A stretch of 64,000 nt of DNA from Bacteroidales bacterium (lineage in GTDB: Bacteria > Bacteroidota > Bacteroidia > Bacteroidales > VadinHA17). Both the position numbers and the translations under genes were made by a program. The first letter of the stretch is position 1, and the number at the start of each line of letters is the position of its first letter. The notes under the pieces were generated by a model. The model was not told the origin of the DNA and ran no database searches. It saw nothing but the letters and a program-made list of their open reading frames with translations. This document shows, in pieces, positions 1 to 64,000 of this stretch. The stretch covers positions 1-64,000 of the forward strand of contig PLNT01000017.1 in assembly GCA_003141895.1 (NCBI GenBank), written 5' to 3'.

Positions 1-1966
1 TGTTGTAGCAAATCGACTGGCTACTGCCTATTGTTCCTGCTGTAAGCTGTCCGTAAACGGTAACAAGTATCGAGGCGCTTGTATTTGAACAAGGGCCGGA
101 ATTAACTATTCTGCGATAGTATGTTGATGAAGTAAGAGCACCAGGAGAATAATTTTGAGCCGTTGCACCCACTATATTATTAAATGTTATATTATCAGCA
201 GAATTTTGCCATTGGTAAGTATATGCGCCTGTCCCTCCGGTAGGGAGAGTTCCGGATAATCCGGCCGGAGCTGTGCTATAGCAAATAGTTTGAACTGCAG
301 CCACGGTATTATTACCCAGAGTAGCATAAATTGTAAGCACAACCTGTTTTGCAGGTCCGGGACATAATTGCCCTGTCAATCCAATCTCTCTTACCCAGTA
401 ATTGTAAACTCCCGCAACCAGGGTGCCGGGATCATAGGTGTTTCCTGTTCCGACTTCATGTGAAGGTAATAAATCAGAATTATTATACCAGTGAAGCAAT
501 CCCGGATTAGTTCCGTTTCTTACAGCTGTCAATGTATTTGAACCAGCCACTGCACTGTAACAAACTGTAACAGGAGGAGCGGTTGGCAAAGGAGGTGCAT
601 CAACCAGTCGTAAACGCGACAATTTTGTTACAGGAGGATTAGATGACAAATAATCTCCCATCCACTGATTACAAGGGCCCCAGTTGCGGAGAGTGACATC
701 AAAAATTTGGCCAACGGCATCGAGAGAAAAATTACCAGTGTGAGAGATTAGGTATGTTTGAGCTAATGGAGTTATCCTCAACTGGGTACCCGGGTTCCAT
801 AAATATTGAACTACTGGTCCTTCAAAAAAACCGGATGGAGTAAGATAACCTGGAATGTTTGGTGTACCATCGGGGTTCACATACCAACGACCTGATATTG
901 AAACACCACTATTATCAGTAACCTGCACATCTGTAGCGCCAACTCTGATAAAAACATTGGGAATGCCTGCTCCGGCTTGTGTCCCATAAACATACTGAAC
1001 ATATCTGTTCTCAATATTTGGCTTATCAGGATCAACAGGAAGCTGGCAATCAAAAACTGTTGCATCTGTAAAAATAAAATTTGTAAGATCTTCGCCAGCA
1101 CAAAACAGCGTACTGGGGTCATCGATAGGTGGATTCAGAGCTAAAGCGCCTGTTCCGGGAACAGGAGTACCATCATCTTTTTTGTAATTAGGAATGGTAA
1201 TAATTACTGCATTCGTTGTAACAAACAAAAGTGGTTGCAGTGAACTTCCTGTTCCAAAAACCCATGGGAAAATTTGTATCTCCCATGTGCAGTTGTTTGT
1301 ATTATCAGGATAGTTGGCATATGTTTCTGTGGATTTATACAAACAGCTTCCTGGTGCAGATTCTACAAAAGGGGTATTTGTGTTTGGAAGATCAGAGGGA
1401 TAGAACCACCTAATATATACGTAAGGAGTGTTAAAATTTATGCTATTCCTGAATCTTGCTGATACTACAATATTGTATTCAATAGTTACATTTTGTACGG
1501 GAGCACAAATATCTACCGGTGGAATTTCACCATACAATCCATTAGTGAAATCTGATTGTACAGCAATATAATTATCGACTGCCTGCACATTAGTAAAATT
1601 AGGTTCAACGGGGCCTGTAAGAGACATTGTTCCTACAGCCGCATCATAACTTACAAGTACCGAATTCCTGTTGGCGAATGAGATGGGAGACGATAATTGA
1701 ATTCTCAAAAAGTTGCCGAACATAACCGGTGATCCAATCATAGGGACTCCTGTTCCACCAACTGTTATAGTCCACCCGGCAGATGTTCCTGCACCTGTTA
1801 CGGCTCTGTCAAACTCCAGGAGAAGCATTTGCTGGCTTACGTCAGTGAAAGTAATTGGATACTTATTGGTTGGAGCATCGACCGGAATCAGGTAAGACTG
1901 TGAAAACAAGCTAATAGTTGACAAAAAAATAATTGTCAGCAAGGATAACAACTTTCTTGCTTTCAT
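1..1966 (-). CDS. SprB-like secreted repeat protein, 3' end outside window
   Basis: Reading the minus strand from ATG at 1966, the frame stays open to base 1 (655 codons). Residues 1-23 form a signal peptide ending LFSQ. The middle is a beta-rich extracellular region. From about residue 565 there is a repeat with the pattern ICYSTAPAGL, PTGG, YTYQWQNSADN, IVGAT, YSPGALT, YYRRIV, and a second copy begins at the edge (QSICYN). This is the Ig/PKD-like repeat of SprB gliding adhesins and related T9SS-exported giants. Family knowledge: these proteins usually carry many such units and end in a gliding-type C-terminal domain. The function (surface adhesion or gliding) is inferred; the C-terminus is not visible. 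It lies downstream of, and in the same direction as, the polysaccharide operon but beyond its terminator, so it probably has its own promoter. Confidence 0.85.
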   Translation of the reverse strand, partial: MKARKLLSLLTIIFLSTISLFSQSYLIPVDAPTNKYPITFTDVSQQMLLLEFDRAVTGAGTSAGWTITVGGTGVPMIGSPVMFGNFLRIQLSSPISFANRNSVLVSYDAAVGTMSLTGPVEPNFTNVQAVDNYIAVQSDFTNGLYGEIPPVDICAPVQNVTIEYNIVVSARFRNSINFNTPYVYIRWFYPSDLPNTNTPFVESAPGSCLYKSTETYANYPDNTNNCTWEIQIFPWVFGTGSSLQPLLFVTTNAVIITIPNYKKDDGTPVPGTGALALNPPIDDPSTLFCAGEDLTNFIFTDATVFDCQLPVDPDKPNIENRYVQYVYGTQAGAGIPNVFIRVGATDVQVTDNSGVSISGRWYVNPDGTPNIPGYLTPSGFFEGPVVQYLWNPGTQLRITPLAQTYLISHTGNFSLDAVGQIFDVTLRNWGPCNQWMGDYLSSNPPVTKLSRLRLVDAPPLPTAPPVTVCYSAVAGSNTLTAVRNGTNPGLLHWYNNSDLLPSHEVGTGNTYDPGTLVAGVYNYWVREIGLTGQLCPGPAKQVVLTIYATLGNNTVAAVQTICYSTAPAGLSGTLPTGGTGAYTYQWQNSADNITFNNIVGATAQNYSPGALTSSTYYRRIVNSGPCSNTSASILVTVYGQLTAGTIGSSQSICYN

Positions 1967-2143
1967 ATTTAATGAGTTTTTGATTGACGTTATCATGTCA
2001 GGTTGTTTTAGGTCAGTTATAAAAGTAGCCATTTCGGCTAAAATTAAGACTGTAAGATAATAAAAAAGGTTGCATGAACTATGGGTGCAGGACTAGCTAT
2101 TTTAAGTAAGCAATAACTGATTACAAAGCCACTGTTAAAAATA

Positions 2144-2172
2144 ATAACTGCCGTCATTTGGACGGCAGTTAT
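2144..2172 (-). terminator. Intrinsic terminator of the polysaccharide operon
   Basis: A perfect 12-bp stem (2144-2155 with 2161-2172, core AACTGCCGTC/GACGGCAGTT) has a 5-base loop. On the minus strand it is followed by a T-rich stretch (TTATTTTTAAC). It sits 40 bases past the stop of the last operon gene (2212), where an end of transcription is expected. The rest of 1967-2211 shows no gene. Confidence 0.85.
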
Positions 2173-2211
2173 ATTGAGTATAGCAATTTAGAAAGTCAGA
2201 TAATATTAGAG

Positions 2212-3297
2212 TCAGGATTGTAATTCTTTAAAGCTATCCTGGTAATCTGGATTCTCTTTCATAATCTTCAAACTTTTGGGGTAGTTTTCAATAAACCAAA
2301 TCATAAATTCAGTCACATCAATTTTATCTTTTAATAATTTTTGACTCTTTTCGATAAAAAACTCTTTTGCATCATGCTTTTGTAATATTTCTATTGCTTT
2401 TGAAAGTATCTCTTCTGTTTTATCCAGATGAAACAATAAACCCGCATCCTGTTCCTCTTTAAGATAACCCATTAAAGGCAATGAATTAATATAAATGGCG
2501 GGGATTCCAAGGATGGCTGCCTCTGAAGCGGTTGTGCCTCCCTCCCCTAGATATAATGATGAAAAACTAAGCGCATCATGTAGTCTTTCCGGAGGAACAG
2601 AAACTCTAAATTTTTCTAATTCTTCTGGTAAAGTTGATTCGCTTGAAATAAAAACTCTGGCATAATTACTTAGCTCGTTAACTATTCTAAGTTTTGTAGT
2701 AAAATCCAAACCCTGCTGACCAACATCATGACTAGCCTCCCAGGAAACGAAACGTACAATTATATACTTTTCATTTCTTAAAACCCGGAGAAGATCTAAA
2801 ACATCAGGATCAGGAACAAATTGATTGGGATGCAGATAACATAATTCCATATAGCCATTAAAAAAGATTTGCTTTTGACCCAGATTCTTATAAAAACAGG
2901 AAGGAGTAATAATTACCTTTGCGAAAGGTTTGTACATAAAATGTTCAAGCGTTGCATGTTCAGTATCATCAAATACAATGTGAGGTTTATTAATTAAAAA
3001 AGCAACATGCCCACAATATGTTGAAGAAAAACTTAACAATAAGGCTGGTCTGAATTTAATCGCTTCCTTAAAAATTCGAAAGTCTGCCACCAGAATATAA
3101 AAAAGTTTCCCAATGAAACCTTTCCCTCCCTTTCCTCTAGAGGTAAACTTTATTTTATAGAATTCCAATAATTTAAAAGTAACTTCCTTATCACGTGCAA
3201 TTACAAGAAATTCATGATTTCTTTCCTCCATACCTTTTATAAAATTCCGGAAATAATGAACATGCCCAGGATGTCCGATATCGATGAGAATCTTCAC
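2212..3297 (-). CDS. DUF354 family protein (glycosyltransferase-B-like fold)
   Basis: 361 residues. The N-terminal DIGHPGHVHYFRNFI (residues 6-20), FDDTEHA (109-115) and the acidic/glycine loop GEGGTTASEAAILG (251-264) are hallmarks of DUF354, a family resembling UDP-GlcNAc 2-epimerase/GT-B enzymes whose biochemical role is not settled. It is a close paralogue of the first half of the fusion protein at 4698-6956: the same blocks occur in the same order. The GTG start overlaps the TGA of the preceding hisF-like gene by 4 bases, indicating translational coupling. As last gene of the operon beside HisF, HisH and the sugar amidotransferase, it probably acts with them on the same sugar, either as a transferase or as an epimerase. 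That role is inference. Confidence 0.8.
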   Translation of the reverse strand: MKILIDIGHPGHVHYFRNFIKGMEERNHEFLVIARDKEVTFKLLEFYKIKFTSRGKGGKGFIGKLFYILVADFRIFKEAIKFRPALLLSFSSTYCGHVAFLINKPHIVFDDTEHATLEHFMYKPFAKVIITPSCFYKNLGQKQIFFNGYMELCYLHPNQFVPDPDVLDLLRVLRNEKYIIVRFVSWEASHDVGQQGLDFTTKLRIVNELSNYARVFISSESTLPEELEKFRVSVPPERLHDALSFSSLYLGEGGTTASEAAILGIPAIYINSLPLMGYLKEEQDAGLLFHLDKTEEILSKAIEILQKHDAKEFFIEKSQKLLKDKIDVTEFMIWFIENYPKSLKIMKENPDYQDSFKELQS

Positions 3298-4055
3298 GAT
3301 AATAATTCTTTAAGTTCGTCCTGACTTGGATAATTAATTAATACTGCTCTACGTGGACCAAAATAAACAAATAAACTTCCAGCAGCAGCGGCTGATGCAT
3401 TTCCTTTTACAATAGCAGATTTCAAATCTTCTAAATTTCCTGCACCTGAGCATGCAATTACTGGTATAGTAACAGAATTACTTATTTCTGAAATAAGATT
3501 GATGTCATAGCCCTGCATCATGCCATCGCTAGAAATATTCTGTATGATAATTTCTCCAGCTCCCTTTTCAGAAATAGTTTTGGCATAAGTAACTGGATCT
3601 AATGTTGTCATTTTTGACCCGGAATAAATACAAACCACATTATTCCCCAATAATTTCTTCTTTACATCTATGCAAACTACTATTGTTGAGCTGCCAAATT
3701 CCTCACTAGCTATTCTTACAAATTCCGGATTTTCAGCAGCAGCGCTATTGATTACTACTTTCTCAGCTCCTGAATTCAATATTTCGCGTATATCCTCAAT
3801 TGTGCGGATTCCACCTCCAACAGAGAAAGGCATATTACATTCGTCTCCAACCTTTCGAACAAAATCAAGCGATATTTTTCGCTTTTCATTACTCGCATTG
3901 ATATCCAGAAAAACCAATTCATCAGCCTTCAGATCATTGAAAATCTTTACGGCATTTATTGGGTCTCCTATATACCTGTAATCTTTAAATTTTATAGATT
4001 TTACAAGGCCAAGATTTCGTAGGAGTAAAACAGGTATTACTCGTGGACGGAACAT
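3294..4055 (-). CDS. hisF2: HisF-like cyclase subunit of a sugar acetamidino-modification system
   Basis: 253 residues with a TIM-barrel HisF fold (FSVGGGIRT, phosphate loops, IACSGAG near the end). Histidine-pathway HisF uses Asp11 and Asp130. The N-terminus here reads RPRVIPVLLL, so Asp11 is leucine, while the second Asp is kept in VVCIDVKKK. The loss, together with HisH and an N-acetyl-sugar amidotransferase next door, points to the HisF2 type of O-antigen clusters (Pseudomonas aeruginosa WbpG-HisH2-HisF2), in which ammonia is delivered to turn an acetamido group into acetamidino. No other his genes are near. It lies 15 bases after the hisH-like gene and overlaps the DUF354 gene by 4. The exact sugar substrate cannot be read from the sequence. 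Confidence 0.85.
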   Translation of the reverse strand: MFRPRVIPVLLLRNLGLVKSIKFKDYRYIGDPINAVKIFNDLKADELVFLDINASNEKRKISLDFVRKVGDECNMPFSVGGGIRTIEDIREILNSGAEKVVINSAAAENPEFVRIASEEFGSSTIVVCIDVKKKLLGNNVVCIYSGSKMTTLDPVTYAKTISEKGAGEIIIQNISSDGMMQGYDINLISEISNSVTIPVIACSGAGNLEDLKSAIVKGNASAAAAGSLFVYFGPRRAVLINYPSQDELKELLS

Positions 4056-4070
4056 CGTAATGAATAGAAT

Positions 4071-4688
4071 CTAGAGATTGACAAAGTTTTTCAATAACTG
4101 CATTCCTGCATCCTGACTTTTTTCTGGATGAAACTGAGTGCCAAAAATATTATCCTTTTCAACGCAAGAAACAAAGTCATAGTAATAGTGTGTAGTCCCA
4201 ACTAACAGATTAGTATCATCCGTCAAAAAATGGTAACTATGGACGAAGTAGAATTGAGCATTCAAAGGGACATCCCTAAATAATTTGCTTGAATTTTCTA
4301 TGTTGACTTTATTCCAACCCATATGTGGTACTTTATAACGATATTTATCAGCCTCATTAATACGGAATAAAACCGTTTTTGCATTAATCCAACCTAACCC
4401 ATTTATTGATCCCTCTTCACTAAATGAGCCCATTAACTGCATTCCCAGACATATACCAAGAAAAGGCACTTTTTCTATTACTACTTTTTTATTTAGTATA
4501 TCAATTAGGTTTCTTTCTGAAAGTTTTCTCATCCCATTTGCAAAGTGACCTACACCTGGAAGTATAATTCTATCAGCTTTGGCGATTATATAAGGGTCTG
4601 AACTAATATCAGACATACATCCAATCATTTTAAGTTTATTTTGGACTGAACGCAGGTTTCCCATACCATAGTCAATAATTACAATCAT
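4071..4688 (-). CDS. hisH2: HisH-like glutamine amidotransferase (sugar modification)
   Basis: 205 residues, class I glutaminase. The nucleophile elbow is LGICLGMQ with Cys80, and the His/Glu pair is in TQFHPEKS (His187, Glu189). The oxyanion region PGVGHFA is present, so the triad looks complete. Length matches HisH (about 200). It supplies ammonia from glutamine, presumably through the HisF-like barrel encoded next, to the WbpG-type amidotransferase encoded just upstream (9-base gap). This three-gene set is known from O-antigen clusters making acetamidino sugars. Histidine biosynthesis is an unlikely alternative because no other his gene is present. Confidence 0.87.
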   Translation of the reverse strand: MIVIIDYGMGNLRSVQNKLKMIGCMSDISSDPYIIAKADRIILPGVGHFANGMRKLSERNLIDILNKKVVIEKVPFLGICLGMQLMGSFSEEGSINGLGWINAKTVLFRINEADKYRYKVPHMGWNKVNIENSSKLFRDVPLNAQFYFVHSYHFLTDDTNLLVGTTHYYYDFVSCVEKDNIFGTQFHPEKSQDAGMQLLKNFVNL

Positions 4689-4697
4689 TATAATAAA

Positions 4698-6956
4698 TTA
4701 GAATTTTTGCCTGGCATATTTCAAATACATGATTTGGGGCACCAGCTTAAATCTGGCAGCAATTTTTATTGGCCGCTGCAGTATGCGCATAAGTGCAAGA
4801 TATGTGTGATAGTTGTCGTGAGATTTAACAGGATTATTCATTATTCTGTTAAACTCATCCATTGTCAGTCCAAGTTTATTTATTGTATAAGCAACAACTT
4901 CAGGTTCATATTTATAAGAAGTTGATCGAATCTCTTTTAGGGCTTCTTCCCTGGTAATTTGCCCTGACCGAATTAATGCACTAAGTTCTGTTTTACGCTT
5001 GTCAATATTAAATTTAACTGGTAAGAAATAAGATTGAAAAAATCTTGTATACATATTTTCATGATGATGACCACCATAGTATTCCCATTCTAATTCATTC
5101 GTTAGAATACTATCCACATTTTTTTGTTTGTAATCAATGTATTCAAGGAGTCTGACTTCACGGATGCCTTTTATAACAGTAAACCATATAAGTTTAATAA
5201 AGGTCATATGTGGAAAACTTTTAAATTGTTTGAGCTTTCCAAAGCGCTTGTGTACACTTGAGACATACAATGGATCCATATAAGTCCACGAAATAGGGCT
5301 TGTTCCTTCAGTGCGGAAAGAATGACCGTTAAGAATATATTTTACACCCTCTTTTCGAGCTACGTCATAGAGAACCGAATAAATAGCATAGTCAGTTGGA
5401 ACATCTGCATCCGGTGTAGATGCCTCCAAAAATGAAATCTGAAGATCTTTGAATTCTTCCCAATCTGCGACAACAGTGAATAATGGAACATTAAGTTTTT
5501 CACATGCTTTTTTAATATTTTTCACAGAAATTTGAGTATTCCATCCATTATCAAAATGAACAGCTAAAGGTCTCAATCCAAGTTTTATAGCAGTGTAAAG
5601 AGTATAAGTACTATCACGACCTCCACTTACTCCAACAATACAGTCATAGATTTCCTTACGTCCTGCTTTTTTTATTTTCCTGATCAGTTTATTTAATTTT
5701 TCTTCTGAAGTATTGTTAAGTGGATGCTGCAATTCCATCTCATCATGGATTTTACAGTATTTACATTCACCTTTATCATCAAACCAGATATCACTAACTG
5801 TAGAATCTAGAATGCATCGGGAACAAATATGGTTTGTCTCATTTAATCTTTGTTCTCCTTCATTGTATAAAAAATTTGAATTAAATTTTAATTGGTAATC
5901 CGGATTCCGCTTTAAGGTCATTAAACTTAAAGGATATTCTCCAACTAACCATGCCAGGAAGCTTGTACAATCTATTTTCCCTGCAATTAAATTCTGCCCT
6001 CGGGCTTTAAAAATGTCTTTTGGGTTCCCGGTTGAGATAAGTTCATCAACTTTTTTGAGTACTCCGGAAGAAGATGAAAACGGATAAAGCAATTCTTGTT
6101 TTTGTTCTTCCCGTAAATAACCCATCAGGGGTAAACTATTTACATAAACAACAGGTGTTCCTAAAATGGCTGCTTCAGAAGCCATGGTTCCACTTTCAGA
6201 TATGAATAATTCGGCATAGTGCAATATGTGATGAATGAATTCGGGAGGAATTTTGATAAGATATTTCTCGAAATATTCTTCAGCATTCTCTGCTTCATTC
6301 GAGATGAATACTTTATATCCTTTTTTCTCTAACAGATTAATCAGTTGTTTTTTCGTGTTAACATCCAAGCCATAGTGCCCAATATCATGCAAAGCTTTCC
6401 AGGAAACAAAGCGAAGTAATACATATTTTTCGTTGTTATTTAATCCTAGAAGTTTTAGAACTTCAGGGTCTGGAGTAAAATAGTTCTTATGTAAATAAAA
6501 TAGCTCTGTAAAACTATTGAATCGAAATTGTTTACGACCCATTTCTCTGTAATAACATTTTGGGTTTAGGATTAGGTTTGAAAAGGGTTTATAAAAGAAT
6601 GGAGCAAATCGTGTATGCTCGGTATCATCAAGAACAATATGAGGTTTACCTGATAACCATGCAACTTGAGCCAGGTATGGAGATGCAAAACTTAAAAATA
6701 GATCCGGTTTAAATTCAATGGATTTTATAAGTAATTTAATATCAACCTTCAGCATGTAAGTTATCTTCCCAACAATATTGTTATGTCCTTTCCCTCTATT
6801 CCAAAATGGTATTTTATATTTATCTAATAAGTAATGTATTATTGAACGATTTCTTGCTGACACAAAAAAGATATGGCCTTTTGATTCCATTATTTTAATG
6901 AAATTTCTGAAATAATGTACATGGGCAGGATGACCTATATCAATAAATATTTTCAT
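4698..6956 (-). CDS. DUF354 domain fused to N-acetyl sugar amidotransferase (WbpG/PseA type)
   Basis: 752 residues in two parts. Residues 1-360 are a full DUF354 domain (DIGHPAHVHYFRNFI at 6-20; SESGTMASEAAILG at 253-266), paralogous to the separate gene at 2212-3297. Residues 375-752 are an N-acetyl sugar amidotransferase with a zinc knuckle (Cys378, Cys381, Cys398, Cys401), a PP-loop SGGRDST at 444-450, and the signatures VHFDNGWNT and PTDYAIY. The WbpG/PseA family activates an acetamido carbonyl with ATP and installs ammonia from HisH/HisF, giving acetamidino sugars. The family is normally a stand-alone protein of about 370-380 residues, so this is a genuine fusion: the frame is open throughout and both halves keep their motifs. 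The fusion implies that the DUF354 step acts on the same sugar or lipid-linked intermediate; that is inference. Confidence 0.88.
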   Translation of the reverse strand: MKIFIDIGHPAHVHYFRNFIKIMESKGHIFFVSARNRSIIHYLLDKYKIPFWNRGKGHNNIVGKITYMLKVDIKLLIKSIEFKPDLFLSFASPYLAQVAWLSGKPHIVLDDTEHTRFAPFFYKPFSNLILNPKCYYREMGRKQFRFNSFTELFYLHKNYFTPDPEVLKLLGLNNNEKYVLLRFVSWKALHDIGHYGLDVNTKKQLINLLEKKGYKVFISNEAENAEEYFEKYLIKIPPEFIHHILHYAELFISESGTMASEAAILGTPVVYVNSLPLMGYLREEQKQELLYPFSSSSGVLKKVDELISTGNPKDIFKARGQNLIAGKIDCTSFLAWLVGEYPLSLMTLKRNPDYQLKFNSNFLYNEGEQRLNETNHICSRCILDSTVSDIWFDDKGECKYCKIHDEMELQHPLNNTSEEKLNKLIRKIKKAGRKEIYDCIVGVSGGRDSTYTLYTAIKLGLRPLAVHFDNGWNTQISVKNIKKACEKLNVPLFTVVADWEEFKDLQISFLEASTPDADVPTDYAIYSVLYDVARKEGVKYILNGHSFRTEGTSPISWTYMDPLYVSSVHKRFGKLKQFKSFPHMTFIKLIWFTVIKGIREVRLLEYIDYKQKNVDSILTNELEWEYYGGHHHENMYTRFFQSYFLPVKFNIDKRKTELSALIRSGQITREEALKEIRSTSYKYEPEVVAYTINKLGLTMDEFNRIMNNPVKSHDNYHTYLALMRILQRPIKIAARFKLVPQIMYLKYARQKF

Positions 6957-7001
6957 TTGTAAAATACTATCGGTGAAAGCAGTAACTTCGTAATAACCAA
7001 T

Positions 7002-8339
7002 TCAATCGTTTATAATAAATCTGTTTTTGCCACTTAATGAGATTGGGATTTGATCAACTATTTCAATAGTTACCTGAGTTTTAGATTCGTTCTCCCAAAA
7101 CGAACGAATATAATCTGCAACCGATTCTGAATATTTATCATTTACCACTAATCTGAAAAGGATTGTCTGGTCATTTTTTTTGACCACCTGAAATTGATCC
7201 ACTGAACGCTTAATTCCGGGCGAATCAGTCTGAAAAAAGCCTGTAAAATTATGAACAATAAACCTGTGTCCATTTTCCATGATTAAAACTTCATTATCCC
7301 TTCCTAATATTTTATTTATTCTCAAATGTTTTCTACCACAGATACAAGGCTTGTCATCAATTTCAATAAAATCCTGGGTATCATATCTGATGAATGGATG
7401 TGCCAGGTTCCAAAGGTCAGTTGAAATCAATCGACCTAAACCAGTTGTAATAATATTCTCTTTATCATCTATAACTTCTGATATCCCATATTCTTCAGTT
7501 GAATGATAACAGTCATGAGTTGGACATTCAAAAACTGTTGAATTTCCTTCACAGCTGTAAGAGTCAAATATTTTACATCCAAACGCTGTCTCAATCTCTG
7601 ATCTGGTTTCAGGATATAGAGTATTACCAGTAGTAGTTATAGACTGTGGATGATAAAAAAACTTCGGATGTTTTTTTTTATATCGCGCCAGAAATAATAA
7701 AGGATCCGGGTAACACCTTATTACCTTTGGTTTATACTTTTCAATTTCATTAAGAATATACTCAAAGTTACTGTTAATCAAAGGATTTGTAGCTAAATAA
7801 AGATTACGACTCATTTTATCCTGCAACCGTTTAATCAGACTTTTTCTTGCATTCTGACTGAGCTTAATATATTTATCACCGAGCCGGTAATTCATCCAAT
7901 ACCATCCTCTGAGGTTGGAGGCAAGAATAAATGAATAAGCTTCTTTTGTGCTAAAATAAAACAGTGGTTCGCCAGTTGAACCACTTGAGCTAAAGTTCTT
8001 GATTTTCTTTTTAGATACTGCGGATGAAGTAAATCTATCAATGCCTTCTTTTTTTATGATTGTTTTGGTTAGGATTGGTAATTTCTTTAAATCTCTGCGG
8101 GAACTAATATCATCCGGGTTTAATCTAAGTTCCTTAAACAGATCCCTGTAATAAGGAACTGTTGCAACGCTATGTTTGATAAGAATTCGAAGTCTTTCTT
8201 CCTGATATTGTTTCATTTGATTTTCATCCCACCACTGGCTATTCATCAGGAAATCCAGTTTTTTTGAAACGGATTGCCCTGTAATAAAATCACCTGTTTT
8301 TAAGATGATCCGTTCCGAAAATAAATTAATTAAACTCAA
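7002..8339 (-). CDS. PaaK/CapK-type adenylate-forming enzyme
   Basis: 445 residues resembling phenylacetate-CoA ligase and the capsule protein CapK. The AMP-binding signature SSSGSTGEP lies at 117-125. Further blocks are TTGNTLYPETR, YSCEGN, TGLGRLISTD and RYDTQDF, followed by a CICGR metal-type motif and a small C-terminal domain. Such enzymes activate carboxylic acids as adenylates; in polysaccharide clusters the substrate is rarely known. The start is TTG at 8339: the in-frame codon 6 bases upstream is a stop and the next internal ATG would remove 31 residues of conserved N-terminus. It is 3 bases after the DUF362 gene, so the two probably act as a unit. Confidence 0.8.
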   Translation of the reverse strand: MSLINLFSERIILKTGDFITGQSVSKKLDFLMNSQWWDENQMKQYQEERLRILIKHSVATVPYYRDLFKELRLNPDDISSRRDLKKLPILTKTIIKKEGIDRFTSSAVSKKKIKNFSSSGSTGEPLFYFSTKEAYSFILASNLRGWYWMNYRLGDKYIKLSQNARKSLIKRLQDKMSRNLYLATNPLINSNFEYILNEIEKYKPKVIRCYPDPLLFLARYKKKHPKFFYHPQSITTTGNTLYPETRSEIETAFGCKIFDSYSCEGNSTVFECPTHDCYHSTEEYGISEVIDDKENIITTGLGRLISTDLWNLAHPFIRYDTQDFIEIDDKPCICGRKHLRINKILGRDNEVLIMENGHRFIVHNFTGFFQTDSPGIKRSVDQFQVVKKNDQTILFRLVVNDKYSESVADYIRSFWENESKTQVTIEIVDQIPISLSGKNRFIIND

Positions 8340-8342
8340 TTT

Positions 8343-9680
8343 TTAATTCAATTCTATGTGACCGATCCAGGCATAAGGAGGACGAAACTTTTTGTTGAAT
8401 TTTGCAGGTATTTCTCTGATCTTAAAATTCTCATTATTAAAGTTTACTTCAATTTGGTCATAATTAAAATCAGTTAAAATATACCTTTTAATCGAAAATG
8501 CTTTTGCTATAGAGGGAATTTTAAGTGGATCAAATCCCATAAAGCTTGCACATACCGCATCGGTGGCAACCGGGTTAGTACCACAAAAAATAAAACCTAA
8601 GGTCACCGTGTCAGGCGATTTAGGACCATCTCCTTCTCCTGCTATTATTCCATCTACCACTGTGATATATTGTTTTACTTCAGACCATTCATCTCTTCTC
8701 ATGGTTCCATCAGGATCACCATACATCAAAATTTTATTCAGGTCCAGTACTGTTCGCCATAGAGTATCGTTGCCATACCATGAACCACCTCTGATAGTCT
8801 GAGAATTATTGCCAAATAACTTTACCCCCAGTCTAAGTATCGGACTGAATATTTTGGCCAGATATGGTTTGATGAGAATTTTCTGATGAATTAAAGGCAT
8901 CAGGAAACTTTCAATTACAGACTTTGAATTTTTTACAGGAAACTGGTCGCCACCATCCTCAAAAGTTCCAATAGAATTATGTGGCAGATAGTTCTTATAT
9001 GTATTTATTCCTACAAGATTTTTCAAACTACAGGTTATCCCGGCCTTTTTATGCGTTTTTAATTTTGGGAGATTAATAAAAACATCTGCTTCAATTACTG
9101 AGCGAGAAACACGGTACAGGTTATTTGATCCGTCGTGGGCCTGATTTGTTTCATTGATATTTGAATCAGCTCCAAAATATCCGTTTTTGGGAGAATGCGA
9201 AAAGAACTCGCTGGTGTTATCTACTAAATTGATTTGTGTACTTCCATATGGGTCACCTGGTAATTTTTTTCGTTCAACAACCACATTGCCATCGCTTATC
9301 CATTCATCTTCGCGCAAATCAATTATATCTAAGATAATACCTGTTTCGTTGGCCATCTTTTTCCATAACGGCACAGGATAATGGGATATAATTTCTTCAA
9401 ATGAAGCTGAAGTTTCCGGTCCGTCAATAATACTAATACTCCCTAGTCCCTGGAGTTTTTCAAGAACTTTTTTTAAGACTGCAGTAATTACAGTAGGGTG
9501 CGTTATAACCTGTTCCCATTCTTTAGGTCGGGAAATATGTGATTCTCGGATCCAATTAGGTTTAAGAACGATTTTAAACCCAGGGATTATTAATGAAAAA
9601 ACATTATCAGGTAACCTTTGATAAATATCATCGACAATGTACTCGTCTAATTTAATGGCATAAACAGTTGACTCTGACAT
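8343..9680 (-). CDS. DUF362 domain protein
   Basis: 445 residues with the DUF362 pattern: VLKPNWI near residue 38, IIDGPETSASFEEI near 100, NLPKLKTHKKAGITCSLKN near 220, and VATDAVCASFMGFDP near 395. Many DUF362 proteins carry a C-terminal ferredoxin domain; none is seen here. The biochemical role is unknown. Tight linkage (3 bases) to the CapK-like adenylate-forming enzyme repeats an arrangement of modification genes inside polysaccharide loci and suggests a shared substrate, perhaps a non-sugar substituent. That suggestion is inference. No signal peptide is evident, so it is likely cytoplasmic. Confidence 0.8.
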   Translation of the reverse strand: MSESTVYAIKLDEYIVDDIYQRLPDNVFSLIIPGFKIVLKPNWIRESHISRPKEWEQVITHPTVITAVLKKVLEKLQGLGSISIIDGPETSASFEEIISHYPVPLWKKMANETGIILDIIDLREDEWISDGNVVVERKKLPGDPYGSTQINLVDNTSEFFSHSPKNGYFGADSNINETNQAHDGSNNLYRVSRSVIEADVFINLPKLKTHKKAGITCSLKNLVGINTYKNYLPHNSIGTFEDGGDQFPVKNSKSVIESFLMPLIHQKILIKPYLAKIFSPILRLGVKLFGNNSQTIRGGSWYGNDTLWRTVLDLNKILMYGDPDGTMRRDEWSEVKQYITVVDGIIAGEGDGPKSPDTVTLGFIFCGTNPVATDAVCASFMGFDPLKIPSIAKAFSIKRYILTDFNYDQIEVNFNNENFKIREIPAKFNKKFRPPYAWIGHIELN

Positions 9681-9717
9681 CTTACTAAATAAAAATGATA
9701 TCGTATTCTTTTAACAT

Positions 9718-10818
9718 TCAGATGCTTAATACTTTTTCATATAATTGGGCTTGTGCTTTTAAACTATAATAACTTGTTACCGTTATTTCTGCATTTCTGG
9801 AATATACTGACCATATTTCTCGATCTTTTATAAGCATCCTAATATTCGACACATAAGAGTGGATATCATCATAACTGTTAATGAGGATACCATTCATTTT
9901 ATTTTTAACCGCATCAGAAGTATTTCCAACATCTGATACAATCGGAACACAACCACAACTCATTGATTCAAGCATGGCAGTCGAAAGACCCTCATTTGTG
10001 GAAGGAAGAACAAATATTTTTGATTGTTGATAGTAGAATTCCGGATTATCAACAAATCCAATACACTTAATGTTTTTTTGAAGACCCAGAGTGATGATTT
10101 CTCTTTCAACTGATTTTTTTAGATATCCGTCACCCAACAAAACACAATTAAAGTCTTTAAATTCCAATACCAACTCCTTTACTATTTCCAATATTCTTAA
10201 AGGGCCTTTATTTGTATCAAATTTCCCAACAAATATCAAATCAATCTCCCGATATTTTAAATGATTTCTGAATCTGCTCAAATCAATACTTCCATTAAAA
10301 ACATAAGCCTTACGAGTATCAATACCCTCTTTTTTAAGATATTCCAGGTCCTTATTACCTTTGCATGTAATTGCCCAACTATGCTTTATTATGAACAAAT
10401 TTAATGTTTTCCAAAATTTGGGGAATCTAAATTCTGTTTCGATTTCTTCCTTGCCTCCAATTATTGAAATAATACAGAACCGATTTAATAATTTGGAAAT
10501 AACAAAACTATAAAGTCCTTTTGGCAGGGTATATACTCCATTTATAAAGTCTGGTCGATATTTAAGTACATAATAAAAGAGTTGAAGTGGTTCATAAAAC
10601 CATCTTAAGATACGAATGAAAAAATAAGACTTTCCCTTACTAAAAAACGCTGGAAGGGTGATATATGATAATTTTTCATTTTGTAAATTTCCATCAGATT
10701 CACTGAAGGCATAAACTTTGCGAATGGACTCTATACTGCAAATCGGGGCCAATTTACTAGTTGATAAATTTCCCCCCAATCTTCCCAGAATCACGAATAC
10801 TATCAAACCATTCTTCAC
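9718..10818 (-). CDS. Glycosyltransferase family 4
   Basis: 366 residues with a GT-B fold. The C-terminal donor site shows IFVLPSTNEGLSTAMLESM, with the EX7E pair at Glu276 and Glu284, preceded by LIFVGKFDTNKGP and CIGFVDNPEFYY. The N-terminal half is the weakly conserved acceptor domain. A retaining transferase that adds one sugar to the lipid-linked repeat unit at the inner membrane is the usual role; donor and acceptor cannot be predicted. The start is GTG at 10818. Confidence 0.85.
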   Translation of the reverse strand: MKNGLIVFVILGRLGGNLSTSKLAPICSIESIRKVYAFSESDGNLQNEKLSYITLPAFFSKGKSYFFIRILRWFYEPLQLFYYVLKYRPDFINGVYTLPKGLYSFVISKLLNRFCIISIIGGKEEIETEFRFPKFWKTLNLFIIKHSWAITCKGNKDLEYLKKEGIDTRKAYVFNGSIDLSRFRNHLKYREIDLIFVGKFDTNKGPLRILEIVKELVLEFKDFNCVLLGDGYLKKSVEREIITLGLQKNIKCIGFVDNPEFYYQQSKIFVLPSTNEGLSTAMLESMSCGCVPIVSDVGNTSDAVKNKMNGILINSYDDIHSYVSNIRMLIKDREIWSVYSRNAEITVTSYYSLKAQAQLYEKVLSI

Positions 10819-10855
10819 CCTAAAATTTAGCTAACTCGATTTTTTGTGTAGATCT

Positions 10856-11587
10856 CTATGTTTGCATATTGTTTCTAACATTTGAAACAAATAATAGTAT
10901 TTCGCCGCCTAATGGTTGAATTAATTTGCTATTCAATATTTTACTTTGAACAAATCCACGAACACGATTCGGAATCAAACTAAATCCGGGCAGTGATGGC
11001 CAGTAATTGACTTTTTTAAAGTATTCTAATTTATTCTTTCTCAATTCTTTCCTGATTACCCGAAAAGAATTGCTATTCACTTTGTAATTAAGACTTTTCC
11101 CAAACATTTTTTTTATTTCGCCTAATAATTTTACTATTAATGATATAATGTTGTTACTATTTGTAAATTGAATTATCAATGTTCCATCGCAATCCAGTAA
11201 TTGTGATACTTTAGAAATTGTCATTTCAACTGAATTAACATGTGCAAGAACTCCGATTAAAAATAAATAGTCATATTTTTTTACATAATTAAAACTATCA
11301 AGGTCAATATTCACAAATTCAGCATTCTGATGATATTCTTGAGGTATTCTTGATCGAACTATATCAAGCATTTTATCGGACAAATCGAGAAAAGTAATTT
11401 TGTTGTTTTCTATATATGGCAATGTAACTTCCCCATTACCACAACCAATATCAAGAATAATTTTGTTTTTTAACTCTGGCAGGTTTCTATTAATTAAGCT
11501 TGATCTTGATGCAATTCCAAATTTATTTTTTAAATAGTTATCGGTTTGGTCAAAGTAGTTTTTCACTCTCCGTGATCTGGTTTGCAT
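10856..11587 (-). CDS. Class I SAM-dependent methyltransferase
   Basis: 243 residues. SAM-binding motif I is ILDIGCGNGEV at 44-54, followed by FLDLSDKML and a motif-III-like LDCDGTLIIQFTN. The C-terminal half is basic and hydrophobic, as in methyltransferases acting on lipid-linked glycans. Which hydroxyl is methylated is unknown. It is one of eight methyltransferase-like genes in the operon. Confidence 0.8.
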   Translation of the reverse strand: MQTRSRRVKNYFDQTDNYLKNKFGIASRSSLINRNLPELKNKIILDIGCGNGEVTLPYIENNKITFLDLSDKMLDIVRSRIPQEYHQNAEFVNIDLDSFNYVKKYDYLFLIGVLAHVNSVEMTISKVSQLLDCDGTLIIQFTNSNNIISLIVKLLGEIKKMFGKSLNYKVNSNSFRVIRKELRKNKLEYFKKVNYWPSLPGFSLIPNRVRGFVQSKILNSKLIQPLGGEILLFVSNVRNNMQT

Positions 11588-11617
11588 AGCTTTTATCTAA
11601 GAAAATAAAACAATATT

Positions 11618-12601
11618 TTATTGTTGACAAACTTCATGAGGAGAATCCATTCCAAACCAGTTTTTTGCGCTGTGTATCTTTAGAATTAATTTTTTTGGTA
11701 AGATTGTCATTAAGAATAATATAATCGTTGATATTCTAAAAGGCTTGATTTTCATCGCTAAAATCAAATTTTCCCTTGCTTTCATTGGTGAATAATTGTT
11801 CCATAAATACTTCCGCGATAAATGCATATGATAATTAAAAAGTCTGCCCTTTTTATCTGTTGCTAGTTTGAACTCTATTAATTGTTTACGATTCTCTTCA
11901 CTAATCCCTTTATTAGCAATAGTATCCTTATAGATATTGTTTGTAATAATTGCTTCTTTCCCTGATTTTGTGGACGCACTAAAAGGCATTAATCGATATT
12001 TGATAAGCGGTTTTTCAAGATTTGCCATTTTCCCGTACTCTTTCATCTGGTTCCACAATAATGCATCTTCAAAAATATATAGCTTATCATCAGTATGATA
12101 ACCCCCACAAATTTGGTACACGTTCTTTCGGAACATAACTGCACTATGAAAAAAAGGAACATCTGGCAATTTATTATAGATATCGTTATGAGCTAGCGGT
12201 AAACAAGAGGTGTATATGTATTCCAGATTCTTGTCTACTACCTCAGCATTTGACCCAACTAAAATATATTCCTTGTTCTCTTTCAAAAAATTAATCTGTC
12301 GTTCTAATCTTTTAGGCAAAGCAATATCATCTGCATCTAATATTGCTATGTATTCTCCTTTGGAAATTTTTATACCATTATCTCTCGCTATTGAAGGGCC
12401 ATGATTCTCTTGTTCAATCAAAATAATTCTGCTATCTTTTATATTCCCGATTATACTAGATGTTTTATCTATCGAACCGTCGTTAATAATAATTAATTCA
12501 AAATCCGTAAACGATTGCTCCAGAATGCTTTCTACTGATTCACTAATTGTCTCCTCCGCATTATAGGCACACATTATAACTGAGATACAAATCTCTCTCA
12601 T
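11618..12601 (-). CDS. Glycosyltransferase family 2
   Basis: 327 residues with a GT-A domain: SVIMCAYNAEETI at 8-20, IINDGSIDKT at 38-47, and the metal-binding ILDADD at 87-92. A receptor-like region follows (FFHSAVMFRK, EDALLW), and the C-terminus has an amphipathic stretch. An inverting transferase adding a sugar to the growing unit is likely. Its start overlaps the stop of the FkbM methyltransferase gene by 4 bases (ATGA), so translation is coupled to that gene. Confidence 0.86.
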   Translation of the reverse strand: MREICISVIMCAYNAEETISESVESILEQSFTDFELIIINDGSIDKTSSIIGNIKDSRIILIEQENHGPSIARDNGIKISKGEYIAILDADDIALPKRLERQINFLKENKEYILVGSNAEVVDKNLEYIYTSCLPLAHNDIYNKLPDVPFFHSAVMFRKNVYQICGGYHTDDKLYIFEDALLWNQMKEYGKMANLEKPLIKYRLMPFSASTKSGKEAIITNNIYKDTIANKGISEENRKQLIEFKLATDKKGRLFNYHMHLSRKYLWNNYSPMKARENLILAMKIKPFRISTIILFLMTILPKKLILKIHSAKNWFGMDSPHEVCQQ

Positions 12602-13395
12602 CTTAATTCGGCAAAATAGTTTACTGTCAAAAATATCTCCTGTGTTTCATGATAGTGGAGTATTGGTATTAAACCATTCTGAACTATTCTAAAAATTTTG
12701 TACTTTTCACTAAGTAGATAATAAAAATCCTGAAAGTATGTTTTAGAGTCTATATTACATCCACCAAACTCAAATTGAATAAATCTGATTCCCCCATTAC
12801 AAATCATTTTTTCAGCACCCTGGAGAACTTTTAATTCATGGCCCTCAACATCAATTTTCAGGAAATCAATATGGTCAACTCCATTCTTAACACAGAAACT
12901 ATCTATTGTTGTAAGGTCAATTTCTTCAGTTTTGTCCATTTTAATGTTTAAATGATCCAGTCTACGATTGTAAACTGAAGTTAATCCTGATGAGTGTGAA
13001 GCCGAAAATAAAGATTGTCTGTTGTTTTTATCCCCTAATCCAAAATTAACCGGTATAACATTAATAATTCCTTCTGTTTTTTGTGTCAACATTTTAAATG
13101 TCTCAGTCGATGGTTCAAATGAAAATATCTGATGGTCTTTCTCTTTAAAAAAATCATTTAAAGCCAATGTATACTCACCAATATTTGCACCAACGTCAAA
13201 TAAAATTATTTTTTTTGTTCCAACTAATCTCGTGTATATGTATTTAATAACTTTCAATTCCCCACTTTGTCTGAAATCTTCACCCCGACCATAATTCATT
13301 AATTTAAGAAACTTCGGATATACTCTTACAAATGCTCTTTGAAGTACCATTGAATTGAAAAAAATCCGAAATATGTTTTTAAATATTTTCCTCAT
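12598..13395 (-). CDS. FkbM family methyltransferase
   Basis: 265 residues. The FkbM signature is visible: LFDVGANIGEYTLAL (65-79), FSFEPS, IDFLKIDVEGHELKVLQG, and the typical FEFGGCN block. FkbM enzymes O-methylate hydroxyls, and many sit in polysaccharide loci. The N-terminal 30 residues are basic and hydrophobic and may touch the membrane. A second FkbM gene lies at 16473-17264. Confidence 0.87.
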   Translation of the reverse strand: MRKIFKNIFRIFFNSMVLQRAFVRVYPKFLKLMNYGRGEDFRQSGELKVIKYIYTRLVGTKKIILFDVGANIGEYTLALNDFFKEKDHQIFSFEPSTETFKMLTQKTEGIINVIPVNFGLGDKNNRQSLFSASHSSGLTSVYNRRLDHLNIKMDKTEEIDLTTIDSFCVKNGVDHIDFLKIDVEGHELKVLQGAEKMICNGGIRFIQFEFGGCNIDSKTYFQDFYYLLSEKYKIFRIVQNGLIPILHYHETQEIFLTVNYFAELR

Positions 13396-13443
13396 CGAAA
13401 AAATAAGAATCAGACAATTTGTTTTTTAAAGAATATCTTAGCT

Positions 13444-14598
13444 TTATTTATCCAGAGTTTTAAAAAGATCTTGAAATCTCTTTTGATAGGAATGACAATT
13501 AATTGCTCTTTTATATGCATTTTGTCTAATTATCAATGCTTCTTTTTCATGATTAAGGTAAAACATGATCTTATCAATAAGTTCAAATTCATTTCTATAG
13601 GTCAATATTTCTTTATCTACCTGATAAAATAATTCAAGCTCTTCAAAATAATTTGTGATATATAAGCCACCTGTCATAGGAACTTCAAATTCTCTAAGAT
13701 GCACGTGTTGCTTTAATCCATCACCTGGAATATTATTGAAAGAAAACACTTCGGTAAACCCTAAATTTATTCTAGTCTGATTGAATATTCTTACCATTTC
13801 AAAATCTGTAACAGGATAGTGAAACCGGTTACGGTTGTTTTCTCTCAATTGGTTTAAAAGATCATCATATTGTATCCTGGATGATTGAATAAACCTCTTT
13901 TGATTATTGATAGTGAAAAACAAGCTCGTTAAATTTAAATATCTTTCTATCTCTTTTTTAAATTTCTTTAACCTTGGATTGGGCTTGTTAATTAACCAAT
14001 TCGGTCCAAAACAATCTACGGATAATCCATTTAAAACCAGCTGATTGATATAATAGCTTCTTTTTGAATAGGCAGATCCTATAAAAGATAAATCGTACTT
14101 AAATTCCAGGTTTTGAGGATAATAATATTTTGGATTTACAGCCATTGGAAACCAAACATGATTTGCTCTAATTGAGTTGAATTTTATCTCTGCATCCTTT
14201 TCGGAGTGCAGATTATAATCAAAAAGTGGAGAAATATGCTCGATTAAATGAAACTGATGAGTATTATTACAAGAAAAATTCGCCATTGGAACTCCTATGC
14301 CTTTAATTGATTGTAATACACAATCTTCTATATCGAGATCTGTTAAATAAGAAAAGAAAAAATCAAAAGGTTTACTTAAATGCTCTTTCCTGAATATAGT
14401 AATAAGCTCGTTGCTGAATATCTCCTTAAATTTTTTGCTTCTGAACGGAATCTTGTATTTCAGTGCGATTTCGTCCATTCTTAGCAAAAAAACCTCATGC
14501 CCTATTTCAAGTAATGGTTCATAAAGGTTATGGTACCATGTCATTGATCCCGGAACAGAAAGATTAGTTGAAGGATGGAGTGTTAAGAATATTCGCAT
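13444..14598 (-). CDS. CgeB-like glycosyltransferase
   Basis: 384 residues. The C-terminal pattern (LGFTEVFSF, LREFEVPMTGGLYITNYFEELELFY, then RQNAYKRAINCHSYQKRFQDL) is that of the CgeB/Glyco_trans_1_2 family, which has a GT-B fold. A glycosyltransferase role in unit assembly is expected; the sugar is unknown. Gaps of 45-48 bases separate it from its neighbours. Confidence 0.75.
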   Translation of the reverse strand: MRIFLTLHPSTNLSVPGSMTWYHNLYEPLLEIGHEVFLLRMDEIALKYKIPFRSKKFKEIFSNELITIFRKEHLSKPFDFFFSYLTDLDIEDCVLQSIKGIGVPMANFSCNNTHQFHLIEHISPLFDYNLHSEKDAEIKFNSIRANHVWFPMAVNPKYYYPQNLEFKYDLSFIGSAYSKRSYYINQLVLNGLSVDCFGPNWLINKPNPRLKKFKKEIERYLNLTSLFFTINNQKRFIQSSRIQYDDLLNQLRENNRNRFHYPVTDFEMVRIFNQTRINLGFTEVFSFNNIPGDGLKQHVHLREFEVPMTGGLYITNYFEELELFYQVDKEILTYRNEFELIDKIMFYLNHEKEALIIRQNAYKRAINCHSYQKRFQDLFKTLDK

Positions 14599-14643
14599 TA
14601 AGATGTCAATGTTCTTATTGGGGGCTTGCTCAACCCGGATTTG

Positions 14644-15687
14644 CTATCTCTTTATAATTCTAAAAACGGTTTTTGTCTTCCTCATAATGAGAAATATTTT
14701 ATTTATAAGAGAGCCACGAAGCGATATTCTAAAATCACCTCCCTTACTTTTAAAAGCAGGTTTAGAAAAATATCCCGGATGACTTTGTTTTAAAATATCA
14801 AAAAATGATAAAAGCTCACGAGCTTGTTTTTCAATTGAAAGGTTTTCGACTACATATTCCCGGGGGTTGTAATGTGACAGGTTGCTTGAAATCTCATATA
14901 TCGTATCTTTCAGTTCCGAAATATCATTAATTATAATCCCACATCGATTGTCAAAATAAGGACTGCAGGAAGGCTTAAAACTTCTCAATTTCTCCGGAAA
15001 AATCTGGTCATTTTTGGAGGGAGACTCAAAAAGAGAATTTACATTACAAACTATCATTGGCAATCCTGAAGCAAGAGCTTCCAGCAATCCTATCCCCTGG
15101 CTCTCCGAAAGCCCAATCCATATTCCAAATTTTGAATTTGACAATGTCTCTTTGTATTTAGTTTCTGTATATTCTCCATATTTAATAACCTTTGGATTTA
15201 ATCCCATTTTATTAACTATCGAAACAGCCTGTTTCAACAATAAAGGATCACGCCTTTTGAAATAAATCATTACATCAGAACGATCAGAAACCTCTCGCTT
15301 AAGATTAAAATCTTCTATATTTATTCCTGCCGGCCATAATTGGATCGGACATTCAGAGAATCCACAGATATTCCATAAATCAATGCACCATTGGGACGGC
15401 GACAGATAAATACAGTTTACTAACGAAGGTCTTAAGCTTGGGAGATCGCTTGGTAGAACAACAATATTAGGACCAATTAGTGCCGGTGTTTTATTTATTC
15501 CCACTTCTATTAATCCTTCAATAGAATCATGAATCCAATTGTATTTAAAATGTCTTATATCTTTATTTATTTCAAATGGATAGCCAATTTTGTTAAGCCC
15601 ACTTATTGTATTTGTAATTACCTTATTTGGACCTCCAACTTTACCAACTTTGAATGACTCTGAAACTATATTTAAAGGCTCTTTCAA
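14644..15687 (-). CDS. Glycosyltransferase family 1/4-like
   Basis: 347 residues. The recognisable part is the C-terminal donor domain (FGIWIGLSESQGIGLLEALASGLPMIVCN), where the glutamate spacing fits GT4. The N-terminus has GKVGGPNKVITNTISGL, a GT-B opening loop. The TTG start at 15687 is chosen because an in-frame stop lies 12 bases upstream and the next residues already align with the family; there is no nearby ATG. Confidence 0.75.
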   Translation of the reverse strand: MKEPLNIVSESFKVGKVGGPNKVITNTISGLNKIGYPFEINKDIRHFKYNWIHDSIEGLIEVGINKTPALIGPNIVVLPSDLPSLRPSLVNCIYLSPSQWCIDLWNICGFSECPIQLWPAGINIEDFNLKREVSDRSDVMIYFKRRDPLLLKQAVSIVNKMGLNPKVIKYGEYTETKYKETLSNSKFGIWIGLSESQGIGLLEALASGLPMIVCNVNSLFESPSKNDQIFPEKLRSFKPSCSPYFDNRCGIIINDISELKDTIYEISSNLSHYNPREYVVENLSIEKQARELLSFFDILKQSHPGYFSKPAFKSKGGDFRISLRGSLINKIFLIMRKTKTVFRIIKR

Positions 15688-15700
15688 TAAGATTTGTCAG

Positions 15701-16525
15701 TTAATTTTTTATCATCTCAAAAATGCCACATCCATAAGAACATCCAAAACTTGTTTTAATATTATCAGGGGTTAGTTCAGCGTTTTCATGTAGTTCCCCT
15801 TTGTCATCTATATAAGAGAAAAAAAGAACTGTAAACTTACCTTCGAATATCTTTAGTAAATAAGAAATACTGAATACTCTATGCGCATTGAATTCAATTC
15901 TTTGAGGTCCGATTGGAGATGAAAAATAAAATCTTCCTCCCTCCTTTAGAACTATATAAATTGATTCAATCCCGTTAAGGTGGCCGAAAGGATTCAATGG
16001 GTCCCCATAACGGCCTAATCCGAAATGTTCAAGAGCATGCAAACATGAAATTGAATCGGTATAGTCGGTTAAACTGATATCCGGTTTCATAAAATCAGCT
16101 TTTCTGAATATGATATTTCTGTTGCATAAATACATAGGCCTTATATCAAAAACTTCAATTTCCCTGAAAGCTGCTACATGAGCTACAAATCCATCAACCC
16201 GTGACCCAATGTCAACATGTTTTACCGGCTTGTTTATAAAAATCCTGGTCGCAACAAATAGATCCTGATAAAAATAATGATCAGCCAGGTTCCCATTAGT
16301 ATCAGTTTTGTCAGCCATAACAGGATGCATTCTTCCAAAATGAAAATCGGAATATTCTTTTGATTTATGCCTGAATTTAAAATAATCTCTTAAAAACCAG
16401 GGTAATCCTATAATATTATAAACAAATATTCTTGGATTGAATCCCCAGAATAAGAAAAAGTTTCTTATCCTTCTAAGCATTGATGGGATTTTCAATTTTG
16501 ACAAAAATATCTCCGCAAGTTTCAT
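15701..16525 (-). CDS. DUF268 family protein, methyltransferase-like
   Basis: 274 residues. HVDIGSRVDGFVAHVAAF resembles a SAM-binding loop, and SCLHALEHFGLGRYGD with LKEGGRFYFSSPIG is diagnostic of DUF268, a family found in polysaccharide clusters and thought to be methyltransferase-like. The biochemical role is not established. The chosen ATG (16525) overlaps the upstream FkbM gene by 53 bases. An alternative ATG at 16480 (residue 16, MLRRIRNFF) would reduce this to 8 bases; AGGA upstream of 16525 slightly favours the longer form. Confidence 0.75.
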   Translation of the reverse strand: MKLAEIFLSKLKIPSMLRRIRNFFLFWGFNPRIFVYNIIGLPWFLRDYFKFRHKSKEYSDFHFGRMHPVMADKTDTNGNLADHYFYQDLFVATRIFINKPVKHVDIGSRVDGFVAHVAAFREIEVFDIRPMYLCNRNIIFRKADFMKPDISLTDYTDSISCLHALEHFGLGRYGDPLNPFGHLNGIESIYIVLKEGGRFYFSSPIGPQRIEFNAHRVFSISYLLKIFEGKFTVLFFSYIDDKGELHENAELTPDNIKTSFGCSYGCGIFEMIKN

Positions 16526-17264
16526 TATTCATTATTTCCTTAATCTGAGTAAGGAAAGCTTCCGGATCCAGAAAAGATTCAAATATAAATTTTTCTGGTA
16601 ATCCAAGTACAGCATTTAGTCTAATTTGGCCGAATGTTGATAGGTATTCAATACATTTCTTTGCATCATCAAAAAACTCGGAAACAAACTCAAAAGAAAT
16701 TAACTTGACTGGTGAACTAAGACCTTTAAGAACATTAAATTCAAAACCTTCAACATCAATTTTTATATAATCGGGGGATCCATAATCTTTTACCAGGTCA
16801 TCGAGTGTTGATACTTCAACATTAATAGTTCTTCCTTCTGAATATTTATTTGAAAACCGTCCTTTCTCTTTCCATTGATCTGACATTGTTGAAATTGTAT
16901 TCTCAGTGGAGCTGATTGAAAGTGATAAAGTACCATTTGTGTTTGAAAGACCTTTCTCAATAACTGTTAAGTCCTTGTTCGATCTAAATCTTTTCGTTAA
17001 TTTCCTAACACAATCTGATTGGGGTTCAAGTGCTACAACCCTGGCTCCAAGTTTTAAAAAGATTTCGGATTTATCCCCTATGTTGGCTCCCACATCAAAA
17101 CAAAGCTGTCCTGGTTTAATCAGGGATGAATAAAAAGTAAGTTCTTTCTTTTTGTTTTGTTTAATTATGTTAGTATTCAAAATATCATACAAATATTTTT
17201 CTGCCCTTTTTGCAACCCTGTAAATGCCTAAAAAAGAAGCAATCTTCTTTAATCTTTTCGACAA
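16473..17264 (-). CDS. FkbM family methyltransferase
   Basis: 263 residues. LCFDVGANIGDKSEIFLKLGA, VALEPQ, and DYIKIDVEGFEFNVLKGL give the FkbM fold and SAM site. It differs considerably from the FkbM gene at 12598-13395, so it probably methylates a different position. The start is TTG at 17264; no ATG is available upstream in frame near it. Its 3' end overlaps the DUF268 gene. Confidence 0.85.
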   Translation of the reverse strand: MSKRLKKIASFLGIYRVAKRAEKYLYDILNTNIIKQNKKKELTFYSSLIKPGQLCFDVGANIGDKSEIFLKLGARVVALEPQSDCVRKLTKRFRSNKDLTVIEKGLSNTNGTLSLSISSTENTISTMSDQWKEKGRFSNKYSEGRTINVEVSTLDDLVKDYGSPDYIKIDVEGFEFNVLKGLSSPVKLISFEFVSEFFDDAKKCIEYLSTFGQIRLNAVLGLPEKFIFESFLDPEAFLTQIKEIMNNETCGDIFVKIENPINA

Positions 17265-17321
17265 ATGCTTTGATTTTTAAGTTAATATGTATGAAACTGA
17301 CAGTTAATCATCATTCTTCAT

Positions 17322-18047
17322 TCAACGATACCTATTCAATATAGTATTATTTTCATCGGCCTGAACTTTTGTATTTGTAACAGTCAGATTTCCCGAATGA
17401 GTAAAAAAAATACCTCCAATAGTTCTTATTCCCTGGAATGTTACATTCATGTAAGCAGCCCTGGCAAACCAATCAAAATCACCAGCAACAATTAATGTCT
17501 CATCAAAAGGTCCGATTTTGTCAAAAACGCTTCGATGAAACATGAAAAAGGGACCGCATAGACATCCTTTCATAAAGATTTTGCGATCGTATGGCGTTGC
17601 CATTACATTTTTAATGTAGGGAACAGGAAAGTTCATTTTCTTATTAAAAACTGATAATCTAATAGTGCCTATTATTATGAATGAAAAATACACAAATTGA
17701 ACGCCTTTTCGTAGTTCATGAATTCCTTTTAAAAGGGCTTTTGGAAACCTAATGTCATCAACGTTCCAAAATGTAATAATTTCTGATGACGCTTCCCTGA
17801 TTCCTCTGTTCCACGAAGCGTAAAGAGTCTCCCGGGGAACTCTTATTGTTTTAAGATTATCTATTTGATGCTCCCACAGTATATTTTCTTCAATAATACT
17901 AATATCATTCGCAATTAAAATAAACTCAATGGCCAATTTAAGTTTTATCCCTTTTTTTTGGAATGATTCGATCCGGCGTAAGTATTTGGATAAGAATAAC
18001 TCGCTTTTATATATTGAAGTAATAATTGAAATTTCCCGATTCTCCAT
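17322..18047 (-). CDS. Glycosyltransferase family 2 (short)
   Basis: 241 residues, GT-A fold. Visible blocks are SIITSIYKSELFL (7-19), the donor/metal motif FWNVDDIRFP, and later GPFFMFHRSVFDKIGPFDETL with GDFDWFARAA. These match GT2 enzymes in which the usual DxD reads NVDD. Inverting sugar transfer to a lipid-linked acceptor is expected; the sugar is unknown. It starts 12 bases after the acyltransferase gene. Confidence 0.83.
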   Translation of the reverse strand: MENREISIITSIYKSELFLSKYLRRIESFQKKGIKLKLAIEFILIANDISIIEENILWEHQIDNLKTIRVPRETLYASWNRGIREASSEIITFWNVDDIRFPKALLKGIHELRKGVQFVYFSFIIIGTIRLSVFNKKMNFPVPYIKNVMATPYDRKIFMKGCLCGPFFMFHRSVFDKIGPFDETLIVAGDFDWFARAAYMNVTFQGIRTIGGIFFTHSGNLTVTNTKVQADENNTILNRYR

Positions 18048-18059
18048 TTTGCAAGAAAA

Positions 18060-18659
18060 TTATTTCACATTTTTTAAAAATTTGGCCGGATTACCAGCCC
18101 AGATCTCACCATCAGGGACAGATTTAGTAACAACACTACCAGCCCCTATAACTGATCTTTCACCAATTGTCACTCCTTTTAATATAATACAGCTGCCTCC
18201 TATAAAGCAATTCCTTCTGATTAATATTGGTTTAGAAATAAAATTAGAAGAATGCGCTTCTCTTTCCTTATCATCCATAGGATGAAAGTCCCCGTCCCAA
18301 ATTCGACATCCGCCACCGATAATAACATTATCTTCTATTGTAATTATCTCATTTGCCCATAATGTTGAATTTGAGATTGCACAATTTGTACCAATATTAA
18401 TTCTGGCTCCTTTTTGACAAATCATTCTCAGAATAGTATCCCCTCCTATAGGATTACTCTTTTTGCCGGAATTTGCAGTGAACATTGAACCAATATTTAT
18501 AGATCCGGCATTTCTAATAAATAATATCCCAGATATTTTACACTTAATCCCAATTTTAACATTATGCCTGATAAAAAGAGCATGATTAACGACTTGCCAA
18601 TAATAAAATCTTAATCTTCTATAAAGGACCAAAGGGAGTCTTAAAATTCTTTTTGACAT
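18060..18659 (-). CDS. Hexapeptide-repeat O-acyltransferase (WbbJ-like)
   Basis: 199 residues. The second half is a left-handed beta-helix of hexapeptide repeats (for example IGTNCAISNSTLWANE, VIGGGCRIWD, SCIILKGVTIGERSVIGAGSVVTKSV) ending in the WAGNPAKFLKNV tail typical of the maltose/galactoside acetyltransferase group. It probably O-acetylates the polysaccharide repeat or a nucleotide sugar. Its start overlaps the end of the polymerase gene by 41 bases, which suggests translational coupling with wzy. Confidence 0.85.
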   Translation of the reverse strand: MSKRILRLPLVLYRRLRFYYWQVVNHALFIRHNVKIGIKCKISGILFIRNAGSINIGSMFTANSGKKSNPIGGDTILRMICQKGARINIGTNCAISNSTLWANEIITIEDNVIIGGGCRIWDGDFHPMDDKEREAHSSNFISKPILIRRNCFIGGSCIILKGVTIGERSVIGAGSVVTKSVPDGEIWAGNPAKFLKNVK

Positions 18660-19929
18660 AAGCTTGATTTCCTTCTTTAATAAAATTACTATTTACATTT
18701 TTTAGTAGATACATATCTTGATAATATTTATCTAAAACCAGAGCAAAAATAATTCCATAAAAAAATATTGAAAAATATACCAGAGCAACATTTGCCCATA
18801 AAAAAATTAAGAAGGCAAAAAACGAACCCCAGTAATTTGTAAGTCTCGCCGTTTTGTATAATTTTTTTGCTAACAAAAACCAAAATCCAAAAAGAAAAAA
18901 GCTGCCGATAATACCAAAATATGTCAAATGAGCTAAATAACCCACATGTATCTGAGAACTTCCCACATCATTGGATGCAGCAACCATTTCTTCAGTAGGA
19001 CCTCCATATCCAAATAAAACATGTTGTGGAAAAAACATCAAAAAAGTCCCAATTGCTTTGTACCGTGTAGTTTCTTTTATTGAACCCTCGGCAAACAAAC
19101 GGGTGTTATACCAATCATGAAAATTGTAGCCTAAATATAAAAGAATCTGTGTTAACAAAAGACCAGATATAGATATAAGAATTAAAAACTTCAGTAATCC
19201 TTTGATTTTTATTTTTTGAGCAATTAAAACCTGTAATATTATCAGTACGAAAGCTATCATTACATACCTTGCGTTGCAAAGCACAGCTGAAATACCACCC
19301 AATAATAAAAATACATAATAGAAACGATATCGTTTATATAACATAACACCTATTAAAACAGATAAAAGTGGCATATATGACAAGCCTATTTCATTTTGGT
19401 TTATATAACCAAAAATTGATCCTCGCCTGTCTAGGTACAAATCACCGAATAATGTATTTCCAACGGCCCCATTTGCCCAAATAGAATTTGAATCCATAAA
19501 ACTAAAATCTACAACCTGTATTAGCGAAACTAATGCAGCTATTATGACAGTAATTTTAATAATCAATATACTTTTTTTAATAAACTTCTCATTAAAGTCA
19601 GTGTTGTAAATAATCATTATAATAAATATAATTGCTGCTAGGTCCTTGTTCACTAAAACCTGAAAAAGACCTCTTCTTTCAAATCCTCCATTTGCAAAGC
19701 TCCAGATAGTCTGGTAAACAGAATACAAAATAAACAAATAAAGAAATGAAGGAATCTTAACTGTTTTACCTTTGACAATAATAAAAATGATGCCATAAAA
19801 GAAAGTAATTTGTGTAAAATAGTATGTAATACTCATTAGACCCATTAAGCCAAATGTTATATAGGATAAAATGGGCGATAAAAGCATCAGGTACAATAAC
19901 AGATAAGTAATCCTCTTTAGACTGATCAT
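18619..19929 (-). CDS. wzy: O-antigen polymerase/ligase-like membrane protein (Wzy)
   Basis: 436 residues, almost wholly hydrophobic, with roughly 10-12 membrane helices and one large periplasmic loop (about residues 290-320, GYGGPTEEMVAASN). This topology, with FGYINQNEIGLSYMPLLS in the O-antigen ligase-type region, fits a Wzy polymerase that joins repeat units in the periplasm. Primary sequence in this family is poorly conserved, so the call rests on topology and on context with Wzx, Wzc and Wza. It is the only candidate polymerase in the operon. Confidence 0.75.
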   Translation of the reverse strand: MISLKRITYLLLYLMLLSPILSYITFGLMGLMSITYYFTQITFFYGIIFIIVKGKTVKIPSFLYLFILYSVYQTIWSFANGGFERRGLFQVLVNKDLAAIIFIIMIIYNTDFNEKFIKKSILIIKITVIIAALVSLIQVVDFSFMDSNSIWANGAVGNTLFGDLYLDRRGSIFGYINQNEIGLSYMPLLSVLIGVMLYKRYRFYYVFLLLGGISAVLCNARYVMIAFVLIILQVLIAQKIKIKGLLKFLILISISGLLLTQILLYLGYNFHDWYNTRLFAEGSIKETTRYKAIGTFLMFFPQHVLFGYGGPTEEMVAASNDVGSSQIHVGYLAHLTYFGIIGSFFLFGFWFLLAKKLYKTARLTNYWGSFFAFLIFLWANVALVYFSIFFYGIIFALVLDKYYQDMYLLKNVNSNFIKEGNQAYVKKNFKTPFGPL

Positions 19930-19965
19930 CTAAAACATGTCTTTCTTAAATTTCAGTTTTAAAAA

Positions 19966-20988
19966 TTAGTTTTTCCTGATCCAAAACGAACCCGGTTCTC
20001 TTTGTGGCTGACTTTTCAAAACAGGACATTTGGAAGAAAAAGATTCATAATGATTATGCATCAGATAATTAGTAGCTCCAATAATTGAGAATTGATTATT
20101 CATTGTCAAAAATGCTTCCAGTAAATATTGTTCATTCCATAAACCAGAGTTATTTATCCACTCATCAGGATAGTCTTTTGGTGAGAAAATGTCATGAATG
20201 TGTATTATAACCCCTGAATTTAAAAGAGGTATTACTTCTAAATATTCAAATAATACATCTCCCTGTGGTCTTATAATATGGGTTGAGTCGATAAATAAAA
20301 TGTCATTTTTACCTAAACTTTTAAACAGTGAAAGAGGCATATCCTCAACTAATTTTCTGACAATTGTAATATTGCATTCCTCAAGCCAGCTATTTTCAAA
20401 AGGCTCAATACATATATGCTCACATTGATAATCCGGATTTTCTTTTTGGTTTGCCTTAGTCGCATTTATTGCCATTAAAGTCGAATATCCACTCCCAATT
20501 TCAATGATCTTAGCAGGTTTAAATAGCCTGATCATATTAAATAAATATTCTGCATCGCCTGATTGGAATGGGCCTCCATCATAGCAAAACTCAATTTTAT
20601 CATTATCTTTTTCTATTGGAAACTTTATCAATTCATCATTGAATTGGAACCTGTCTAAAATTTCAAGTTGTTCCTTTACATTCCAATTTATCCCAGGCAG
20701 TTGTCTGTCTAATCGCAATGATCTTTTCAAATGTTTTGGGTTATAAAGAGGTTCGAAATAGTGATCAATGATAGGGAACACCCCGATTTTGAACATAATA
20801 GCTTTTGTGAGAGGTAGATTGCGAAATCTACGAAGTCTTATCTGTTTAAGAAAAAAAGTGTAGATTAATGTAACCGGAGCTAAAACAATATCAAGCATTT
20901 GAAAAAGAAAGTTTTTCCCATAATTCATAAACTTTAAAATTTGTACACGATGTTTGAATGGAATTAATTTCCTGATTAATTTTTTCAT
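19966..20988 (-). CDS. Class I methyltransferase (Methyltransf_24 type)
   Basis: 340 residues. The SAM motif is IIEIGSGYSTLMAINA; later blocks are ICIEPFEN, LFIDSTHIIRPQGDVLFEYLEVIPLL and GVIIHIHDIFSPKDYPDEWI. These are typical of methyltransferase family 24 proteins found in glycan loci. An N-terminal 90-residue extension is basic with one hydrophobic stretch (about residues 28-50) that may anchor it at the inner face of the membrane. The target is unknown. Confidence 0.78.
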   Translation of the reverse strand: MKKLIRKLIPFKHRVQILKFMNYGKNFLFQMLDIVLAPVTLIYTFFLKQIRLRRFRNLPLTKAIMFKIGVFPIIDHYFEPLYNPKHLKRSLRLDRQLPGINWNVKEQLEILDRFQFNDELIKFPIEKDNDKIEFCYDGGPFQSGDAEYLFNMIRLFKPAKIIEIGSGYSTLMAINATKANQKENPDYQCEHICIEPFENSWLEECNITIVRKLVEDMPLSLFKSLGKNDILFIDSTHIIRPQGDVLFEYLEVIPLLNSGVIIHIHDIFSPKDYPDEWINNSGLWNEQYLLEAFLTMNNQFSIIGATNYLMHNHYESFSSKCPVLKSQPQREPGSFWIRKN

Positions 20989-21031
20989 AAAAACTATTTC
21001 TAATCGATTGTTGTTATGTGGTTATGTGAAG

Positions 21032-21862
21032 TTATTTTCTTGCTTCTATAAATAGTGCTCTGGGGCCATATATCAAACCATCTTTCACATCTAATTCAAA
21101 CAAATTCCAATTTGGTATATCACTTTTAAAAGGGTTTAATACTTTAATATCCCTAAATCCAACATCCTTTAATAATCGGGAAAGTGAATATCTATCATAC
21201 ATCCACATATGAGGTTCTCCTCCTAATCTAAAATTACCTATCTTTATTTTTTCACCTGAACTCGAATAGAAAATTTCCCCTTTTGCAGATTTTATGGCCT
21301 TTTTTAAAAATGCAATTATTCCTAAGACTGTATTGGTTTTTTTACTTACAACATTATTTTTTGATAAAGGCATTTTATGACCAGAACGACCAAAATAACC
21401 TATTCTGTCAATTACATATTGTTCATTTTCCATTGTCTCTTGGAATAGAAATTTCCCCATCTGTCCCCCTGAATAATTACGAACGGCTTGATCATACATT
21501 TCAAGTAAAATCCAATCATAATTAGCTTCAGTTTCCTTGCTGGGATTTTTCAAGTTTTCGTTTAACTGTTTTTTGTATTCATCTACAATATTTTCCAAAT
21601 CAGGAACAACAACCCTGATTATTCCATTTATCTTCAAAACTCTATGGCACTCCTTCAAAAAATCAAATGCTTTTTCTTTTGGAAAATGCTCTAATACCTG
21701 TGAATGATACAGTACTTCGAATTTTTCGTCAGGAAACGGTATTCCTTTTAACAGGTTGCAGTAAATAATATCTGAGCAATCTGGATACATATCAATGTTA
21801 ATCCAGTCTTTATGATATTTAAGCCCACAACCAACATTCAGATAATCTAATTTTCCTTTCAT
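21032..21862 (-). CDS. Class I SAM methyltransferase
   Basis: 276 residues. LNVGCGLKYHKDWINIDMYP (8-27) is a SAM-binding start seen in predicted SAM-dependent methyltransferases of polysaccharide clusters; it is followed by VLYHSQVLEHFPKEKAFDFLKECHRVLKINGIIRVVVPDLE. An insert between the two halves contains GGQMGKFLFQ. Likely an O- or C-methyltransferase acting on a sugar of the repeat. It precedes the wecE/wecD pair's downstream end by 15 bases. Confidence 0.8.
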   Translation of the reverse strand: MKGKLDYLNVGCGLKYHKDWINIDMYPDCSDIIYCNLLKGIPFPDEKFEVLYHSQVLEHFPKEKAFDFLKECHRVLKINGIIRVVVPDLENIVDEYKKQLNENLKNPSKETEANYDWILLEMYDQAVRNYSGGQMGKFLFQETMENEQYVIDRIGYFGRSGHKMPLSKNNVVSKKTNTVLGIIAFLKKAIKSAKGEIFYSSSGEKIKIGNFRLGGEPHMWMYDRYSLSRLLKDVGFRDIKVLNPFKSDIPNWNLFELDVKDGLIYGPRALFIEARK

Positions 21863-21877
21863 TTTTTTCTCCTTTAA

Positions 21878-23032
21878 TTAGGCATTTCCACCTAAAATCT
21901 GCTTTACTTCCTTGATGGTATTTATAATTAGTTCTATCTCTTCATGTTTAAGTTCATAGAAAAATGGAAGACGTAAAAGGCACTCAGTATATTTATCCGC
22001 TCGCATTAAATCATCACCGATATATCTGGACCGATAGAAATTACTTTTATGTAAACTTAAATAATGAGATACAGCATAAACTCCATTTTCTTCTAAATGC
22101 CTAATAATCTGATCTCTTTGGTCTGTTGATTTACATACCATATAAAACATGTGACCATTATTTGTAGCATAATCCGGAATTGCAGGGAGATTAACTTCAT
22201 TCTTTATAGCCCACTCGTTCAATCCTCTGAAATATTGATGCCAGATTTCAATTCGTCTTTGTTGAATTTTATCGAGGTTTTCTAACTGCGCCCAAAGATA
22301 GGCTGCAATAATTTCCGATGGCAAAAATGAAGAACCGATATCTTCCCATCCATATTTATTTACCTCACCTCTGAAAAATTCGGCTCGATTCGTGCCCTTC
22401 TCCCATATAATTTCAGCCCGTTTGATGAATCGGGCATCATTAACTGCAAGTAATCCACCTTCACCCGAATTAATATTTTTAGTTTCATGAAAAGAAAAAG
22501 CAGCTAAATGGCCTATACTTCCCAATGGTTTCCCATTATAAAATGAATCGATAGATTGAGCTGCGTCCTCAACAACTAAAAAGTTATATTTATTTGCTAA
22601 AAACATAACTTTATCCATATCACAAGCAACACCTGCATAATGCACAACAACTATTGCTTTGGTTTTGGGCGTAATCAGTTTTTCTATTTTATCCTCATCA
22701 ATTCCAGGATGATCTTGCCTGCTATCGGCAAAAATTATTTTGGCGCCTTGTCTGACGAAAGCTAATGCCGATGAAACAAATGTGTAAGAAGGAACTATCA
22801 CTTCATCCCCTGTTTGAATATTACCGAGTATAGCAGCCATTTCAAGCGCATCGGTACAAGATGTAGTAAGAAGTGTTTTCTTAAATCCATATTTTTCTTC
22901 AAAGTACTTTTGGCATTTTTGCGTAAACATCCCATTACCTGATATCTTTCCTGATTTCACGGCTTGTTCAATATAATATGTTTCTTTGCCAGTGAGATAT
23001 GGTCTATTAAAGGGGATTTTTATTGAACCCAT
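21878..23032 (-). CDS. wecE: dTDP-4-amino-4,6-dideoxygalactose transaminase (WecE/RffA)
   Basis: 384 residues of the DegT/DnrJ/EryC1 aminotransferase fold. The cofactor lysine is Lys185 in SFHETKNINSGEGG, and VEDAAQS (155-161) holds the aspartate contacting PLP. The N-terminal IPFNRPYLTGKETYYI and VVHYAGVACDM match WecE/RffA, which aminates dTDP-4-keto-6-deoxyglucose at C4 with glutamate. The adjacent gene encodes the WecD-like acetyltransferase of the next step, and the two overlap by 13 bases. Expected product of the pair: dTDP-Fuc4NAc. RmlA/RmlB, needed to make the precursor, are not in the window and must lie elsewhere. Confidence 0.9.
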   Translation of the reverse strand: MGSIKIPFNRPYLTGKETYYIEQAVKSGKISGNGMFTQKCQKYFEEKYGFKKTLLTTSCTDALEMAAILGNIQTGDEVIVPSYTFVSSALAFVRQGAKIIFADSRQDHPGIDEDKIEKLITPKTKAIVVVHYAGVACDMDKVMFLANKYNFLVVEDAAQSIDSFYNGKPLGSIGHLAAFSFHETKNINSGEGGLLAVNDARFIKRAEIIWEKGTNRAEFFRGEVNKYGWEDIGSSFLPSEIIAAYLWAQLENLDKIQQRRIEIWHQYFRGLNEWAIKNEVNLPAIPDYATNNGHMFYMVCKSTDQRDQIIRHLEENGVYAVSHYLSLHKSNFYRSRYIGDDLMRADKYTECLLRLPFFYELKHEEIELIINTIKEVKQILGGNA

Positions 23033-23730
23033 AAATGATAAATTTCTTGGTACTTTTTTATTATATAACCGCAGGAAAAATATAAAGCCATTGCTTGTTT
23101 ATTTTCCAATTGAGTGGATACAAAAATATTTTTTACGCTCTTTTGAAAGGCAATGTTTTCGACAGAGTGCATTAATATTCTACCAATGCCTTTGCCTTGT
23201 TCTGAGGGATCTACTGCAATTAGCCCTACAACTAAATCGCTTGATGAGTTTATTTTATAGCTTACAAATCCTTTAATGTTTTCGTCTTTCTTATAAACAA
23301 TAACATCGCTTGCAATCTCTTTACTAATAGAGTTTTTAATCCATTCTTTGTATAAGCGAAAAAATTCATGGTTTGTAAATTTACTATCTACTCTGAACCG
23401 AGAATATTGTCCACTCAAAATAGCTAACTTTTCAATTTCTTCATAATCTTCAACTGTATCATAATAAGACTCAATATTATTAAAGTTTTTAAAGTAGGAA
23501 ATACTATTTTTCTCAAAAATTATGTGAGTTGTAACTAAGGGAATCTTATAAGTCATTAAAGTGTATTTAGAAATTTGATCCATGGGATAAATATAGATAA
23601 GCTTCATCTCGGATTTATTTACACATTTCATCCATTCTTCATAATGTTCTATGCGAAAATCTAACATTTCTACTTTACCAATTTGATATCCAAAAAATTC
23701 AGTGTCCCAATTTAACCTTTCTATTTTCAA
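23020..23730 (-). CDS. wecD: GNAT acetyltransferase, dTDP-fucosamine acetyltransferase-like (WecD/RffC)
   Basis: 236 residues. The opening IERLNWDTEFFGYQIGKVE (3-21) is the WecD/RffC N-terminal signature, and the acetyl-CoA site is GLIAVDPSEQGKGIGRILMH near residue 185. WecD acetylates the C4 amine made by WecE. Both the signature and the overlap with wecE support this pairing. The start is TTG at 23730, immediately before the conserved N-terminus. Confidence 0.85.
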   Translation of the reverse strand: MKIERLNWDTEFFGYQIGKVEMLDFRIEHYEEWMKCVNKSEMKLIYIYPMDQISKYTLMTYKIPLVTTHIIFEKNSISYFKNFNNIESYYDTVEDYEEIEKLAILSGQYSRFRVDSKFTNHEFFRLYKEWIKNSISKEIASDVIVYKKDENIKGFVSYKINSSSDLVVGLIAVDPSEQGKGIGRILMHSVENIAFQKSVKNIFVSTQLENKQAMALYFSCGYIIKKYQEIYHLWVQ

Positions 23731-23737
23731 TTGTCTC

Positions 23738-25057
23738 TTATAACTGGTTGTTAAAAATCTTCATCAAATTTTCAGCTTTTTTTTTGAGTCGACATAAGCT
23801 AAGTCCTGTCTCTCTACATTTTAAACTCATTTTTTTATACTCCAAGTCTTCCAATTCCAAGATATATTTAATTCCATGTGCTAAATCTTTGCAATCTTTT
23901 AGTTTTGCTATATAACCAGTTTCATTATTACACACAAGATCTAAAGCGACGCCAATTTCGAAAGCTACCACAGGTGTTCCACACATAATAGATTGGTTCA
24001 CCATCATGGGCCCAGAATCCTCGATAGATGGTGATACAAAAACATCGGCAGCCTGAAAAACTTTTGGAAGGCTATTGTGATCTAAATAGCCTAACAATGT
24101 ATATGAAAATGACAATTTATCTACAAAATTAACACCATTATTTCCTGCAATTACTAAATGTATCATTGAAGGATCCTCAACATTTTGGAAAAGTATATTT
24201 AGAGCATTTGTCAACTCGTTAATACCTTTCCGCTTTTCGTCGATTGAAACAGCACCAAAAAAAATGATTTTTTTACCAATTGGCAATCCTAATTCCTGCC
24301 TTGAATTTGTCTTGTCTGATGGAAAGTATTGATTTTCATTTACAGGCAAAATTGCTTTGAATTTTCTTTTATCCTTAAACAAACTACTTTTGTTAAGTTG
24401 CACGAATTGCCATTCTGAAGCAGCGATAGGGTATATATTTGTCTTTTCAATATACTTTTTTTTATACAAATAATTATGACGCGTTTGATCGTTATGGAGA
24501 TTAGAATAAAGAGCTCGGCAATTTCCACACTCTCTTATATACCCAGTGCAATCCGATGAATAATGACAACCTCCTGTAAATGGAGCCATATCCATAAGAT
24601 ACAAGTAGATGGGAGCGCCAGTTAGTTTAAATATTTCATGCAGATTTTTAAATGAGATAAATTCTGTCATAAATAGAACAACAACAATATCAGGCTTAAA
24701 ACCGGTTCTTCTTATTATTTTGTTTGTTGAATAAAATGTTTCTGTCATGATATATTCTAAATAATAATCCCCGGGTAAAATTTCTTTCAAAATCTCATTT
24801 TTAGTTTTATAATTCTCGAAAACTAATTTTAGTATCGTTTTACTCACGCGTTTAATGCCGCGAATTATAGCATACAAGTAATGTTCAATTGTTGTCTCAA
24901 TTGTTACAATTCTGCTATCCTCATACTTATCCCATTTTCTAACCAGAATCCGAACATCATTCCCCTCAATAGAAGAAAGACAATCCAATAAATCATATGC
25001 AACAATTCCAGAAGCTTTTAAAGGATGGGGAGATGTCAATATTAGTATTTTCATCAT
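23738..25057 (-). CDS. Glycosyltransferase family 4
   Basis: 439 residues. GT-B blocks: the opening loop PHPLKASGIVAYDLL, IIFFGAVSIDEKRKGINEL, LLGYLDHNSLP and VFVSPSIEDSGPMMVNQS, in which the usual second glutamate of EX7E is asparagine. A Cys-rich insert (CHYSSDCTGYIRECGNC, about residues 166-182) resembles the metal-binding loop of many Bacteroidota GT4 enzymes. Two neighbouring ATG codons are possible starts (25057 and 25054). The donor sugar is unknown; position directly after wecD makes it a candidate for transferring Fuc4NAc, which is inference only. Confidence 0.83.
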   Translation of the reverse strand: MMKILILTSPHPLKASGIVAYDLLDCLSSIEGNDVRILVRKWDKYEDSRIVTIETTIEHYLYAIIRGIKRVSKTILKLVFENYKTKNEILKEILPGDYYLEYIMTETFYSTNKIIRRTGFKPDIVVVLFMTEFISFKNLHEIFKLTGAPIYLYLMDMAPFTGGCHYSSDCTGYIRECGNCRALYSNLHNDQTRHNYLYKKKYIEKTNIYPIAASEWQFVQLNKSSLFKDKRKFKAILPVNENQYFPSDKTNSRQELGLPIGKKIIFFGAVSIDEKRKGINELTNALNILFQNVEDPSMIHLVIAGNNGVNFVDKLSFSYTLLGYLDHNSLPKVFQAADVFVSPSIEDSGPMMVNQSIMCGTPVVAFEIGVALDLVCNNETGYIAKLKDCKDLAHGIKYILELEDLEYKKMSLKCRETGLSLCRLKKKAENLMKIFNNQL

Positions 25058-25064
25058 TTAAAGC

Positions 25065-26435
25065 TTATTTGTCCCAAATTCCGGAAGCTTTTTTAGTGAT
25101 TATTTTTTTATATTGCAACGGATATATCCATGCACTTAATAATCCTAATAGCACATTAGCCAATAGTACACCTGATATTCCCATTAAACGTCCAAGAATT
25201 ATAGCTAATGGAACATTTATTATTGCCCCTGAAATACCAAGACATAACTGGAGTTTTATCTTACCCACTCCGTTTAGGAACTGACCAAATATTCCATTCC
25301 ATGCAGTCAGAAGAATCCAACTCAATGAAAGTATGGAAATTGATATAGGGACAGCAAAGCTATTCCCGATCCAAACTTTAAAAATGAAACCGGAAAACAC
25401 AAGCATCATAATACCCCCAAAAAATATTACTAACCATAATTTCATTAGTTTTTTCATAATGCTTTCTATCCATGCAACATCTTGTTTTGTCCAGGCTTCG
25501 GTAAATGCACTCCAGAATGGAGCAACGATAATCATAAAACCCATCATCAAAACGCTAAAATACTTAAATGCAACACTATACGGTGTTACCATTGCAGGTC
25601 CGAATAATTGGGTAATGATCATGTTATTAGTCTGGTATAATAATACGGCAGCTATTTGAATTATAAAGAACTTAACTCCAAGACTAAATAAATCTTTAGC
25701 CTTGCTAAAGTCAACAGATTTTAATGAAGGCCGGTAGGGCTTGTATTTCTTATTAAAAAACCAAATGGTAGATACTGCCAGGACAAGAGGAGAAATAGTG
25801 CAATATATCAGACCTAATGAGAGAAGTGAACTTTTACTGACCTGTGTAAGAACATAAATGAATATTAATGAAAGTGATTTACCAATTAAATCGAATAATG
25901 CGCTTTTAGCCGGTTGCTGATCAGCACTTAGAATAACTGAAATAAGGTTAAGAACAAAGGTCATCCCAAAAGAGGTAAAAACGACAATAGCCAGATAGCT
26001 AAGTTCTTTTTTCAGGATGGGATCATCTCCAGTGTTTAAAATAATACCCCAATCAAGGAAAACATTGATTATATAAAAGAAAAACAAAACAATGCTGATA
26101 ATAATAATCAGGATAGCATAAGTGGTACTGACATAGGTTTTAGCAAGAGTATGATTCCCGTTGGCCATTGCTTCAGCAAACCTGTTTCTAAGCCCATTCC
26201 CCAATCCGATATCGAAAAATCCAAACCAGCCAACCAGAGAGGATAAAGTTATCCAGATTCCATATTTGGTAGGGCTAAGATAATTAATCGTTAAGGGAAC
26301 CAATACCAGACCCAGAGCGATGCTAATCCCTTTTATAGCAAACGAAGCGGCAATGTTTCTTTTTGCACGGTTCGTTCGTTCGTGACCCTGCCCCAAGCCT
26401 AAAATATTTTTGATTATAGTAATAGAACGTCCCAA
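25065..26435 (-). CDS. wzx: Wzx-type polysaccharide flippase
   Basis: 456 residues with about 12-14 predicted membrane helices. It has the MOP-exporter pattern of Wzx: an early SFAIKGISIALGLVLVPLTINYLSP, GLGNGLRNRFAEA, and a C-terminal GISGVLLANVLLGLL. It would flip the undecaprenyl-linked repeat unit to the periplasmic face for Wzy. The start is TTG at 26435, after which a basic stretch (residues 9-26) precedes the first helix. The 217-base gap upstream (26436-26652) is the widest in the operon and contains two short A/T hairpins but no gene. Confidence 0.85.
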   Translation of the reverse strand: MGRSITIIKNILGLGQGHERTNRAKRNIAASFAIKGISIALGLVLVPLTINYLSPTKYGIWITLSSLVGWFGFFDIGLGNGLRNRFAEAMANGNHTLAKTYVSTTYAILIIIISIVLFFFYIINVFLDWGIILNTGDDPILKKELSYLAIVVFTSFGMTFVLNLISVILSADQQPAKSALFDLIGKSLSLIFIYVLTQVSKSSLLSLGLIYCTISPLVLAVSTIWFFNKKYKPYRPSLKSVDFSKAKDLFSLGVKFFIIQIAAVLLYQTNNMIITQLFGPAMVTPYSVAFKYFSVLMMGFMIIVAPFWSAFTEAWTKQDVAWIESIMKKLMKLWLVIFFGGIMMLVFSGFIFKVWIGNSFAVPISISILSLSWILLTAWNGIFGQFLNGVGKIKLQLCLGISGAIINVPLAIILGRLMGISGVLLANVLLGLLSAWIYPLQYKKIITKKASGIWDK

Positions 26436-26652
26436 TTTCCGCAGTTTTCCAGAAGGTAGTTATTTAGTTATTATGTAGCTATGAAGTGACTTTATGACGG
26501 TCAAAGACAAGATAAAAGTATAAAACCAAAAAGGGAAATGAATTTCAAGTTGAGTGTTGAATATAGTCAACTTTTGATTTTGTCAGCCTTTTTGATTATT
26601 CAAATGGATAATCAAAATCGGTTCGAATATTCTACAGAAACAGACTCAGTAC

Positions 26653-28113
26653 TTACTGAAATAGAGTTGGACTAGTATAGAATGATTCGCTGACATTCTT
26701 ATCCTGAATCTCATAAAGAGTTTTATTATATCTTCCTCTGTTCTTTATTCCAATTATGTATGCTTCATAAGACCAATTCACAGCAAATATTAAAAATATC
26801 AGTGCTTTAATAATCATTTCTTTCTTATTATTAACAAGCGCCTTTAACCTGAAATCAACAAGGTTATCGACCAATAAAGGTATCCAGAAGCAAACCATAA
26901 CCGGTATTCTGTATCTTTCCGAATAAGGATAGTAAAAAACTGTTGCTATTAAATAATAAACTAAAAATATTGCCATTAAAAGATGGGGCGGTTCCATCTT
27001 TAATTTCTTAATACTTCTTTTCAAATTGAAAGTCAGAATTAATAAAGTAATTATTGTCATAACAGGCAGTAATAAAACTATGGCAACTAAAATTGTACTA
27101 CCCTTCAACAATCCAGTCATTAAGATCCGAAAACTTGTGCTTTCCGGTAATACTCCATATTCCCAGAAAAATTTATGAAATTGCAGACGAATCCATGAAA
27201 ACGGATGATTTAAAATGGACTCCCTGAGTTCCAGGTCTTGAAAATTATACATGTCGTTAGAATCTGGAGAATGAATTCCTCTTTTTTCACAATAATCTTT
27301 AAATTTTTTATCATATAATTTTTGCTTCTCAGGATATGTTATTTGAGCTTTACCTCCGTCACCCCCATACCATGTATGTGCAAACATTAAAAATGAGTTT
27401 CTCTTCAGAGCCTCATTCCCATTAAGAATTATTTTTGTTGAAATTGTTGTTATACTGAAGAATAAGACGATGGATAGGATCAGAAATCTTTTTGCCAATT
27501 GTTTGTTTCTATTAATCAGTAGCATAAAAGCAAATACCAGATATAGTCCCCATATATATAATAATTCGCGCTTTAAAAAGAGGGAAATTACAACAAGTAC
27601 AGTAATACATATTAAATATTTTATTGAAAACCTTTCTTTTTCAGCAAATCTTATTGAAAACAGGATAATCAGACCAAGGAGGGTTACCATTAATATAGGA
27701 GTATATAAAACAGAGCTAAAAACCATAAACTCAGTGTAAACAGATAGAACAATTACAGCAATTAATCCTTTCACCCTGCTTAACTTTAATGCTATTACTA
27801 TTCTGTAAACTATGAATGTTGCTATTGTACCAAAAAAGGAATTAACTATAAAATAGTAATCTAAATTGCCTAATGTATACTTGAAAAAGTAACCAAAATA
27901 TGAGTTCAAATAGCTATACCCTCCATTGTAAAATGGTACTGTTTTACCACTATGAATCAATTCAATTGCGTCAAAAGAGGCCGTAAAATCAGAAAAATAA
28001 AACAATTTTGTGGTAAAATATATTACTAATCTTAAAGTAAAATTCAAGAGTAGAATTATGAGTAGAATTGATTTATTTTTATTTTCTAAAAAATTCAGAA
28101 ATTTTTCACGCAT
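26653..28113 (-). CDS. Multi-spanning membrane protein, GT-C (family 39-like) glycosyltransferase candidate
   Basis: 486 residues from the ATG at 28113. A GTG 27 bases upstream (28140) could extend it, but the added residues are polar and unsupported. About 10-11 membrane helices, with a first periplasmic loop containing an acidic residue after helix 1 (YFSDFTASFDAIELIHSG), resemble the ArnT/PMT layout of family 39 transferases. These use polyprenyl-phosphate sugars in the periplasm. The next genes include a GtrB-like polyprenyl-phosphate sugar synthase fusion, which would supply such a donor; this link is inference. Low sequence identity makes the family call tentative. Confidence 0.6.
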   Translation of the reverse strand: MREKFLNFLENKNKSILLIILLLNFTLRLVIYFTTKLFYFSDFTASFDAIELIHSGKTVPFYNGGYSYLNSYFGYFFKYTLGNLDYYFIVNSFFGTIATFIVYRIVIALKLSRVKGLIAVIVLSVYTEFMVFSSVLYTPILMVTLLGLIILFSIRFAEKERFSIKYLICITVLVVISLFLKRELLYIWGLYLVFAFMLLINRNKQLAKRFLILSIVLFFSITTISTKIILNGNEALKRNSFLMFAHTWYGGDGGKAQITYPEKQKLYDKKFKDYCEKRGIHSPDSNDMYNFQDLELRESILNHPFSWIRLQFHKFFWEYGVLPESTSFRILMTGLLKGSTILVAIVLLLPVMTIITLLILTFNLKRSIKKLKMEPPHLLMAIFLVYYLIATVFYYPYSERYRIPVMVCFWIPLLVDNLVDFRLKALVNNKKEMIIKALIFLIFAVNWSYEAYIIGIKNRGRYNKTLYEIQDKNVSESFYTSPTLFQ

Positions 28114-28184
28114 GATAATAATTGAGTTAGGGCTTACCACTTAGAATATTCATTGTCAGCGCATTGCAATTCTTGGAAAATACT

Positions 28185-28898
28185 TCAATTTATAGCGGAA
28201 ATAAAAATCGACTGAGAAATCTTTTTAATTAAAGGAATTACCTCGAGAAATGAACCTAAAACAATTAAAGGATATATCAGAACTGCAGGTGTATTCGGCA
28301 ATAAAAAATCTTTATATTCAATCTTTATTGATTGATATCCGGCAATCTGCAACACTTTTTTCATCTTTCTCTTAGTAAGAGCCATCTCTCCCGGCTCAAG
28401 CCTTGCCCACTTTCTGAAGAAAGAAGTTGTATGAAAAATCAAATAACAATATGGATTATAAAGGTTGGGCTCCAAAAATATAATTTTACCGTTGGCCTTA
28501 AGTAATTTTTTAAAATTGCAAAGAGCCTTATCAATGTCGGCATATAAATGGTGAAGAATTCCGTTGCCAACAATATAGTCGAATTTTCTTTCACTCAATG
28601 GTTCCGGATCGTTAAAGTCAACAACCATAAACGACAGGTTGGGTAAGCTGTATGTGCTATTAGCTTCTGAAATAAATGGTATGCACAAATCAGTTCCTAA
28701 TACTTTTGTTTGCGTTTTAGTTGCAAGCATAAAAGACAATTCGCCTGTGCCACAACCTATTTCAAGGATTTCAGTGGCATTATCTATATGATCCATCTGA
28801 AATATTATATAATCACATCTTCTTTGAGTGCGAATATTCAATGCATTGGATGGCTTAAATCCCTGGTTGTAACCACGATCATCTTTAATACTTGCCAT
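28185..28898 (-). CDS. Class I SAM methyltransferase
   Basis: 237 residues. Motif I is ILEIGCGTGELSFMLA; further motifs are YIVGNGILHHLY and LKANGKIIFLEPN, a Methyltransf_11/25 fold. The C-terminal PAVLIYPLIVLGSFLEVIP is hydrophobic, as in related proteins acting on membrane-linked glycans. It overlaps the next methyltransferase gene by 14 bases and shares its plan, so the pair may have arisen by duplication and divergence. Confidence 0.82.
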   Translation of the reverse strand: MASIKDDRGYNQGFKPSNALNIRTQRRCDYIIFQMDHIDNATEILEIGCGTGELSFMLATKTQTKVLGTDLCIPFISEANSTYSLPNLSFMVVDFNDPEPLSERKFDYIVGNGILHHLYADIDKALCNFKKLLKANGKIIFLEPNLYNPYCYLIFHTTSFFRKWARLEPGEMALTKRKMKKVLQIAGYQSIKIEYKDFLLPNTPAVLIYPLIVLGSFLEVIPLIKKISQSIFISAIN

Positions 28899-29616
28899 GT
28901 TTATTCTTTTTGCAGAGAATTATGATTTGTGCACTAAAAAAAAACCTAATTAAAGGTATTTTTTCCAGGAACGGCTGAAAAAAATAAACTATTTTAGATA
29001 AAATTGTTGGAAAAAACATAGGAACAAAACCAACAAATTGAGTGGCAGAAATCTCCCATCCAGCATTTAAGCACCACTTTTTTAACTGTTTGGAAGTAAA
29101 TGATTGTTCTTCGTGTTCGATATGATAAGATGAATGCTTTTCAATATATTTTAGAACTGGATTATTTCCATTAGGTTCAATTATTAGCATATAATCAGCG
29201 AGTAGAAATGTGTTTTTTATAGCCTCTTGCTGATCTGATAGATGATGCAAAACCCCCCTATGGATAGACATATCATAATATCTATTTGTAAAGCTTTCCT
29301 GTACTAAAATGTTAGAAATAAAAAAATCAATTTCCGGATAATTCTGTTTTGCATGATCTATTGCTTTTTCAGCAGGATCTGTACCAGCAAAAGTTAAGTC
29401 TTTTCTTATAAGTTTCAATTCGCTAGTATAAGTTCCATCACCGCAACCGATATCAATTAAGGTTTTTACATTTGAAGGAAGATTGTCTAATGTTGCCTTT
29501 GTCAACCTTTTATTTGCTACAACAGCTGAAAAAGGTGCATTAGTAGTGTACTTGTAGCCTTGGTTTAATTCGACATCTTTATTAAATACATTAACATTAT
29601 TCTTAACCTCTTTCAT
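28885..29616 (-). CDS. Class I SAM methyltransferase
   Basis: 243 residues. LIDIGCGDGTYTSEL is the SAM loop, MSIHRGVLHHLSDQQEAI matches the post-II region, and a hydrophobic C-terminal segment follows (FFPTILSKIVYFFQPFLEKIP). It parallels the neighbour at 28185-28898 in length and order of motifs. The ATG overlaps the stop of the epimerase-GT2 fusion by 4 bases, which implies coupled translation with that gene. Confidence 0.82.
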   Translation of the reverse strand: MKEVKNNVNVFNKDVELNQGYKYTTNAPFSAVVANKRLTKATLDNLPSNVKTLIDIGCGDGTYTSELKLIRKDLTFAGTDPAEKAIDHAKQNYPEIDFFISNILVQESFTNRYYDMSIHRGVLHHLSDQQEAIKNTFLLADYMLIIEPNGNNPVLKYIEKHSSYHIEHEEQSFTSKQLKKWCLNAGWEISATQFVGFVPMFFPTILSKIVYFFQPFLEKIPLIRFFFSAQIIILCKKNKHGKY

Positions 29617-31637
29617 ACATATAATTCTTTATTCGTTTGTATTTCATTTATAACTTTATTGATATCATTTGGTGAAGAATAAACTTTACTATTATAAATT
29701 ATTTTATCTCTTATGTATTTAGGCCTGTTTTTAACCTCTTCAATTATTTTACCAATATAATCTCCCAAAATACTAATAGAAATAAGTTGAACACCTCCTA
29801 ATCCAAGTACGAGGAATATAATTGTTGGGATACCCCTAGCACCCTGGGGAGGATTGATAAAATAATTAATTAGATAAAATACTGAGAGCCCTATTGTAGC
29901 GATAAAGACAGTAACGCCGATCGCCTGAATATACTGGAGAGGTTTGGTGCTGAATGAAAAAATTCCCTTTTTGGCCCACCAGATATTTTTCAGCAAATTA
30001 TTGGTACTTCTACCAAACAAACGCTCGGGTCTCTTGTACTCCACTCCAGTTTGCTTAAAACCAACCCAGGCCCGCAAACCTCTTAAAAAAACATCCTTTT
30101 CACTAAATGATAATATCTGATCAACTGCCTTTCTGTTAATTAAAGAAAAGTCACCTGCATCTACAGGTATTTTTACCTCAGAGAGGTTTTTAAATAACCT
30201 GTAGAAAAGTTTATAACTTAATTGCATTACTAATGAAGCTTCTCGTTTTACTCGTTGCCCATATACAATATCGTATCCTTCTTCCCATTTTTTTATAAAT
30301 TCAGCAATTACCTCCGGTGGATCTTGTCCATCGCCATCCATAAGCACGACAGCATCACCACTCGAAAGTTCCATGCCACTTAGAAAAGCAGATTGAGACC
30401 CAAAATTTCGCGAATGTGATATCCCCAATACATGTGTGTCATTAACAGCTAACTGAGCTATAATTGCTTCGTCATTAAAAGGACTGCAATCGTTAATAAA
30501 AATAATTTCATAGTCATACCCGCTCTCTGAAAAAACTTTGGTTAATCGTTCATACATAATTGGTATAGCCTGGTTATCTTTATAGCATGCAAGAATACAA
30601 GATATCTTTTTTTCTTTTGCAGGTACAGATATATATTTTAATTTATGTGATGCTTCCTTTTCCCATTCAATTGAAAGCTTTAAACCTTGCTCAAACGAAG
30701 TGACAGCTTTCCATCCTAAAATTTTCTTTGCTTCTTCCGTATCGCCATACCAGTCACTTAAATCCCATTTACGATTGGGCATACTGCTGAATCGGGGTTC
30801 TTCTTTAATATTAAATAGCTTTCCTGATATTTTGGCAACATCTTCAATAGTTGTTTTTATTCCTGTTGCAATATTTATTGATACACCGGGATTTATCCGG
30901 CATGCCGTAAGTGCAGTCTTCACAATGGCATTACTGCAATCGTCCACATACACAAAATCATGGGATATATCCTTTTCAACCAGGTTTGGATATTGACCCT
31001 GGAGCCCATGTGAAATAATCGACGGGATAAACCTGTCGCGCTCTTCCCAGGGACCATAAACAGAGAACATCCTTAAATTAACACAGGGAAAATTATGAAT
31101 CTTACCAAAATATTTAATTAAATAAGAAGCGCCAACTTTAGAAACAGCATAATCGCTATTAGGAATCAGTTCTGATAATTCTTTTGGCCCAGAACAGTTA
31201 GTACCATATTCTGATGAAGTGCCAGCTTGTACAAACGCGGTACAACCATATTCGCTAACTGCCCTTAATAAATTTAATGTACCAATATAATTTGTAAAAT
31301 GAATTTTTTCGACATTACCTTGCCTTGAATAAGCTCCGTAAGCTGCCATATTAAAAACGGTTTGCGGCTTTAATTTTTTTATTACCCGTTGCAATACTTC
31401 ATAATCGATAATATCAAGATTAACTAACTGTGTACTAGCTATACCTGTAAGTCGCCAGCTCTTTTGAGGGTTGCGGGAACATGCGTACACATCTTTGCGT
31501 ATTTGATTGATCCCATGAAAAAGATTTGCGCCAATAAATCCAGAAGCGCCAATAACTAAAATAGGGCCTGACAATTGTCTCACTTCATCAATCTGTTTAT
31601 CTGTCCAGATATTACGATAGATTATTTCACTATTCAT
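29613..31637 (-). CDS. NAD-dependent epimerase/dehydratase fused to GtrB/DPM1-like GT2
   Basis: 674 residues. Residues 20-330 form an extended SDR: NAD loop GASGFIGANL (30-39), catalytic Tyr163 and Lys167 in YAVSK, and SSEYG. Residues 343-674 form a GT2 enzyme of the polyprenyl-phosphate sugar synthase type: ISCILACYKDN, DxD in MDGDGQDPPE (Asp434, Asp436), VDAGDFSLI, then two membrane helices near 570-600 and 605-630. The frame is open and both halves keep key residues, so it is a real fusion rather than a sequencing slip. A plausible reading is that the SDR makes a nucleotide sugar that the GT2 half loads onto undecaprenyl phosphate for the GT-C candidate at 26653-28113. It overlaps the transketolase gene by 8 bases. 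Confidence 0.87.
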   Translation of the reverse strand: MNSEIIYRNIWTDKQIDEVRQLSGPILVIGASGFIGANLFHGINQIRKDVYACSRNPQKSWRLTGIASTQLVNLDIIDYEVLQRVIKKLKPQTVFNMAAYGAYSRQGNVEKIHFTNYIGTLNLLRAVSEYGCTAFVQAGTSSEYGTNCSGPKELSELIPNSDYAVSKVGASYLIKYFGKIHNFPCVNLRMFSVYGPWEERDRFIPSIISHGLQGQYPNLVEKDISHDFVYVDDCSNAIVKTALTACRINPGVSINIATGIKTTIEDVAKISGKLFNIKEEPRFSSMPNRKWDLSDWYGDTEEAKKILGWKAVTSFEQGLKLSIEWEKEASHKLKYISVPAKEKKISCILACYKDNQAIPIMYERLTKVFSESGYDYEIIFINDCSPFNDEAIIAQLAVNDTHVLGISHSRNFGSQSAFLSGMELSSGDAVVLMDGDGQDPPEVIAEFIKKWEEGYDIVYGQRVKREASLVMQLSYKLFYRLFKNLSEVKIPVDAGDFSLINRKAVDQILSFSEKDVFLRGLRAWVGFKQTGVEYKRPERLFGRSTNNLLKNIWWAKKGIFSFSTKPLQYIQAIGVTVFIATIGLSVFYLINYFINPPQGARGIPTIIFLVLGLGGVQLISISILGDYIGKIIEEVKNRPKYIRDKIIYNSKVYSSPNDINKVINEIQTNKELYV

Positions 31638-32535
31638 TAAACATGCTTTTAATCGTCAATAATAATGATTCTTCATCTAATCCGCATCGTTGTTGATGAT
31701 AAGACTGACTGCCATATTTGCCATCGGGATAGCCGATGGCAAATAAGTGCCTAAAGGAGCAATGGATTTGTGCTGAAAGCAACTTATGCGCCAGATGTTC
31801 ACCCATACCCCCACGTTGAACATGTTCTTCCATAATAAGTAACTTGCCCGTATGTTTAATACTTTGTTTTAGTTCCTCATTAATTTCGTCGATTGGCAGT
31901 TCTGATACAACAAATACATCAGCAGATATTATATTGGTTCTTACAACGTTCAAAGCATTTAAAACTACCGGACCCATTGCAACTATAGTAATGTCGCTGC
32001 CTTTAAGAATATTCCGTATGGGCTGAAATGATGATATACTGATATTAACAGGTTTTGAACCAAATCCCAATCTTAAATAAGATGGGCCTTTATACAAGAA
32101 CATCGCATTTATATTATTTTCAACATCCTCGTTACAAAAAGGAATAAAACATTTCATATTCTGAAAGGATGACAAAACAGCAATGTCTTCGAGTGCATGA
32201 TGTGTAGCACCCATTATGCCATAGCCATACCCCCCCCCATTTCCTACTAGTTTAACATTAAGATTATGCAAACAAATATCTAACCTGATTTGCTCAACCG
32301 GTCTGAAAACAATAAAAGGGGCGATACTATAACAAATTGGCAATAAACCTTCAGAAGCTAATGCTGCGGCTATAGAAATCATGTTTTGTTCTGCAACACC
32401 CACATTAATAAAGCGGATACCAATAGCCTCGCGTACATTTTCCAATGCCATAAACCCAAGGTCGCCTGTTAAAAATATCACCTGTTCGTCAGCTGTTGCA
32501 ATTCTTTTCAGGGTTGCTGAAAACTCTTTACGCAT
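31630..32535 (-). CDS. Transketolase C-terminal subunit
   Basis: 301 residues corresponding to the pyrimidine-binding and C-terminal domains of transketolase. FINVGVAEQNMISIAAALA carries the glutamate that contacts the thiamine ring. VGNGGGYGYGIMGATHHALEDIAVL and SYLRLGFG are transketolase blocks, and a transketolase_C region follows (IMEEHVQRGGMGEHLA). It works with the 261-residue N-terminal subunit encoded 2 bases upstream. Split transketolases inside sugar clusters are thought to make or modify unusual sugars by two-carbon transfer; the actual reaction here is unknown. Confidence 0.88.
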   Translation of the reverse strand: MRKEFSATLKRIATADEQVIFLTGDLGFMALENVREAIGIRFINVGVAEQNMISIAAALASEGLLPICYSIAPFIVFRPVEQIRLDICLHNLNVKLVGNGGGYGYGIMGATHHALEDIAVLSSFQNMKCFIPFCNEDVENNINAMFLYKGPSYLRLGFGSKPVNISISSFQPIRNILKGSDITIVAMGPVVLNALNVVRTNIISADVFVVSELPIDEINEELKQSIKHTGKLLIMEEHVQRGGMGEHLAHKLLSAQIHCSFRHLFAIGYPDGKYGSQSYHQQRCGLDEESLLLTIKSMFNE

Positions 32536-32537
32536 GC

Positions 32538-33323
32538 TTACTGATTCTCCTTAATTGCCTGTTGAAATTGTTCATCCGACATAGGTAAATAATGCCATTC
32601 CATTTTGTTTTCCATATACGAAACACCATTGCCTTTTGTTGTTTTGGCTATAATGCATTTGGGCTTTGCATTTTTAAAATCAATTTTATTAAATGTATGG
32701 TCTAAACAAGAAAAATCATTTCCATTATTGGCAACATATACATCAAAATTAAATGTCTTCCATTTATCAACTATTGGTTCCAGATCGATAATATTCTTTG
32801 TATTTCCAAATCCCTGCAAACCATTGCTGTCAATTATGGCAATCAGATTATTAAGTTTATGCTGACTTGCAAATAATGCGGCTTCCCATGTAGATCCTTC
32901 ATTACAATCTCCATCAGATAAAATCGTGTAAACATTATATTTTCTGCTTGTAAATTTTGTTGCAAGGGCTAATCCGGAAGAAAGAGATAAGCCATGCCCC
33001 AGGCTCCCGGTACCAAAAATTATTTCATTTATTTGTCTGTTACATGGTGTATGTGCAGCTAAGAAGGTTCCTTCCATGTAAAAGGTATCAAGTTGTGCCT
33101 GACTTATTCTTCCCAACTTTGATAATACCACGTATAGCGCTGCTGCTGCATGTCCTTTTGATAATATAAATCGATCTTCTTCTTTTAACTGTTTAAAATA
33201 TAAATACACTAAAATATCTAAGCATGATAATGAAGATCCAATATGCCCCGCATTTACCTTCTTATATAAGGTAAGTAAAGTTAATATACAGTCCTTTTTA
33301 ATTTCATGCAAATTATTGCTCAT
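32538..33323 (-). CDS. Transketolase N-terminal subunit
   Basis: 261 residues containing the diphosphate-binding domain. The thiamine diphosphate motif runs from SDGDCNEGS (136-144) to DSN (165-167). SKGHAAAALY and TGSLGHGLSLSSGLAL are classical transketolase N-terminal signatures. With the next gene it reconstitutes a two-subunit enzyme. It is not next to pentose-phosphate genes but between Wzc and an epimerase-GT2 fusion, so a dedicated role in nucleotide-sugar or branched-sugar synthesis is more likely than central metabolism. Confidence 0.88.
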   Translation of the reverse strand: MSNNLHEIKKDCILTLLTLYKKVNAGHIGSSLSCLDILVYLYFKQLKEEDRFILSKGHAAAALYVVLSKLGRISQAQLDTFYMEGTFLAAHTPCNRQINEIIFGTGSLGHGLSLSSGLALATKFTSRKYNVYTILSDGDCNEGSTWEAALFASQHKLNNLIAIIDSNGLQGFGNTKNIIDLEPIVDKWKTFNFDVYVANNGNDFSCLDHTFNKIDFKNAKPKCIIAKTTKGNGVSYMENKMEWHYLPMSDEQFQQAIKENQ

Positions 33324-33393
33324 TTTTCTCCCAAAATATCATTTTAACTGAGTTTGTAGTGTTTAGGAAGCCGAGTGCAGTATGTGTATCGAG

Positions 33394-33477
33394 TCCAAAT
33401 TCCAATGTCCAGTGTTCCTGGTTCAATCTGGAACTTTAAATCTGGAACCTGCAACCTTTCTACTTACTACTTCACTC
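33394..33477. repeat. Degenerate tandem repeat in 7-base register, gene-free
   Basis: Twelve consecutive 7-base units occupy the gap between the transketolase and wzc genes. The first three begin TCCA (TCCAAAT, TCCAATG, TCCAGTG), later ones read TGGAAC or TTnAATC, and the last read TTTCTAC and TTACTAC. The register never slips although the units change, and the TCC units followed by GGA units can fold back on each other. No reading frame of note is present in 33324-33487. Confidence 0.7.
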
Positions 33478-33487
33478 ACTCTGGTCC

Positions 33488-35917
33488 TTATTCTTCTGTG
33501 TAATACCCTGTCCCCTTGTCCGAATAACCATACCTGCTATAATAACCTCTGTTGTAATAATTATACCCATATGAGTAACCATAGCCGCGTGTATAGCCAT
33601 ATCTCATTCCATAACCATAGTATCCTGATAGGCTTATATCATTTATTATAATAGCCATGTTCTTAAGCTCTCCCTGCACGTAAAGCTGATTTATCATTTC
33701 AAGAGTATTGCGTGAAGTATACCTCTGGCGAACGATAAAGAGGTTAATATCAACGTATGGAGCCAGAAGTAAGGTGTCGGTAACGATAGCAACCGGAGGA
33801 GTATCGATAATAATAAAATCAAATTCTTTTTTTGCCCTCTCCATAAATGTTCTCATTTGCTCAGTCTCAATAAGTTCTGCCGGGTTTGGAGGTATTGGTC
33901 CCGACGGCACATAGAAAAGATTATTTATCTGAGTTCCCCTGATTATTTCTTCATAATCGCAGTTGCCGCTGAGATATGAGCTCATCCCGGGGCTGTCTTT
34001 GAACTCAAAAACCTTGTTTATACGAGGTCTCCTGAGGTCAAGTCCTATAAGTAAAACTTTTTTGCCAAGCATCGCTGTGATCGCTGCCAGGTTAATTGAA
34101 ATAAAAGTCTTTCCTTCTGAGCTGATAGTTGATGATACGGCAATAACTGCCACTTCATTTTTTTTAACAAAGTATTTTATTGCAGTGCGAACTGATCTGA
34201 AAGACTCGGACAATGATGATCCGGGCTTTTCAACAACAGCTATCTCATTTTTACCCTCACTGTGACTAATATAGCCAATTACAGGAACTTTTGTTTTTCT
34301 TTCAATATCACTTTTATCCATGACCTTGTCATTAAAAAAGTCTATCAGGGTAATTATTCCCATTGGAACTATCAATCCCAGCAAAATAGCAATTATGTAA
34401 TTCATCCTGGTTTTTGGCCTGATAAGACCCGAACTGAATTGGGAGGCTGTATCGATAATCCGGTTGTCTGATACATTTGATGCCCTTGCGATTCCTGATT
34501 CCGAACGTTTTTCAAGGAGATAAGTATATACAGTGTTATTAAGGTCAAATTTTCTCTGAATATTGATAAGCTTTCTCTCTGTGGAGGGTAATCTGCGGAT
34601 ATTGACTTCGACTTCAGAAATCTTTCTGTCCGATTCAACTATTAACGACTTAAGGTTGGCAATACCATTCTTCACGTTCTCTCTTAAGGCTTCACGCGCT
34701 TCTTCCATCTGTCTGTCCATAAGTAAATGAGCCGGTTGATTATCATTTATATTGAAACCAAAATTTTCCTGTTCTTTCTGAATTACCGATAGTTCATTAA
34801 CAAGCCGGTATAATACCTGGTCAGTTATTCCCATAACTGAAGGTGAGATTATTGTTCCTCCCGCGTTCTTTATATTAAGATACTCTGAGAGATAATTGTA
34901 ATATTGCAGTTGCAGATCAAAACCTGTCTTTTCATTCTCATATTTTTCGAGCTTGCTCTGGATGAGTGCACCTTCTCTACTCAGATCCATAAAACTATTT
35001 ACCATCCTGAATCTTTCAAGTTTCTCCTCTGCGATATCAAGAGAATCCAATATTACTTTTAACTGTCCGTCAATAAACTTAATTGTACTATCAGCTGTTT
35101 GATTTTTATTATCAAGGCCATAACGGATATAAACATCCATAAGCTTGTTCAGATAATCCGCTTCCTGGGCAGGCACAAAACCTGTAACTGAGAGAGTTAC
35201 CAGAGATGCTTCTTTTTCCACGGGGGCAACCGTTAATTCTGCACGGTAGCGACTGGCAAGACTTGCAGGATCTTCGAAATAAAAAAAGTAAGAATTTGAA
35301 CCGTCTAAATAATATACAGGATCCTTTGCATTTTTTCGTTCAATTATAAAATTCAATCCATATTTTGAAAAACGCTCACCAAATTTCATATCTTGTTTAA
35401 AGTCCAGATGCCCGTTTAGTTTAATACGATACTTCTCATCAGATAATATTTCTACATTGACTTTATAATTTATTAACTGATGTTCAAGTGAATCATAGAC
35501 CACTTTAAAGGGACATGTTTTATACATTCTTGACTCCACAATTCCTCTTTTCCCGACACCTATATAAACAACATGGAAATCCTTCATTTCTTTCATAACC
35601 CTGTAATTCAGGCTGAATGATTTTAGTATGCCCATTTCATTTTTCAGATTCTGCTGACTTCTGAAAATATCTCCTCCGGGAATCACGCTTGACACATTGT
35701 TGTTCATATTCCCTGGCTGATCATCCTTTATTAAAAGAGTTGAAGAAACTGAAAAAACTTGTTGAGAATACCTGTTAATACCATATGCCAATGTGACAGC
35801 TATAAACAGGGTGGTTGCAAACCAGTACCAGTTACTCAGAAACATTGAAACATATCGTTTGATGTCGATATTGTCGCCTTCTTCAAAATTTGATTGAGGA
35901 GTATAATTGGGATCCAT
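33488..35917 (-). CDS. wzc: Wzc-like polysaccharide co-polymerase / BY-kinase
   Basis: 809 residues. An N-terminal Wzz domain lies between membrane helices at about 30-48 and 507-528, with long periplasmic coiled coils (285-480). The cytoplasmic kinase has Walker A SSTISSEGKT (595-604), Walker A' LLIGLDLRRP (622-631) and Walker B FIIIDTPP. The last 45 residues are tyrosine- and glycine-rich (repeated YGYG), the autophosphorylation tail that controls chain length. This is the Gram-negative fused form of Wzz and BY-kinase, working with Wza in capsule export. It follows the wza gene by 49 bases. Confidence 0.93.
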   Translation of the reverse strand: MDPNYTPQSNFEEGDNIDIKRYVSMFLSNWYWFATTLFIAVTLAYGINRYSQQVFSVSSTLLIKDDQPGNMNNNVSSVIPGGDIFRSQQNLKNEMGILKSFSLNYRVMKEMKDFHVVYIGVGKRGIVESRMYKTCPFKVVYDSLEHQLINYKVNVEILSDEKYRIKLNGHLDFKQDMKFGERFSKYGLNFIIERKNAKDPVYYLDGSNSYFFYFEDPASLASRYRAELTVAPVEKEASLVTLSVTGFVPAQEADYLNKLMDVYIRYGLDNKNQTADSTIKFIDGQLKVILDSLDIAEEKLERFRMVNSFMDLSREGALIQSKLEKYENEKTGFDLQLQYYNYLSEYLNIKNAGGTIISPSVMGITDQVLYRLVNELSVIQKEQENFGFNINDNQPAHLLMDRQMEEAREALRENVKNGIANLKSLIVESDRKISEVEVNIRRLPSTERKLINIQRKFDLNNTVYTYLLEKRSESGIARASNVSDNRIIDTASQFSSGLIRPKTRMNYIIAILLGLIVPMGIITLIDFFNDKVMDKSDIERKTKVPVIGYISHSEGKNEIAVVEKPGSSLSESFRSVRTAIKYFVKKNEVAVIAVSSTISSEGKTFISINLAAITAMLGKKVLLIGLDLRRPRINKVFEFKDSPGMSSYLSGNCDYEEIIRGTQINNLFYVPSGPIPPNPAELIETEQMRTFMERAKKEFDFIIIDTPPVAIVTDTLLLAPYVDINLFIVRQRYTSRNTLEMINQLYVQGELKNMAIIINDISLSGYYGYGMRYGYTRGYGYSYGYNYYNRGYYSRYGYSDKGTGYYTEE

Positions 35918-35925
35918 GGTGTAAA

Positions 35926-35949
35926 TGTTATGGCGTTATGGCGTTATGA
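35926..35949. repeat. Short tandem octamer array
   Basis: Three units of 8 bases (TGTTATGG, CGTTATGG, CGTTATGA) lie between the wza stop and wzc start, followed by a diverged tail. They resemble the octamer arrays at 43858-43889, 53384-53423 and 57727-57758. Confidence 0.55.
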
Positions 35950-35966
35950 TTTAGCGTTTCGCGTTT

Positions 35967-36755
35967 TTATTTTCCGAAATAATTGATAAGTAAAAGCGTG
36001 GTTGTAACTGTGGAAGTTAAGGCCGTGAGTATAAATGAAATTGTAGGTAAGTTCATATTAAATATTTTTTGTTTTAACGGCTCCACAATTACCACGTCAT
36101 TGGGAAGAAGAAAATATGCCTGCGAGGATAGAATATTTTTGTCCTGAAGATTCAATCTGAAAGTTTTTGTACCTCTATCTACGGGACGTATAACAAGTAC
36201 GCTATTCCGATTACCATAATCCCCTAAACCACCCGCTCTTCCAATAGCTTCCAGGACTGTAAGATAATTATTGTAGTTGACATAAGTTCCGGGGGCTCGT
36301 ACTTCACCTATTACTGTAAACTTAAAGCTCAGTAATTTGCATTCAACTGTTGTATTATTAAAAACCTTATCAGCTGATTCCTGTAACAACTTTCTCGCCT
36401 CTTCAAGCTTAAGCCCCCCAACTTTTATTGGTCCAACTACTGGTAAAACGATATTTCCTTCAGAATTTACATCATACCCATAGATATATCCTCCCGATTC
36501 ACCCTGAGAAACATAGGTACCTCCATAATTTCGGATAGATACAAGAAAGTCATTTATGGTTCCATCAGGCATCATTGCTTTAATGGTAATATAAAGAATA
36601 TCCCTTGGTTGTATTTTATAATCCGGGATTTCCATTGTAAAGGTTTCTTCACCATTTACAGGTGGAAGATTATTCAGGTAGGCGAGTTTTTTCTGGCTGG
36701 TACAACCAGGGGCAAGTAAGAGAACTGCGGCCAGGATGAGAGGGATTTGTTTCAT
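35967..36755 (-). CDS. wza: Wza-like outer-membrane polysaccharide export lipoprotein
   Basis: 262 residues from the ATG at 36755. The signal peptide ends in a lipobox (LLAPGC, Cys18). The polysaccharide-export domain follows (YKIQPRDILYITI, GNIVLPVVGPIKVGGL), then an SLBB segment (FTVIGEVRAPGTYVNYNNYLTVLEAIGRAGG). A C-terminal hydrophobic helix (SFILTALTSTVTTTLLLI) is typical of Bacteroidota Wza. A longer frame reaches 36854, but its extra 33 residues merely translate the heptamer repeat beside it, so the internal ATG is the real start. First gene of the long minus-strand operon, followed by wzc. Confidence 0.92.
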   Translation of the reverse strand: MKQIPLILAAVLLLAPGCTSQKKLAYLNNLPPVNGEETFTMEIPDYKIQPRDILYITIKAMMPDGTINDFLVSIRNYGGTYVSQGESGGYIYGYDVNSEGNIVLPVVGPIKVGGLKLEEARKLLQESADKVFNNTTVECKLLSFKFTVIGEVRAPGTYVNYNNYLTVLEAIGRAGGLGDYGNRNSVLVIRPVDRGTKTFRLNLQDKNILSSQAYFLLPNDVVIVEPLKQKIFNMNLPTISFILTALTSTVTTTLLLINYFGK

Positions 36756-36766
36756 ATTTTTAGTAT

Positions 36767-36885
36767 AAGAGGTGAGAGATGAGAGGTGAGAATTGAGATA
36801 TGAGAGATGAGAATTGAGAGGTGAGAGATGAGAGGTGAGATGTAAGAGTCTCATTTCTCATCGCTTATTTCTCATATCTCATTTA
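36767..36885. repeat. 17-unit degenerate heptamer array, abuts S23 pseudogene
   Basis: Seventeen consecutive 7-base units with no slip. Twelve purine-rich units (GAGAGAT, GAGAGGT, GAGAATT, GAGATAT and similar) pass into five pyrimidine-rich units (TCATTTC, TCATATC). The stop codon of the S23 pseudogene (36883-36885) is inside the final unit. The two halves are complementary and could fold into a long imperfect hairpin. The array lies directly upstream of wza. Confidence 0.85.
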
Positions 36886-37345
36886 ACTGCACCATTTGTC
36901 AGGATTATTTATCATAGAAATTAACATTTTTCGTACTTCATCATATCTGCTCATTAAGTCTGAGTGAACGGATTCAGTTATATATTTTGAAGCTTCTGAA
37001 TAATCGAGCCACCCTGTGAAATATTAAAAACTGCAAGAAAATGTTTTTTATTGAAGAGTTCTTAGTGTGAAACTTAAGATTCTAAATGAGTGTATTTCAC
37101 AGGGCTGTTTCATATTCTTCTCCCAAAGAATCGGTTAATTTACTTATGAACGATTTAACGTAGCGTCGTTTTGCCCAGGACTCTGCCATACAGGACGTAA
37201 CTGATTTTGATGATCTTCTTATTTGATCAGTGAGTGAATACTTTTCTTCTTTAGGATAGCTTTTTGTTATTTCGAATATATCCATTGCTAACTTAAATGC
37301 TTTCTGATATACGATCAGATCTTTAAAACTGTTTATCTGAGTCAT
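36883..37345 (-). pseudogene. Four-helix-bundle S23 (23S rRNA IVS-type) protein gene, interrupted
   Basis: The ATG at 37345 gives 82 residues (FKDLIVYQKAFKLAMDIFEI, RRSSKSVTSCMAESWAKRR, ending GEEYETAL) that stop at 37097, in mid-family. The missing C-terminal part is found 83 bases further on in another frame: WLDYSEASKYITESVHSDLM through to NNPDKWCS and a TAA at 36883. Between them is a 93-base segment (37012-37104) with perfect 12-base inverted ends, which brings in the stop. Joined, the parts give the usual length of about 120 residues. S23 proteins are Avd-like helical bundles of uncertain function, first known from 23S rRNA intervening sequences. Confidence 0.85.
37012..37104. mobile_element. 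93-bp MITE-like insertion with 12-bp terminal inverted repeats
   Basis: CCCTGTGAAATA at 37012-37023 and TATTTCACAGGG at 37093-37104 are perfect inverted copies, with 69 A/T-rich bases between. The segment splits an S23 gene whose two halves are both recognisable, so it was inserted rather than inherited. No flanking target duplication is clear; two codons of the gene may have been lost. No second copy was noticed in the window. Confidence 0.65.
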
Positions 37346-37378
37346 GATCTATTACTATCTAGAAGTTTAGAGGGAAAT

Positions 37379-37912
37379 TTAGCGAAAGCCAATTCGTTTT
37401 CGTTTAGTTTGTTCAATTTGTTGTTTATCCTTCTCTAAAAGGTAACTGATTGCATCATAAACATCTGTAAACTTTCCTTCAATCTCTCTTAATCTGTCAG
37501 TTAAATCCTTATAGGTAAGCGCATATTGCCTGATAATGACAAAAGCTCTCATTATAGCTATATTTACCTGAATTGCTTTTACCGAGTTTAATATACCACT
37601 CAACATTGCCAGACCTTGTTCAGTAAAGGCATAAGGTGTTGCAGTAATATTCCTTTTCTTAGATGCGGTCACATTTTGTGACTGCATAGTTTTACTGTTT
37701 CCTGATGCGGTAACAATTTGTGACCGCATACTATCCCATTCATCAATTGTCAATCGAAACATAAAATCAGAAGGAAATCTCTGAATATTCCTTTTTACTG
37801 CCTGATTTAATGCCTTGGTAGAAACTTCATAAAGTTCTGCAAGATCGAAATCGAGCATCACTTTATGTCCTCTGATTTCATAAATTTTATTCTGTATAAC
37901 TTGAAGTTCCAC
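37379..37912 (-). CDS. ORF6N domain DNA-binding protein
   Basis: 177 residues. The N-terminal ORF6N domain is clear: IYEIRGHKVMLDFDLAELYEV, TKALNQAVKRNIQRFPSDFMFRL, YAFTEQGLAMLSGIL. The family is found in phage and accessory regions and is thought to bind DNA. The C-terminus is a charged coiled coil. An internal near-repeat (MRSQIVTAS, MQSQNVTAS) is seen at about residues 61-83. It lies just upstream of the S23 pseudogene (33-base gap), and the segment holding both is bounded by heptamer arrays at 36767 and 38070. Function in the cell is unknown. Confidence 0.85.
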   Translation of the reverse strand: MELQVIQNKIYEIRGHKVMLDFDLAELYEVSTKALNQAVKRNIQRFPSDFMFRLTIDEWDSMRSQIVTASGNSKTMQSQNVTASKKRNITATPYAFTEQGLAMLSGILNSVKAIQVNIAIMRAFVIIRQYALTYKDLTDRLREIEGKFTDVYDAISYLLEKDKQQIEQTKRKRIGFR

Positions 37913-38069
37913 AGTATAAATTTAAATATATAATCTTAATAATTAAGAGTTTCTGCGCTAAAATTGAGGTTTCAATTTGCAACCTCATTCAGGTGCGTAG
38001 TGATAGTACATTTTTTGTATGATACAAAATCTGTCTTATTCAGAGATTAGAGATACAATCTGTCGTCAG

Positions 38070-38132
38070 GAGGTTGGAGGTGAGTATTTCGAGGTGAGAG
38101 ACTCATATCTCATTTCTCATTTCTCACTTCTT
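38070..38132. repeat. Degenerate heptamer array between ORF6N and an HTH gene
   Basis: Nine 7-base units in register: GAGGTGA occurs at 38077 and 38091, then ATATCTC, ATTTCTC, ATTTCTC and ACTTCTT. Purine units change to pyrimidine units midway, as in the array at 36767-36885, of which it looks like a diverged relative. The HTH gene's TGA stop (38124-38126) falls inside it. Confidence 0.75.
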
Positions 38133-38339
38133 TTTACCACTCTTTTCGTAAATAACAATCATTTCTGCCAGTTCCTGTCCAATTTTGTTGATGCCATAAA
38201 GAATGCGACGACTCTGTTTCTCAGAAGGCTTTTTATGACCTCTCACATACAGAGACAATAGAGTGGGATTCATGCCGATCTTCTCAGCAAGAGCCTTTGA
38301 GTTCAGTACCTCAAAAGTCGAACGATAAACGCGAAACAT
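38124..38339 (-). CDS. Small HTH protein
   Basis: 71 residues from the ATG at 38339; a TTG 12 bases upstream is an alternative. The middle section LAEKIGMNPTLLSLYVRGHKKPSEKQSRRIL reads as an XRE-type helix-turn-helix. The remainder is charged, ending GKKK. It follows the DUF4143 ATPase gene in the same direction with a 22-base gap. No partner toxin is obvious. The stop codon lies in the heptamer array, so the C-terminal residues may derive from repeat sequence. Confidence 0.6.
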   Translation of the reverse strand: MFRVYRSTFEVLNSKALAEKIGMNPTLLSLYVRGHKKPSEKQSRRILYGINKIGQELAEMIVIYEKSGKKK

Positions 38340-38361
38340 TATTGGACTCAAGGTTAACGGT

Positions 38362-39513
38362 TCAAAGAGTGGGGTTTGAGGTTGGTTGCTTCATCAGAAA
38401 ATCTAATATGTTTTCAGGTGAGATGAGTTGAAATTCTGAATCAGGATAGGCAGTCGTAAAAGTTTTTGATAAATGGGGCCTTTTCCTGCTATTCCATTTA
38501 AACTCAAAAGCAAACAATTTTCCTTGTCGCTCTTCAATATAGTCAATCTCCTGCTGTTGAGTGGTTCTCCAGAAATAGGACTTGAAATCAATATCTTTAT
38601 TATGAAGTAACTTGTACCTTTCACTTATGAGAAAATTCTCCCATAAGGCTCCTGTATCGCTACGTGAAGTAAGTGGTAAAAAATTCCCAAGAATTGCATT
38701 CCTTATACCGTTGTCATAAAAGTATATTTTCCGTCCTTTTTTAATTTCATTTCTGACATTTCTGTTCAATCCGTTTAATCTGAATATTATATAAGCTTTT
38801 TCCAGCAGGTCTACATATTTTTCTATTGTCCCTTTATCATAATCAAGTAGCTTTGCAAGTTCATTATACGACACCTCGTTACCTATTTGTAAAGCAAGTG
38901 CCTTTAATAACTTTTCTAACAATACCGGTTTTTGGATTTGTTCGAGGTTTAATAAATCTTTATAAAGAAAACTTGAAGCCAGAGATTTCAATAATTTGAG
39001 TTCATGTCCCGGATTAAGTGCAATGTCGGGATAATATCCATAGATCATCCTATGTTCCATTAATCTTCTTTCTGTCAGTAACCCATGATGATCGACCATC
39101 TCTTCAAAAGAAAACGGATGCAGGAAAAACTCAAATTTCCGACCCGTCATTGGCTCATTAATTTTAGTTGCCAGTTCAAATGATGAGGAACCTGTAGCAA
39201 TGAGCTGAATATTTTCAAAATTATCATGTATTATCTTTAAAACCAAGCCTGTTTCAGGAATGCGTTGAGCCTCATCGATTACGACAATTTTATGATCACC
39301 GATCAGAGGTATAATTTTTGTCGGGTTAAGATTTGATAATACTTCACGAACATCTGAATCATCACCATTCAGAAAAAGAGTCTTCCCAAACTGATCTTTT
39401 ATAAGATTTTTAACCAATGTGGTTTTACCCACCTGTCGTGCACCAAGAATAATAATTGTTTTCCTTTTAAACAGGTGCTTTTGAATCTCTTTTTCAAGAT
39501 GTCGTGTTACCAT
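38362..39513 (-). CDS. AAA_14 / DUF4143 family ATPase
   Basis: 383 residues from ATG 39513 (a TTG two codons earlier is possible). Walker A is GARQVGKTT near residue 20, Walker B VVIDEAQRIP, and the sensor ATGSSSFEL. The C-terminal DUF4143 domain has ETGALWENFLISE-like residues (here DTGALWENFLISERY), YFWRTTQQQEIDYIE and FEFKWN, a PD-(D/E)XK-like region. Such ATPases are abundant, variable accessory genes in Bacteroidota and archaea with no firmly known role. Upstream there is a short A/T-rich intergenic stretch including a TATGTGATTT/AAATCACATA inverted repeat at 39541-39560. Confidence 0.88.
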   Translation of the reverse strand: MVTRHLEKEIQKHLFKRKTIIILGARQVGKTTLVKNLIKDQFGKTLFLNGDDSDVREVLSNLNPTKIIPLIGDHKIVVIDEAQRIPETGLVLKIIHDNFENIQLIATGSSSFELATKINEPMTGRKFEFFLHPFSFEEMVDHHGLLTERRLMEHRMIYGYYPDIALNPGHELKLLKSLASSFLYKDLLNLEQIQKPVLLEKLLKALALQIGNEVSYNELAKLLDYDKGTIEKYVDLLEKAYIIFRLNGLNRNVRNEIKKGRKIYFYDNGIRNAILGNFLPLTSRSDTGALWENFLISERYKLLHNKDIDFKSYFWRTTQQQEIDYIEERQGKLFAFEFKWNSRKRPHLSKTFTTAYPDSEFQLISPENILDFLMKQPTSNPTL

Positions 39514-39540
39514 AATCAATTTTTATACAAACATACATAT

Positions 39541-39560
39541 TATGTGATTTAAATCACATA
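39541..39560 (-). promoter_or_regulatory. Perfect palindrome upstream of the ATPase gene (possible operator)
   Basis: TATGTGATTTAAATCACATA is a perfect 20-base palindrome 28 bases upstream of the ATPase start. Its half-site TGTGA with TCACA spacing resembles CRP/FNR-family operators (TGTGAnnnnnnTCACA). Binding of such a regulator is inference. Confidence 0.5.
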
Positions 39561-39657
39561 ATATTATACTTATTTGCGATTATGTTTCTGTTTTCAATGA
39601 TTAAGGTCACTCAGATTACAACTTACTTTCCCTAAACCAAATCTTTTGAGGATCAGG

Positions 39658-39921
39658 TTAACAGCAATGCTCAAGTATATTACCTGTATAAAGGCCATGA
39701 ACCGGAAATATTAAATCCCAATCGCGACCCCAAACCAAATTGCCATTTACAATTTTGAATTTTTTGAAATTGCTTATATTAAGGTACTTCTCCCATTGAG
39801 GATGAGGATTTTTTTTAAAAAAGAGTTCAAAATCTATTACCCTGATGGTATCGTCAGAAAATTCTATTTTAATCTTGTAAGATTGAATGTGAGTAGCACG
39901 GATAACTATAATTGTATTCAT
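39658..39921 (-). CDS. DUF2442 domain protein
   Basis: 87 residues from ATG 39921. TIIVIRATHIQSYKIKIEFSDD and the C-terminal FKIVNGNLVWGRDWDLIFP match DUF2442, a small beta-rich family found beside HicB- or DUF4160-type genes in predicted toxin-antitoxin modules. A frame reaching 40071 exists, but its first 50 residues are the HicB-like gene read in another frame, so the shorter start is right. It begins 4 bases after the HicB-like stop, implying co-translation. Confidence 0.82.
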   Translation of the reverse strand: MNTIIVIRATHIQSYKIKIEFSDDTIRVIDFELFFKKNPHPQWEKYLNISNFKKFKIVNGNLVWGRDWDLIFPVHGLYTGNILEHCC

Positions 39922-39925
39922 GGTT

Positions 39926-40093
39926 TTACTTTTTTTGTGATTTTTTCTTTCTATCAAAATAGAGAGCGAATGCTTCATTGGAGTTATCAAGCAATTCATT
40001 GATTGTTGCTCCGGTAGTATATACCGGGTAGTCTTCCGAATAAGCAGAAAACCCCGTTTTTGTCTTTTCAATTGTAACTAATATTTTCCTCAT
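39926..40093 (-). CDS. HicB-like short protein
   Basis: 55 residues, ATG at 40093 and TAA at 39926-39928. The sequence opens MRKILVTIEKTKTGFSAYSE and continues with VYTTGATINELLDNSNEAF, the beta-beta-beta-alpha fold of HicB antitoxins without the C-terminal DNA-binding tail; it ends in a lysine-rich stretch. The partner is DUF2442 encoded 4 bases downstream rather than HicA. An antitoxin-like role is inferred from the fold and pairing. Its start codon is next to the heptamer array at 40098. Confidence 0.8.
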   Translation of the reverse strand: MRKILVTIEKTKTGFSAYSEDYPVYTTGATINELLDNSNEAFALYFDRKKKSQKK

Positions 40094-40097
40094 AGGT

Positions 40098-40146
40098 AAG
40101 CAAAGGAGAAAGTGAAAAGGAGAAAGTAGAAAGTAAAGACAATTAA
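40098..40146. repeat. Heptamer array, left flank of an S23 gene
   Basis: Seven units of 7 bases in register; GGAGAAA at 40105 and 40119 alternates with GTGAAAA, GTAGAAA and GTAAAGA. The S23 stop codon (40143-40145) lies in the last unit. On the complementary strand the units match those of the array at 40520-40561, so the two flank the gene as inverted repeats. Confidence 0.85.
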
Positions 40147-40493
40147 TTTCTTGGAGCTACTTTTACAGTAATTGAACCCAGAATATTTTTAAGTTCAAAA
40201 CTTTCCTTTTCCAGTCTTTCAATTTCTGTGTTTTTAGAATATAATTCCCGCAAAATCCTTAACCAATAATTTGATTCTCGCATTTCCTTTAAAGATATAC
40301 CAACTTTATTGCTAAAATCAGGTTTTGATACGGCCCCTTGAGCTTCCTCGTAATTAGCACCAGAAGATGTGGATGATTTTATGAGCTGAGGCTTTATAAT
40401 AAGTAATTCTGAATAACCCTTAAAATTCCGAAGCATTTTAATGACATCAATCGCAAATCGGAATAACCTTTTCTGCAAATCATTTTCATTCAT
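40143..40493 (-). CDS. Four-helix-bundle S23 protein
   Basis: 116 residues: LFRFAIDVIKMLRNF, LIKSSTSSGANYEEAQGA, FSNKVGISLKEMRESNYWLRIL. This is the S23 / Avd-like helical bundle, of full length (about 115-120 residues). S23 proteins were first seen as open reading frames in 23S rRNA intervening sequences and resemble the Avd accessory protein of diversity-generating retroelements; they form pentameric barrels and may bind nucleic acid. Function is not established. The gene is bracketed by inverted heptamer arrays (40098-40146 and 40520-40561). Confidence 0.9.
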   Translation of the reverse strand: MNENDLQKRLFRFAIDVIKMLRNFKGYSELLIIKPQLIKSSTSSGANYEEAQGAVSKPDFSNKVGISLKEMRESNYWLRILRELYSKNTEIERLEKESFELKNILGSITVKVAPRN

Positions 40494-40519
40494 TATCTTA
40501 GTTTTTTGGTTAAATTTTC

Positions 40520-40561
40520 TTGCTACTTTCTCCTTTCAACTTTCAACTTTCAACTTTCTCC
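40520..40561. repeat. Heptamer array, right flank of an S23 gene
   Basis: Six units of 7 bases in register: TTGCTAC, TTTCTCC, three exact TTTCAAC, TTTCTCC. Reverse complement of the same motif family as 40098-40146 (GGAGAAA). It lies 26 bases upstream of the S23 start codon. Confidence 0.85.
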
Positions 40562-40682
40562 TTGTCCCCCGGGCATGCTTTCGCCCCGTCAGTCACATGG
40601 TGAAATGTGCCTAACAAGGCCTTGTATTCTGTGTTTGCAGTCATTTCATGGGTGTTATGAAATAACTGACTTTCCAACTATT

Positions 40683-40805
40683 TAAACCCACCCCTAACCC
40701 CTTCAGGGAGGGGAATTCACTTACCTAATCTTCTTCATTCTTTCCTGTGCTCTGTGCTTTTTTCTCCTAAAACCCACCCCTATCCCCTCCAGGGAGGGGA
40801 ATTCA
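40683..40805. repeat. Two direct copies of a GC-rich palindromic element
   Basis: A unit starting AACCCACCCCTA and ending GGGAGGGGAATTCA occurs at 40683-40716 and again at 40770-40805; a third relative is at 43265-43303. Each contains a CCCCT/AGGGG hairpin. They resemble single ends of the palindrome-bounded elements described at 53477 and 57063. The rest of 40562-40810 holds no gene. Confidence 0.65.
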
Positions 40806-40810
40806 ACTGG

Positions 40811-41365
40811 TTAGACTTTCTCCTTTACTTCCGAATTATTCCAGAGCGGCAGTAAATCAGATTTCTTTAGTTTCATCAGATGACAATCTGCCTCACCAGG
40901 ATTGAGCACTACATAACTTACCTTCCTGCCCACAAGTTCCTCCGCCTGCATTATTTTCCTGGCTAAATATTCCCTGTCGATATTCTCTCCCACAAGAATG
41001 AGATCAATAACCGGACTGTCTTTCCCTCTTGCAAAATCACCAGTGAGATAAATGCACAGAAGATTCCCTAACCGGTGAATGACTTTATCAATCACCCGGT
41101 CAATACCGGCTTCTTTCATTATTATATTATGGATATCACCAAACAGGGGATGTCCGGAGTTTGCCTGGTAAACTTTCTTGTTACCATCGCGAAGAGAATG
41201 CAAAAGTCCGGCTTCTTCGAAGCGGTTCAGTTCAAGACGTATTGCATTTGAGGATTCACCAAATTCAGATTCAAGCCCCCTTAAATGAGCTTTGGTTCTG
41301 CTGTTGAGGAAAAACTTTCTGAGTAGTTTTATCCTCGTCTCTGAAGTGATCAGAGTGTTTATCAT
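40811..41365 (-). CDS. HTH regulator with nucleotidyltransferase-like domain
   Basis: 184 residues. The first 75 form a winged helix (TKAHLRGLESEFGESSNAIRLELNRFEEAGLL). Residues 100-184 resemble a MntA-type nucleotidyltransferase fold: YLTGDFARGKDSPVIDLILVG corresponds to the GSxARG...SDxDLxV motif, but the metal-binding aspartates are partly lost (VIDLI), so it is probably not catalytic. Proteins of this plan occur near Bacteroidota polysaccharide loci and are presumed regulators. It lies between the accessory patch and a repeat-filled gap. Confidence 0.75.
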   Translation of the reverse strand: MINTLITSETRIKLLRKFFLNSRTKAHLRGLESEFGESSNAIRLELNRFEEAGLLHSLRDGNKKVYQANSGHPLFGDIHNIIMKEAGIDRVIDKVIHRLGNLLCIYLTGDFARGKDSPVIDLILVGENIDREYLARKIMQAEELVGRKVSYVVLNPGEADCHLMKLKKSDLLPLWNNSEVKEKV

Positions 41366-41840
41366 CAGGTAAAGATCAGGTTATTGAGTAGCAAACTTAC
41401 TCGTTTTTTGGAAATTACCAAATTTTAATGTTCATTTCTTTTGCTTGCCCAAGTCAATTGTCACTTTCTTTGTCTTGAAATACATATTTCTTTGTCCCTT
41501 TTTTGCTTGCCCAAAAAAGGAACCAAAAAAGGGCAGACTCAAAAATGTTAATCTATTTCCAAAAAAGATTTGGCGGCATTTGAAATCCAAGAATACAATA
41601 AAACCACTCATTAATTGCTAATTAGAACCGCATCATTTAAGTCACGGCGCGAGGGAAAACCCGAATCGAGCAGAACGTGAGGCACGGATTACAAATCCGC
41701 GCCATCTATGCTCCTTGTTTTTCCCAATCCCGGGTAAGCGGGACTGAGGCCTTTTGAAATCCAAAGTCAAAATACTTATTAGAAGAAAAAATTTATATAA
41801 TATATAACTGAATTTCATAAGTCTAGGTGCGAAGGCAAAT

Positions 41841-41926
41841 CCGGAAATGGTGCGAACTGCAGCCAAAACGGTAGCGGGTATGCCTGTGTAGCGGGCGCCC
41901 GTTTTGGCTGTAGTTGGCATTTCCGG
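41841..41926 (-). repeat. Palindromic repeat, copy 1 (inverted relative to 50434-50521)
   Basis: Begins and ends CCGGAAATG/CATTTCCGG, with inner arms AGCCAAAACGG and CCGTTTTGGCT and a central GGGCGCCCG. The same sequence in opposite orientation occupies 50434-50521, differing mainly in the loop. It is a MITE-like hairpin unit. Confidence 0.8.
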
Positions 41927-41940
41927 CCTTCTTTTCTTTG

Positions 41941-41974
41941 GTTCATTTCTTTTGAAGGAGCAAAAGAAATGAAC
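41941..41974. repeat. Perfect 14-bp hairpin upstream of the nucleotidyltransferase gene
   Basis: GTTCATTTCTTTTG, 6-base loop, CAAAAGAAATGAAC. Same geometry (14-bp stem, 6-base loop) as the hairpin at 50831-50864. On either strand the stem is A/T-rich without a T tail, so it is more likely a repeat unit than a terminator. Confidence 0.65.
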
Positions 41975-42000
41975 AATAGAAATAAATTAACTTTGGGGTT

Positions 42001-42972
42001 ATGCGAGAACTGCTATTATTATTATGCCAATACCCATTCAGGGAAGAAAACCGTGAACCACTGAGGGACCAGCTGGCAAAGGTTCAGAATTGGACCAAAC
42101 TTGTCGGGTTGGTAAACGCCCATGGGATAATAGCCCTTGCTGCATATAATATAAAGGAATCAGGACTTGTGAAAGAAGTTCCTGCAGATGCAATGGCAAG
42201 TCTTGAAAACGGCTATAAGCAGAGCATGATCCGTAATTTATGGCTTGTTGAAAGATGGAGAGAGGTCAATGCAATTCTTTCTGATGCCGGGATAAAACAT
42301 GTGCTGCTGAAAGGTATGGCACTCGAACACACTCTTTATGGATCAAAAGGTCTGCGGCAGATGAACGATAATGATATCCTGATAAAAAGAGATGAAGCAA
42401 TCAAAGCATGGGAGCTCCTTCAGAATAACGGATACCTGCCGGGAATTTCTAAATCTGCTATTCACCGGAAAATTATGCTGAACATAGGGAAACATCTTCC
42501 CTGCCTGTTTAAAAACGGATATGCAATTGAGATACACCATGATCTGTTCAAAAATAACTCATCAAATGATCCGGTTGATGAAGCAATTGAAATATTAATC
42601 GAAGATACAAAAGCATGGATCCTGTCCGGGGACCTGCAAATAAAACATCTTACAGATCACTTTGAGAGACATGCATCAGAAGGAGATTGCCAGCTGCGAT
42701 TATATGCAGATATTAAGCTGTCTGACGAAACAAGTAATATAAATATTGAGGACAGATTTATTGATAATCCGATTCAATGTATGAATCCGGAATTTATGAG
42801 AACTTCATACAAAATAAATTTCAGGACAATTCCTGTGCGATATAAATTGCCATTCCTTTTAGGTGACATCTTCCCCTCACTGGAATGGATGAAGAACAGG
42901 TATAAGTGCGGTGAAGCGAAGGCGTTCTTATATTATCCACACAGGATTGGGAAGTTGTTGTGGCTGATTTAG
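42001..42972 (+). CDS. Nucleotidyltransferase family protein (NTP_transf_5 type)
   Basis: 323 residues. The core VLLKGMALEHTLYGSKGLRQMNDNDILI (101-128) matches the uncharacterised nucleotidyltransferase family PF14907, with Lys104 and the Asp123/Asp125 pair placed as in active members. The family is often beside S24/S26-like peptidases and PqqD-like genes in Bacteroidota and in peptide or polysaccharide clusters; its substrate is unknown. The C-terminal third (from about 225) has weaker similarity. The peptidase gene follows in the same direction after 400 bases of repeats. Confidence 0.75.
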   Translation: MRELLLLLCQYPFREENREPLRDQLAKVQNWTKLVGLVNAHGIIALAAYNIKESGLVKEVPADAMASLENGYKQSMIRNLWLVERWREVNAILSDAGIKHVLLKGMALEHTLYGSKGLRQMNDNDILIKRDEAIKAWELLQNNGYLPGISKSAIHRKIMLNIGKHLPCLFKNGYAIEIHHDLFKNNSSNDPVDEAIEILIEDTKAWILSGDLQIKHLTDHFERHASEGDCQLRLYADIKLSDETSNINIEDRFIDNPIQCMNPEFMRTSYKINFRTIPVRYKLPFLLGDIFPSLEWMKNRYKCGEAKAFLYYPHRIGKLLWLI

Positions 42973-42980
42973 GGGAAAGG

Positions 42981-43126
42981 GGCACCCCCTGGCCGCTTTG
43001 CGGCCTGTCCCCCTGAAGCCTGCCTGCCGGTAGGCAGGGGGGACTAATTCGGAGTTCTTGATGAAATTATTGAAAGACTGAGAATTTACCCCCCTTTAGG
43101 GGGGCAGGGGGGCCGCAAAGGGTGGG
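42981..43126. mobile_element. Palindrome-bounded element carrying a DUF559 remnant
   Basis: Left end (from 42981) reads ACCCCCTGGCCGC...GCGGCCTG and the right end GGGGGGCCGCAAAGGGTGGG, roughly inverted copies, each able to form hairpins. Between them 43048-43110 translates as GVLDEIIERLRIYPPLGGQGG, like the C-terminus of DUF559 nucleases. It looks like an internally deleted relative of the element at 57063-57634. Confidence 0.5.
43048..43110 (+). pseudogene. C-terminal remnant of a DUF559 endonuclease gene
   Basis: After a TAA at 43045 the frame gives FGVLDEIIERLRIYPPLGGQGG. DUF559 proteins end with a helix of this kind, and genes flanked by GC palindromes often run into them with a PL/GG-rich tail, as does the intact gene at 57064 (its tail is PLPLLFKGRGGGKG). 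No start or catalytic core remains. Confidence 0.45.
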
Positions 43127-43150
43127 AAGCTGTGTACAGGGTATGAGGCA

Positions 43151-43213
43151 AAATAAGATAAAAGATAAAAGGAAAAAGACAAAAGTAGGAACGGGATACG
43201 AGATACAAGTTAC
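43151..43213. repeat. Heptamer array, left member of a gene-free inverted pair
   Basis: Nine 7-base units: AAATAAG, ATAAAAG twice, GAAAAAG, ACAAAAG, TAGGAAC, GGGATAC, GAGATAC, AAGTTAC. The register holds while the motif drifts from AAAAG to GATAC. Confidence 0.75.
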
Positions 43214-43320
43214 GTGGGGTGTTGGGCAGCAATATAAGATCATCCTTCACGATCTTTTGTCTTGAAAAAACCCACCCCTAACCCCTCCAAGGAGGGGAAT
43301 AATTCAGGCTCCTTCATCAC

Positions 43321-43348
43321 TTTAATCTTTTTACTTTTGTCTTTTGTC
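43321..43348. repeat. Heptamer array, right member of a gene-free inverted pair
   Basis: Four 7-base units: TTTAATC, TTTTTAC and TTTTGTC twice. They are complementary to units of the array at 43151-43213. The 107 bases between hold no gene, only a GC palindrome (43265-43303). Confidence 0.7.
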
Positions 43349-43372
43349 TTCCATATTTATTAAAATTGCAGA

Positions 43373-43825
43373 ATGCCGGAAAAGATTCAGGATATGGATA
43401 TTGTACTTGCAGTTCTCGGATCGGGACACTCGGTTGAGCTGCCGGCAATTGGTTACAGCATGTATCCGGCTTTGAAACCCGGATATAAGGTTACTGTTGC
43501 CCCGTTTGATGAAATGAAAGCTGTCGTCGGAAACGTTGTAATCTGTAAATCAGATAGTCTGGTAATGCACCGGTTAATCAAAATAATTATAGACGATTCA
43601 GGAAAACCCATATTTACTACGAGGGGTGATTGCAGGAAAGAGAATGACTTTCCATGGCAGGCGGGATCAATTGTGGGGGTTGCCGCTACCTATAAAACAA
43701 ATGGGAAAGTATATCCGGTTAAATCATTTTTACCCGGCAACCTGAACTACCATTTTAATTACTGTTTACTTTGGATTTTTCTAATGTTAAAAAAAACGAT
43801 TAGCGGTGCAATTGAAAGCCATTAA
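43373..43825 (+). CDS. S24/S26-like peptidase (signal-peptidase fold)
   Basis: 150 residues. GYSMYPALKPG carries the presumed catalytic Ser29; VGNVVICKSDSLVMHRLIK contains His66 in the place where bacterial signal peptidase I has lysine, so a Ser-His dyad like SipW/ER signal peptidases is likely. TRGDCRKENDFPW matches the usual GD...D block. A hydrophobic segment near residues 130-145 may anchor it. It pairs with the nucleotidyltransferase upstream and precedes a T9SS cargo gene and a small peptide gene. Its substrate is unknown. Confidence 0.8.
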   Translation: MPEKIQDMDIVLAVLGSGHSVELPAIGYSMYPALKPGYKVTVAPFDEMKAVVGNVVICKSDSLVMHRLIKIIIDDSGKPIFTTRGDCRKENDFPWQAGSIVGVAATYKTNGKVYPVKSFLPGNLNYHFNYCLLWIFLMLKKTISGAIESH

Positions 43826-43857
43826 CCGCAAAGGTTGCAGAGAATTCAGTTTAGCAG

Positions 43858-43889
43858 TTACACCGTTATGCCTTAACGCCCTTATGCCA
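43858..43889. repeat. Octamer array
   Basis: Four 8-base units in register: TTACACCG, TTATGCCT, TAACGCCC, TTATGCCA. It lies just downstream of the peptidase gene and upstream of the next promoter. Confidence 0.6.
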
Positions 43890-43919
43890 TTTTTCGGCTA
43901 CCAGCAACTGTTCCTTTCC

Positions 43920-43949
43920 TTGTTCATCCTAATAATTTTCATACCTTTG
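43920..43949 (+). promoter_or_regulatory. Bacteroidota promoter for the T9SS cargo gene
   Basis: TTG at 43920-43922, then 19 bases, then TACCTTTG at 43942-43949, matching the TTG/TAnnTTTG consensus with the expected spacing. The gene starts 100 bases downstream, leaving a long 5' leader with no hairpin seen. Confidence 0.6.
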
Positions 43950-44049
43950 TTTTGTTAATTTAGGTTTATTGTATCTTGTTGCCCTTAATTATGATTGTTG
44001 ATGCAACCAGTGAGGTGAATTTGAGGTCTTACCAAGGAACAGCCGACAT

Positions 44050-46848
44050 ATGAGAAAATTAATTTACTTTATTTTATTTCTGGCTATTATTCCAATTCCA
44101 GTTAGTGGACAAATCTTTGATGGAGGAGGTGATGGTTCATTTGCAGATCCGTATTCCGGATATCTCATGCAGGATGCGACACTCAGCGGGTCGGTTTATT
44201 TTAACGGAGATATCACAATCGATGCATTTACCCTTACCATCAGTCCGGGCACTAAAATAATATTCACGGCAGTAGCGAATATTAATGTGAATTCGGATGG
44301 TGTCCTTTTTGCAAATGGCGGCTCAGGAACAAACGGGATTCTTTTTACAGCCGATAATAACAATAACGGAACTTATGGTGAGACTGGTGAAAGGTGGGGT
44401 CATATTTCTTTCGAGTACATGTCAACGTCTTCGCCTTCAGTCTTTAATTACTGTACCATTGAATATGGTACATCCGGTAACTTGAACTATGGTGGCGCAA
44501 TTTCAGTAATTGGATTTAACCAGCTTTCAATTACAAATTCTATAATAAGATATAATTCAGCTCTCAGAGGTGGAGGGATTCTAATATCTGGTTCTTCTCC
44601 TGTAATTGAAAATGATTTCATAGTAAATAATACAGCTACCGGTTCCGCGACTACACATGGTGGTGGCGGAATTATAATCTTAGGAACGTCTGCTCCTTCT
44701 GTCACTAATTGCATTATTGCGAATAACTCGGCAACCAGTGCTTCAAATGGCCGGGGCGGCGGCGTATACTTATACAATACCGGGAGTGCAAGATTTATAA
44801 ACTGTGTTATTGCTTCAAATACTGCCGCGGCTGCAACATATCCCGGGAATAATATACTCTATCGTCAAAACAATAGTCCTGAATTCATTAATTCTATTGT
44901 ATGGGGCAGTGCCAATTCAATAAGCTATTATACAGGAACAAGTCTTTCTGCATCCGATTTAAATTATTGTGCAATACAAGGGTATACCACAGGATATACA
45001 AATTGCATAACTCTAAGCGGTACGAACACTGATCCAACCGGACCGAATTTTACCAATCCCGGAGCATCTGATTATTCAATTTCCACGCTCTCCCCATGTC
45101 GTGATGCCGGAGTAAATACTTTTTTAGGAGTAACTATACCAACAACTGATATACTTGGTAACCCTATTCTTGGTACAAAAGATATTGGCGCTTATGAGGT
45201 TCAATATTCAAGATGGAACGGCGGAACAACAGAATGGGATGTCGCATCTAACTGGGAGGGAAATCTTGTTCCCACCACTACCAGCCAGATTGTGATCCCG
45301 GGTGAATTAACAAACTATCCAAATGCAGGGAGCATAACGATTGGGGCAACAGGTTCTCTAATAATAGAAGCAGGAGCTTCTGTTCAGACTACTACATTTT
45401 CAAATGCAGGATTGGTCATCTTCAAATCAAGTGAAACTCAGACTTCAACCCTGTTTGCTTACTATTATACTCTTACAGGTCAGACGAAGGTTGAAATGTT
45501 TCTTAAAGGAGGTGTTTCGCCCACTGGCCCCAGATGGCACTGGATAACCTCACCCTTTTCAGTCAGTAAATCATTATTCACAACAAACCCAACAAGCGAT
45601 AACTTACTTAATTATACTGAAAGCAGCGTTACAACAAACATAAACCAGGGCTGGAACTGGCACGATGGATACGGTAGTACAACCGGCTTCTCAACATTGG
45701 AACCATTTACAGGTTATGATGTTTATTATACCAGCGATCATACATATACCTTTTCTGGAACGGCATTTCAGTTTTTAGGCTATTACCCAACAGTTGTCAA
45801 TCTTGCTTTTTCAGGAACGGATATCAATCTGCATGGCTGGAATCTTGTAGGTAACTCCTTTTTGCACTCAATTAACTGGGATAACGTTATAAAATCAAGT
45901 GGCGTTCACAATGCCCTTTACATGTCGACAAATAACAGTGTAGCAACCTGGATCAATGGGGTTGGTGTGAACGGAGCTACAAATGTAGTAGCCCCATTAC
46001 AGGCATTTTTTGTCAAAGTTGATGCCACCGGTCAGACACTCTCATTTTCAAGAAATGCAGTGAGTCTGGATACCCGACCGCGATTGAAGTCGTCAGAAGT
46101 TACTGATACTTTGCGGCTGGTACGGATAAATATCAGCAATAACGGGATTGTAGATGAAAGTGTAATACGTCTTGTTAATGATGGATCGGATAACTTCAAT
46201 AATACTTATGATGCTTTCAAGTTCCCTTCCGGAGCAACAATACCTCAGATATATGTTAAACTTTTAAACCTGAAATATTCCATAAAGAGTATAAACGTGC
46301 CCGACACCGCTGAGAATATTCCTATATCAGTAACTATTCCTGCTGCCGGAGATTTTGCAATTAACTGCACGGATTTAAAAGAGATGTATAAATATGAGGT
46401 TACATTAAAAGATAATAGCAATCAGCAGATAACTGATCTGAATAAAATCAAGTCCTACACCTTCCATGCAGATGCTGCCGGCGCTGTTGATGATCGTTTT
46501 GTAATCAATATTTCTAAGATCTCTAAAGTTGTTCCTGTTGTTCCAATTGGTCAAGGTGTTCCTGTTGTTACATATGTAGATAAGACTGTTCTTAATGAGC
46601 AGCAATTCAATATATATTCCAGTCAGGGTATTATTAATGTTGTTCCACTTCAGGACGCATGGAATGGGCAGAAAGCAGAAATTAAAATAATTAATATTAC
46701 AGGAACTACTGTTGCAGTCAGGACGAATATCGGATTCAGTAATGGAAATCCTGAAACATTTAATCTTAATATTCCAACCGGTATTTATTTTGTAAGTATT
46801 TCCACTTCAACTAAAAAGTTTGTCGGGAAAATTAATATTGTAAAATAG
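44050..46848 (+). CDS. Secreted beta-helix protein with T9SS type A sorting domain
   Basis: 932 residues. Signal peptide 1-20 ends VSG before Gln21. Residues 50-380 form a right-handed parallel beta-helix with repeated short strands (FNYCTIEYG, ITNSIIRYNSA, VTNCIIANNSA, FINCVIASNTA) and the closing CRDAGVNTFLG and DIGAYEVQYSRWNGGTTEWD blocks common in Bacteroidota surface proteins. Residues 400-840 are beta-rich modules. The last 75 residues (FNIYSSQGIINV to FVGKINIVK) are a type A C-terminal domain that directs export by T9SS and cleavage or anchoring. It may bind or modify polysaccharide; substrate unknown. A good promoter lies 100 bases upstream. Confidence 0.87.
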   Translation: MRKLIYFILFLAIIPIPVSGQIFDGGGDGSFADPYSGYLMQDATLSGSVYFNGDITIDAFTLTISPGTKIIFTAVANINVNSDGVLFANGGSGTNGILFTADNNNNGTYGETGERWGHISFEYMSTSSPSVFNYCTIEYGTSGNLNYGGAISVIGFNQLSITNSIIRYNSALRGGGILISGSSPVIENDFIVNNTATGSATTHGGGGIIILGTSAPSVTNCIIANNSATSASNGRGGGVYLYNTGSARFINCVIASNTAAAATYPGNNILYRQNNSPEFINSIVWGSANSISYYTGTSLSASDLNYCAIQGYTTGYTNCITLSGTNTDPTGPNFTNPGASDYSISTLSPCRDAGVNTFLGVTIPTTDILGNPILGTKDIGAYEVQYSRWNGGTTEWDVASNWEGNLVPTTTSQIVIPGELTNYPNAGSITIGATGSLIIEAGASVQTTTFSNAGLVIFKSSETQTSTLFAYYYTLTGQTKVEMFLKGGVSPTGPRWHWITSPFSVSKSLFTTNPTSDNLLNYTESSVTTNINQGWNWHDGYGSTTGFSTLEPFTGYDVYYTSDHTYTFSGTAFQFLGYYPTVVNLAFSGTDINLHGWNLVGNSFLHSINWDNVIKSSGVHNALYMSTNNSVATWINGVGVNGATNVVAPLQAFFVKVDATGQTLSFSRNAVSLDTRPRLKSSEVTDTLRLVRINISNNGIVDESVIRLVNDGSDNFNNTYDAFKFPSGATIPQIYVKLLNLKYSIKSINVPDTAENIPISVTIPAAGDFAINCTDLKEMYKYEVTLKDNSNQQITDLNKIKSYTFHADAAGAVDDRFVINISKISKVVPVVPIGQGVPVVTYVDKTVLNEQQFNIYSSQGIINVVPLQDAWNGQKAEIKIINITGTTVAVRTNIGFSNGNPETFNLNIPTGIYFVSISTSTKKFVGKINIVK

Positions 46849-46900
46849 TTTTAGTATTGCAGTTAAGTTCTGAGTGAGGTGGACTGTTTCAGGCAGAGTA

Positions 46901-46930
46901 TTGAAGATGAAAAATAAAATTGTAGTTTTG
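46901..46930 (+). promoter_or_regulatory. Candidate promoter for the small-peptide gene
   Basis: TTG at 46901-46903, 19 bases, then TAGTTTTG at 46923-46930, fitting TAnnTTTG. The peptide gene begins 40 bases on. Confidence 0.45.
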
Positions 46931-46970
46931 ACTGTTAGATCTTATAATTCCGGGGAACCGGAATTTAGAT

Positions 46971-47135
46971 ATGAAAAGAGTTTATAAGAAACCAGAAATA
47001 TTAAAAATAGATTTGGATTTTTCTATCTCTCTATTGATGGAATCAGCCCCTATCAATCCTCCTCCGAGAGGTGGCGGCAGTAAGGGGAATGATACTCCGT
47101 TTCAAAGCCCGTTCGGCGATAAGCCTTTCAGTTAA
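46971..47135 (+). CDS. 54-residue peptide of a Bacteroidota small-protein family
   Basis: ATG at 46971, TAA at 47133. It opens MKRVYKKPEILKIDLDFSI, continues SLLMESAPINPPPRGGGSKG, and ends with QSPFGDKPFS. The plan (a basic xYxKPE start, an LxLL/MES core and a proline/glycine tail ending near a PF motif) is common to short unannotated Bacteroidota proteins and looks like a leader plus core of a secreted or processed peptide. Function is unknown. The nearby signal-peptidase-like enzyme and nucleotidyltransferase make a processed peptide conceivable, but that is inference. A hairpin terminator follows at 47155. Confidence 0.65.
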   Translation: MKRVYKKPEILKIDLDFSISLLMESAPINPPPRGGGSKGNDTPFQSPFGDKPFS

Positions 47136-47154
47136 AACTGAAATAATATAGAAT

Positions 47155-47183
47155 AAGAGTCCGAATGAGGGCTCTTTCTTTTT
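47155..47183 (+). terminator. Intrinsic terminator after the 54-residue peptide gene
   Basis: AAGAGTCC, 6-base loop, GGGCTCTT (one T-G pair) followed by TCTTTTT. It lies 20 bases past the peptide gene's stop, and supports that gene being a real transcribed unit. Confidence 0.75.
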
Positions 47184-47189
47184 AGAAAA

Positions 47190-47273
47190 GGCGGCAGGCA
47201 TCAGGCATCAGGCGGCGGGCGCTTAGTGCCGGAAAAACTGCCTGATCCTGTAGCCTGTAGCCTAACGCCTTAT
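47190..47273. repeat. Heptamer array, left flank of an S23 gene
   Basis: Twelve 7-base units in unbroken register: GGCGGCA, GGCATCA twice, GGCGGCG, GGCGCTT, AGTGCCG, GAAAAAC, TGCCTGA, TCCTGTA, GCCTGTA, GCCTAAC, GCCTTAT. The S23 stop codon (47270-47272) is in the final unit. The first half (GGC units) and second half (GCC units) are complementary. Confidence 0.88.
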
Positions 47274-47623
47274 TTCGATCTGTGTTTTATTAAAGCGGTA
47301 AGCATTGCACTTATTTTGTCACAATCCTTGTCGAATGTTTCAAGCTCCTGATTAGTAATATATCCTATCTCTGAAGAAATTATTAGTTGCGTTCCCAGTT
47401 CTGCAGTTGACCCCCGGGCTATATAGAAGTGCCGTATGCTCTGTTTGTCTGTATCAAGATTATCCCCTTCAGCAATATTTGAAGGTATGCTAATAGCCGA
47501 TCTTTGAATTTGATCTCTCAATCCAAAATCTTTTGAAAAAGTTGGTGACTGAGTAAGTTTGTAAATTCTTACTGCCAGTTCTTTGGCAAGTTGCCAAACA
47601 CGAAGTTTTTGAAAATTTCCCAT
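47270..47623 (-). CDS. Four-helix-bundle S23 protein
   Basis: 117 residues: FQKLRVWQLAKELAVRIYKLTQ, LRDQIQRSAISIPSNIAEGDN, FYIARGSTAELGTQLIISSEIGYI. This is a textbook S23/Avd-like bundle at full length, and the DQIQRSAISIPSNIAEG motif is conserved. The amino acid sequence differs greatly from the S23 genes at 36883 and 40143, so it was not made by recent local duplication. It is enclosed by heptamer arrays whose motif (GGCxTCx) is unlike those at the other two loci. No 23S rRNA is near. Confidence 0.92.
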   Translation of the reverse strand: MGNFQKLRVWQLAKELAVRIYKLTQSPTFSKDFGLRDQIQRSAISIPSNIAEGDNLDTDKQSIRHFYIARGSTAELGTQLIISSEIGYITNQELETFDKDCDKISAMLTALIKHRSK

Positions 47624-47717
47624 AATACAGCGATTTTAGTTAATGAAATATTTATTATTGTAATTCCACATACAATAATCAATCACAATTTAAGAAATAT
47701 TTCTGAATAGAATCTTT

Positions 47718-47773
47718 GCCAGAAACCTGACAATAGTTGCCCGAAGCCTGACGCCTCACGCCCGATGCCATTT
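47718..47773. repeat. Heptamer array, right flank of an S23 gene
   Basis: Eight 7-base units in register, most beginning GCC: GCCAGAA, ACCTGAC, AATAGTT, GCCCGAA, GCCTGAC, GCCTCAC, GCCCGAT, GCCATTT. It is inverted with respect to the GGC units at 47190-47217. A gap of 94 A/T-rich bases separates it from the S23 start codon. Confidence 0.85.
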
Positions 47774-47793
47774 AATTATTCTTCTAAAAAACA

Positions 47794-47822
47794 GACCGCA
47801 AGACTGCACGACCGCAAGACAG
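47794..47822. repeat. Short octamer array
   Basis: GAC recurs every 8 bases (GACCGCAA, GACTGCAC, GACCGCAA, GACAG). It lies between the heptamer array and the stop of the UpxY-like gene. Confidence 0.5.
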
Positions 47823-47825
47823 GTT

Positions 47826-48374
47826 TTAGACCTTTTTCAGGAAGGCTTTCGGAATTTTTAGAATGAGATTCTGATCAAGCCGGTCAACATGGACTATAAC
47901 ACGGTTTTTACTTCCTATCCTTATCAACTCACCGGTAAGCCCCACAAGTGATCCGTTAATTACCTCAACGTTATCCCCGGGAGAAAACTTATCCGAAGTC
48001 ACTTCGATTTCAGCATTACTGTTAATCAATAACCTGAGATTATCTATCTGTTTTTGCGGGATTGAAACAGGTTTACCTTCGAATGAAACAAATTTCACAA
48101 CCCCGGTAATTTTATAAACTTTGGGGAAATTCTTCTTGATTGTCTTTACAAATATATAGGAAGGAAGTAGGGGTTTCTCCACAAGCTTTTTCCTGTCACT
48201 CCAAAACCTGAATGTCTTCATCAGCGGCAGGAATGTTTCAATGCTCTCCTCTTCAAGTCTTGCAAAGACGAGTTTCTCAGCCCTCGGCCTTGTATAAAGT
48301 GCATACCACTTTACTTCAGAAACTTTCTTCATGAGTGTTAGTTCTTCCGACGCTATGCTTTCAGGTTCAGACAT
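47826..48374 (-). CDS. upxY: UpxY/NusG-like transcription antitermination protein
   Basis: 182 residues. The NusG N-terminal domain is clear (VKWYALYTRPRAEKLVFARLEEE, PLLPSYIFVKT, VVKFVSFEGKPVSIP). The C-terminal KOW part has FSPGDNVEVINGSLVGLTGELIRIGSKNRVIVHVD. UpxY proteins are specialised NusG paralogues that allow transcription through capsule operons in Bacteroides, usually encoded as the first operon gene. Here it points the same way as the long operon but is about 11 kb upstream of wza, with opposite-strand and accessory genes between. A CAAAGATA (TATCTTTG on its own strand) lies 23 bases before the start. Confidence 0.88.
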   Translation of the reverse strand: MSEPESIASEELTLMKKVSEVKWYALYTRPRAEKLVFARLEEESIETFLPLMKTFRFWSDRKKLVEKPLLPSYIFVKTIKKNFPKVYKITGVVKFVSFEGKPVSIPQKQIDNLRLLINSNAEIEVTSDKFSPGDNVEVINGSLVGLTGELIRIGSKNRVIVHVDRLDQNLILKIPKAFLKKV

Positions 48375-48397
48375 TCTTACTAGTTAAAAAACGGAAT

Positions 48398-48405
48398 CAA
48401 AGATA
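48398..48405 (-). promoter_or_regulatory. Candidate -7 box for upxY
   Basis: On the minus strand the bases read TATCTTTG (TAnnTTTG). No clear TTG partner is seen at the right distance upstream, so this is a half-supported promoter. Confidence 0.4.
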
Positions 48406-48464
48406 ATAAAAATCCGGTACGCGAGGGAAGGTGCGAGGAGAGACTTAAAATCCTATTACATCAG

Positions 48465-48641
48465 GGTCATTGCGAGCCTGACAAAGGAAGGCGAAGCAAT
48501 CTCCCGCAACAACAATAATTTAGCTTGCTTCGTTTTGCATGTAAGGGATTGCTTCGTCTCCGCCAACCGGCGGATCCTCGCAATGACCATTGACGTAATT
48601 GGAATCAGTTTAGCCCCCCATTTGGGGGGTTGGGGGGTTGA
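48465..48641. repeat. REP-like units and 73-bp direct repeat, copy 1
   Basis: A GGTCATTGCGAG...GAAGCAATCTCC unit (48465-48504) faces an inverted one (48545-48588). From 48569 to 48641 lies a 73-base sequence that recurs at 52836-52908 with one mismatch; it ends in a CCCCCCATTTGGGGGG palindrome plus TTGGGGGGTTGA. Confidence 0.85.
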
Positions 48642-48665
48642 ATGAAAAGAGAGAGAGCCAATTAA

Positions 48666-48700
48666 TTTGGGGCCGGCATTCGGAAATAATCATATATTTG
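48666..48700 (+). promoter_or_regulatory. Candidate promoter for the Wzi-like gene
   Basis: TTTG at 48666-48669 and TATATTTG at 48693-48700, 23 bases apart, approximate the Bacteroidota consensus. The coding start is 24 bases downstream. Confidence 0.5.
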
Positions 48701-48723
48701 CTGAATCCAATCTCTGATCTGCC

Positions 48724-50313
48724 TTGAAAAAGAAGTTCCTCATATTTTCTCTTCTGAGTCTTGCTGTATTGAATGTGAATCTTTTCTCACAGGAGGTACC
48801 TCAACCGGTTAATAATAAGGGGATCTATGAATTTCTTGATGAACTGGCAGGTGAACATATCATCACAATCAATTCCACTATAAAACCATATTCCCGTTTG
48901 TTCATCTCAAAAGCCCTTAAATTGGCAGAGGAGAAAAAGGACCAGCTTAACCCGCGGCAACAAAAGGAGCTCAGCTTCTACCTGATGGACTTCGGGAAGG
49001 AGCTTAATGCGGGTAAAGACTGGAACCGACGTAAAGATCTTTTTTACTATAAGGATTCACTTTTCGCACTGACAATAAACCCTATCCTGGGAGGTGAGAT
49101 ATTCACCAATTCATCGGGAAAAGCTACTTACATAAGGAACGGTGCCGAGGCCCGTGGATACGTTAAGAACTGGGGATTCTATGCTTCACTTCGCGACAAT
49201 CATGAAAAACCTCTCCTTGGACTTCCCCAATATCTTACACAGAGAGTTGACGGTCATATAAAGGGAACCAGCGACTTCAGTGAAATGATCGGAGGTGTAA
49301 CATATTCCTGGAAATGGGGAAGTGCAGGCCTGGTAAAAGATAATCTGCAGTGGGGAGACAACTATGACGGTGCAAATATTTTCGGCGGGAACAATCCGTC
49401 ATTTGTACAACTGAGACTTCATATTTCGCCCGTGAAGTGGTTTGACTTCAATTATTTCCATGGATGGCTGAACTCGATGGTTGTTGACAGTGCCAATTCG
49501 TACTGGGTAACGAACAGCTATGGAACCAACTACCGTGAGGTCTACCATAAGAAGTTTATTGCCGCCAACATGTTCACCTTCACTCCATTTAAATACCTTA
49601 ATGTATCAGCTGGAAACAGCATAGTATATAGTGATCAGAATGTCAATCCTGCGTACCTGGTGCCATTGTTTTTTTATAAATCGGTCGATCATTCCCTCAC
49701 ATCAGGGATCGATAATATGAATTCACAGATGTTTTTCGATATCAGTTCCCGCCAGATCAGAAATCTGCATCTTTATGCGACAATGTTCATTGACGAATTA
49801 TCTGTCAGCCGGTTTACGATGAAAGATGAATGGAACTTCTTCAGTTATAAAGCCGGCTTCAGGTTATCAGACCTGCCGGTTTCAAACCTCTCGTTTACAA
49901 CTGAATTCACCTATACCTATCCTCTTACTTTTCAGCATTACGTTCCCACACTTACTTTTCAGAATGCAGGGTATAACCTGGGATATTATCTGAGGGATAA
50001 CTCAAGGGAATGGTATATTGCTTTTGATTATCGACCTGTAAGGACACTCGATGTAAACCTGTATTTCGTTGATGCAATCCGTGGCCCGGATTATACCGAA
50101 CTTGGAACGAACCGTGTCGGTAATCCGCCGCTCGCTTCCGTACAGTGGCACAATACAGTTTATGGAATCAAGGCTGCATGCCAGGTAATTAATGATCTGT
50201 ATACGTGGTTTTCATTTTCATCAGGTAATATCAGGGGTGATGCCAGGTGGAGTCCGGAGTATTTTTTCGGAAAAAAGAATACTGTTAATCTGGGGGTGAC
50301 ATTCGGGTTTTAA
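48724..50313 (+). CDS. wzi: Wzi-like outer-membrane beta-barrel capsule assembly protein
   Basis: 529 residues with a 22-residue signal peptide (KKKFLIFSLLSLAVL to LFSQ). Residues 30-110 are a helical periplasmic section (LFISKALKLAEEKKDQL), then about 18 amphipathic strands rich in aromatic residues follow, ending in VTFGF, a typical C-terminal barrel strand. Blocks LTINPILGGEIF, GGVTYSWKWGSAGLVKDNLQWGDN and FDFNYFHGWLN match the Wzi/RemB capsule-assembly family. Wzi helps attach capsule to the surface. The start is TTG at 48724: an in-frame TGA lies 9 bases upstream and the signal peptide follows at once. A sugar-phosphate transferase gene lies next on the same strand. Confidence 0.72.
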   Translation: MKKKFLIFSLLSLAVLNVNLFSQEVPQPVNNKGIYEFLDELAGEHIITINSTIKPYSRLFISKALKLAEEKKDQLNPRQQKELSFYLMDFGKELNAGKDWNRRKDLFYYKDSLFALTINPILGGEIFTNSSGKATYIRNGAEARGYVKNWGFYASLRDNHEKPLLGLPQYLTQRVDGHIKGTSDFSEMIGGVTYSWKWGSAGLVKDNLQWGDNYDGANIFGGNNPSFVQLRLHISPVKWFDFNYFHGWLNSMVVDSANSYWVTNSYGTNYREVYHKKFIAANMFTFTPFKYLNVSAGNSIVYSDQNVNPAYLVPLFFYKSVDHSLTSGIDNMNSQMFFDISSRQIRNLHLYATMFIDELSVSRFTMKDEWNFFSYKAGFRLSDLPVSNLSFTTEFTYTYPLTFQHYVPTLTFQNAGYNLGYYLRDNSREWYIAFDYRPVRTLDVNLYFVDAIRGPDYTELGTNRVGNPPLASVQWHNTVYGIKAACQVINDLYTWFSFSSGNIRGDARWSPEYFFGKKNTVNLGVTFGF

Positions 50314-50433
50314 TATATTAATGTTCATTTCTTTTGCTTGCCCAAAAGAACCGAGCAGAAAAAAGACTCAATTTATATTACCACATCCGCTCCTGCGAGC
50401 TCGCCGCAGGCAAATGAACCAAAGAAAAGGGCA

Positions 50434-50521
50434 CCGGAAATGCCAACTTCAGCCAAAACGGGCGCCCGCTACACTAGCCTTTACGCACTACCGTTTTGGC
50501 TGCAGTTCGCACCATTTCCGG
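50434..50521 (+). repeat. Palindromic repeat, copy 2
   Basis: Opposite orientation to 41841-41926 and nearly identical along both arms; the loops differ. The inverted pair is about 8.6 kb apart and encloses the nucleotidyltransferase, T9SS cargo, S23, upxY and wzi genes. Confidence 0.8.
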
Positions 50522-50613
50522 GTTTGCCAGCGCACCGCGACTTATAATAATTGAACAGGATCCCAAATTTCTAAATCTTAATAATCTATTTGTTTTTGGA
50601 TTTCAAATGGCCT

Positions 50614-50753
50614 CAGATAATTTTGGGAAATAGCGACTGTTTTGAGGCTTGCTGCGGTGGCCATAAGTAAGCAATACTGTTTGACCCTGAGCGGAGCGAA
50701 GGGGAGTTGTATTGCGTGAGCAAGCCGATAAACAGAAGCCCCAAAATTATCTG
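50614..50753. mobile_element. MITE-like element with 14-bp terminal inverted repeats
   Basis: CAGATAATTTTGGG at 50614-50627 is inverted at 50740-50753. Inner arms also match (GCTTGCT, GCAATAC), so 140 bases fold into a long imperfect hairpin. No gene inside. Flanking TTTCAAATGG pieces recur at 41.57 and 41.76 kb. Confidence 0.6.
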
Positions 50754-50830
50754 CAGCCTTGAATTTTGCTCACAATTTTTATTATTTTTTAAAGGTGTTC
50801 GCGAGCTCGCCTTTCAGGCTCGGTTCTTTG

Positions 50831-50864
50831 GTTACTTTCTTTGTTTCAAGACAAAGAAAGTAAC
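50831..50864. repeat. Perfect 14-bp hairpin
   Basis: GTTACTTTCTTTGT, loop TTCAAG, ACAAAGAAAGTAAC. Same geometry as the hairpin at 41941-41974 with a different sequence. It may belong to the interspersed repeat family in this gap. Confidence 0.65.
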
Positions 50865-50968
50865 ATGTAATGCAACCAAATTCATTATAATTATGTCATG
50901 TAAGTATAAATTGCTGAATTTTTTAGTTACTTAGCTTTTTAAAACCTAACCTGATCGTTGGATTACCG

Positions 50969-52516
50969 ATGGAGAAGCGTAAATTCAGGACCATAACCCT
51001 CCTGGCCGATGTGATCATTCTTACTATATCTTTTCTTGCCATGGTTTGGACAAAACCGGCAAGCATGAGATCATATCTCCCTTCCCATACTCCTTTCTTT
51101 CTTGGTCTTGCCATAATGTGGATAATTGTTTCATTTATCAACGGGAAGATGAGCCGAAGCAGGATTACCGGCTTTTCCACGCTTTTTGCCCGTATCATCA
51201 CAAGCAACATTATTGCCATCTCAATAACGGCACTTGTGATGTACAGTTTCCGGACACTCGAATATTCCAGGACAATTGTTCTGGGAACAACTGTACTCGC
51301 AACAATTCTTGAACTCATTTTCGGGTCCATCTATATGGCCTATAGAAAAGCAACTGTTCAGTATTTCGACGATGATGACAGATACAGAAAATTCAGAAAG
51401 CCGAGTGAATATGACCTTGTTAACGGGAAAAACGGAAATGGAGTAAAGCAGGATGATCATACCGATGTGCACCCGGGAATTGCCAATTCCATTGAAAAGG
51501 AATGCGGACCCGAAATGGCCATGGCTATACTCAGAATGACTTGCAGTAACTTTACCGACAGGACTGCCGTGTTGTCGACAACGGCAATTTTTAATATTAA
51601 GAGCCTGGTAAAGGAAAAATATGACTATATTATCAATCTTCATAAAATCAATGACATACAGAAGTTCGACAGCTTTCTTGATGCAGTAAACAGCAAGCTT
51701 GAAATGAAAGGCTTCTTTTTCTGTGTAGTTGAAACCAAGGACCAGAGAAAAAAACGTCTTTTAAACAAATATCCTCCCGTGCTTAATTATATTTATTATT
51801 CTTTCGATTTCATGGTAAAGAGAATACTTCCAAAGATCAGGTTCACACGGGGTATTTACATGTTCCTTACCAGGGGAGAGAACACTGTGCTTTCACGTGC
51901 TGAAACACTGGGGAGGATTTGCAGGGCAGGTTTCAGGATTAAACAGGAATTATTCATAGGCAATCTCCTGTGTATTGAAGCAAGAAAGTTTAATGATCCT
52001 GTCTATTTGAATGGATCCGTCTATGGACCTTTGATTGCATTATCAAGGGTCGGGAAAGAAGGAAACATGATAAAGGTCTATAAGCTGCGGACCATGCACC
52101 CTTATTCCGAGTATTTACAGGGTTATATCTATAAAATGCACGATCTGCAGGAGGGAGGCAAGTTTAAAAATGATTTCCGTATAACATCATGGGGATCAAT
52201 ATGCAGAAGGATCTGGCTCGATGAGCTGCCTATGCTGAAGAACTATCTCCAGGGAGACATGAAACTGGTGGGAGTACGGCCGTTAAGCAAACAATATTTT
52301 GAACTTTACAGAAAAGACGTCCAGGAGAGAAGAATAAAATATAAACCGGGTTTGATCCCTCCATTCTATGCAGATATGCCTACTGATCTGGAGGAGATAC
52401 AGGAATCTGAATTAAAATATCTCGATTCGTTTGATAAGCATCCGGTCATTACCGATTTCCGTTACTTCTGGAAATCGGGCTGGAATATTGTATTCAAAAA
52501 GGCCCGTAGTAATTAA
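50969..52516 (+). CDS. Polyisoprenyl-phosphate sugar-phosphate transferase
   Basis: 515 residues. Four N-terminal membrane helices (about 9-27, 42-58, 76-93, 103-122), a cytoplasmic middle, and a C-terminal bacterial sugar transferase domain with KLRTM (372-376), DELPMLKNYLQGDMKLVGVRPL and KPGLIPPF. These enzymes move a sugar phosphate to undecaprenyl phosphate and start repeat-unit synthesis. The re-entrant helix that usually precedes KLRTM is not obvious; residues 265-300 may take its place. No other initiating transferase is in the window, so it probably primes the polysaccharide made by the operon at 2-37 kb, though it lies on the other strand and 14 kb away. Confidence 0.82.
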   Translation: MEKRKFRTITLLADVIILTISFLAMVWTKPASMRSYLPSHTPFFLGLAIMWIIVSFINGKMSRSRITGFSTLFARIITSNIIAISITALVMYSFRTLEYSRTIVLGTTVLATILELIFGSIYMAYRKATVQYFDDDDRYRKFRKPSEYDLVNGKNGNGVKQDDHTDVHPGIANSIEKECGPEMAMAILRMTCSNFTDRTAVLSTTAIFNIKSLVKEKYDYIINLHKINDIQKFDSFLDAVNSKLEMKGFFFCVVETKDQRKKRLLNKYPPVLNYIYYSFDFMVKRILPKIRFTRGIYMFLTRGENTVLSRAETLGRICRAGFRIKQELFIGNLLCIEARKFNDPVYLNGSVYGPLIALSRVGKEGNMIKVYKLRTMHPYSEYLQGYIYKMHDLQEGGKFKNDFRITSWGSICRRIWLDELPMLKNYLQGDMKLVGVRPLSKQYFELYRKDVQERRIKYKPGLIPPFYADMPTDLEEIQESELKYLDSFDKHPVITDFRYFWKSGWNIVFKKARSN

Positions 52517-52685
52517 GAGCCCCCCTGCCCCCCTTTTATTTTCAACCTTCTAAATCCCCCATATGGGGGACTTAAAAATCCTTTTACAGAAGGGTCATTG
52601 CGAACGAAGTGAAGCAATCTCCCTCAGTAACAAATAATTCAGCTTGCTTCGTTAACCTTTAATTTGCATTTGTGTTTCATCAACC

Positions 52686-52779
52686 TACCCCCTTCCCTCC
52701 CGATAGCTATCGGGACTTCCCCCACGGGGGAAGGAGCAAAATCATCCTTTCCCCCGTGGGGGAAATAAGAAAGGGGGTT
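52686..52779. mobile_element. Empty palindrome-bounded element
   Basis: Left end ACCCCCTTCCC...TTCCCCCACGGGGGAAGGA; right end TCCTTTCCCCCGTGGGGGAA...AAGGGGGTT, an inverted copy. The layout (C-run, then a CCC/GGG hairpin) is that of the elements at 53477 and 57063. A nested CCCGATAGCTATCGGG palindrome (52699-52714) sits in the left end. It interrupts a region otherwise homologous to 48447-48641. Confidence 0.55.
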
Positions 52780-52835
52780 ATTTAAGTAGAAAACCACTGG
52801 TTTCTGTTACCAAAATTCTGAAGTATTACACGGCT

Positions 52836-52908
52836 GGCGGATCCTCGCAATGACCATTGACGTAATTGGAATCAGTTTAGCCCCCCATATGGGGGGTTGG
52901 GGGGTTGA
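52836..52908. repeat. 73-bp direct repeat, copy 2
   Basis: Matches 48569-48641 with one base changed (CATAT for CATTT in the palindrome loop). The flanks upstream (AAAATCC, GGGTCATTGCGA) also correspond, but copy 2 contains extra sequence including the element at 52686-52779. Confidence 0.9.
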
Positions 52909-52976
52909 TACTTTTAGGTGGCAGTGCTAAAAAAAATTGCCAAATCTCCTGGATTTTTAAATTAATAAAAAAACAA

Positions 52977-52984
52977 TACCTTTG
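52977..52984 (+). promoter_or_regulatory. -7 box upstream of the DksA-like gene
   Basis: TACCTTTG fits TAnnTTTG exactly and lies 22 bases before the start codon. The -33 region is T-rich (GGATTTTTAA) without a clean TTG. Confidence 0.5.
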
Positions 52985-53006
52985 CGGGAATAAAAAAAAT
53001 TTAACA

Positions 53007-53384
53007 ATGGCTGAAAAGACAAGATATTCTGATGATGAGCTTGAGGAATTCCGACAGATAATTCTGAGCAAGCTGGATAAAGCCAGAAAAGATTACGAAA
53101 TATTAAAATCCAGCATTACTCACGAAGAAAGCAATGATACAATGGATACTTCTCCCACTTTCAAAGTGCTTGAAGAAGGTGCAACTACTTTATCTAAAGA
53201 AGAAGCTGGCCGTCTGGCTCAGCGTCAGGAGAAATTCATACAGCATCTTCAGGCGGCTCTGATAAGAATTGAAAATAAAACTTACGGCATTTGCCGTGAA
53301 ACAGGGAAACTTATCTCAAAGGAAAGGCTGAGAGCAGTGCCTCATGCTACACTGAGCATGGATGCAAAGATGAAACAGAAGTAA
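53007..53384 (+). CDS. DksA/TraR family protein
   Basis: 125 residues from the ATG at 53007; an upstream extension of 34 codons covers the promoter and is not coding. It starts AEKTRYSDDELEEFRQIIL, has a coiled-coil section, then YGICRETGKLISKERLRAVPHATLSM. This matches DksA/TraR, but of the four zinc cysteines only one remains, as is usual in Bacteroidota members. The acidic coiled-coil tip is DTSPTFK. DksA proteins bind RNA polymerase's secondary channel and work with ppGpp. An intrinsic terminator follows at 53419. Confidence 0.88.
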   Translation: MAEKTRYSDDELEEFRQIILSKLDKARKDYEILKSSITHEESNDTMDTSPTFKVLEEGATTLSKEEAGRLAQRQEKFIQHLQAALIRIENKTYGICRETGKLISKERLRAVPHATLSMDAKMKQK

Positions 53385-53423
53385 CGGCTTAACTGCTTAA
53401 GGGCGTAAAGGCTTAAAGGCCGT
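53384..53423. repeat. Octamer array between DksA-like stop and its terminator
   Basis: Five 8-base units in register: ACGGCTTA, ACTGCTTA, AGGGCGTA, AAGGCTTA, AAGGCCGT. It starts at the last base of the stop codon and runs into the terminator stem. Confidence 0.65.
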
Positions 53424-53446
53424 CCGGGAAACCGGGCGGCTTTTTT
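53419..53446 (+). terminator. Intrinsic terminator of the DksA-like gene
   Basis: GCCGTCCGG, GAAA tetraloop, CCGGGCGGC, then six T. A strong GC stem of 9 bp with one T-G pair. Confidence 0.9.
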
Positions 53447-53476
53447 GTATTTTTCACAATCCCTCCCTTGGTATTT

Positions 53477-53650
53477 CTTAACCCTTCCCCCCATCCCCCT
53501 TCCCTTAAACAATAAGGGAAGGGGGTGAATTTCAGTATATTATAGGATCAGGTAAACAGATGCAATTTATGGTTTTAAAACATGACCTTTTCATATAGCA
53601 GCGCTAAGCCCTTCCCTTATTGTTTAAGGGAAGGGTTGGGAAGGGTTAAG
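53477..53650. mobile_element. Gene-less relative of the DUF559 palindrome element
   Basis: Left end 53477-53525 (CTTAACCCTTCCCC, then hairpin CCCTTCCCTTA/TAAGGGAAGGG); right end 53605-53650 is the inverted copy ending GGGTTAAG. Both ends closely match those at 57063-57108 and 57591-57634. Next to the left hairpin the complementary strand reads ACTGAAATTCACCCC, like the last codons of the DUF559 gene. The 80-base interior holds no gene. Confidence 0.75.
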
Positions 53651-53679
53651 CTAAATAGACACAGAGAGCCACAGAGGCG

Positions 53680-54279
53680 TTATCTCCCCAACTGTTGTTT
53701 TACTATCCTGGCAATATATTTCCCGAGAATATCAAATTCTATATTCACAACTGTTCCCTTTTTGATCTGATGAAAATTGGTGACCTCCCAGGTAAAAGGA
53801 ATTATTGCAACTTCGAAAGAACCCTGTTTTGAGTTTACAACTGTCAGGCTGACGCCGTTTACAGATACAGATCCTTTCTCTACAGTGATATAATCATCCT
53901 GGGCAGGTTCATATTCAAATGTGTAGTACCAGCTCCCTCCCGCTTCCCTGACGCTCGTGCATACTGCAGTCTGATCAACATGTCCCTGCACCATATGTCC
54001 ATCGAGTCGACCATCCAGGCGAGTACTTCGTTCGAGGTTGACTTTGTCGCCCGGTTTAAGCAAGCCAAGATTTGTTTTATCAAGAGTTTCCTTAATAGCC
54101 GTAACGGTATAGGTCTCTTTATCTTTCCTTACAACTGTAAGGCATACACCATTATGGGAGATGCTCTGATCGATCTTCAATTCATTCACAAATGAACATT
54201 TCATTGTAATGTGAAGGTTGTCTTTTTCTTTTTCAAGTTTTATAACCTGAGCGGCTTCTTCGATTATTCCGGAAAACAT
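53680..54279 (-). CDS. ribE: Riboflavin synthase alpha chain
   Basis: 199 residues in two similar lumazine-binding barrels. The N-terminal MFSGIIEE, HNGVCLTV and GHMVQGHVD belong to barrel one; VNGVSLTV, FEVAIIPFTW and TNFHQIKKGTVVNIEFD to barrel two. Length is normal (about 200). It converts two 6,7-dimethyl-8-ribityllumazine molecules to riboflavin and pyrimidine; the trimeric cytoplasmic enzyme needs both barrels. No other rib gene is adjacent. The leader has no visible FMN riboswitch; 54280-54685 is filled by REP-like repeats. Confidence 0.95.
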   Translation of the reverse strand: MFSGIIEEAAQVIKLEKEKDNLHITMKCSFVNELKIDQSISHNGVCLTVVRKDKETYTVTAIKETLDKTNLGLLKPGDKVNLERSTRLDGRLDGHMVQGHVDQTAVCTSVREAGGSWYYTFEYEPAQDDYITVEKGSVSVNGVSLTVVNSKQGSFEVAIIPFTWEVTNFHQIKKGTVVNIEFDILGKYIARIVKQQLGR

Positions 54280-54685
54280 ACAATCTTATAAAATTAGTTT
54301 ATGGGTGTAAAGTTACTTAAAATTAGAAACGGGAAACAATGGTTACGACGACTATTATGCAGACTGGCTCTAGGAGATTGCTTCGTCGTTTCACTCCTCG
54401 CAATGACCGTTAACTTAATAAAGTACACCGTCATTGCGAGCCCGACGTAGGAGGGCTATACGAACTCCATTGCAAGGACGGTCATTGCGAGCCCGACGAA
54501 GGAAGGCGAAGCAATTCCAAACTCCCATAACAAAGTCACCTTACTTGGTTTTATGTTCAGTACAATTCCCCGTATATAAACGGTCATTGCGAGCCTGACG
54601 AAGAAAGGCGAAGCAATCCCAAACTCCCTTCACAAAATCAACTCACCGTCATTGCGATCCCGACAAAGGAGGGCGAAGCAATCCC
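54280..54685. repeat. Cluster of REP-like units (CATTGCGAG family)
   Basis: Units at about 54373-54409 (inverted), 54430-54468, 54479-54518, 54582-54621 and 54648-54686, each of the form GTCATTGCGAGCCCGAC...GGCGAAGCAATCCC with linkers such as ACTCCCATAACAAAGTCA. No gene in this 406-base gap. Confidence 0.85.
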
Positions 54686-55105
54686 CTACCTCAGCCAAAT
54701 GAGTTTTTTTCCGAAACCCAACCGGTTATCCGTCATTTTGATCATTGTCAGTTTAACAACCCAGAGATGAGTATTCATAAGTGCTGCCGGAGGAAATTTC
54801 TTCAGGTAAGCCCATTTTGCTTTTTGTAATAATTCTCCTTCGGGTTCTGAAATTGTACCCTGAAACTGAATCCCCCGGATCTTGCCAATTACCATTGTCT
54901 CAAGAACGACCGAACCTGCAACAAGAGGATTCACCAAAAATTCCTTCCCATGACGGGTATCCTGATCAGTAGTGAATACAAGCGAATTTTCTTCTTCAAG
55001 GTAAGTATAAAAGCAATTTGCACACCATGGCTCATCACCAACTGCAGTTGCAATGGTGAGGACATGATGCCGTCTGAAAAACTTAATTATCCTGCTGTCA
55101 ATCAT
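54686..55105 (-). CDS. YhbP/UPF0306-type pyridoxamine-phosphate-oxidase-like protein
   Basis: 139 residues. IIKFFRRHHVLTIATAVGDEPWCANCFYTY, SLVFTTDQDTRHGKEF and IRGIQFQGTI give the split-barrel flavin-binding fold of the PNPOx-like superfamily, closest to the UPF0306/YhbP group. Substrate unknown. The start overlaps the end of ubiX by 8 bases, so the two are co-transcribed. UbiX makes prenyl-FMN, another flavin-linked enzyme, but a shared pathway is only a guess. Confidence 0.82.
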   Translation of the reverse strand: MIDSRIIKFFRRHHVLTIATAVGDEPWCANCFYTYLEEENSLVFTTDQDTRHGKEFLVNPLVAGSVVLETMVIGKIRGIQFQGTISEPEGELLQKAKWAYLKKFPPAALMNTHLWVVKLTMIKMTDNRLGFGKKLIWLR

Positions 55106-55679
55106 TGCTCAGCCATCTGAACCCGTTGCTGTTGAATCCTGCGAGGTCAATTACCCTGTCAGCTACAGTCATAACAAGCTCATCAATGGTTTTTGGACTG
55201 CTGTAAAACGAAGGTGATGCCGGACAAATTATTGCTCCTGCCTCGGTTAATGATTTCATATTATTAATATGTATCAGGTTGTACGGAGTCTCCCTCGGAA
55301 CGATTATAAGTCTTCTCCTTTCCTTAAGCATTACATCTGCTGAACGCGTAATCAGATCATCCGATGTCCCATTGGCGATCCTACCTATAGTTCCCATCGA
55401 TGCCGGACAGATAATCATCGTGTCATATTGTGATGAGCCCGATGCGAATGGTGCATTATATGATCTGTTGTCATATTCCTTCGCTGCGCCTTCAGCATGA
55501 AATTTCGAACCTGTTTCAGATTCCCATATCTCCTTTCCGGTATCAGAAAAGATTACAGCAATCTCCACCTGAGCCTGAATAATATGTAGCTTCTCCAGTA
55601 TCTTATATGCATATATGGAACCACTTGCACCAGTAACGGCGAGGATTATCTTTCGGTTATTAGTCACTGAATGGTTCAT
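55098..55679 (-). CDS. ubiX: Flavin prenyltransferase UbiX
   Basis: 193 residues. AVTGASGSIYAYKIL near residues 14-28 is the FMN site; CPASMGTIGRIANGTSDDLITRSADVMLKERRRLIIVPRETPYNLIHINNM is the family signature. It attaches dimethylallyl phosphate to FMN to give the prenyl-FMN cofactor of UbiD-type decarboxylases. No ubiD is in the window. The 218-base region upstream (55680-55896) has three REP-like units. Confidence 0.93.
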   Translation of the reverse strand: MNHSVTNNRKIILAVTGASGSIYAYKILEKLHIIQAQVEIAVIFSDTGKEIWESETGSKFHAEGAAKEYDNRSYNAPFASGSSQYDTMIICPASMGTIGRIANGTSDDLITRSADVMLKERRRLIIVPRETPYNLIHINNMKSLTEAGAIICPASPSFYSSPKTIDELVMTVADRVIDLAGFNSNGFRWLSND

Positions 55680-55741
55680 TTAATAAAGTCCAGACTGCAA
55701 AGATAGTGAATTCCTTATCCATTGTGCAGACTACCTCCAGG

Positions 55742-55934
55742 AGGATTGCTTCATCGCTTCGCTTCTCGCAATGACCCTGAGTTTCCCTTACTTCGGTTCA
55801 ACTCCCGATACGAATTTTAATGCAAGGACGGTCATTGCGAGCCTGACGAAGAAAGGCGAAGCAATCCCAAACTCCCATAACAAAGTCAACTCACGGTCAT
55901 TGCGAGCCTGACGAAGGAGGACAAAGCAATCCCC
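55742..55934. repeat. REP-like units, one inverted and two at 65-bp spacing
   Basis: Inverted unit 55742-55777 and two direct units starting 55830 and 55895, each GGTCATTGCGAGCCTGACGAAG...AAGCAATCC. The last overlaps the end of the GIY-YIG pseudogene. Confidence 0.8.
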
Positions 55935-56226
55935 CGCTCCCGTCAAGAATTAAACTTAAATCCTTCCATTCCGGATTAATACTGTTTATAAGGTCAATCT
56001 TATTATTCCTCGAACCCGCTTTTATCTGTTACTCCCTTTTTATAGCTTCCCCAATTGTCTCCAATTCTTCATAATACAACAGTTTACAGACGTTATATCT
56101 TGCTGAAAAGCTATTATGATGTTTTTTTGTCTTATGCTGCTTTACACGTTCTTTTAAATCTGAAGTAACTCCTGTATAAAGGACAGAATTATTGTTATTT
56201 GTCATTATATAAACAAATCCTTTCAT
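55897..56226 (-). pseudogene. GIY-YIG nuclease-like gene with an internal stop
   Basis: The ATG at 56226 gives 65 residues (GFVYIMTNNNNSVLYTGVTSDLKERVKQHK, YYEELETIGEAIKRE) that stop at TAA 56029. The same frame continues with QIKAGSRNNKIDLINSINPEWKDL, exactly the missing C-terminal part of the UPF0213/GIY-YIG family (about 90 residues), and then runs into a REP unit where it ends at 55897. The stop falls at a lysine-type position (AAA to TAA). The ATG overlaps the sirtuin stop by 4 bases. Whether the short form has any activity is unknown. Confidence 0.8.
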
Positions 56227-56918
56227 TTATTGTAAATATCCAATAGCCTCTCCGCCAGTATCCCAACCCCTTCCGATGCATTCTCCATTATCACTTCAAC
56301 TTTCCTGTTGATTGGAATTGTAACCTCCTTTGGATCAATAAGCCAGAGAGATGCCTTTGCGGGTGCATAAGCGATAAGTCCGGCTGCCGGATAAACATTT
56401 AACGATGAACCTATAACCACAAAAATATCCGCATCGGCAGTAAGATTCACTGCCTCATCCATCATTGGCACTTCTTCACCAAACCAGACTATATGCGGAC
56501 GCAGCTGGATTCCCTTTTCACAATTATCACCCGGATTAATATCTCTGTAGCCAATATCATATATGAGAGACGGATCAGCGCAGCTTCTTGCCTTTGTAAG
56601 CTCGCCATGCAGATGGACAATTTTAGTACTGCCAGCTCTTTCATGCAGATCGTCAATATTCTGAGTGATTATTTGAACATCAAAATATTTTTCAAGTCGG
56701 GCCAGACCAAAATGACCTTCATTTGGTTTACTTGAAGCAAGTTGTCTTCTTCTTTCATTATAGAAACGAAGAACCAGTTCCCTGTTTTTTTTCCATGCCA
56801 TTGGTGTTGCAACTTCAGATACATCATATTCTTCCCATAATCCGCCGGAATCCCTGAAGGTTTTTATTCCGCTCTCGGAGCTCATCCCGGCACCGGTTAA
56901 AACGACTAGTTTTTTCAT
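56223..56918 (-). CDS. cobB: Sir2-family NAD-dependent deacylase
   Basis: 231 residues. LTGAGMSSESGIKTFRDSGGLWEE (7-30), TQNIDDLHERAGS and HLHGEL define the sirtuin NAD and catalytic sites (the catalytic His is in HLHG). FYNERRR has the Tyr-x-x-Arg pair found in SIRT5-like desuccinylases. Only two cysteines are in the small domain, so the four-Cys zinc site of most sirtuins is absent. It removes acyl groups from lysines, giving O-acyl-ADP-ribose. It is translationally coupled to the GIY-YIG pseudogene. Confidence 0.92.
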   Translation of the reverse strand: MKKLVVLTGAGMSSESGIKTFRDSGGLWEEYDVSEVATPMAWKKNRELVLRFYNERRRQLASSKPNEGHFGLARLEKYFDVQIITQNIDDLHERAGSTKIVHLHGELTKARSCADPSLIYDIGYRDINPGDNCEKGIQLRPHIVWFGEEVPMMDEAVNLTADADIFVVIGSSLNVYPAAGLIAYAPAKASLWLIDPKEVTIPINRKVEVIMENASEGVGILAERLLDIYNK

Positions 56919-57062
56919 CCAGCAAAGTTAAGTAAGAAACTGCCCTTATGCATAACATGCAATCCATAATATTTTTTTCTTCTCCTGATTTTTGGCCCCC
57001 CTGCCCTTCTAAAGGCACACTGCAGACACATCGATCAGGAATAAGTTCATACCCATAGGTTT

Positions 57063-57634
57063 CTTAACCCTTCCCCCCGCCCCTTCCCTTAAACAATAAG
57101 GGAAGGGGAGTGATTTCAGTTAATTGTCTGACTCTTTCATTTATTATTTGGTTTAGAGTATCTGTTATTTTATTAATGTCATCTACCTCCTTGTTTTTAA
57201 TTCTGACTACAGAAATCCCCTTCTCCAATAACTTTGAATCCCTTTCTTTATCATACTCCTTTTGTTTTTCATGAATCTTACCATCAACTTCTATAATCAT
57301 TTGGAGTTTTGCACAGTAAAAATCAGCTATAAAAAATTCTACCCAATTCTTATTAACTCTATAGAATATTGGATGTTGCCTTAAGAATTTATAAAAAGAA
57401 AGTTTTCTTCTTCGTAAAATATTCCAAATTATAATTTCACATGGAGTTTGATTATTTCTTAGATCCCTTGCTAGTGAGGTAATCCCGGGGTAACTCTTAT
57501 AATGAGGACGAGGCATTATTTATAATTTCCATTATAAATTTATTAAATTCTCACTCTTAAACATAATTATCTAATATAGATTAATCTAAAGCCCTTCCCT
57601 TATTGTTTAAGGGAAGGGTTTGGGTAGGGTTAAG
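57063..57634. mobile_element. Inverted-palindrome element carrying a DUF559 gene
   Basis: Left end 57063-57108 and right end 57591-57634 are inverted copies: CTTAACCC, a C-run, then a hairpin with arms CCCTTCCCTTA/TAAGGGAAGGG and a 5-6 base loop. The DUF559 gene fills the interior, and its stop codon and last 14 codons are part of the left end. Further out, GGCCCCCCTGCCC (56995-57007) and GGGCAGGAGGGCC (57647-57659) form another inverted pair. Confidence 0.7.
57064..57516 (-). CDS. DUF559 (Vsr-like) endonuclease-domain protein
   Basis: 150 residues. NNQTPCEIIIWNILRRRKLSFYKFLRQHPI, FFIADFYCAKLQMIIEVDGKIHEKQKEYDKERDSKLLEKGISVVRIKNKEV and the final helix match DUF559, a PD-(D/E)XK-like fold related to Vsr mismatch endonuclease: catalytic residues Asp in IADFY and Glu-Val-Asp-Gly. 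The C-terminal tail PLPLLFKGRGGGKG is translated palindrome. Length otherwise normal (120-135). Substrate and role are not known for the family. It is enclosed by inverted palindromes (57063-57634). Confidence 0.87.
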   Translation of the reverse strand: MPRPHYKSYPGITSLARDLRNNQTPCEIIIWNILRRRKLSFYKFLRQHPIFYRVNKNWVEFFIADFYCAKLQMIIEVDGKIHEKQKEYDKERDSKLLEKGISVVRIKNKEVDDINKITDTLNQIINERVRQLTEITPLPLLFKGRGGGKG

Positions 57635-57726
57635 AATAGACAAGGGGGGCAGGAGGGCCCAACCAAATGGACAAAGAAAGGCAGGGGCTAACAAACAGGA
57701 ATTGAAAGCATAGCACATGGTATAAC

Positions 57727-57758
57727 TTTAAGCCTTTTCGCCCTTGCGCCTTTTTGCC
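57727..57758. repeat. Octamer array upstream of ileS
   Basis: Four 8-base units, each ending GCC: TTTAAGCC, TTTTCGCC, CTTGCGCC, TTTTTGCC. It overlaps the -33 region of the ileS promoter. The remaining 57517-57822 holds the right end of the DUF559 element and a G-rich stretch. Confidence 0.6.
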
Positions 57759-57776
57759 ATTTTTTTGTTATCTTTG
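57744..57776 (+). promoter_or_regulatory. Promoter of ileS
   Basis: TTG at 57744-57746, 22 bases, TATCTTTG at 57769-57776 (TAnnTTTG). The start codon is 47 bases on. No T-box is seen, as expected outside Firmicutes. Confidence 0.55.
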
Positions 57777-57822
57777 TCGGAATTTTTTTAAATAATTCTG
57801 ACAACAATAACTATTTGATACA

Positions 57823-60800
57823 ATGGGGAAACGGTTTCCTGAATATAAAGGTCTTGATCTGTCGAAAGTAAACAAAGAGATTCTCACAATATGGGATAAA
57901 AATGATACTTTCAACAGAAGTGTACGTGATGTGAACGGTAAGGGTGAGTTTGTTTTTTATGAAGGTCCACCTTCAGCAAATGGTATCCCGGGTATTCACC
58001 ACGTAATGGCACGGACAATCAAGGATGCAATCTGCCGTTTCAAAACTCAATGCGGATATGAGGTAAAACGTAAGGCAGGATGGGATACCCATGGCCTGCC
58101 TGTTGAACTTGGTGTTGAAACAGCTCTTGGTATTACAAAGGAAGATATTGGTAATAAATCTTCTCCTAAATATATTTCTATTGAAGATTACAACAAGGAA
58201 TGCCGCAAGGCCGTAATGAAATATACCGATCTCTGGGAGGATCTTACCCGGAAAATGGGCTACTGGGTGAATATGGACCATCCATACGTGACCTATGATA
58301 ACCGGTATATTGAAACACTCTGGTGGCTTCTCCAGAACCTTTATAACAAAGGACATCTGTACAAGGGATATACTATTCAGCCATACTCACCGGCAGCCGG
58401 TACCGGACTGAGCTCTCATGAACTTAATCTCCCGGGCTGCTATCGTGATGTAAAGGATACTACCTGCATAGCTCTGTTTAAACTGAAAAGGGACAAAAAA
58501 TCGGAATTTCTTTATAACAATGCCGATACCGCCGATGTGCATATGATGGCATGGACAACCACCCCGTGGACACTTCCTTCAAACACGGCACTGGCCGTCG
58601 GGAAAGAAATAAAATATATAAAAGTCAGGAGTTTCAACCCCTATTCCGGAGATCCCATAACTGTCATTATTGCTAAAGATCTTTTAAATGGGTTATTTCC
58701 CGAAGCCAATGCATCAATAGAATTTTCAGACTATAAACCGGGCGAAAAAAGGATTCCTTTCAGGGTTTCTGATGAATTCACAGGATCCGAACTCGAAGGC
58801 ATAAACTATGAACAGCTGATCGACTGGATGAATCCGGGAGAAGGAGCTTTCAGGGTAATAACAGGCGATTTTGTAACGACTGAAGACGGTACAGGTATCG
58901 TTCATATTGCTCCCACTTTTGGTGCCGACGACTACAGGGCCGGAAAGGAAAATGGCATTCCTCCCCTGATGGTTAAGAGAAAAGACGGCTCCTTTGGACC
59001 GATGGTCGATAAAAGAGGATACATGGTCCCGATAGCTGACCTGGATGAAACATTTGTTAAACAAAATGTAAACAAAAAAACTTATTCAGCATTTGAGGGC
59101 CATCCTGTTAAAAATGAATATGACTCAAGTCTTCCTGCCGATGCAGAAACTATCGACGTGGAGATAGCAGTTATGCTTAAGCAACAGGGCAAGGTATTCA
59201 GAATTGAAAAACAGATACACAGCTATCCTCATTGCTGGAGAACTGATAAACCTGTTTTATACTATCCGCTCGATTCATGGTTCATCAAAACAACTGCTTT
59301 CCGCGATCGCATGATAGAACTTAACAATACTATCAACTGGCATCCTCAATCGACGGGTACGGGCAGATTTGGAAAATGGCTCGAAAACCTCGTGGACTGG
59401 AACCTTTCACGTTCACGTTACTGGGGTACTCCTCTTCCGATCTGGATATCTGAGGACAAAAAAGAAGAGAAATGTATCGGCTCGGCAACAGAACTGAAAA
59501 ATGAGATTGAGAAATCAATAAAAGCCGGATTCATGAAGAAGAATCCCCTGGCTGAATTTAAAGAAGGAGATAATTCACCTGAAAACTATGAGCATTTCGA
59601 CCTGCACCGTCCGTTCGTGGATGATATTTTCCTTGTTAGTAATACAGGTAAGAAAATGTTCCGTGAAGCAGATCTGATAGATGGCTGGTTCGATTCGGGA
59701 GCAATGCCGTATGCCCAGGTGCATTATCCTTTTGAGAATAGGGAAAACTTCAGTGAAATGTTTCCGGCTGATTATGTTGCCGAAGGTGTTGACCAGACAA
59801 GGGGATGGTTCTTTACACTTCATGCCATAGCAACAATGATTTCTGATTCTGTTGCATTTAAAAATATAATCTCAAACGGCCTTGTCCTCGATAAAAATGG
59901 CAACAAAATGTCAAAGCGCCTGGGTAATGCCGTTGATGCATTCTCGGCAATCGAAGAATACGGATCCGATCCTCTGAGATGGTACATGATAACCAATTCT
60001 CAGCCATGGGATAATCTTAAATTCGATATTTCGGGAGTGGATGAAGTAAAGCGCAAGTTCTTCGGGACATTATACAATACATATTCATTCTTTTCTCTCT
60101 ACGCTAATGTCGATAATTTCAATTATAATGAACCTGAGATCCCTGTAAATGAAAGACCTGAAATTGACCGCTGGATAATTTCCCTTCTTAACTCACTCAT
60201 TAAGGAAGTTACAGAATGTTATAATGGTTATGATCTCACCCGTGCAGGACGCGAAATACAGGATTTTGTAACCGAAAACCTGAGTAACTGGTACGTTCGT
60301 CTGAACAGGAAACGTTACTGGGGCGGCGAATATGACCAGGATAAGCTTGCTGCTTATCAGACTCTTTATGTTTGTCTCGAAACTGTGGCACAGCTTGCAG
60401 CTCCGATAGCACCTTTCTATATGGACAGGCTTTTCAGTGATCTTAATAATGTAACTGAAAGACAAAAGGAGAATTCAGTGCACCTGGTACTGTTCCCTGA
60501 ATATGATGAATCGCTTATTGATAAGGATCTTGAGGAAAGGATGGATATAGCCCAGAAAATATCCTCAATGATTCTCGGGCTACGCAGAAAGGTAAGTTTA
60601 AAAGTGCGTCAGCCTCTGGCTCGCATTATGGTCCCTTTTACTGATAAATATTTCAAAGCAAAATTTGAAGCTGTCAAGGACCTGGTATTGGCAGAAGTCA
60701 ATGTTAAGGAAGTTGAATATATAGACGATACTGCTTCGATCCTTGTTAAAAAGATAAAACCAAATTTCAAGACACTTGGTCCGAAGTATGGCAAGCTTAT

Positions 60801-61272
60801 GAAGGAAATAAGCAATGCTATTGCAACGCTGACACCCGCGGAAATTATATCTTTTGAAAATAATGGAAATCACTCTTTTACTATTAGTGGTCAGAAGATT
60901 GTTCTGACAACCGGGGATGTTGAAATTATCTCCGAGGATATTCCGGGATGGCAGGTGGCCAACGATGGTAAGCTGACTGTGGCTCTTGACATTACCGTTT
61001 CAGATGATTTGCGTAATGAGGGTATCGCCCGTGAGTTTGTAAACCGTATTCAGAATATACGCAAGGAGAATGGATATGATGTCACCGATAAGATAACCGT
61101 ACTTATTGAAGATCATGATTTTGTTCACGAAGCAGTGAAACAGCATGGTTCATATATTGGTTCGCAGACACTTGCCACAACTGTTGAGCTTGTCGATTCT
61201 ATTTCAGGTAATACCAATGAGGTTGACATTGATGAATGGGTGGTGAAGATTTCGGTGAGCAAGAATTCATGA
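57823..61272 (+). CDS. ileS: Isoleucyl-tRNA synthetase
   Basis: 1149 residues, normal for Bacteroidota. Class I signatures: PPSANGIPGIHH (49-60), where HIGH is written GIHH, and NKMSKRLGN for KMSKS. The CP1 editing domain is present (WTTTPWTLPSNTALAVG), and PLPIWISED and WFDSGAMPYAQ line the active site. An anticodon-binding domain and a C-terminal region follow (ILVKKIKPNFKTLGPKYG). It charges tRNA-Ile and is cytoplasmic. It has its own promoter and is followed by REP-like repeats rather than a classical terminator. Confidence 0.97.
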   Translation: MGKRFPEYKGLDLSKVNKEILTIWDKNDTFNRSVRDVNGKGEFVFYEGPPSANGIPGIHHVMARTIKDAICRFKTQCGYEVKRKAGWDTHGLPVELGVETALGITKEDIGNKSSPKYISIEDYNKECRKAVMKYTDLWEDLTRKMGYWVNMDHPYVTYDNRYIETLWWLLQNLYNKGHLYKGYTIQPYSPAAGTGLSSHELNLPGCYRDVKDTTCIALFKLKRDKKSEFLYNNADTADVHMMAWTTTPWTLPSNTALAVGKEIKYIKVRSFNPYSGDPITVIIAKDLLNGLFPEANASIEFSDYKPGEKRIPFRVSDEFTGSELEGINYEQLIDWMNPGEGAFRVITGDFVTTEDGTGIVHIAPTFGADDYRAGKENGIPPLMVKRKDGSFGPMVDKRGYMVPIADLDETFVKQNVNKKTYSAFEGHPVKNEYDSSLPADAETIDVEIAVMLKQQGKVFRIEKQIHSYPHCWRTDKPVLYYPLDSWFIKTTAFRDRMIELNNTINWHPQSTGTGRFGKWLENLVDWNLSRSRYWGTPLPIWISEDKKEEKCIGSATELKNEIEKSIKAGFMKKNPLAEFKEGDNSPENYEHFDLHRPFVDDIFLVSNTGKKMFREADLIDGWFDSGAMPYAQVHYPFENRENFSEMFPADYVAEGVDQTRGWFFTLHAIATMISDSVAFKNIISNGLVLDKNGNKMSKRLGNAVDAFSAIEEYGSDPLRWYMITNSQPWDNLKFDISGVDEVKRKFFGTLYNTYSFFSLYANVDNFNYNEPEIPVNERPEIDRWIISLLNSLIKEVTECYNGYDLTRAGREIQDFVTENLSNWYVRLNRKRYWGGEYDQDKLAAYQTLYVCLETVAQLAAPIAPFYMDRLFSDLNNVTERQKENSVHLVLFPEYDESLIDKDLEERMDIAQKISSMILGLRRKVSLKVRQPLARIMVPFTDKYFKAKFEAVKDLVLAEVNVKEVEYIDDTASILVKKIKPNFKTLGPKYGKLMKEISNAIATLTPAEIISFENNGNHSFTISGQKIVLTTGDVEIISEDIPGWQVANDGKLTVALDITVSDDLRNEGIAREFVNRIQNIRKENGYDVTDKITVLIEDHDFVHEAVKQHGSYIGSQTLATTVELVDSISGNTNEVDIDEWVVKISVSKNS

Positions 61273-61279
61273 AGCCTAA

Positions 61280-61503
61280 GGGGATTGCTTCGCTTCGCTC
61301 GCAATGACCGGTAATTTGATAATGTACACCGTCATTGCGAGTCCGACGCAGGAGGGCGAAGCAATCCCAGACTCCCATAACAAATTCAACTCACCGTCAT
61401 TGCGAGCCTGACGCAGGAGGGCGAAGCAATCCCAGACTCAAATAACAAATTCAACTCACCGTCATTGCGAGCCTGACGCAGGAGGGCGAAGCAATCCCAG
61501 ACC
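61280..61503. repeat. REP-like array: one inverted unit and three direct units at exact 65-bp period
   Basis: Inverted unit 61280-61310; direct units begin 61329, 61394 and 61459, each GTCATTGCGAGnCnGACGCAGGAGG...GCAATCCCAGAC with an ACAAATTCAACTCACC linker. The three copies are almost identical, indicating recent amplification. It may also act as the 3' end signal of ileS. Confidence 0.88.
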
Positions 61504-61525
61504 CCATAAACTGAATTCATTTTCC

Positions 61526-61533
61526 TATATTTG
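61526..61533 (+). promoter_or_regulatory. Candidate -7 box for the UDP-glucuronate decarboxylase gene
   Basis: TATATTTG fits TAnnTTTG and lies 17 bases before the start codon. No clear TTG lies at the right distance. Confidence 0.4.
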
Positions 61534-61550
61534 TATCATATAACTTCCCT

Positions 61551-62486
61551 ATGAAACGTATATTAGTTACCGGCGGCGCCGGATTTATCGGATCTCATCT
61601 ATGTGAAAGATTACTCAATATGGGACACGAGGTTATCTGTCTCGATAATTATTTCACAGGATCGAAAATGAATATTATTCATCTCCTTAACAATCCATTC
61701 TTTGAGCTGATCCGGCACGACGTAACAATGCCTCTTTTTATCGAAACGGATGAAATTTATAACCTTGCTTGCCCGGCTTCTCCTATTCACTACCAGTATA
61801 ATGGCATTAAAACCATCAAGACATCGGTGATGGGAGCGATAAACACATTAGGACTTGCAAAACGGACAAAATCAAAAATTCTCCAGGCATCAACAAGCGA
61901 GATTTATGGCGATCCTGAGATACATCCGCAGCATGAAGCTTACTGGGGAAATGTCAATACACTCGGTCCGAGGGCATGCTATGATGAAGGCAAGAGATGC
62001 GCCGAGACTCTCTTCATGAATTATCATAATCAGAATAAAGTACGGATAAAAATAGCCCGTATCTTCAATACCTATGGTCCGAAAATGAGCTCCCACGACG
62101 GCAGGGTGGTTTCCAATTTCATTGTCCAGGCACTGCACGGTGAGAACATTACCATCTACGGTGATGGTTCTCATACACGGAGCTTCCAGTACGTTGATGA
62201 CCTCATCGACGGACTTATTAAATTAATGGACACTCCGGATAGTTTTACCGGTCCGGTTAATCTTGGAAATCCGGTAGAGATTACAATAAGTTCTCTTGCA
62301 GAAATGATAATAAACATGACCGGCTCCAAATCAAAAATAATATATCTTCCTCTTCCCCAGGATGATCCTAAACAGCGCAAACCCGATATTACCCTTGCCA
62401 AGGCAGTATTAGACTGGGCTCCGAAGGTAGATGCAGAAACCGGGTTGGCTAAGACTGTGGAGTATTTCAGGAAGAGTTTAAAGTAG
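61551..62486 (+). CDS. UDP-glucuronate decarboxylase (UDP-xylose synthase)
   Basis: 311 residues, extended SDR. The NAD loop GGAGFIGSH is at 8-16, [10 protein letters not shown] precedes the active site, and the catalytic pair is Tyr144/Lys148 in [26 protein letters not shown] and the C-terminal RKPDITLA are signatures of UDP-xylose synthase, which decarboxylates UDP-glucuronate. Xylose could feed the surface polysaccharide, but this gene is 60 kb from the glycosyltransferases and adjoins dnaG, so it may serve other glycans. dnaG starts 1 base after its stop. Confidence 0.93.
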
Positions 62487-62487
62487 C

Positions 62488-64000
62488 ATGATAGACCGCG
62501 CTACCATAGAACGCATTCTTGATGCTGCTCAGATAGTTGATGTGGTACAGGAGTTTGTACCCTTAAAGAAACGGGGTGTAAACTATCTTGGGTTATGCCC
62601 CTTCCATAATGAAAAGACTCCGTCATTTACGGTATCACCTTCGAAAGAGATATTCAAATGTTTCGGCTGCGGGAAGGTTGGCAATTCGGTTAATTTCGTA
62701 ATGGAACATGAGCATCTTACCTATCCTGAAGCCCTTAAATACCTGGCAAAAAAATATCACATTGAGGTCATTGAAAAAGAGCTTACACAGGAAGAACTTG
62801 AAAAACAGAATGAAAGGGAAAGTCTTCTTGTTGTCTCATCTTATGCCTCCCGTCAATTTTCTGAAAATCTTTTCCATAGTGATGATGGGATTTCTATAGG
62901 TCTTACATATTTCAAAGAAAGAGGATTCCTCCAGGATACTCTGAAAAAGTTCGAGGTAGGTTACAGTTTTGAAAAGAGGGATGCATTTTCAAAAAAAGCA
63001 CTCGAAGACGGGTACAAACAGGATTTCCTTGTCAAAACCGGTCTTTCCATTCAGCATGAGGACCACATTTTTGACAGGTTCGCGGGAAGGGTAATGTTCC
63101 CTATTCATTCCCTTTCAGGACAGGTGCTCGGTTTTGGCGGAAGGGTACTTAAGACTGATGCAAAAACAGCAAAATATCTGAATTCTCCCGAATCGGAAAT
63201 TTATCATAAGAGCAAGATCCTCTATGGAATATTCCAGGCCCGTAAATCGATTACCCAGGAGGACCGCTGTTACCTGGTAGAAGGATATACCGATGTGATG
63301 TCGCTCCATGAAGCCAATGTGGAAAATGTAGTTGCTTCGTCAGGAACATCTCTCACCCAGGAACAGGTGCGACTGATTAAAAGATTCACACAGAACATCA
63401 CAATCCTTTATGATGGCGATGCTGCCGGCATAAAAGCCTCAATAAGAGGTATTGATCTTGTGCTGGAAGAAGGAATGAATGTCAAGATTGTACTTATTCC
63501 CGATAACGAGGATCCTGATTCCTATTCAAAAAAACTGAGTAACGAGGAATTTCTGAAATTCCTGAAAGAGAATGAAACAGATTTCATCCGTTTCAAAACA
63601 CAACTTCTTCTCTCTGAAGCTAATGATGATCCTGTAAAAAGAGCTGATCTTATTCGCGACGTTGTAAAATCGATCGCGGTCATTCCGGAGGCAATTACCA
63701 GGACCGTATATATAAAAGAATGCAGTACAGTGCTGGAAGTAAGTGAGCCAATAATTTATAATGAAGTAAACAAGATCAGGCGGCAAAAGAGTTTCCAGGA
63801 CAGAAATAAATATCCCGGACCGGAAGATTTACCTGTACTGCCACCTGTTCTGATAAAACCTGTTCACCGTGAAACTGTAACGTACTATTCTGAAAAGGAG
63901 ATTATCAGGTTGCTTCTGAAATTCGGAAGTATGGAATTTGAAAGAACAGTAAACAAGGAAGACGGGAAAGAGGAAATGCTGACCGTATCTGATTATATTG
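62488..64000 (+). CDS. dnaG: DNA primase, 3' end outside window
   Basis: Open from ATG 62488 to the right edge, 504 codons visible. The zinc ribbon has Cys37, His40 (CPFH), Cys58 and Cys61 (CFGCG). The RNA-polymerase core has FAGRVMFPIHSLSGQVLGFGGR, and the TOPRIM region VEGYTDVMSLHEANVENVVASSGT with YDGDAAG. It lays RNA primers at the replication fork. Co-transcribed with the UDP-glucuronate decarboxylase gene (1-base gap), an arrangement not linked by function. Confidence 0.97.
   Translation, partial: MIDRATIERILDAAQIVDVVQEFVPLKKRGVNYLGLCPFHNEKTPSFTVSPSKEIFKCFGCGKVGNSVNFVMEHEHLTYPEALKYLAKKYHIEVIEKELTQEELEKQNERESLLVVSSYASRQFSENLFHSDDGISIGLTYFKERGFLQDTLKKFEVGYSFEKRDAFSKKALEDGYKQDFLVKTGLSIQHEDHIFDRFAGRVMFPIHSLSGQVLGFGGRVLKTDAKTAKYLNSPESEIYHKSKILYGIFQARKSITQEDRCYLVEGYTDVMSLHEANVENVVASSGTSLTQEQVRLIKRFTQNITILYDGDAAGIKASIRGIDLVLEEGMNVKIVLIPDNEDPDSYSKKLSNEEFLKFLKENETDFIRFKTQLLLSEANDDPVKRADLIRDVVKSIAVIPEAITRTVYIKECSTVLEVSEPIIYNEVNKIRRQKSFQDRNKYPGPEDLPVLPPVLIKPVHRETVTYYSEKEIIRLLLKFGSMEFERTVNKEDGKEEMLTVSDYI

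Follow-up and report, generated by a model that had tools for sequence, protein, structure and literature searches.

S23 genes enclosed by inverted arrays of short tandem units form a cassette related to rRNA intervening sequences

How does a small gene come to lie between two inverted tandem arrays that hold a 7-base register while most of their units differ? A locus in the window, the whole 64-kb stretch of DNA analyzed here, raises this question for a gene of the S23 family. We know of no established role for such "four helix bundle protein" genes, which are common in the phylum of the window, a PF05635 match being present in 193 of 247 sampled genomes. The initial annotation proposed an undescribed S23-plus-heptamer element. 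An S23-plus-array element does exist, but its unit is not always a heptamer. The cassette architecture is real, general, related to rRNA intervening sequences (IVS) and, within the literature searched, undescribed; that literature, which mostly excluded subscription papers and preprints, yielded no description of arrays beside stand-alone S23 genes. If cassettes with spaced arms are where S23 genes generally reside, they would be one of the more widely distributed kinds of small mobile element in bacteria, sitting between such genes as groES and groEL or nuoC and nuoD.

The window locus and its genome

The S23 protein of the window locus passes the curated cut-offs of PF05635 and TIGR02436 in profile searches, and S23 relatives in the PDB are 2gsc and 2rld. 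Its gene is the sole ORF of at least 50 aa between the arms (Table 1), and an Rfam scan of the 64-kb window detected no rRNA.

Table 1. Coordinates of the S23 genes, arms and arrays of the window
Feature	Position	Strand	Basis
S23 / 23S_rRNA_IVP gene (four helix bundle protein, 117 aa)	47270..47623	-	PF05635 E 6.4e-35; TIGR02436 122.7 bits; 2gsc E 5.6e-17
Upstream arm, G-rich GGCnTCn heptamers read on the gene strand	47718..47773	.	lag-7 segment 47739-47769, score 12
Outer downstream arm, rich in C when read on the gene strand and reverse complementary to the upstream one	47189..47221	.	lag-7 segment score 16
Inner downstream array, overlapping the stop codon and directly after it	47236..47273	.	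segment 47247-47270, score 11
Leader motif TCGCTGTATT directly 5′ of the ATG	47624..47633	-	C[GT][CT]TG core in clade
Second S23 gene of the window	40143..40493	-	ORF and profile match
Arm of second S23, AAAGGAG / AAAGTAG heptamers	40102..40135	.	inverted pair score 19.5
Other arm of second S23, CTTTCAA heptamers	40519..40563	.	lag-7 array
Third S23 copy, broken (1 TGA and 1 TAG in the matched stretch)	37055..37324	-	profile match
Arrays of third S23 copy, GAGANNT then TCTCATT heptamers, a hairpin on their own	36768..36882	.	array scan
TCTCATT heptamer array on the opposite side of the third S23 copy, separated from it by an ORF6N gene	38102..38131	.	array scan
Inverted heptamer arrays AAAAGATA / CTTTTGTC, 107 bp apart, no ORF of 50 aa between	43155..43350	.	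inverted score 18.5

From position 47190, the left stretch reads, in successive heptamers, GGCGGCA, GGCATCA, GGCATCA, GGCGGCG, GGCGCTT, AGTGCCG, GAAAAAC, TGCCTGA, TCCTGTA, GCCTGTA, GCCTAAC and GCCTTAT. One 7-base register runs through it as first described, but these are not 12 GGC units: about 4.5 GGC units are followed by a break and by about 5 units of the opposite sense (GCCTGTA type). The S23 stop codon does lie inside this array, at its inner end. On the right, the 8 reported heptamers are present but only about 6 of them fit. Lag-7 identity is 0.53 in either stretch. The inner and outer downstream arrays run in opposite senses, so that the 3′ side forms a hairpin of its own. The outer array and the upstream segment (47189..47221 / 47739-47769) form an inverted pair with a score of 11.5, a modest stem-forming repeat. 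By eye, arrays of both senses on one or both sides of S23 also occur at three groES-groEL loci (L286, L292 and L296), suggesting whole-arm duplication or inversion.

Members of the clade of the window S23 have a long leader with a TCGCTG-like motif 5′ of the ATG; 25 of the 30 loci have its C[GT][CT]TG core at most 22 nt from the ATG end. This long leader may carry its own promoter.

Two further S23 loci of the window had been said to show heptamer arrays of other unit sequences, and both indeed have inverted 7-mers of their own. At the broken copy, the right array is displaced by some 0.8 kb, past an ORF6N gene. This copy also appears, by eye, to be split at 37010-37107 by a short segment with an inverted repeat, CACCCTGTGAAATA ... 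TATTTCACAGGGCTG. The gene-less arrays at 43155..43350 are possibly an arm-only remnant. Over the whole window, 12 lag-7 segments score at least 11, against 0.48 expected from an order-2 Markov model (60 simulations, none above 4); lag 8 yields 7 segments against 0.58, and the remaining lags from 4 to 12 yield 0 to 2 against 0.5 to 0.8. Other repeats are a 65-bp unit (TCATTGCGAGCCTGACGCAGGAGGGCGAAGCAATC type) present 2.8 times at 61327-61509, with similar sequence seen by eye around 48460-48590, and a dispersed repeat of CCCACCCCTAACCCCTCCAGGGAGGGGAATT type with three copies seen by eye (around 40687-40719, 40772-40805 and 43269-43302).

The genome of the window contains six S23 genes as found by our search, all surrounded by inverted short-unit arrays, of 7-mers at four genes, 6-mers at one and 9-mers at one. 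The three genes beyond the window have arms of 7, 6 and 9, so that an exact period of 7 is not general even here. At five of the six, each side reaches a segment score of 11. The right array of the sixth (L005) was recognized by eye, and its two arms score 17 against each other. In 464 kb of this genome, 10 intergenic arrays lie within 300 bp of five S23 genes and 32 elsewhere, i.e., 7.97 versus 0.587 arrays per kb of intergenic DNA, a 13.6-fold difference. Arrays are thus not equally common away from S23 genes in this genome. Neither are they exclusive to them, given the 32 solo arrays and the inverted arms of another kind found at GxxExxY genes (see below), and an exclusive S23-array link was therefore discarded. 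Elsewhere in the same genome (G000:C23:268126-271167, in L079), direct octamer arrays of GTTATGGC type lie between AbiEii-like, HEPN and nucleotidyltransferase genes, as bounds of toxin-antitoxin-like modules.

Arrays around S23 genes and control genes

We collected S23 loci from the family of the window genome, its phylum, the clade of the window S23 protein, and a one-genome-per-species collection (84,980 species). All were the best-scoring matches rather than a random draw, and the species collection contributed the best 80 of 521 confirmed loci. After removal of 7 of the 30 loci of the window-S23 (L001) clade, which were duplicates or cut, the merged set comprised 168 loci. Since S23 loci often share a site or a clade, the counts below are not independent. 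Control windows for the lag-7, lag-8 and any-lag comparisons consist mostly of coding DNA, and the intergenic comparison is that of the window genome.

An array is present on at least one side in 159 of the 168 loci, from many phyla, and on both sides in 124; nine loci have none. With any lag from 5 to 11 considered, 283 of 336 S23 flanks are array positive, against 56 of 615 mostly coding control windows. The association put forward for the window is hence strong across phyla. The period is the same on both sides in 112 of the 124 two-array loci, against a shuffled mean of 51. It does not have a fixed value of 7 as had been supposed: among 152 loci, it is 7 in 81, 8 in 55 and 9 in 11, the longer periods being common in other S23 clades, which rules out 7 as a universal constant.

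The first 65 loci gave a similar picture by single lags. A lag-7 score of at least 10 was reached by 50% of 128 S23 flanks and 3% of 237 mostly coding control windows of the same loci. Lags 8 and 9 were also raised (18% versus 1.7% and 12.5% versus 1.3%), as were the doubles of these lags, and the remaining lags from 4 to 13 stayed at or below 5.5%. Among the best 80 of 521 loci, period 8 was found in 53% of 92 Bacteroidota flanks against 1.7% of 348 windows, a dominance due in part to the many Flavobacterium copies at one common site, and period 7 in 29% against 1.4%. In the 67 flanks from other groups, period 7 reached 70%, against 8% of 237 windows.

Within a locus, the left and right arms are reverse complementary in 33 of 63 cases in the first set, compared with 2 of 630 permuted pairs, and in 49 of 80 among the best 80 of 521 loci, compared with 26 of 800. 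In the latter set, arms matching with a score of at least 16 were found in Acidobacteriales (1/2), Omnitrophota (5/6), Atribacteria (3/3), candidate-phyla-radiation bacteria (6/9), Planctomycetes (3/3) and Ignavibacteria (3/4), and in single loci of Verrucomicrobiales, Clostridia, Campylobacterales and Schekmanbacteria.

Three other gene families served for comparison. Of 30 GxxExxY (PF13366) loci, L230 was dropped, leaving 29, and three of 30 Y1_Tnp loci (L261-L263) were dropped, leaving 27. GxxExxY genes resemble the S23 cassette in being small single genes between same-strand neighbors (22 of 29 in sense with both) with locus-matched inverted arms (15 of 29, versus 2 of 290). They differ from it in that the protein is unrelated, none of 58 flanks reaches score 10 at lag 7, and the loosely spaced units often contain the word CACAGAG (1.81 per kb, versus 0.17 per kb in S23 flanks). 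Score 10 is reached at lags 8, 9 and 10 by about 10% of GxxExxY flanks each. These loci (L204-L233) have the appearance of a second, unrelated cassette family of similar layout, which suggests a general kind of operon-dwelling cassette. Y1_Tnp genes have inverted arms in 11 of 27 loci (versus 3 of 270), and all of their 53 flanks stay below score 10 at lags 6 to 9. Like the S23 cassette, the REP/REPIN and RAYT (Y1_Tnp) systems, the topic of PMC3116915, combine palindromes with a small nearby gene, but the 27 Y1_Tnp loci lack arrays.

The third family was Avd of diversity-generating retroelements, which the S23 proteins had been said to resemble. There is a weak, distant kinship in sequence: two of five S23 proteins match the Avd profile NF033474 below its cut-off of 80 (L060, 28.6 bits; L063, 36.4 bits), and no match is listed for L001, L005 and L006. 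The likeness does not extend to the arms, as none of 12 Avd-like loci has complementary arms (best score, 10.5), and the idea of Avd as their carrier found no support in this sample. These 12 remained of 21 loci after exclusion of nine that were fragments, broken, or S23 rather than Avd. Among the 12 upstream flanks, five show repetition at lags of 7 to 9: one reaches score 10 at lag 7 and four do so at lag 8 (one of them also at lag 9). None of the 12 downstream flanks has an array at lags 7 to 9; one reaches score 10 at lag 6.

These data bear on the most mundane reading, i.e., that 7- to 9-bp arrays are ordinary minisatellites that arise anywhere in intergenic DNA and that S23 genes merely settle beside them. 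Heptamer repeats are abundant in bacteria according to PMC4692102, and solo arrays occur in the window genome and in 16 of 58 groES-groEL spacers of a single genus, as counted by a pattern that misses some. However, this reading does not account for the fact that intergenic arrays of the window genome are 13.6 times as dense close to S23 as away from it, for the inversion and matching of the arms within a locus, or for the lack of lag-7 scores of 10 in the 58 GxxExxY and 53 Y1_Tnp flanks. We regard it as largely refuted already and its truth as most improbable.

Placement, gain and loss between host genes

In 115 of the 168 loci, the two neighboring genes are on one strand and the cassette between them has the same orientation. 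Outside the family of the window genome, 94 of 110 are in sense with both neighbors, many of the 94 sharing a site, and 2 are antisense to both. Inside that family, 21 of 58 are in sense with both and 17 antisense to both. The sites, with gene names read from translations, include groES-groEL, nuoC-nuoD, clpP-clpX and a phenylacetate operon. We propose that the cassette would be transcribed together with its host operon, although the 17 antisense cassettes mean that dependence on a host transcript does not fit within the family of the window genome. A role of the arms as bidirectional terminators or attenuators that insulate the S23 gene would agree with the presence of hairpin-forming sequences on both of its sides. 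It is highly unlikely, however, considering that the arms sit between genes such as groES and groEL or nuoC and nuoD and that their length varies widely, upstream arrays having 3.8 to 9.4 units (10th to 90th percentile) and up to 23.

Cassette content varies at a given site. At the phenylacetate site in one genus, five of eight genomes carry one S23 type, two carry another with different arms, and one has neither gene nor array. For groES-groEL, we surveyed 70 of 79 matching genomes of the genus of G303, taken as Flavobacterium because three other genomes of that genus (L038, L045 and L062) share a site and similar flanks with Flavobacterium loci; 58 were parsed by pattern and used for a tree. 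A full cassette is present in 8 of the 70 genomes. In the 58 tree genomes, two spacers have both arms without the gene, one has a solo 3′ arm, 16 have a solo AAGTATT-type array and 31 have none, the pattern missing some. No cassette was found in the 12 remaining spacers (26 to 119 bases), which were read individually.

Sites empty of gene and arrays had been suggested as a check, and one such site can be compared with a filled one. L296, with a cassette, and L297, without, are supported sisters (100/98); their flanks agree at 890 of 898 aligned bases on one side and 880 of 899 on the other, i.e., 98 to 99%, and their spacers measure 521 and 82 bases. The L296 cassette extends from the groES stop codon to about 11 bases 5′ of the groEL start and replaces the spacer of its relative. 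As the whole spacer is replaced, homologous exchange via the flanking genes explains this site without autonomous mobility. Copies do reach new sites in our proposal, and at a given site they would probably spread by homologous recombination via the conserved flanking genes. Loss of the cassette would leave arms or solo arrays behind, and arm-only and solo-arm spacers are thus a plausible origin of the solo arrays. To judge from sequence comparisons, the arms belong to the cassette: they differ with its presence or absence and are similar in related S23 genes at other sites.

Movement at the DNA level deserves consideration here, the arms acting as terminal inverted repeats or foldback hairpins for S23 or for a host recombinase. 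In agreement with a transposon, the arms bound a discrete unit, alignments of copies at different sites span from arm to arm (L174/L178 and L033/L034), and the arm-only groES-groEL spacers L301 and L325 resemble miniature elements. On the other hand, S23 is a helical bundle (2gsc and 2rld relatives) that to our knowledge has no catalytic site. None of five S23 proteins matches a catalytic family in NCBIfam, although a host enzyme could act in trans. In addition, no target-site duplication was seen between L296 and L297, the one close pair, whose empty site has its own different spacer. The sense bias is also unexpected from insertion alone, though selection could produce it. On balance, we find a transposon unlikely.

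Build of the arms and their possible reading

A likeness to IVS, which are also flanked by inverted repeats, had been noted for the window locus. According to PMC4990558, the Coxiella 23S rRNA IVS contains an S23 gene and inverted repeats and is excised by RNase III, which cuts the stem at the first heptamer; two or three GACAGAT heptamers precede the gene, their number varying among strains, and the S23 protein is probably not made from this IVS. A study of rRNA insertions in candidate-phyla-radiation bacteria likewise reports S23 genes in them. The likeness is genuine as to the S23 gene in the loop of an inverted-repeat stem and the tandem heptamers. It fails as to location and detail: unlike the Coxiella IVS, the cassettes lie between protein genes (no rRNA in 20 other S23 loci scanned with Rfam), mostly have arrays on two sides, and have periods of 7 to 9 and clade-specific units. 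The cassette looks like an IVS-like element between protein genes.

In the proposed mechanism, the arms would pair as a stem with the S23 gene in the loop, and RNase III would cut this stem as others have demonstrated for the S23-encoding IVS of Coxiella. Such cutting would let the neighboring host genes tolerate the cassette. By this analogy, stem formation and RNase III processing of the cassettes are likely. Of 40 cassettes, drawn from 115 loci picked for matching arms, 37 have arm-to-arm pairing in the minimum-energy fold, versus 3 of 40 with a swapped arm.

The arms could then be an RNA stem and nothing more, as in a pure IVS model in which any stem serves and the repeats arose by slippage, with nothing that reads them. 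The 37 folds of arm-matched loci, the RNase III cut at the first heptamer of the Coxiella stem (PMC4990558) and the sense placement between same-strand genes all accord with this simpler model. Mismatches between the arms, however, provide no clear excess of G-U compatible changes (275 sense versus 280 antisense compatible, p 0.87), and the 80 best-matched loci no signal of asymmetry either (196 versus 175). The missing wobble excess means that there is no sign of selection on RNA pairing itself. The model also leaves unexplained a positive GC skew in 128 of 141 loci and a period that follows the S23 clade. We therefore doubt that a stem alone suffices, while granting it a real chance.

The relation between period and sequence was examined in pairs of loci at different sites, as judged by flank similarity alone, with loci having a stop or N in the S23 match and too-short flanks removed. 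Arm similarity at score 16 is found in less than 1% of pairs below 50% S23 identity, 12% at 60 to 65%, 53% at 70 to 75%, and three of three above 80%; in the reverse-complement control, no identity class exceeds 1.5%. Sharing of the period extends further, from 40% of 7291 pairs at 30 to 50% identity to 87% of 153 at 60 to 70%, 25 of 25 at 70 to 80% and three of three above. Period sharing outlasts arm similarity as S23 identity falls, showing that the period is kept longer than the sequence, though the pairs are not independent and descent of the arms together with the gene would yield part of this pattern. The original idea of a conserved period and layout without conserved sequence thus survives in a weaker form, as the period outlasts the sequence but takes values of 7, 8 or 9.

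The two arms of a locus also change together. In 19 same-site clusters, the match of an arm to its own partner is better than the cross match in 15, worse in 3 and equal in 1 (Wilcoxon p 0.001); the phenylacetate cluster mixes two S23 types, so an excess is expected there anyway. There is no excess at 90 to 100% S23 identity and a larger one at lower identity. In combination with the missing wobble asymmetry, this joint evolution favors sequence copying from arm to arm, or slippage of both arms together, rather than selection on paired RNA bases. It is compatible with the earlier suggestion of a mechanism that copies or maintains spacing.

Units differ from locus to locus, and a fixed recognition sequence was ruled out between clades, a weak AG core alone recurring. 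Of 141 upstream arrays, 89 have AG at one constant phase in 70% or more of their units, the top value among the 16 dinucleotides; for CT, its complement, the number is 28. In a different set of 141 loci, with aligned arms, GC skew was read along the upstream-arm sense: 128 loci have a positive value, 8 a negative one and 5 a value of zero, and the median is 0.37 against 0.07 and 0.06 in DNA farther out. Taken singly, 125 upstream arms have more G than C and 126 downstream arms more C than G. Because the skew flips in the downstream arm, mutational strand bias does not explain it. The median array has about 5 units, which by itself is no evidence for a pentamer, since the detection threshold drops shorter arrays.

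A protein that reads evenly spaced repeats has a precedent in TRAP, the trp RNA-binding attenuation protein, a ring that reads evenly spaced GAG/UAG triplets in RNA. We claim no homology between S23 and TRAP; the spacing at S23 is 7 to 9 nt and binding by S23 is putative. S23 relatives are pentamers, and the arms may double as multivalent binding sites for an S23 ring. Such binding would explain both the spacing kept while letters drift and the nearly constant upstream position of the G-rich arm. In its most specific form, the pentameric ring would read spacing rather than sequence, its subunits contacting AG-centered units of the G-rich arm as RNA or single-stranded DNA and the geometry of each clade setting a pitch of 7, 8 or 9 nt; the arms would be the code by which a large, so far undescribed class of selfish cassettes living in operons across bacterial phyla is recognized, and decayed arms would account for many bacterial heptamer repeats. 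We put this form forward tentatively, and it may well prove wrong.

The broader explanation sees in the window locus one representative of a widespread cassette with a single gene, S23, enclosed by inverted arms that typically have about 5 tandem units of 7 to 9 bp each. As a whole, with transcription, stem cutting, arm binding and spread included, it seems to us probable. If S23 genes do generally live in such cassettes, the old question of the role of S23 and of rRNA IVS becomes testable, through binding of the ring to its own arms and a period that matches the protein clade. At one locus (L021), the S23 frame continues upstream through a translated array with repeated KELKELKET / FKPFQLF, giving an open frame of 281 aa.
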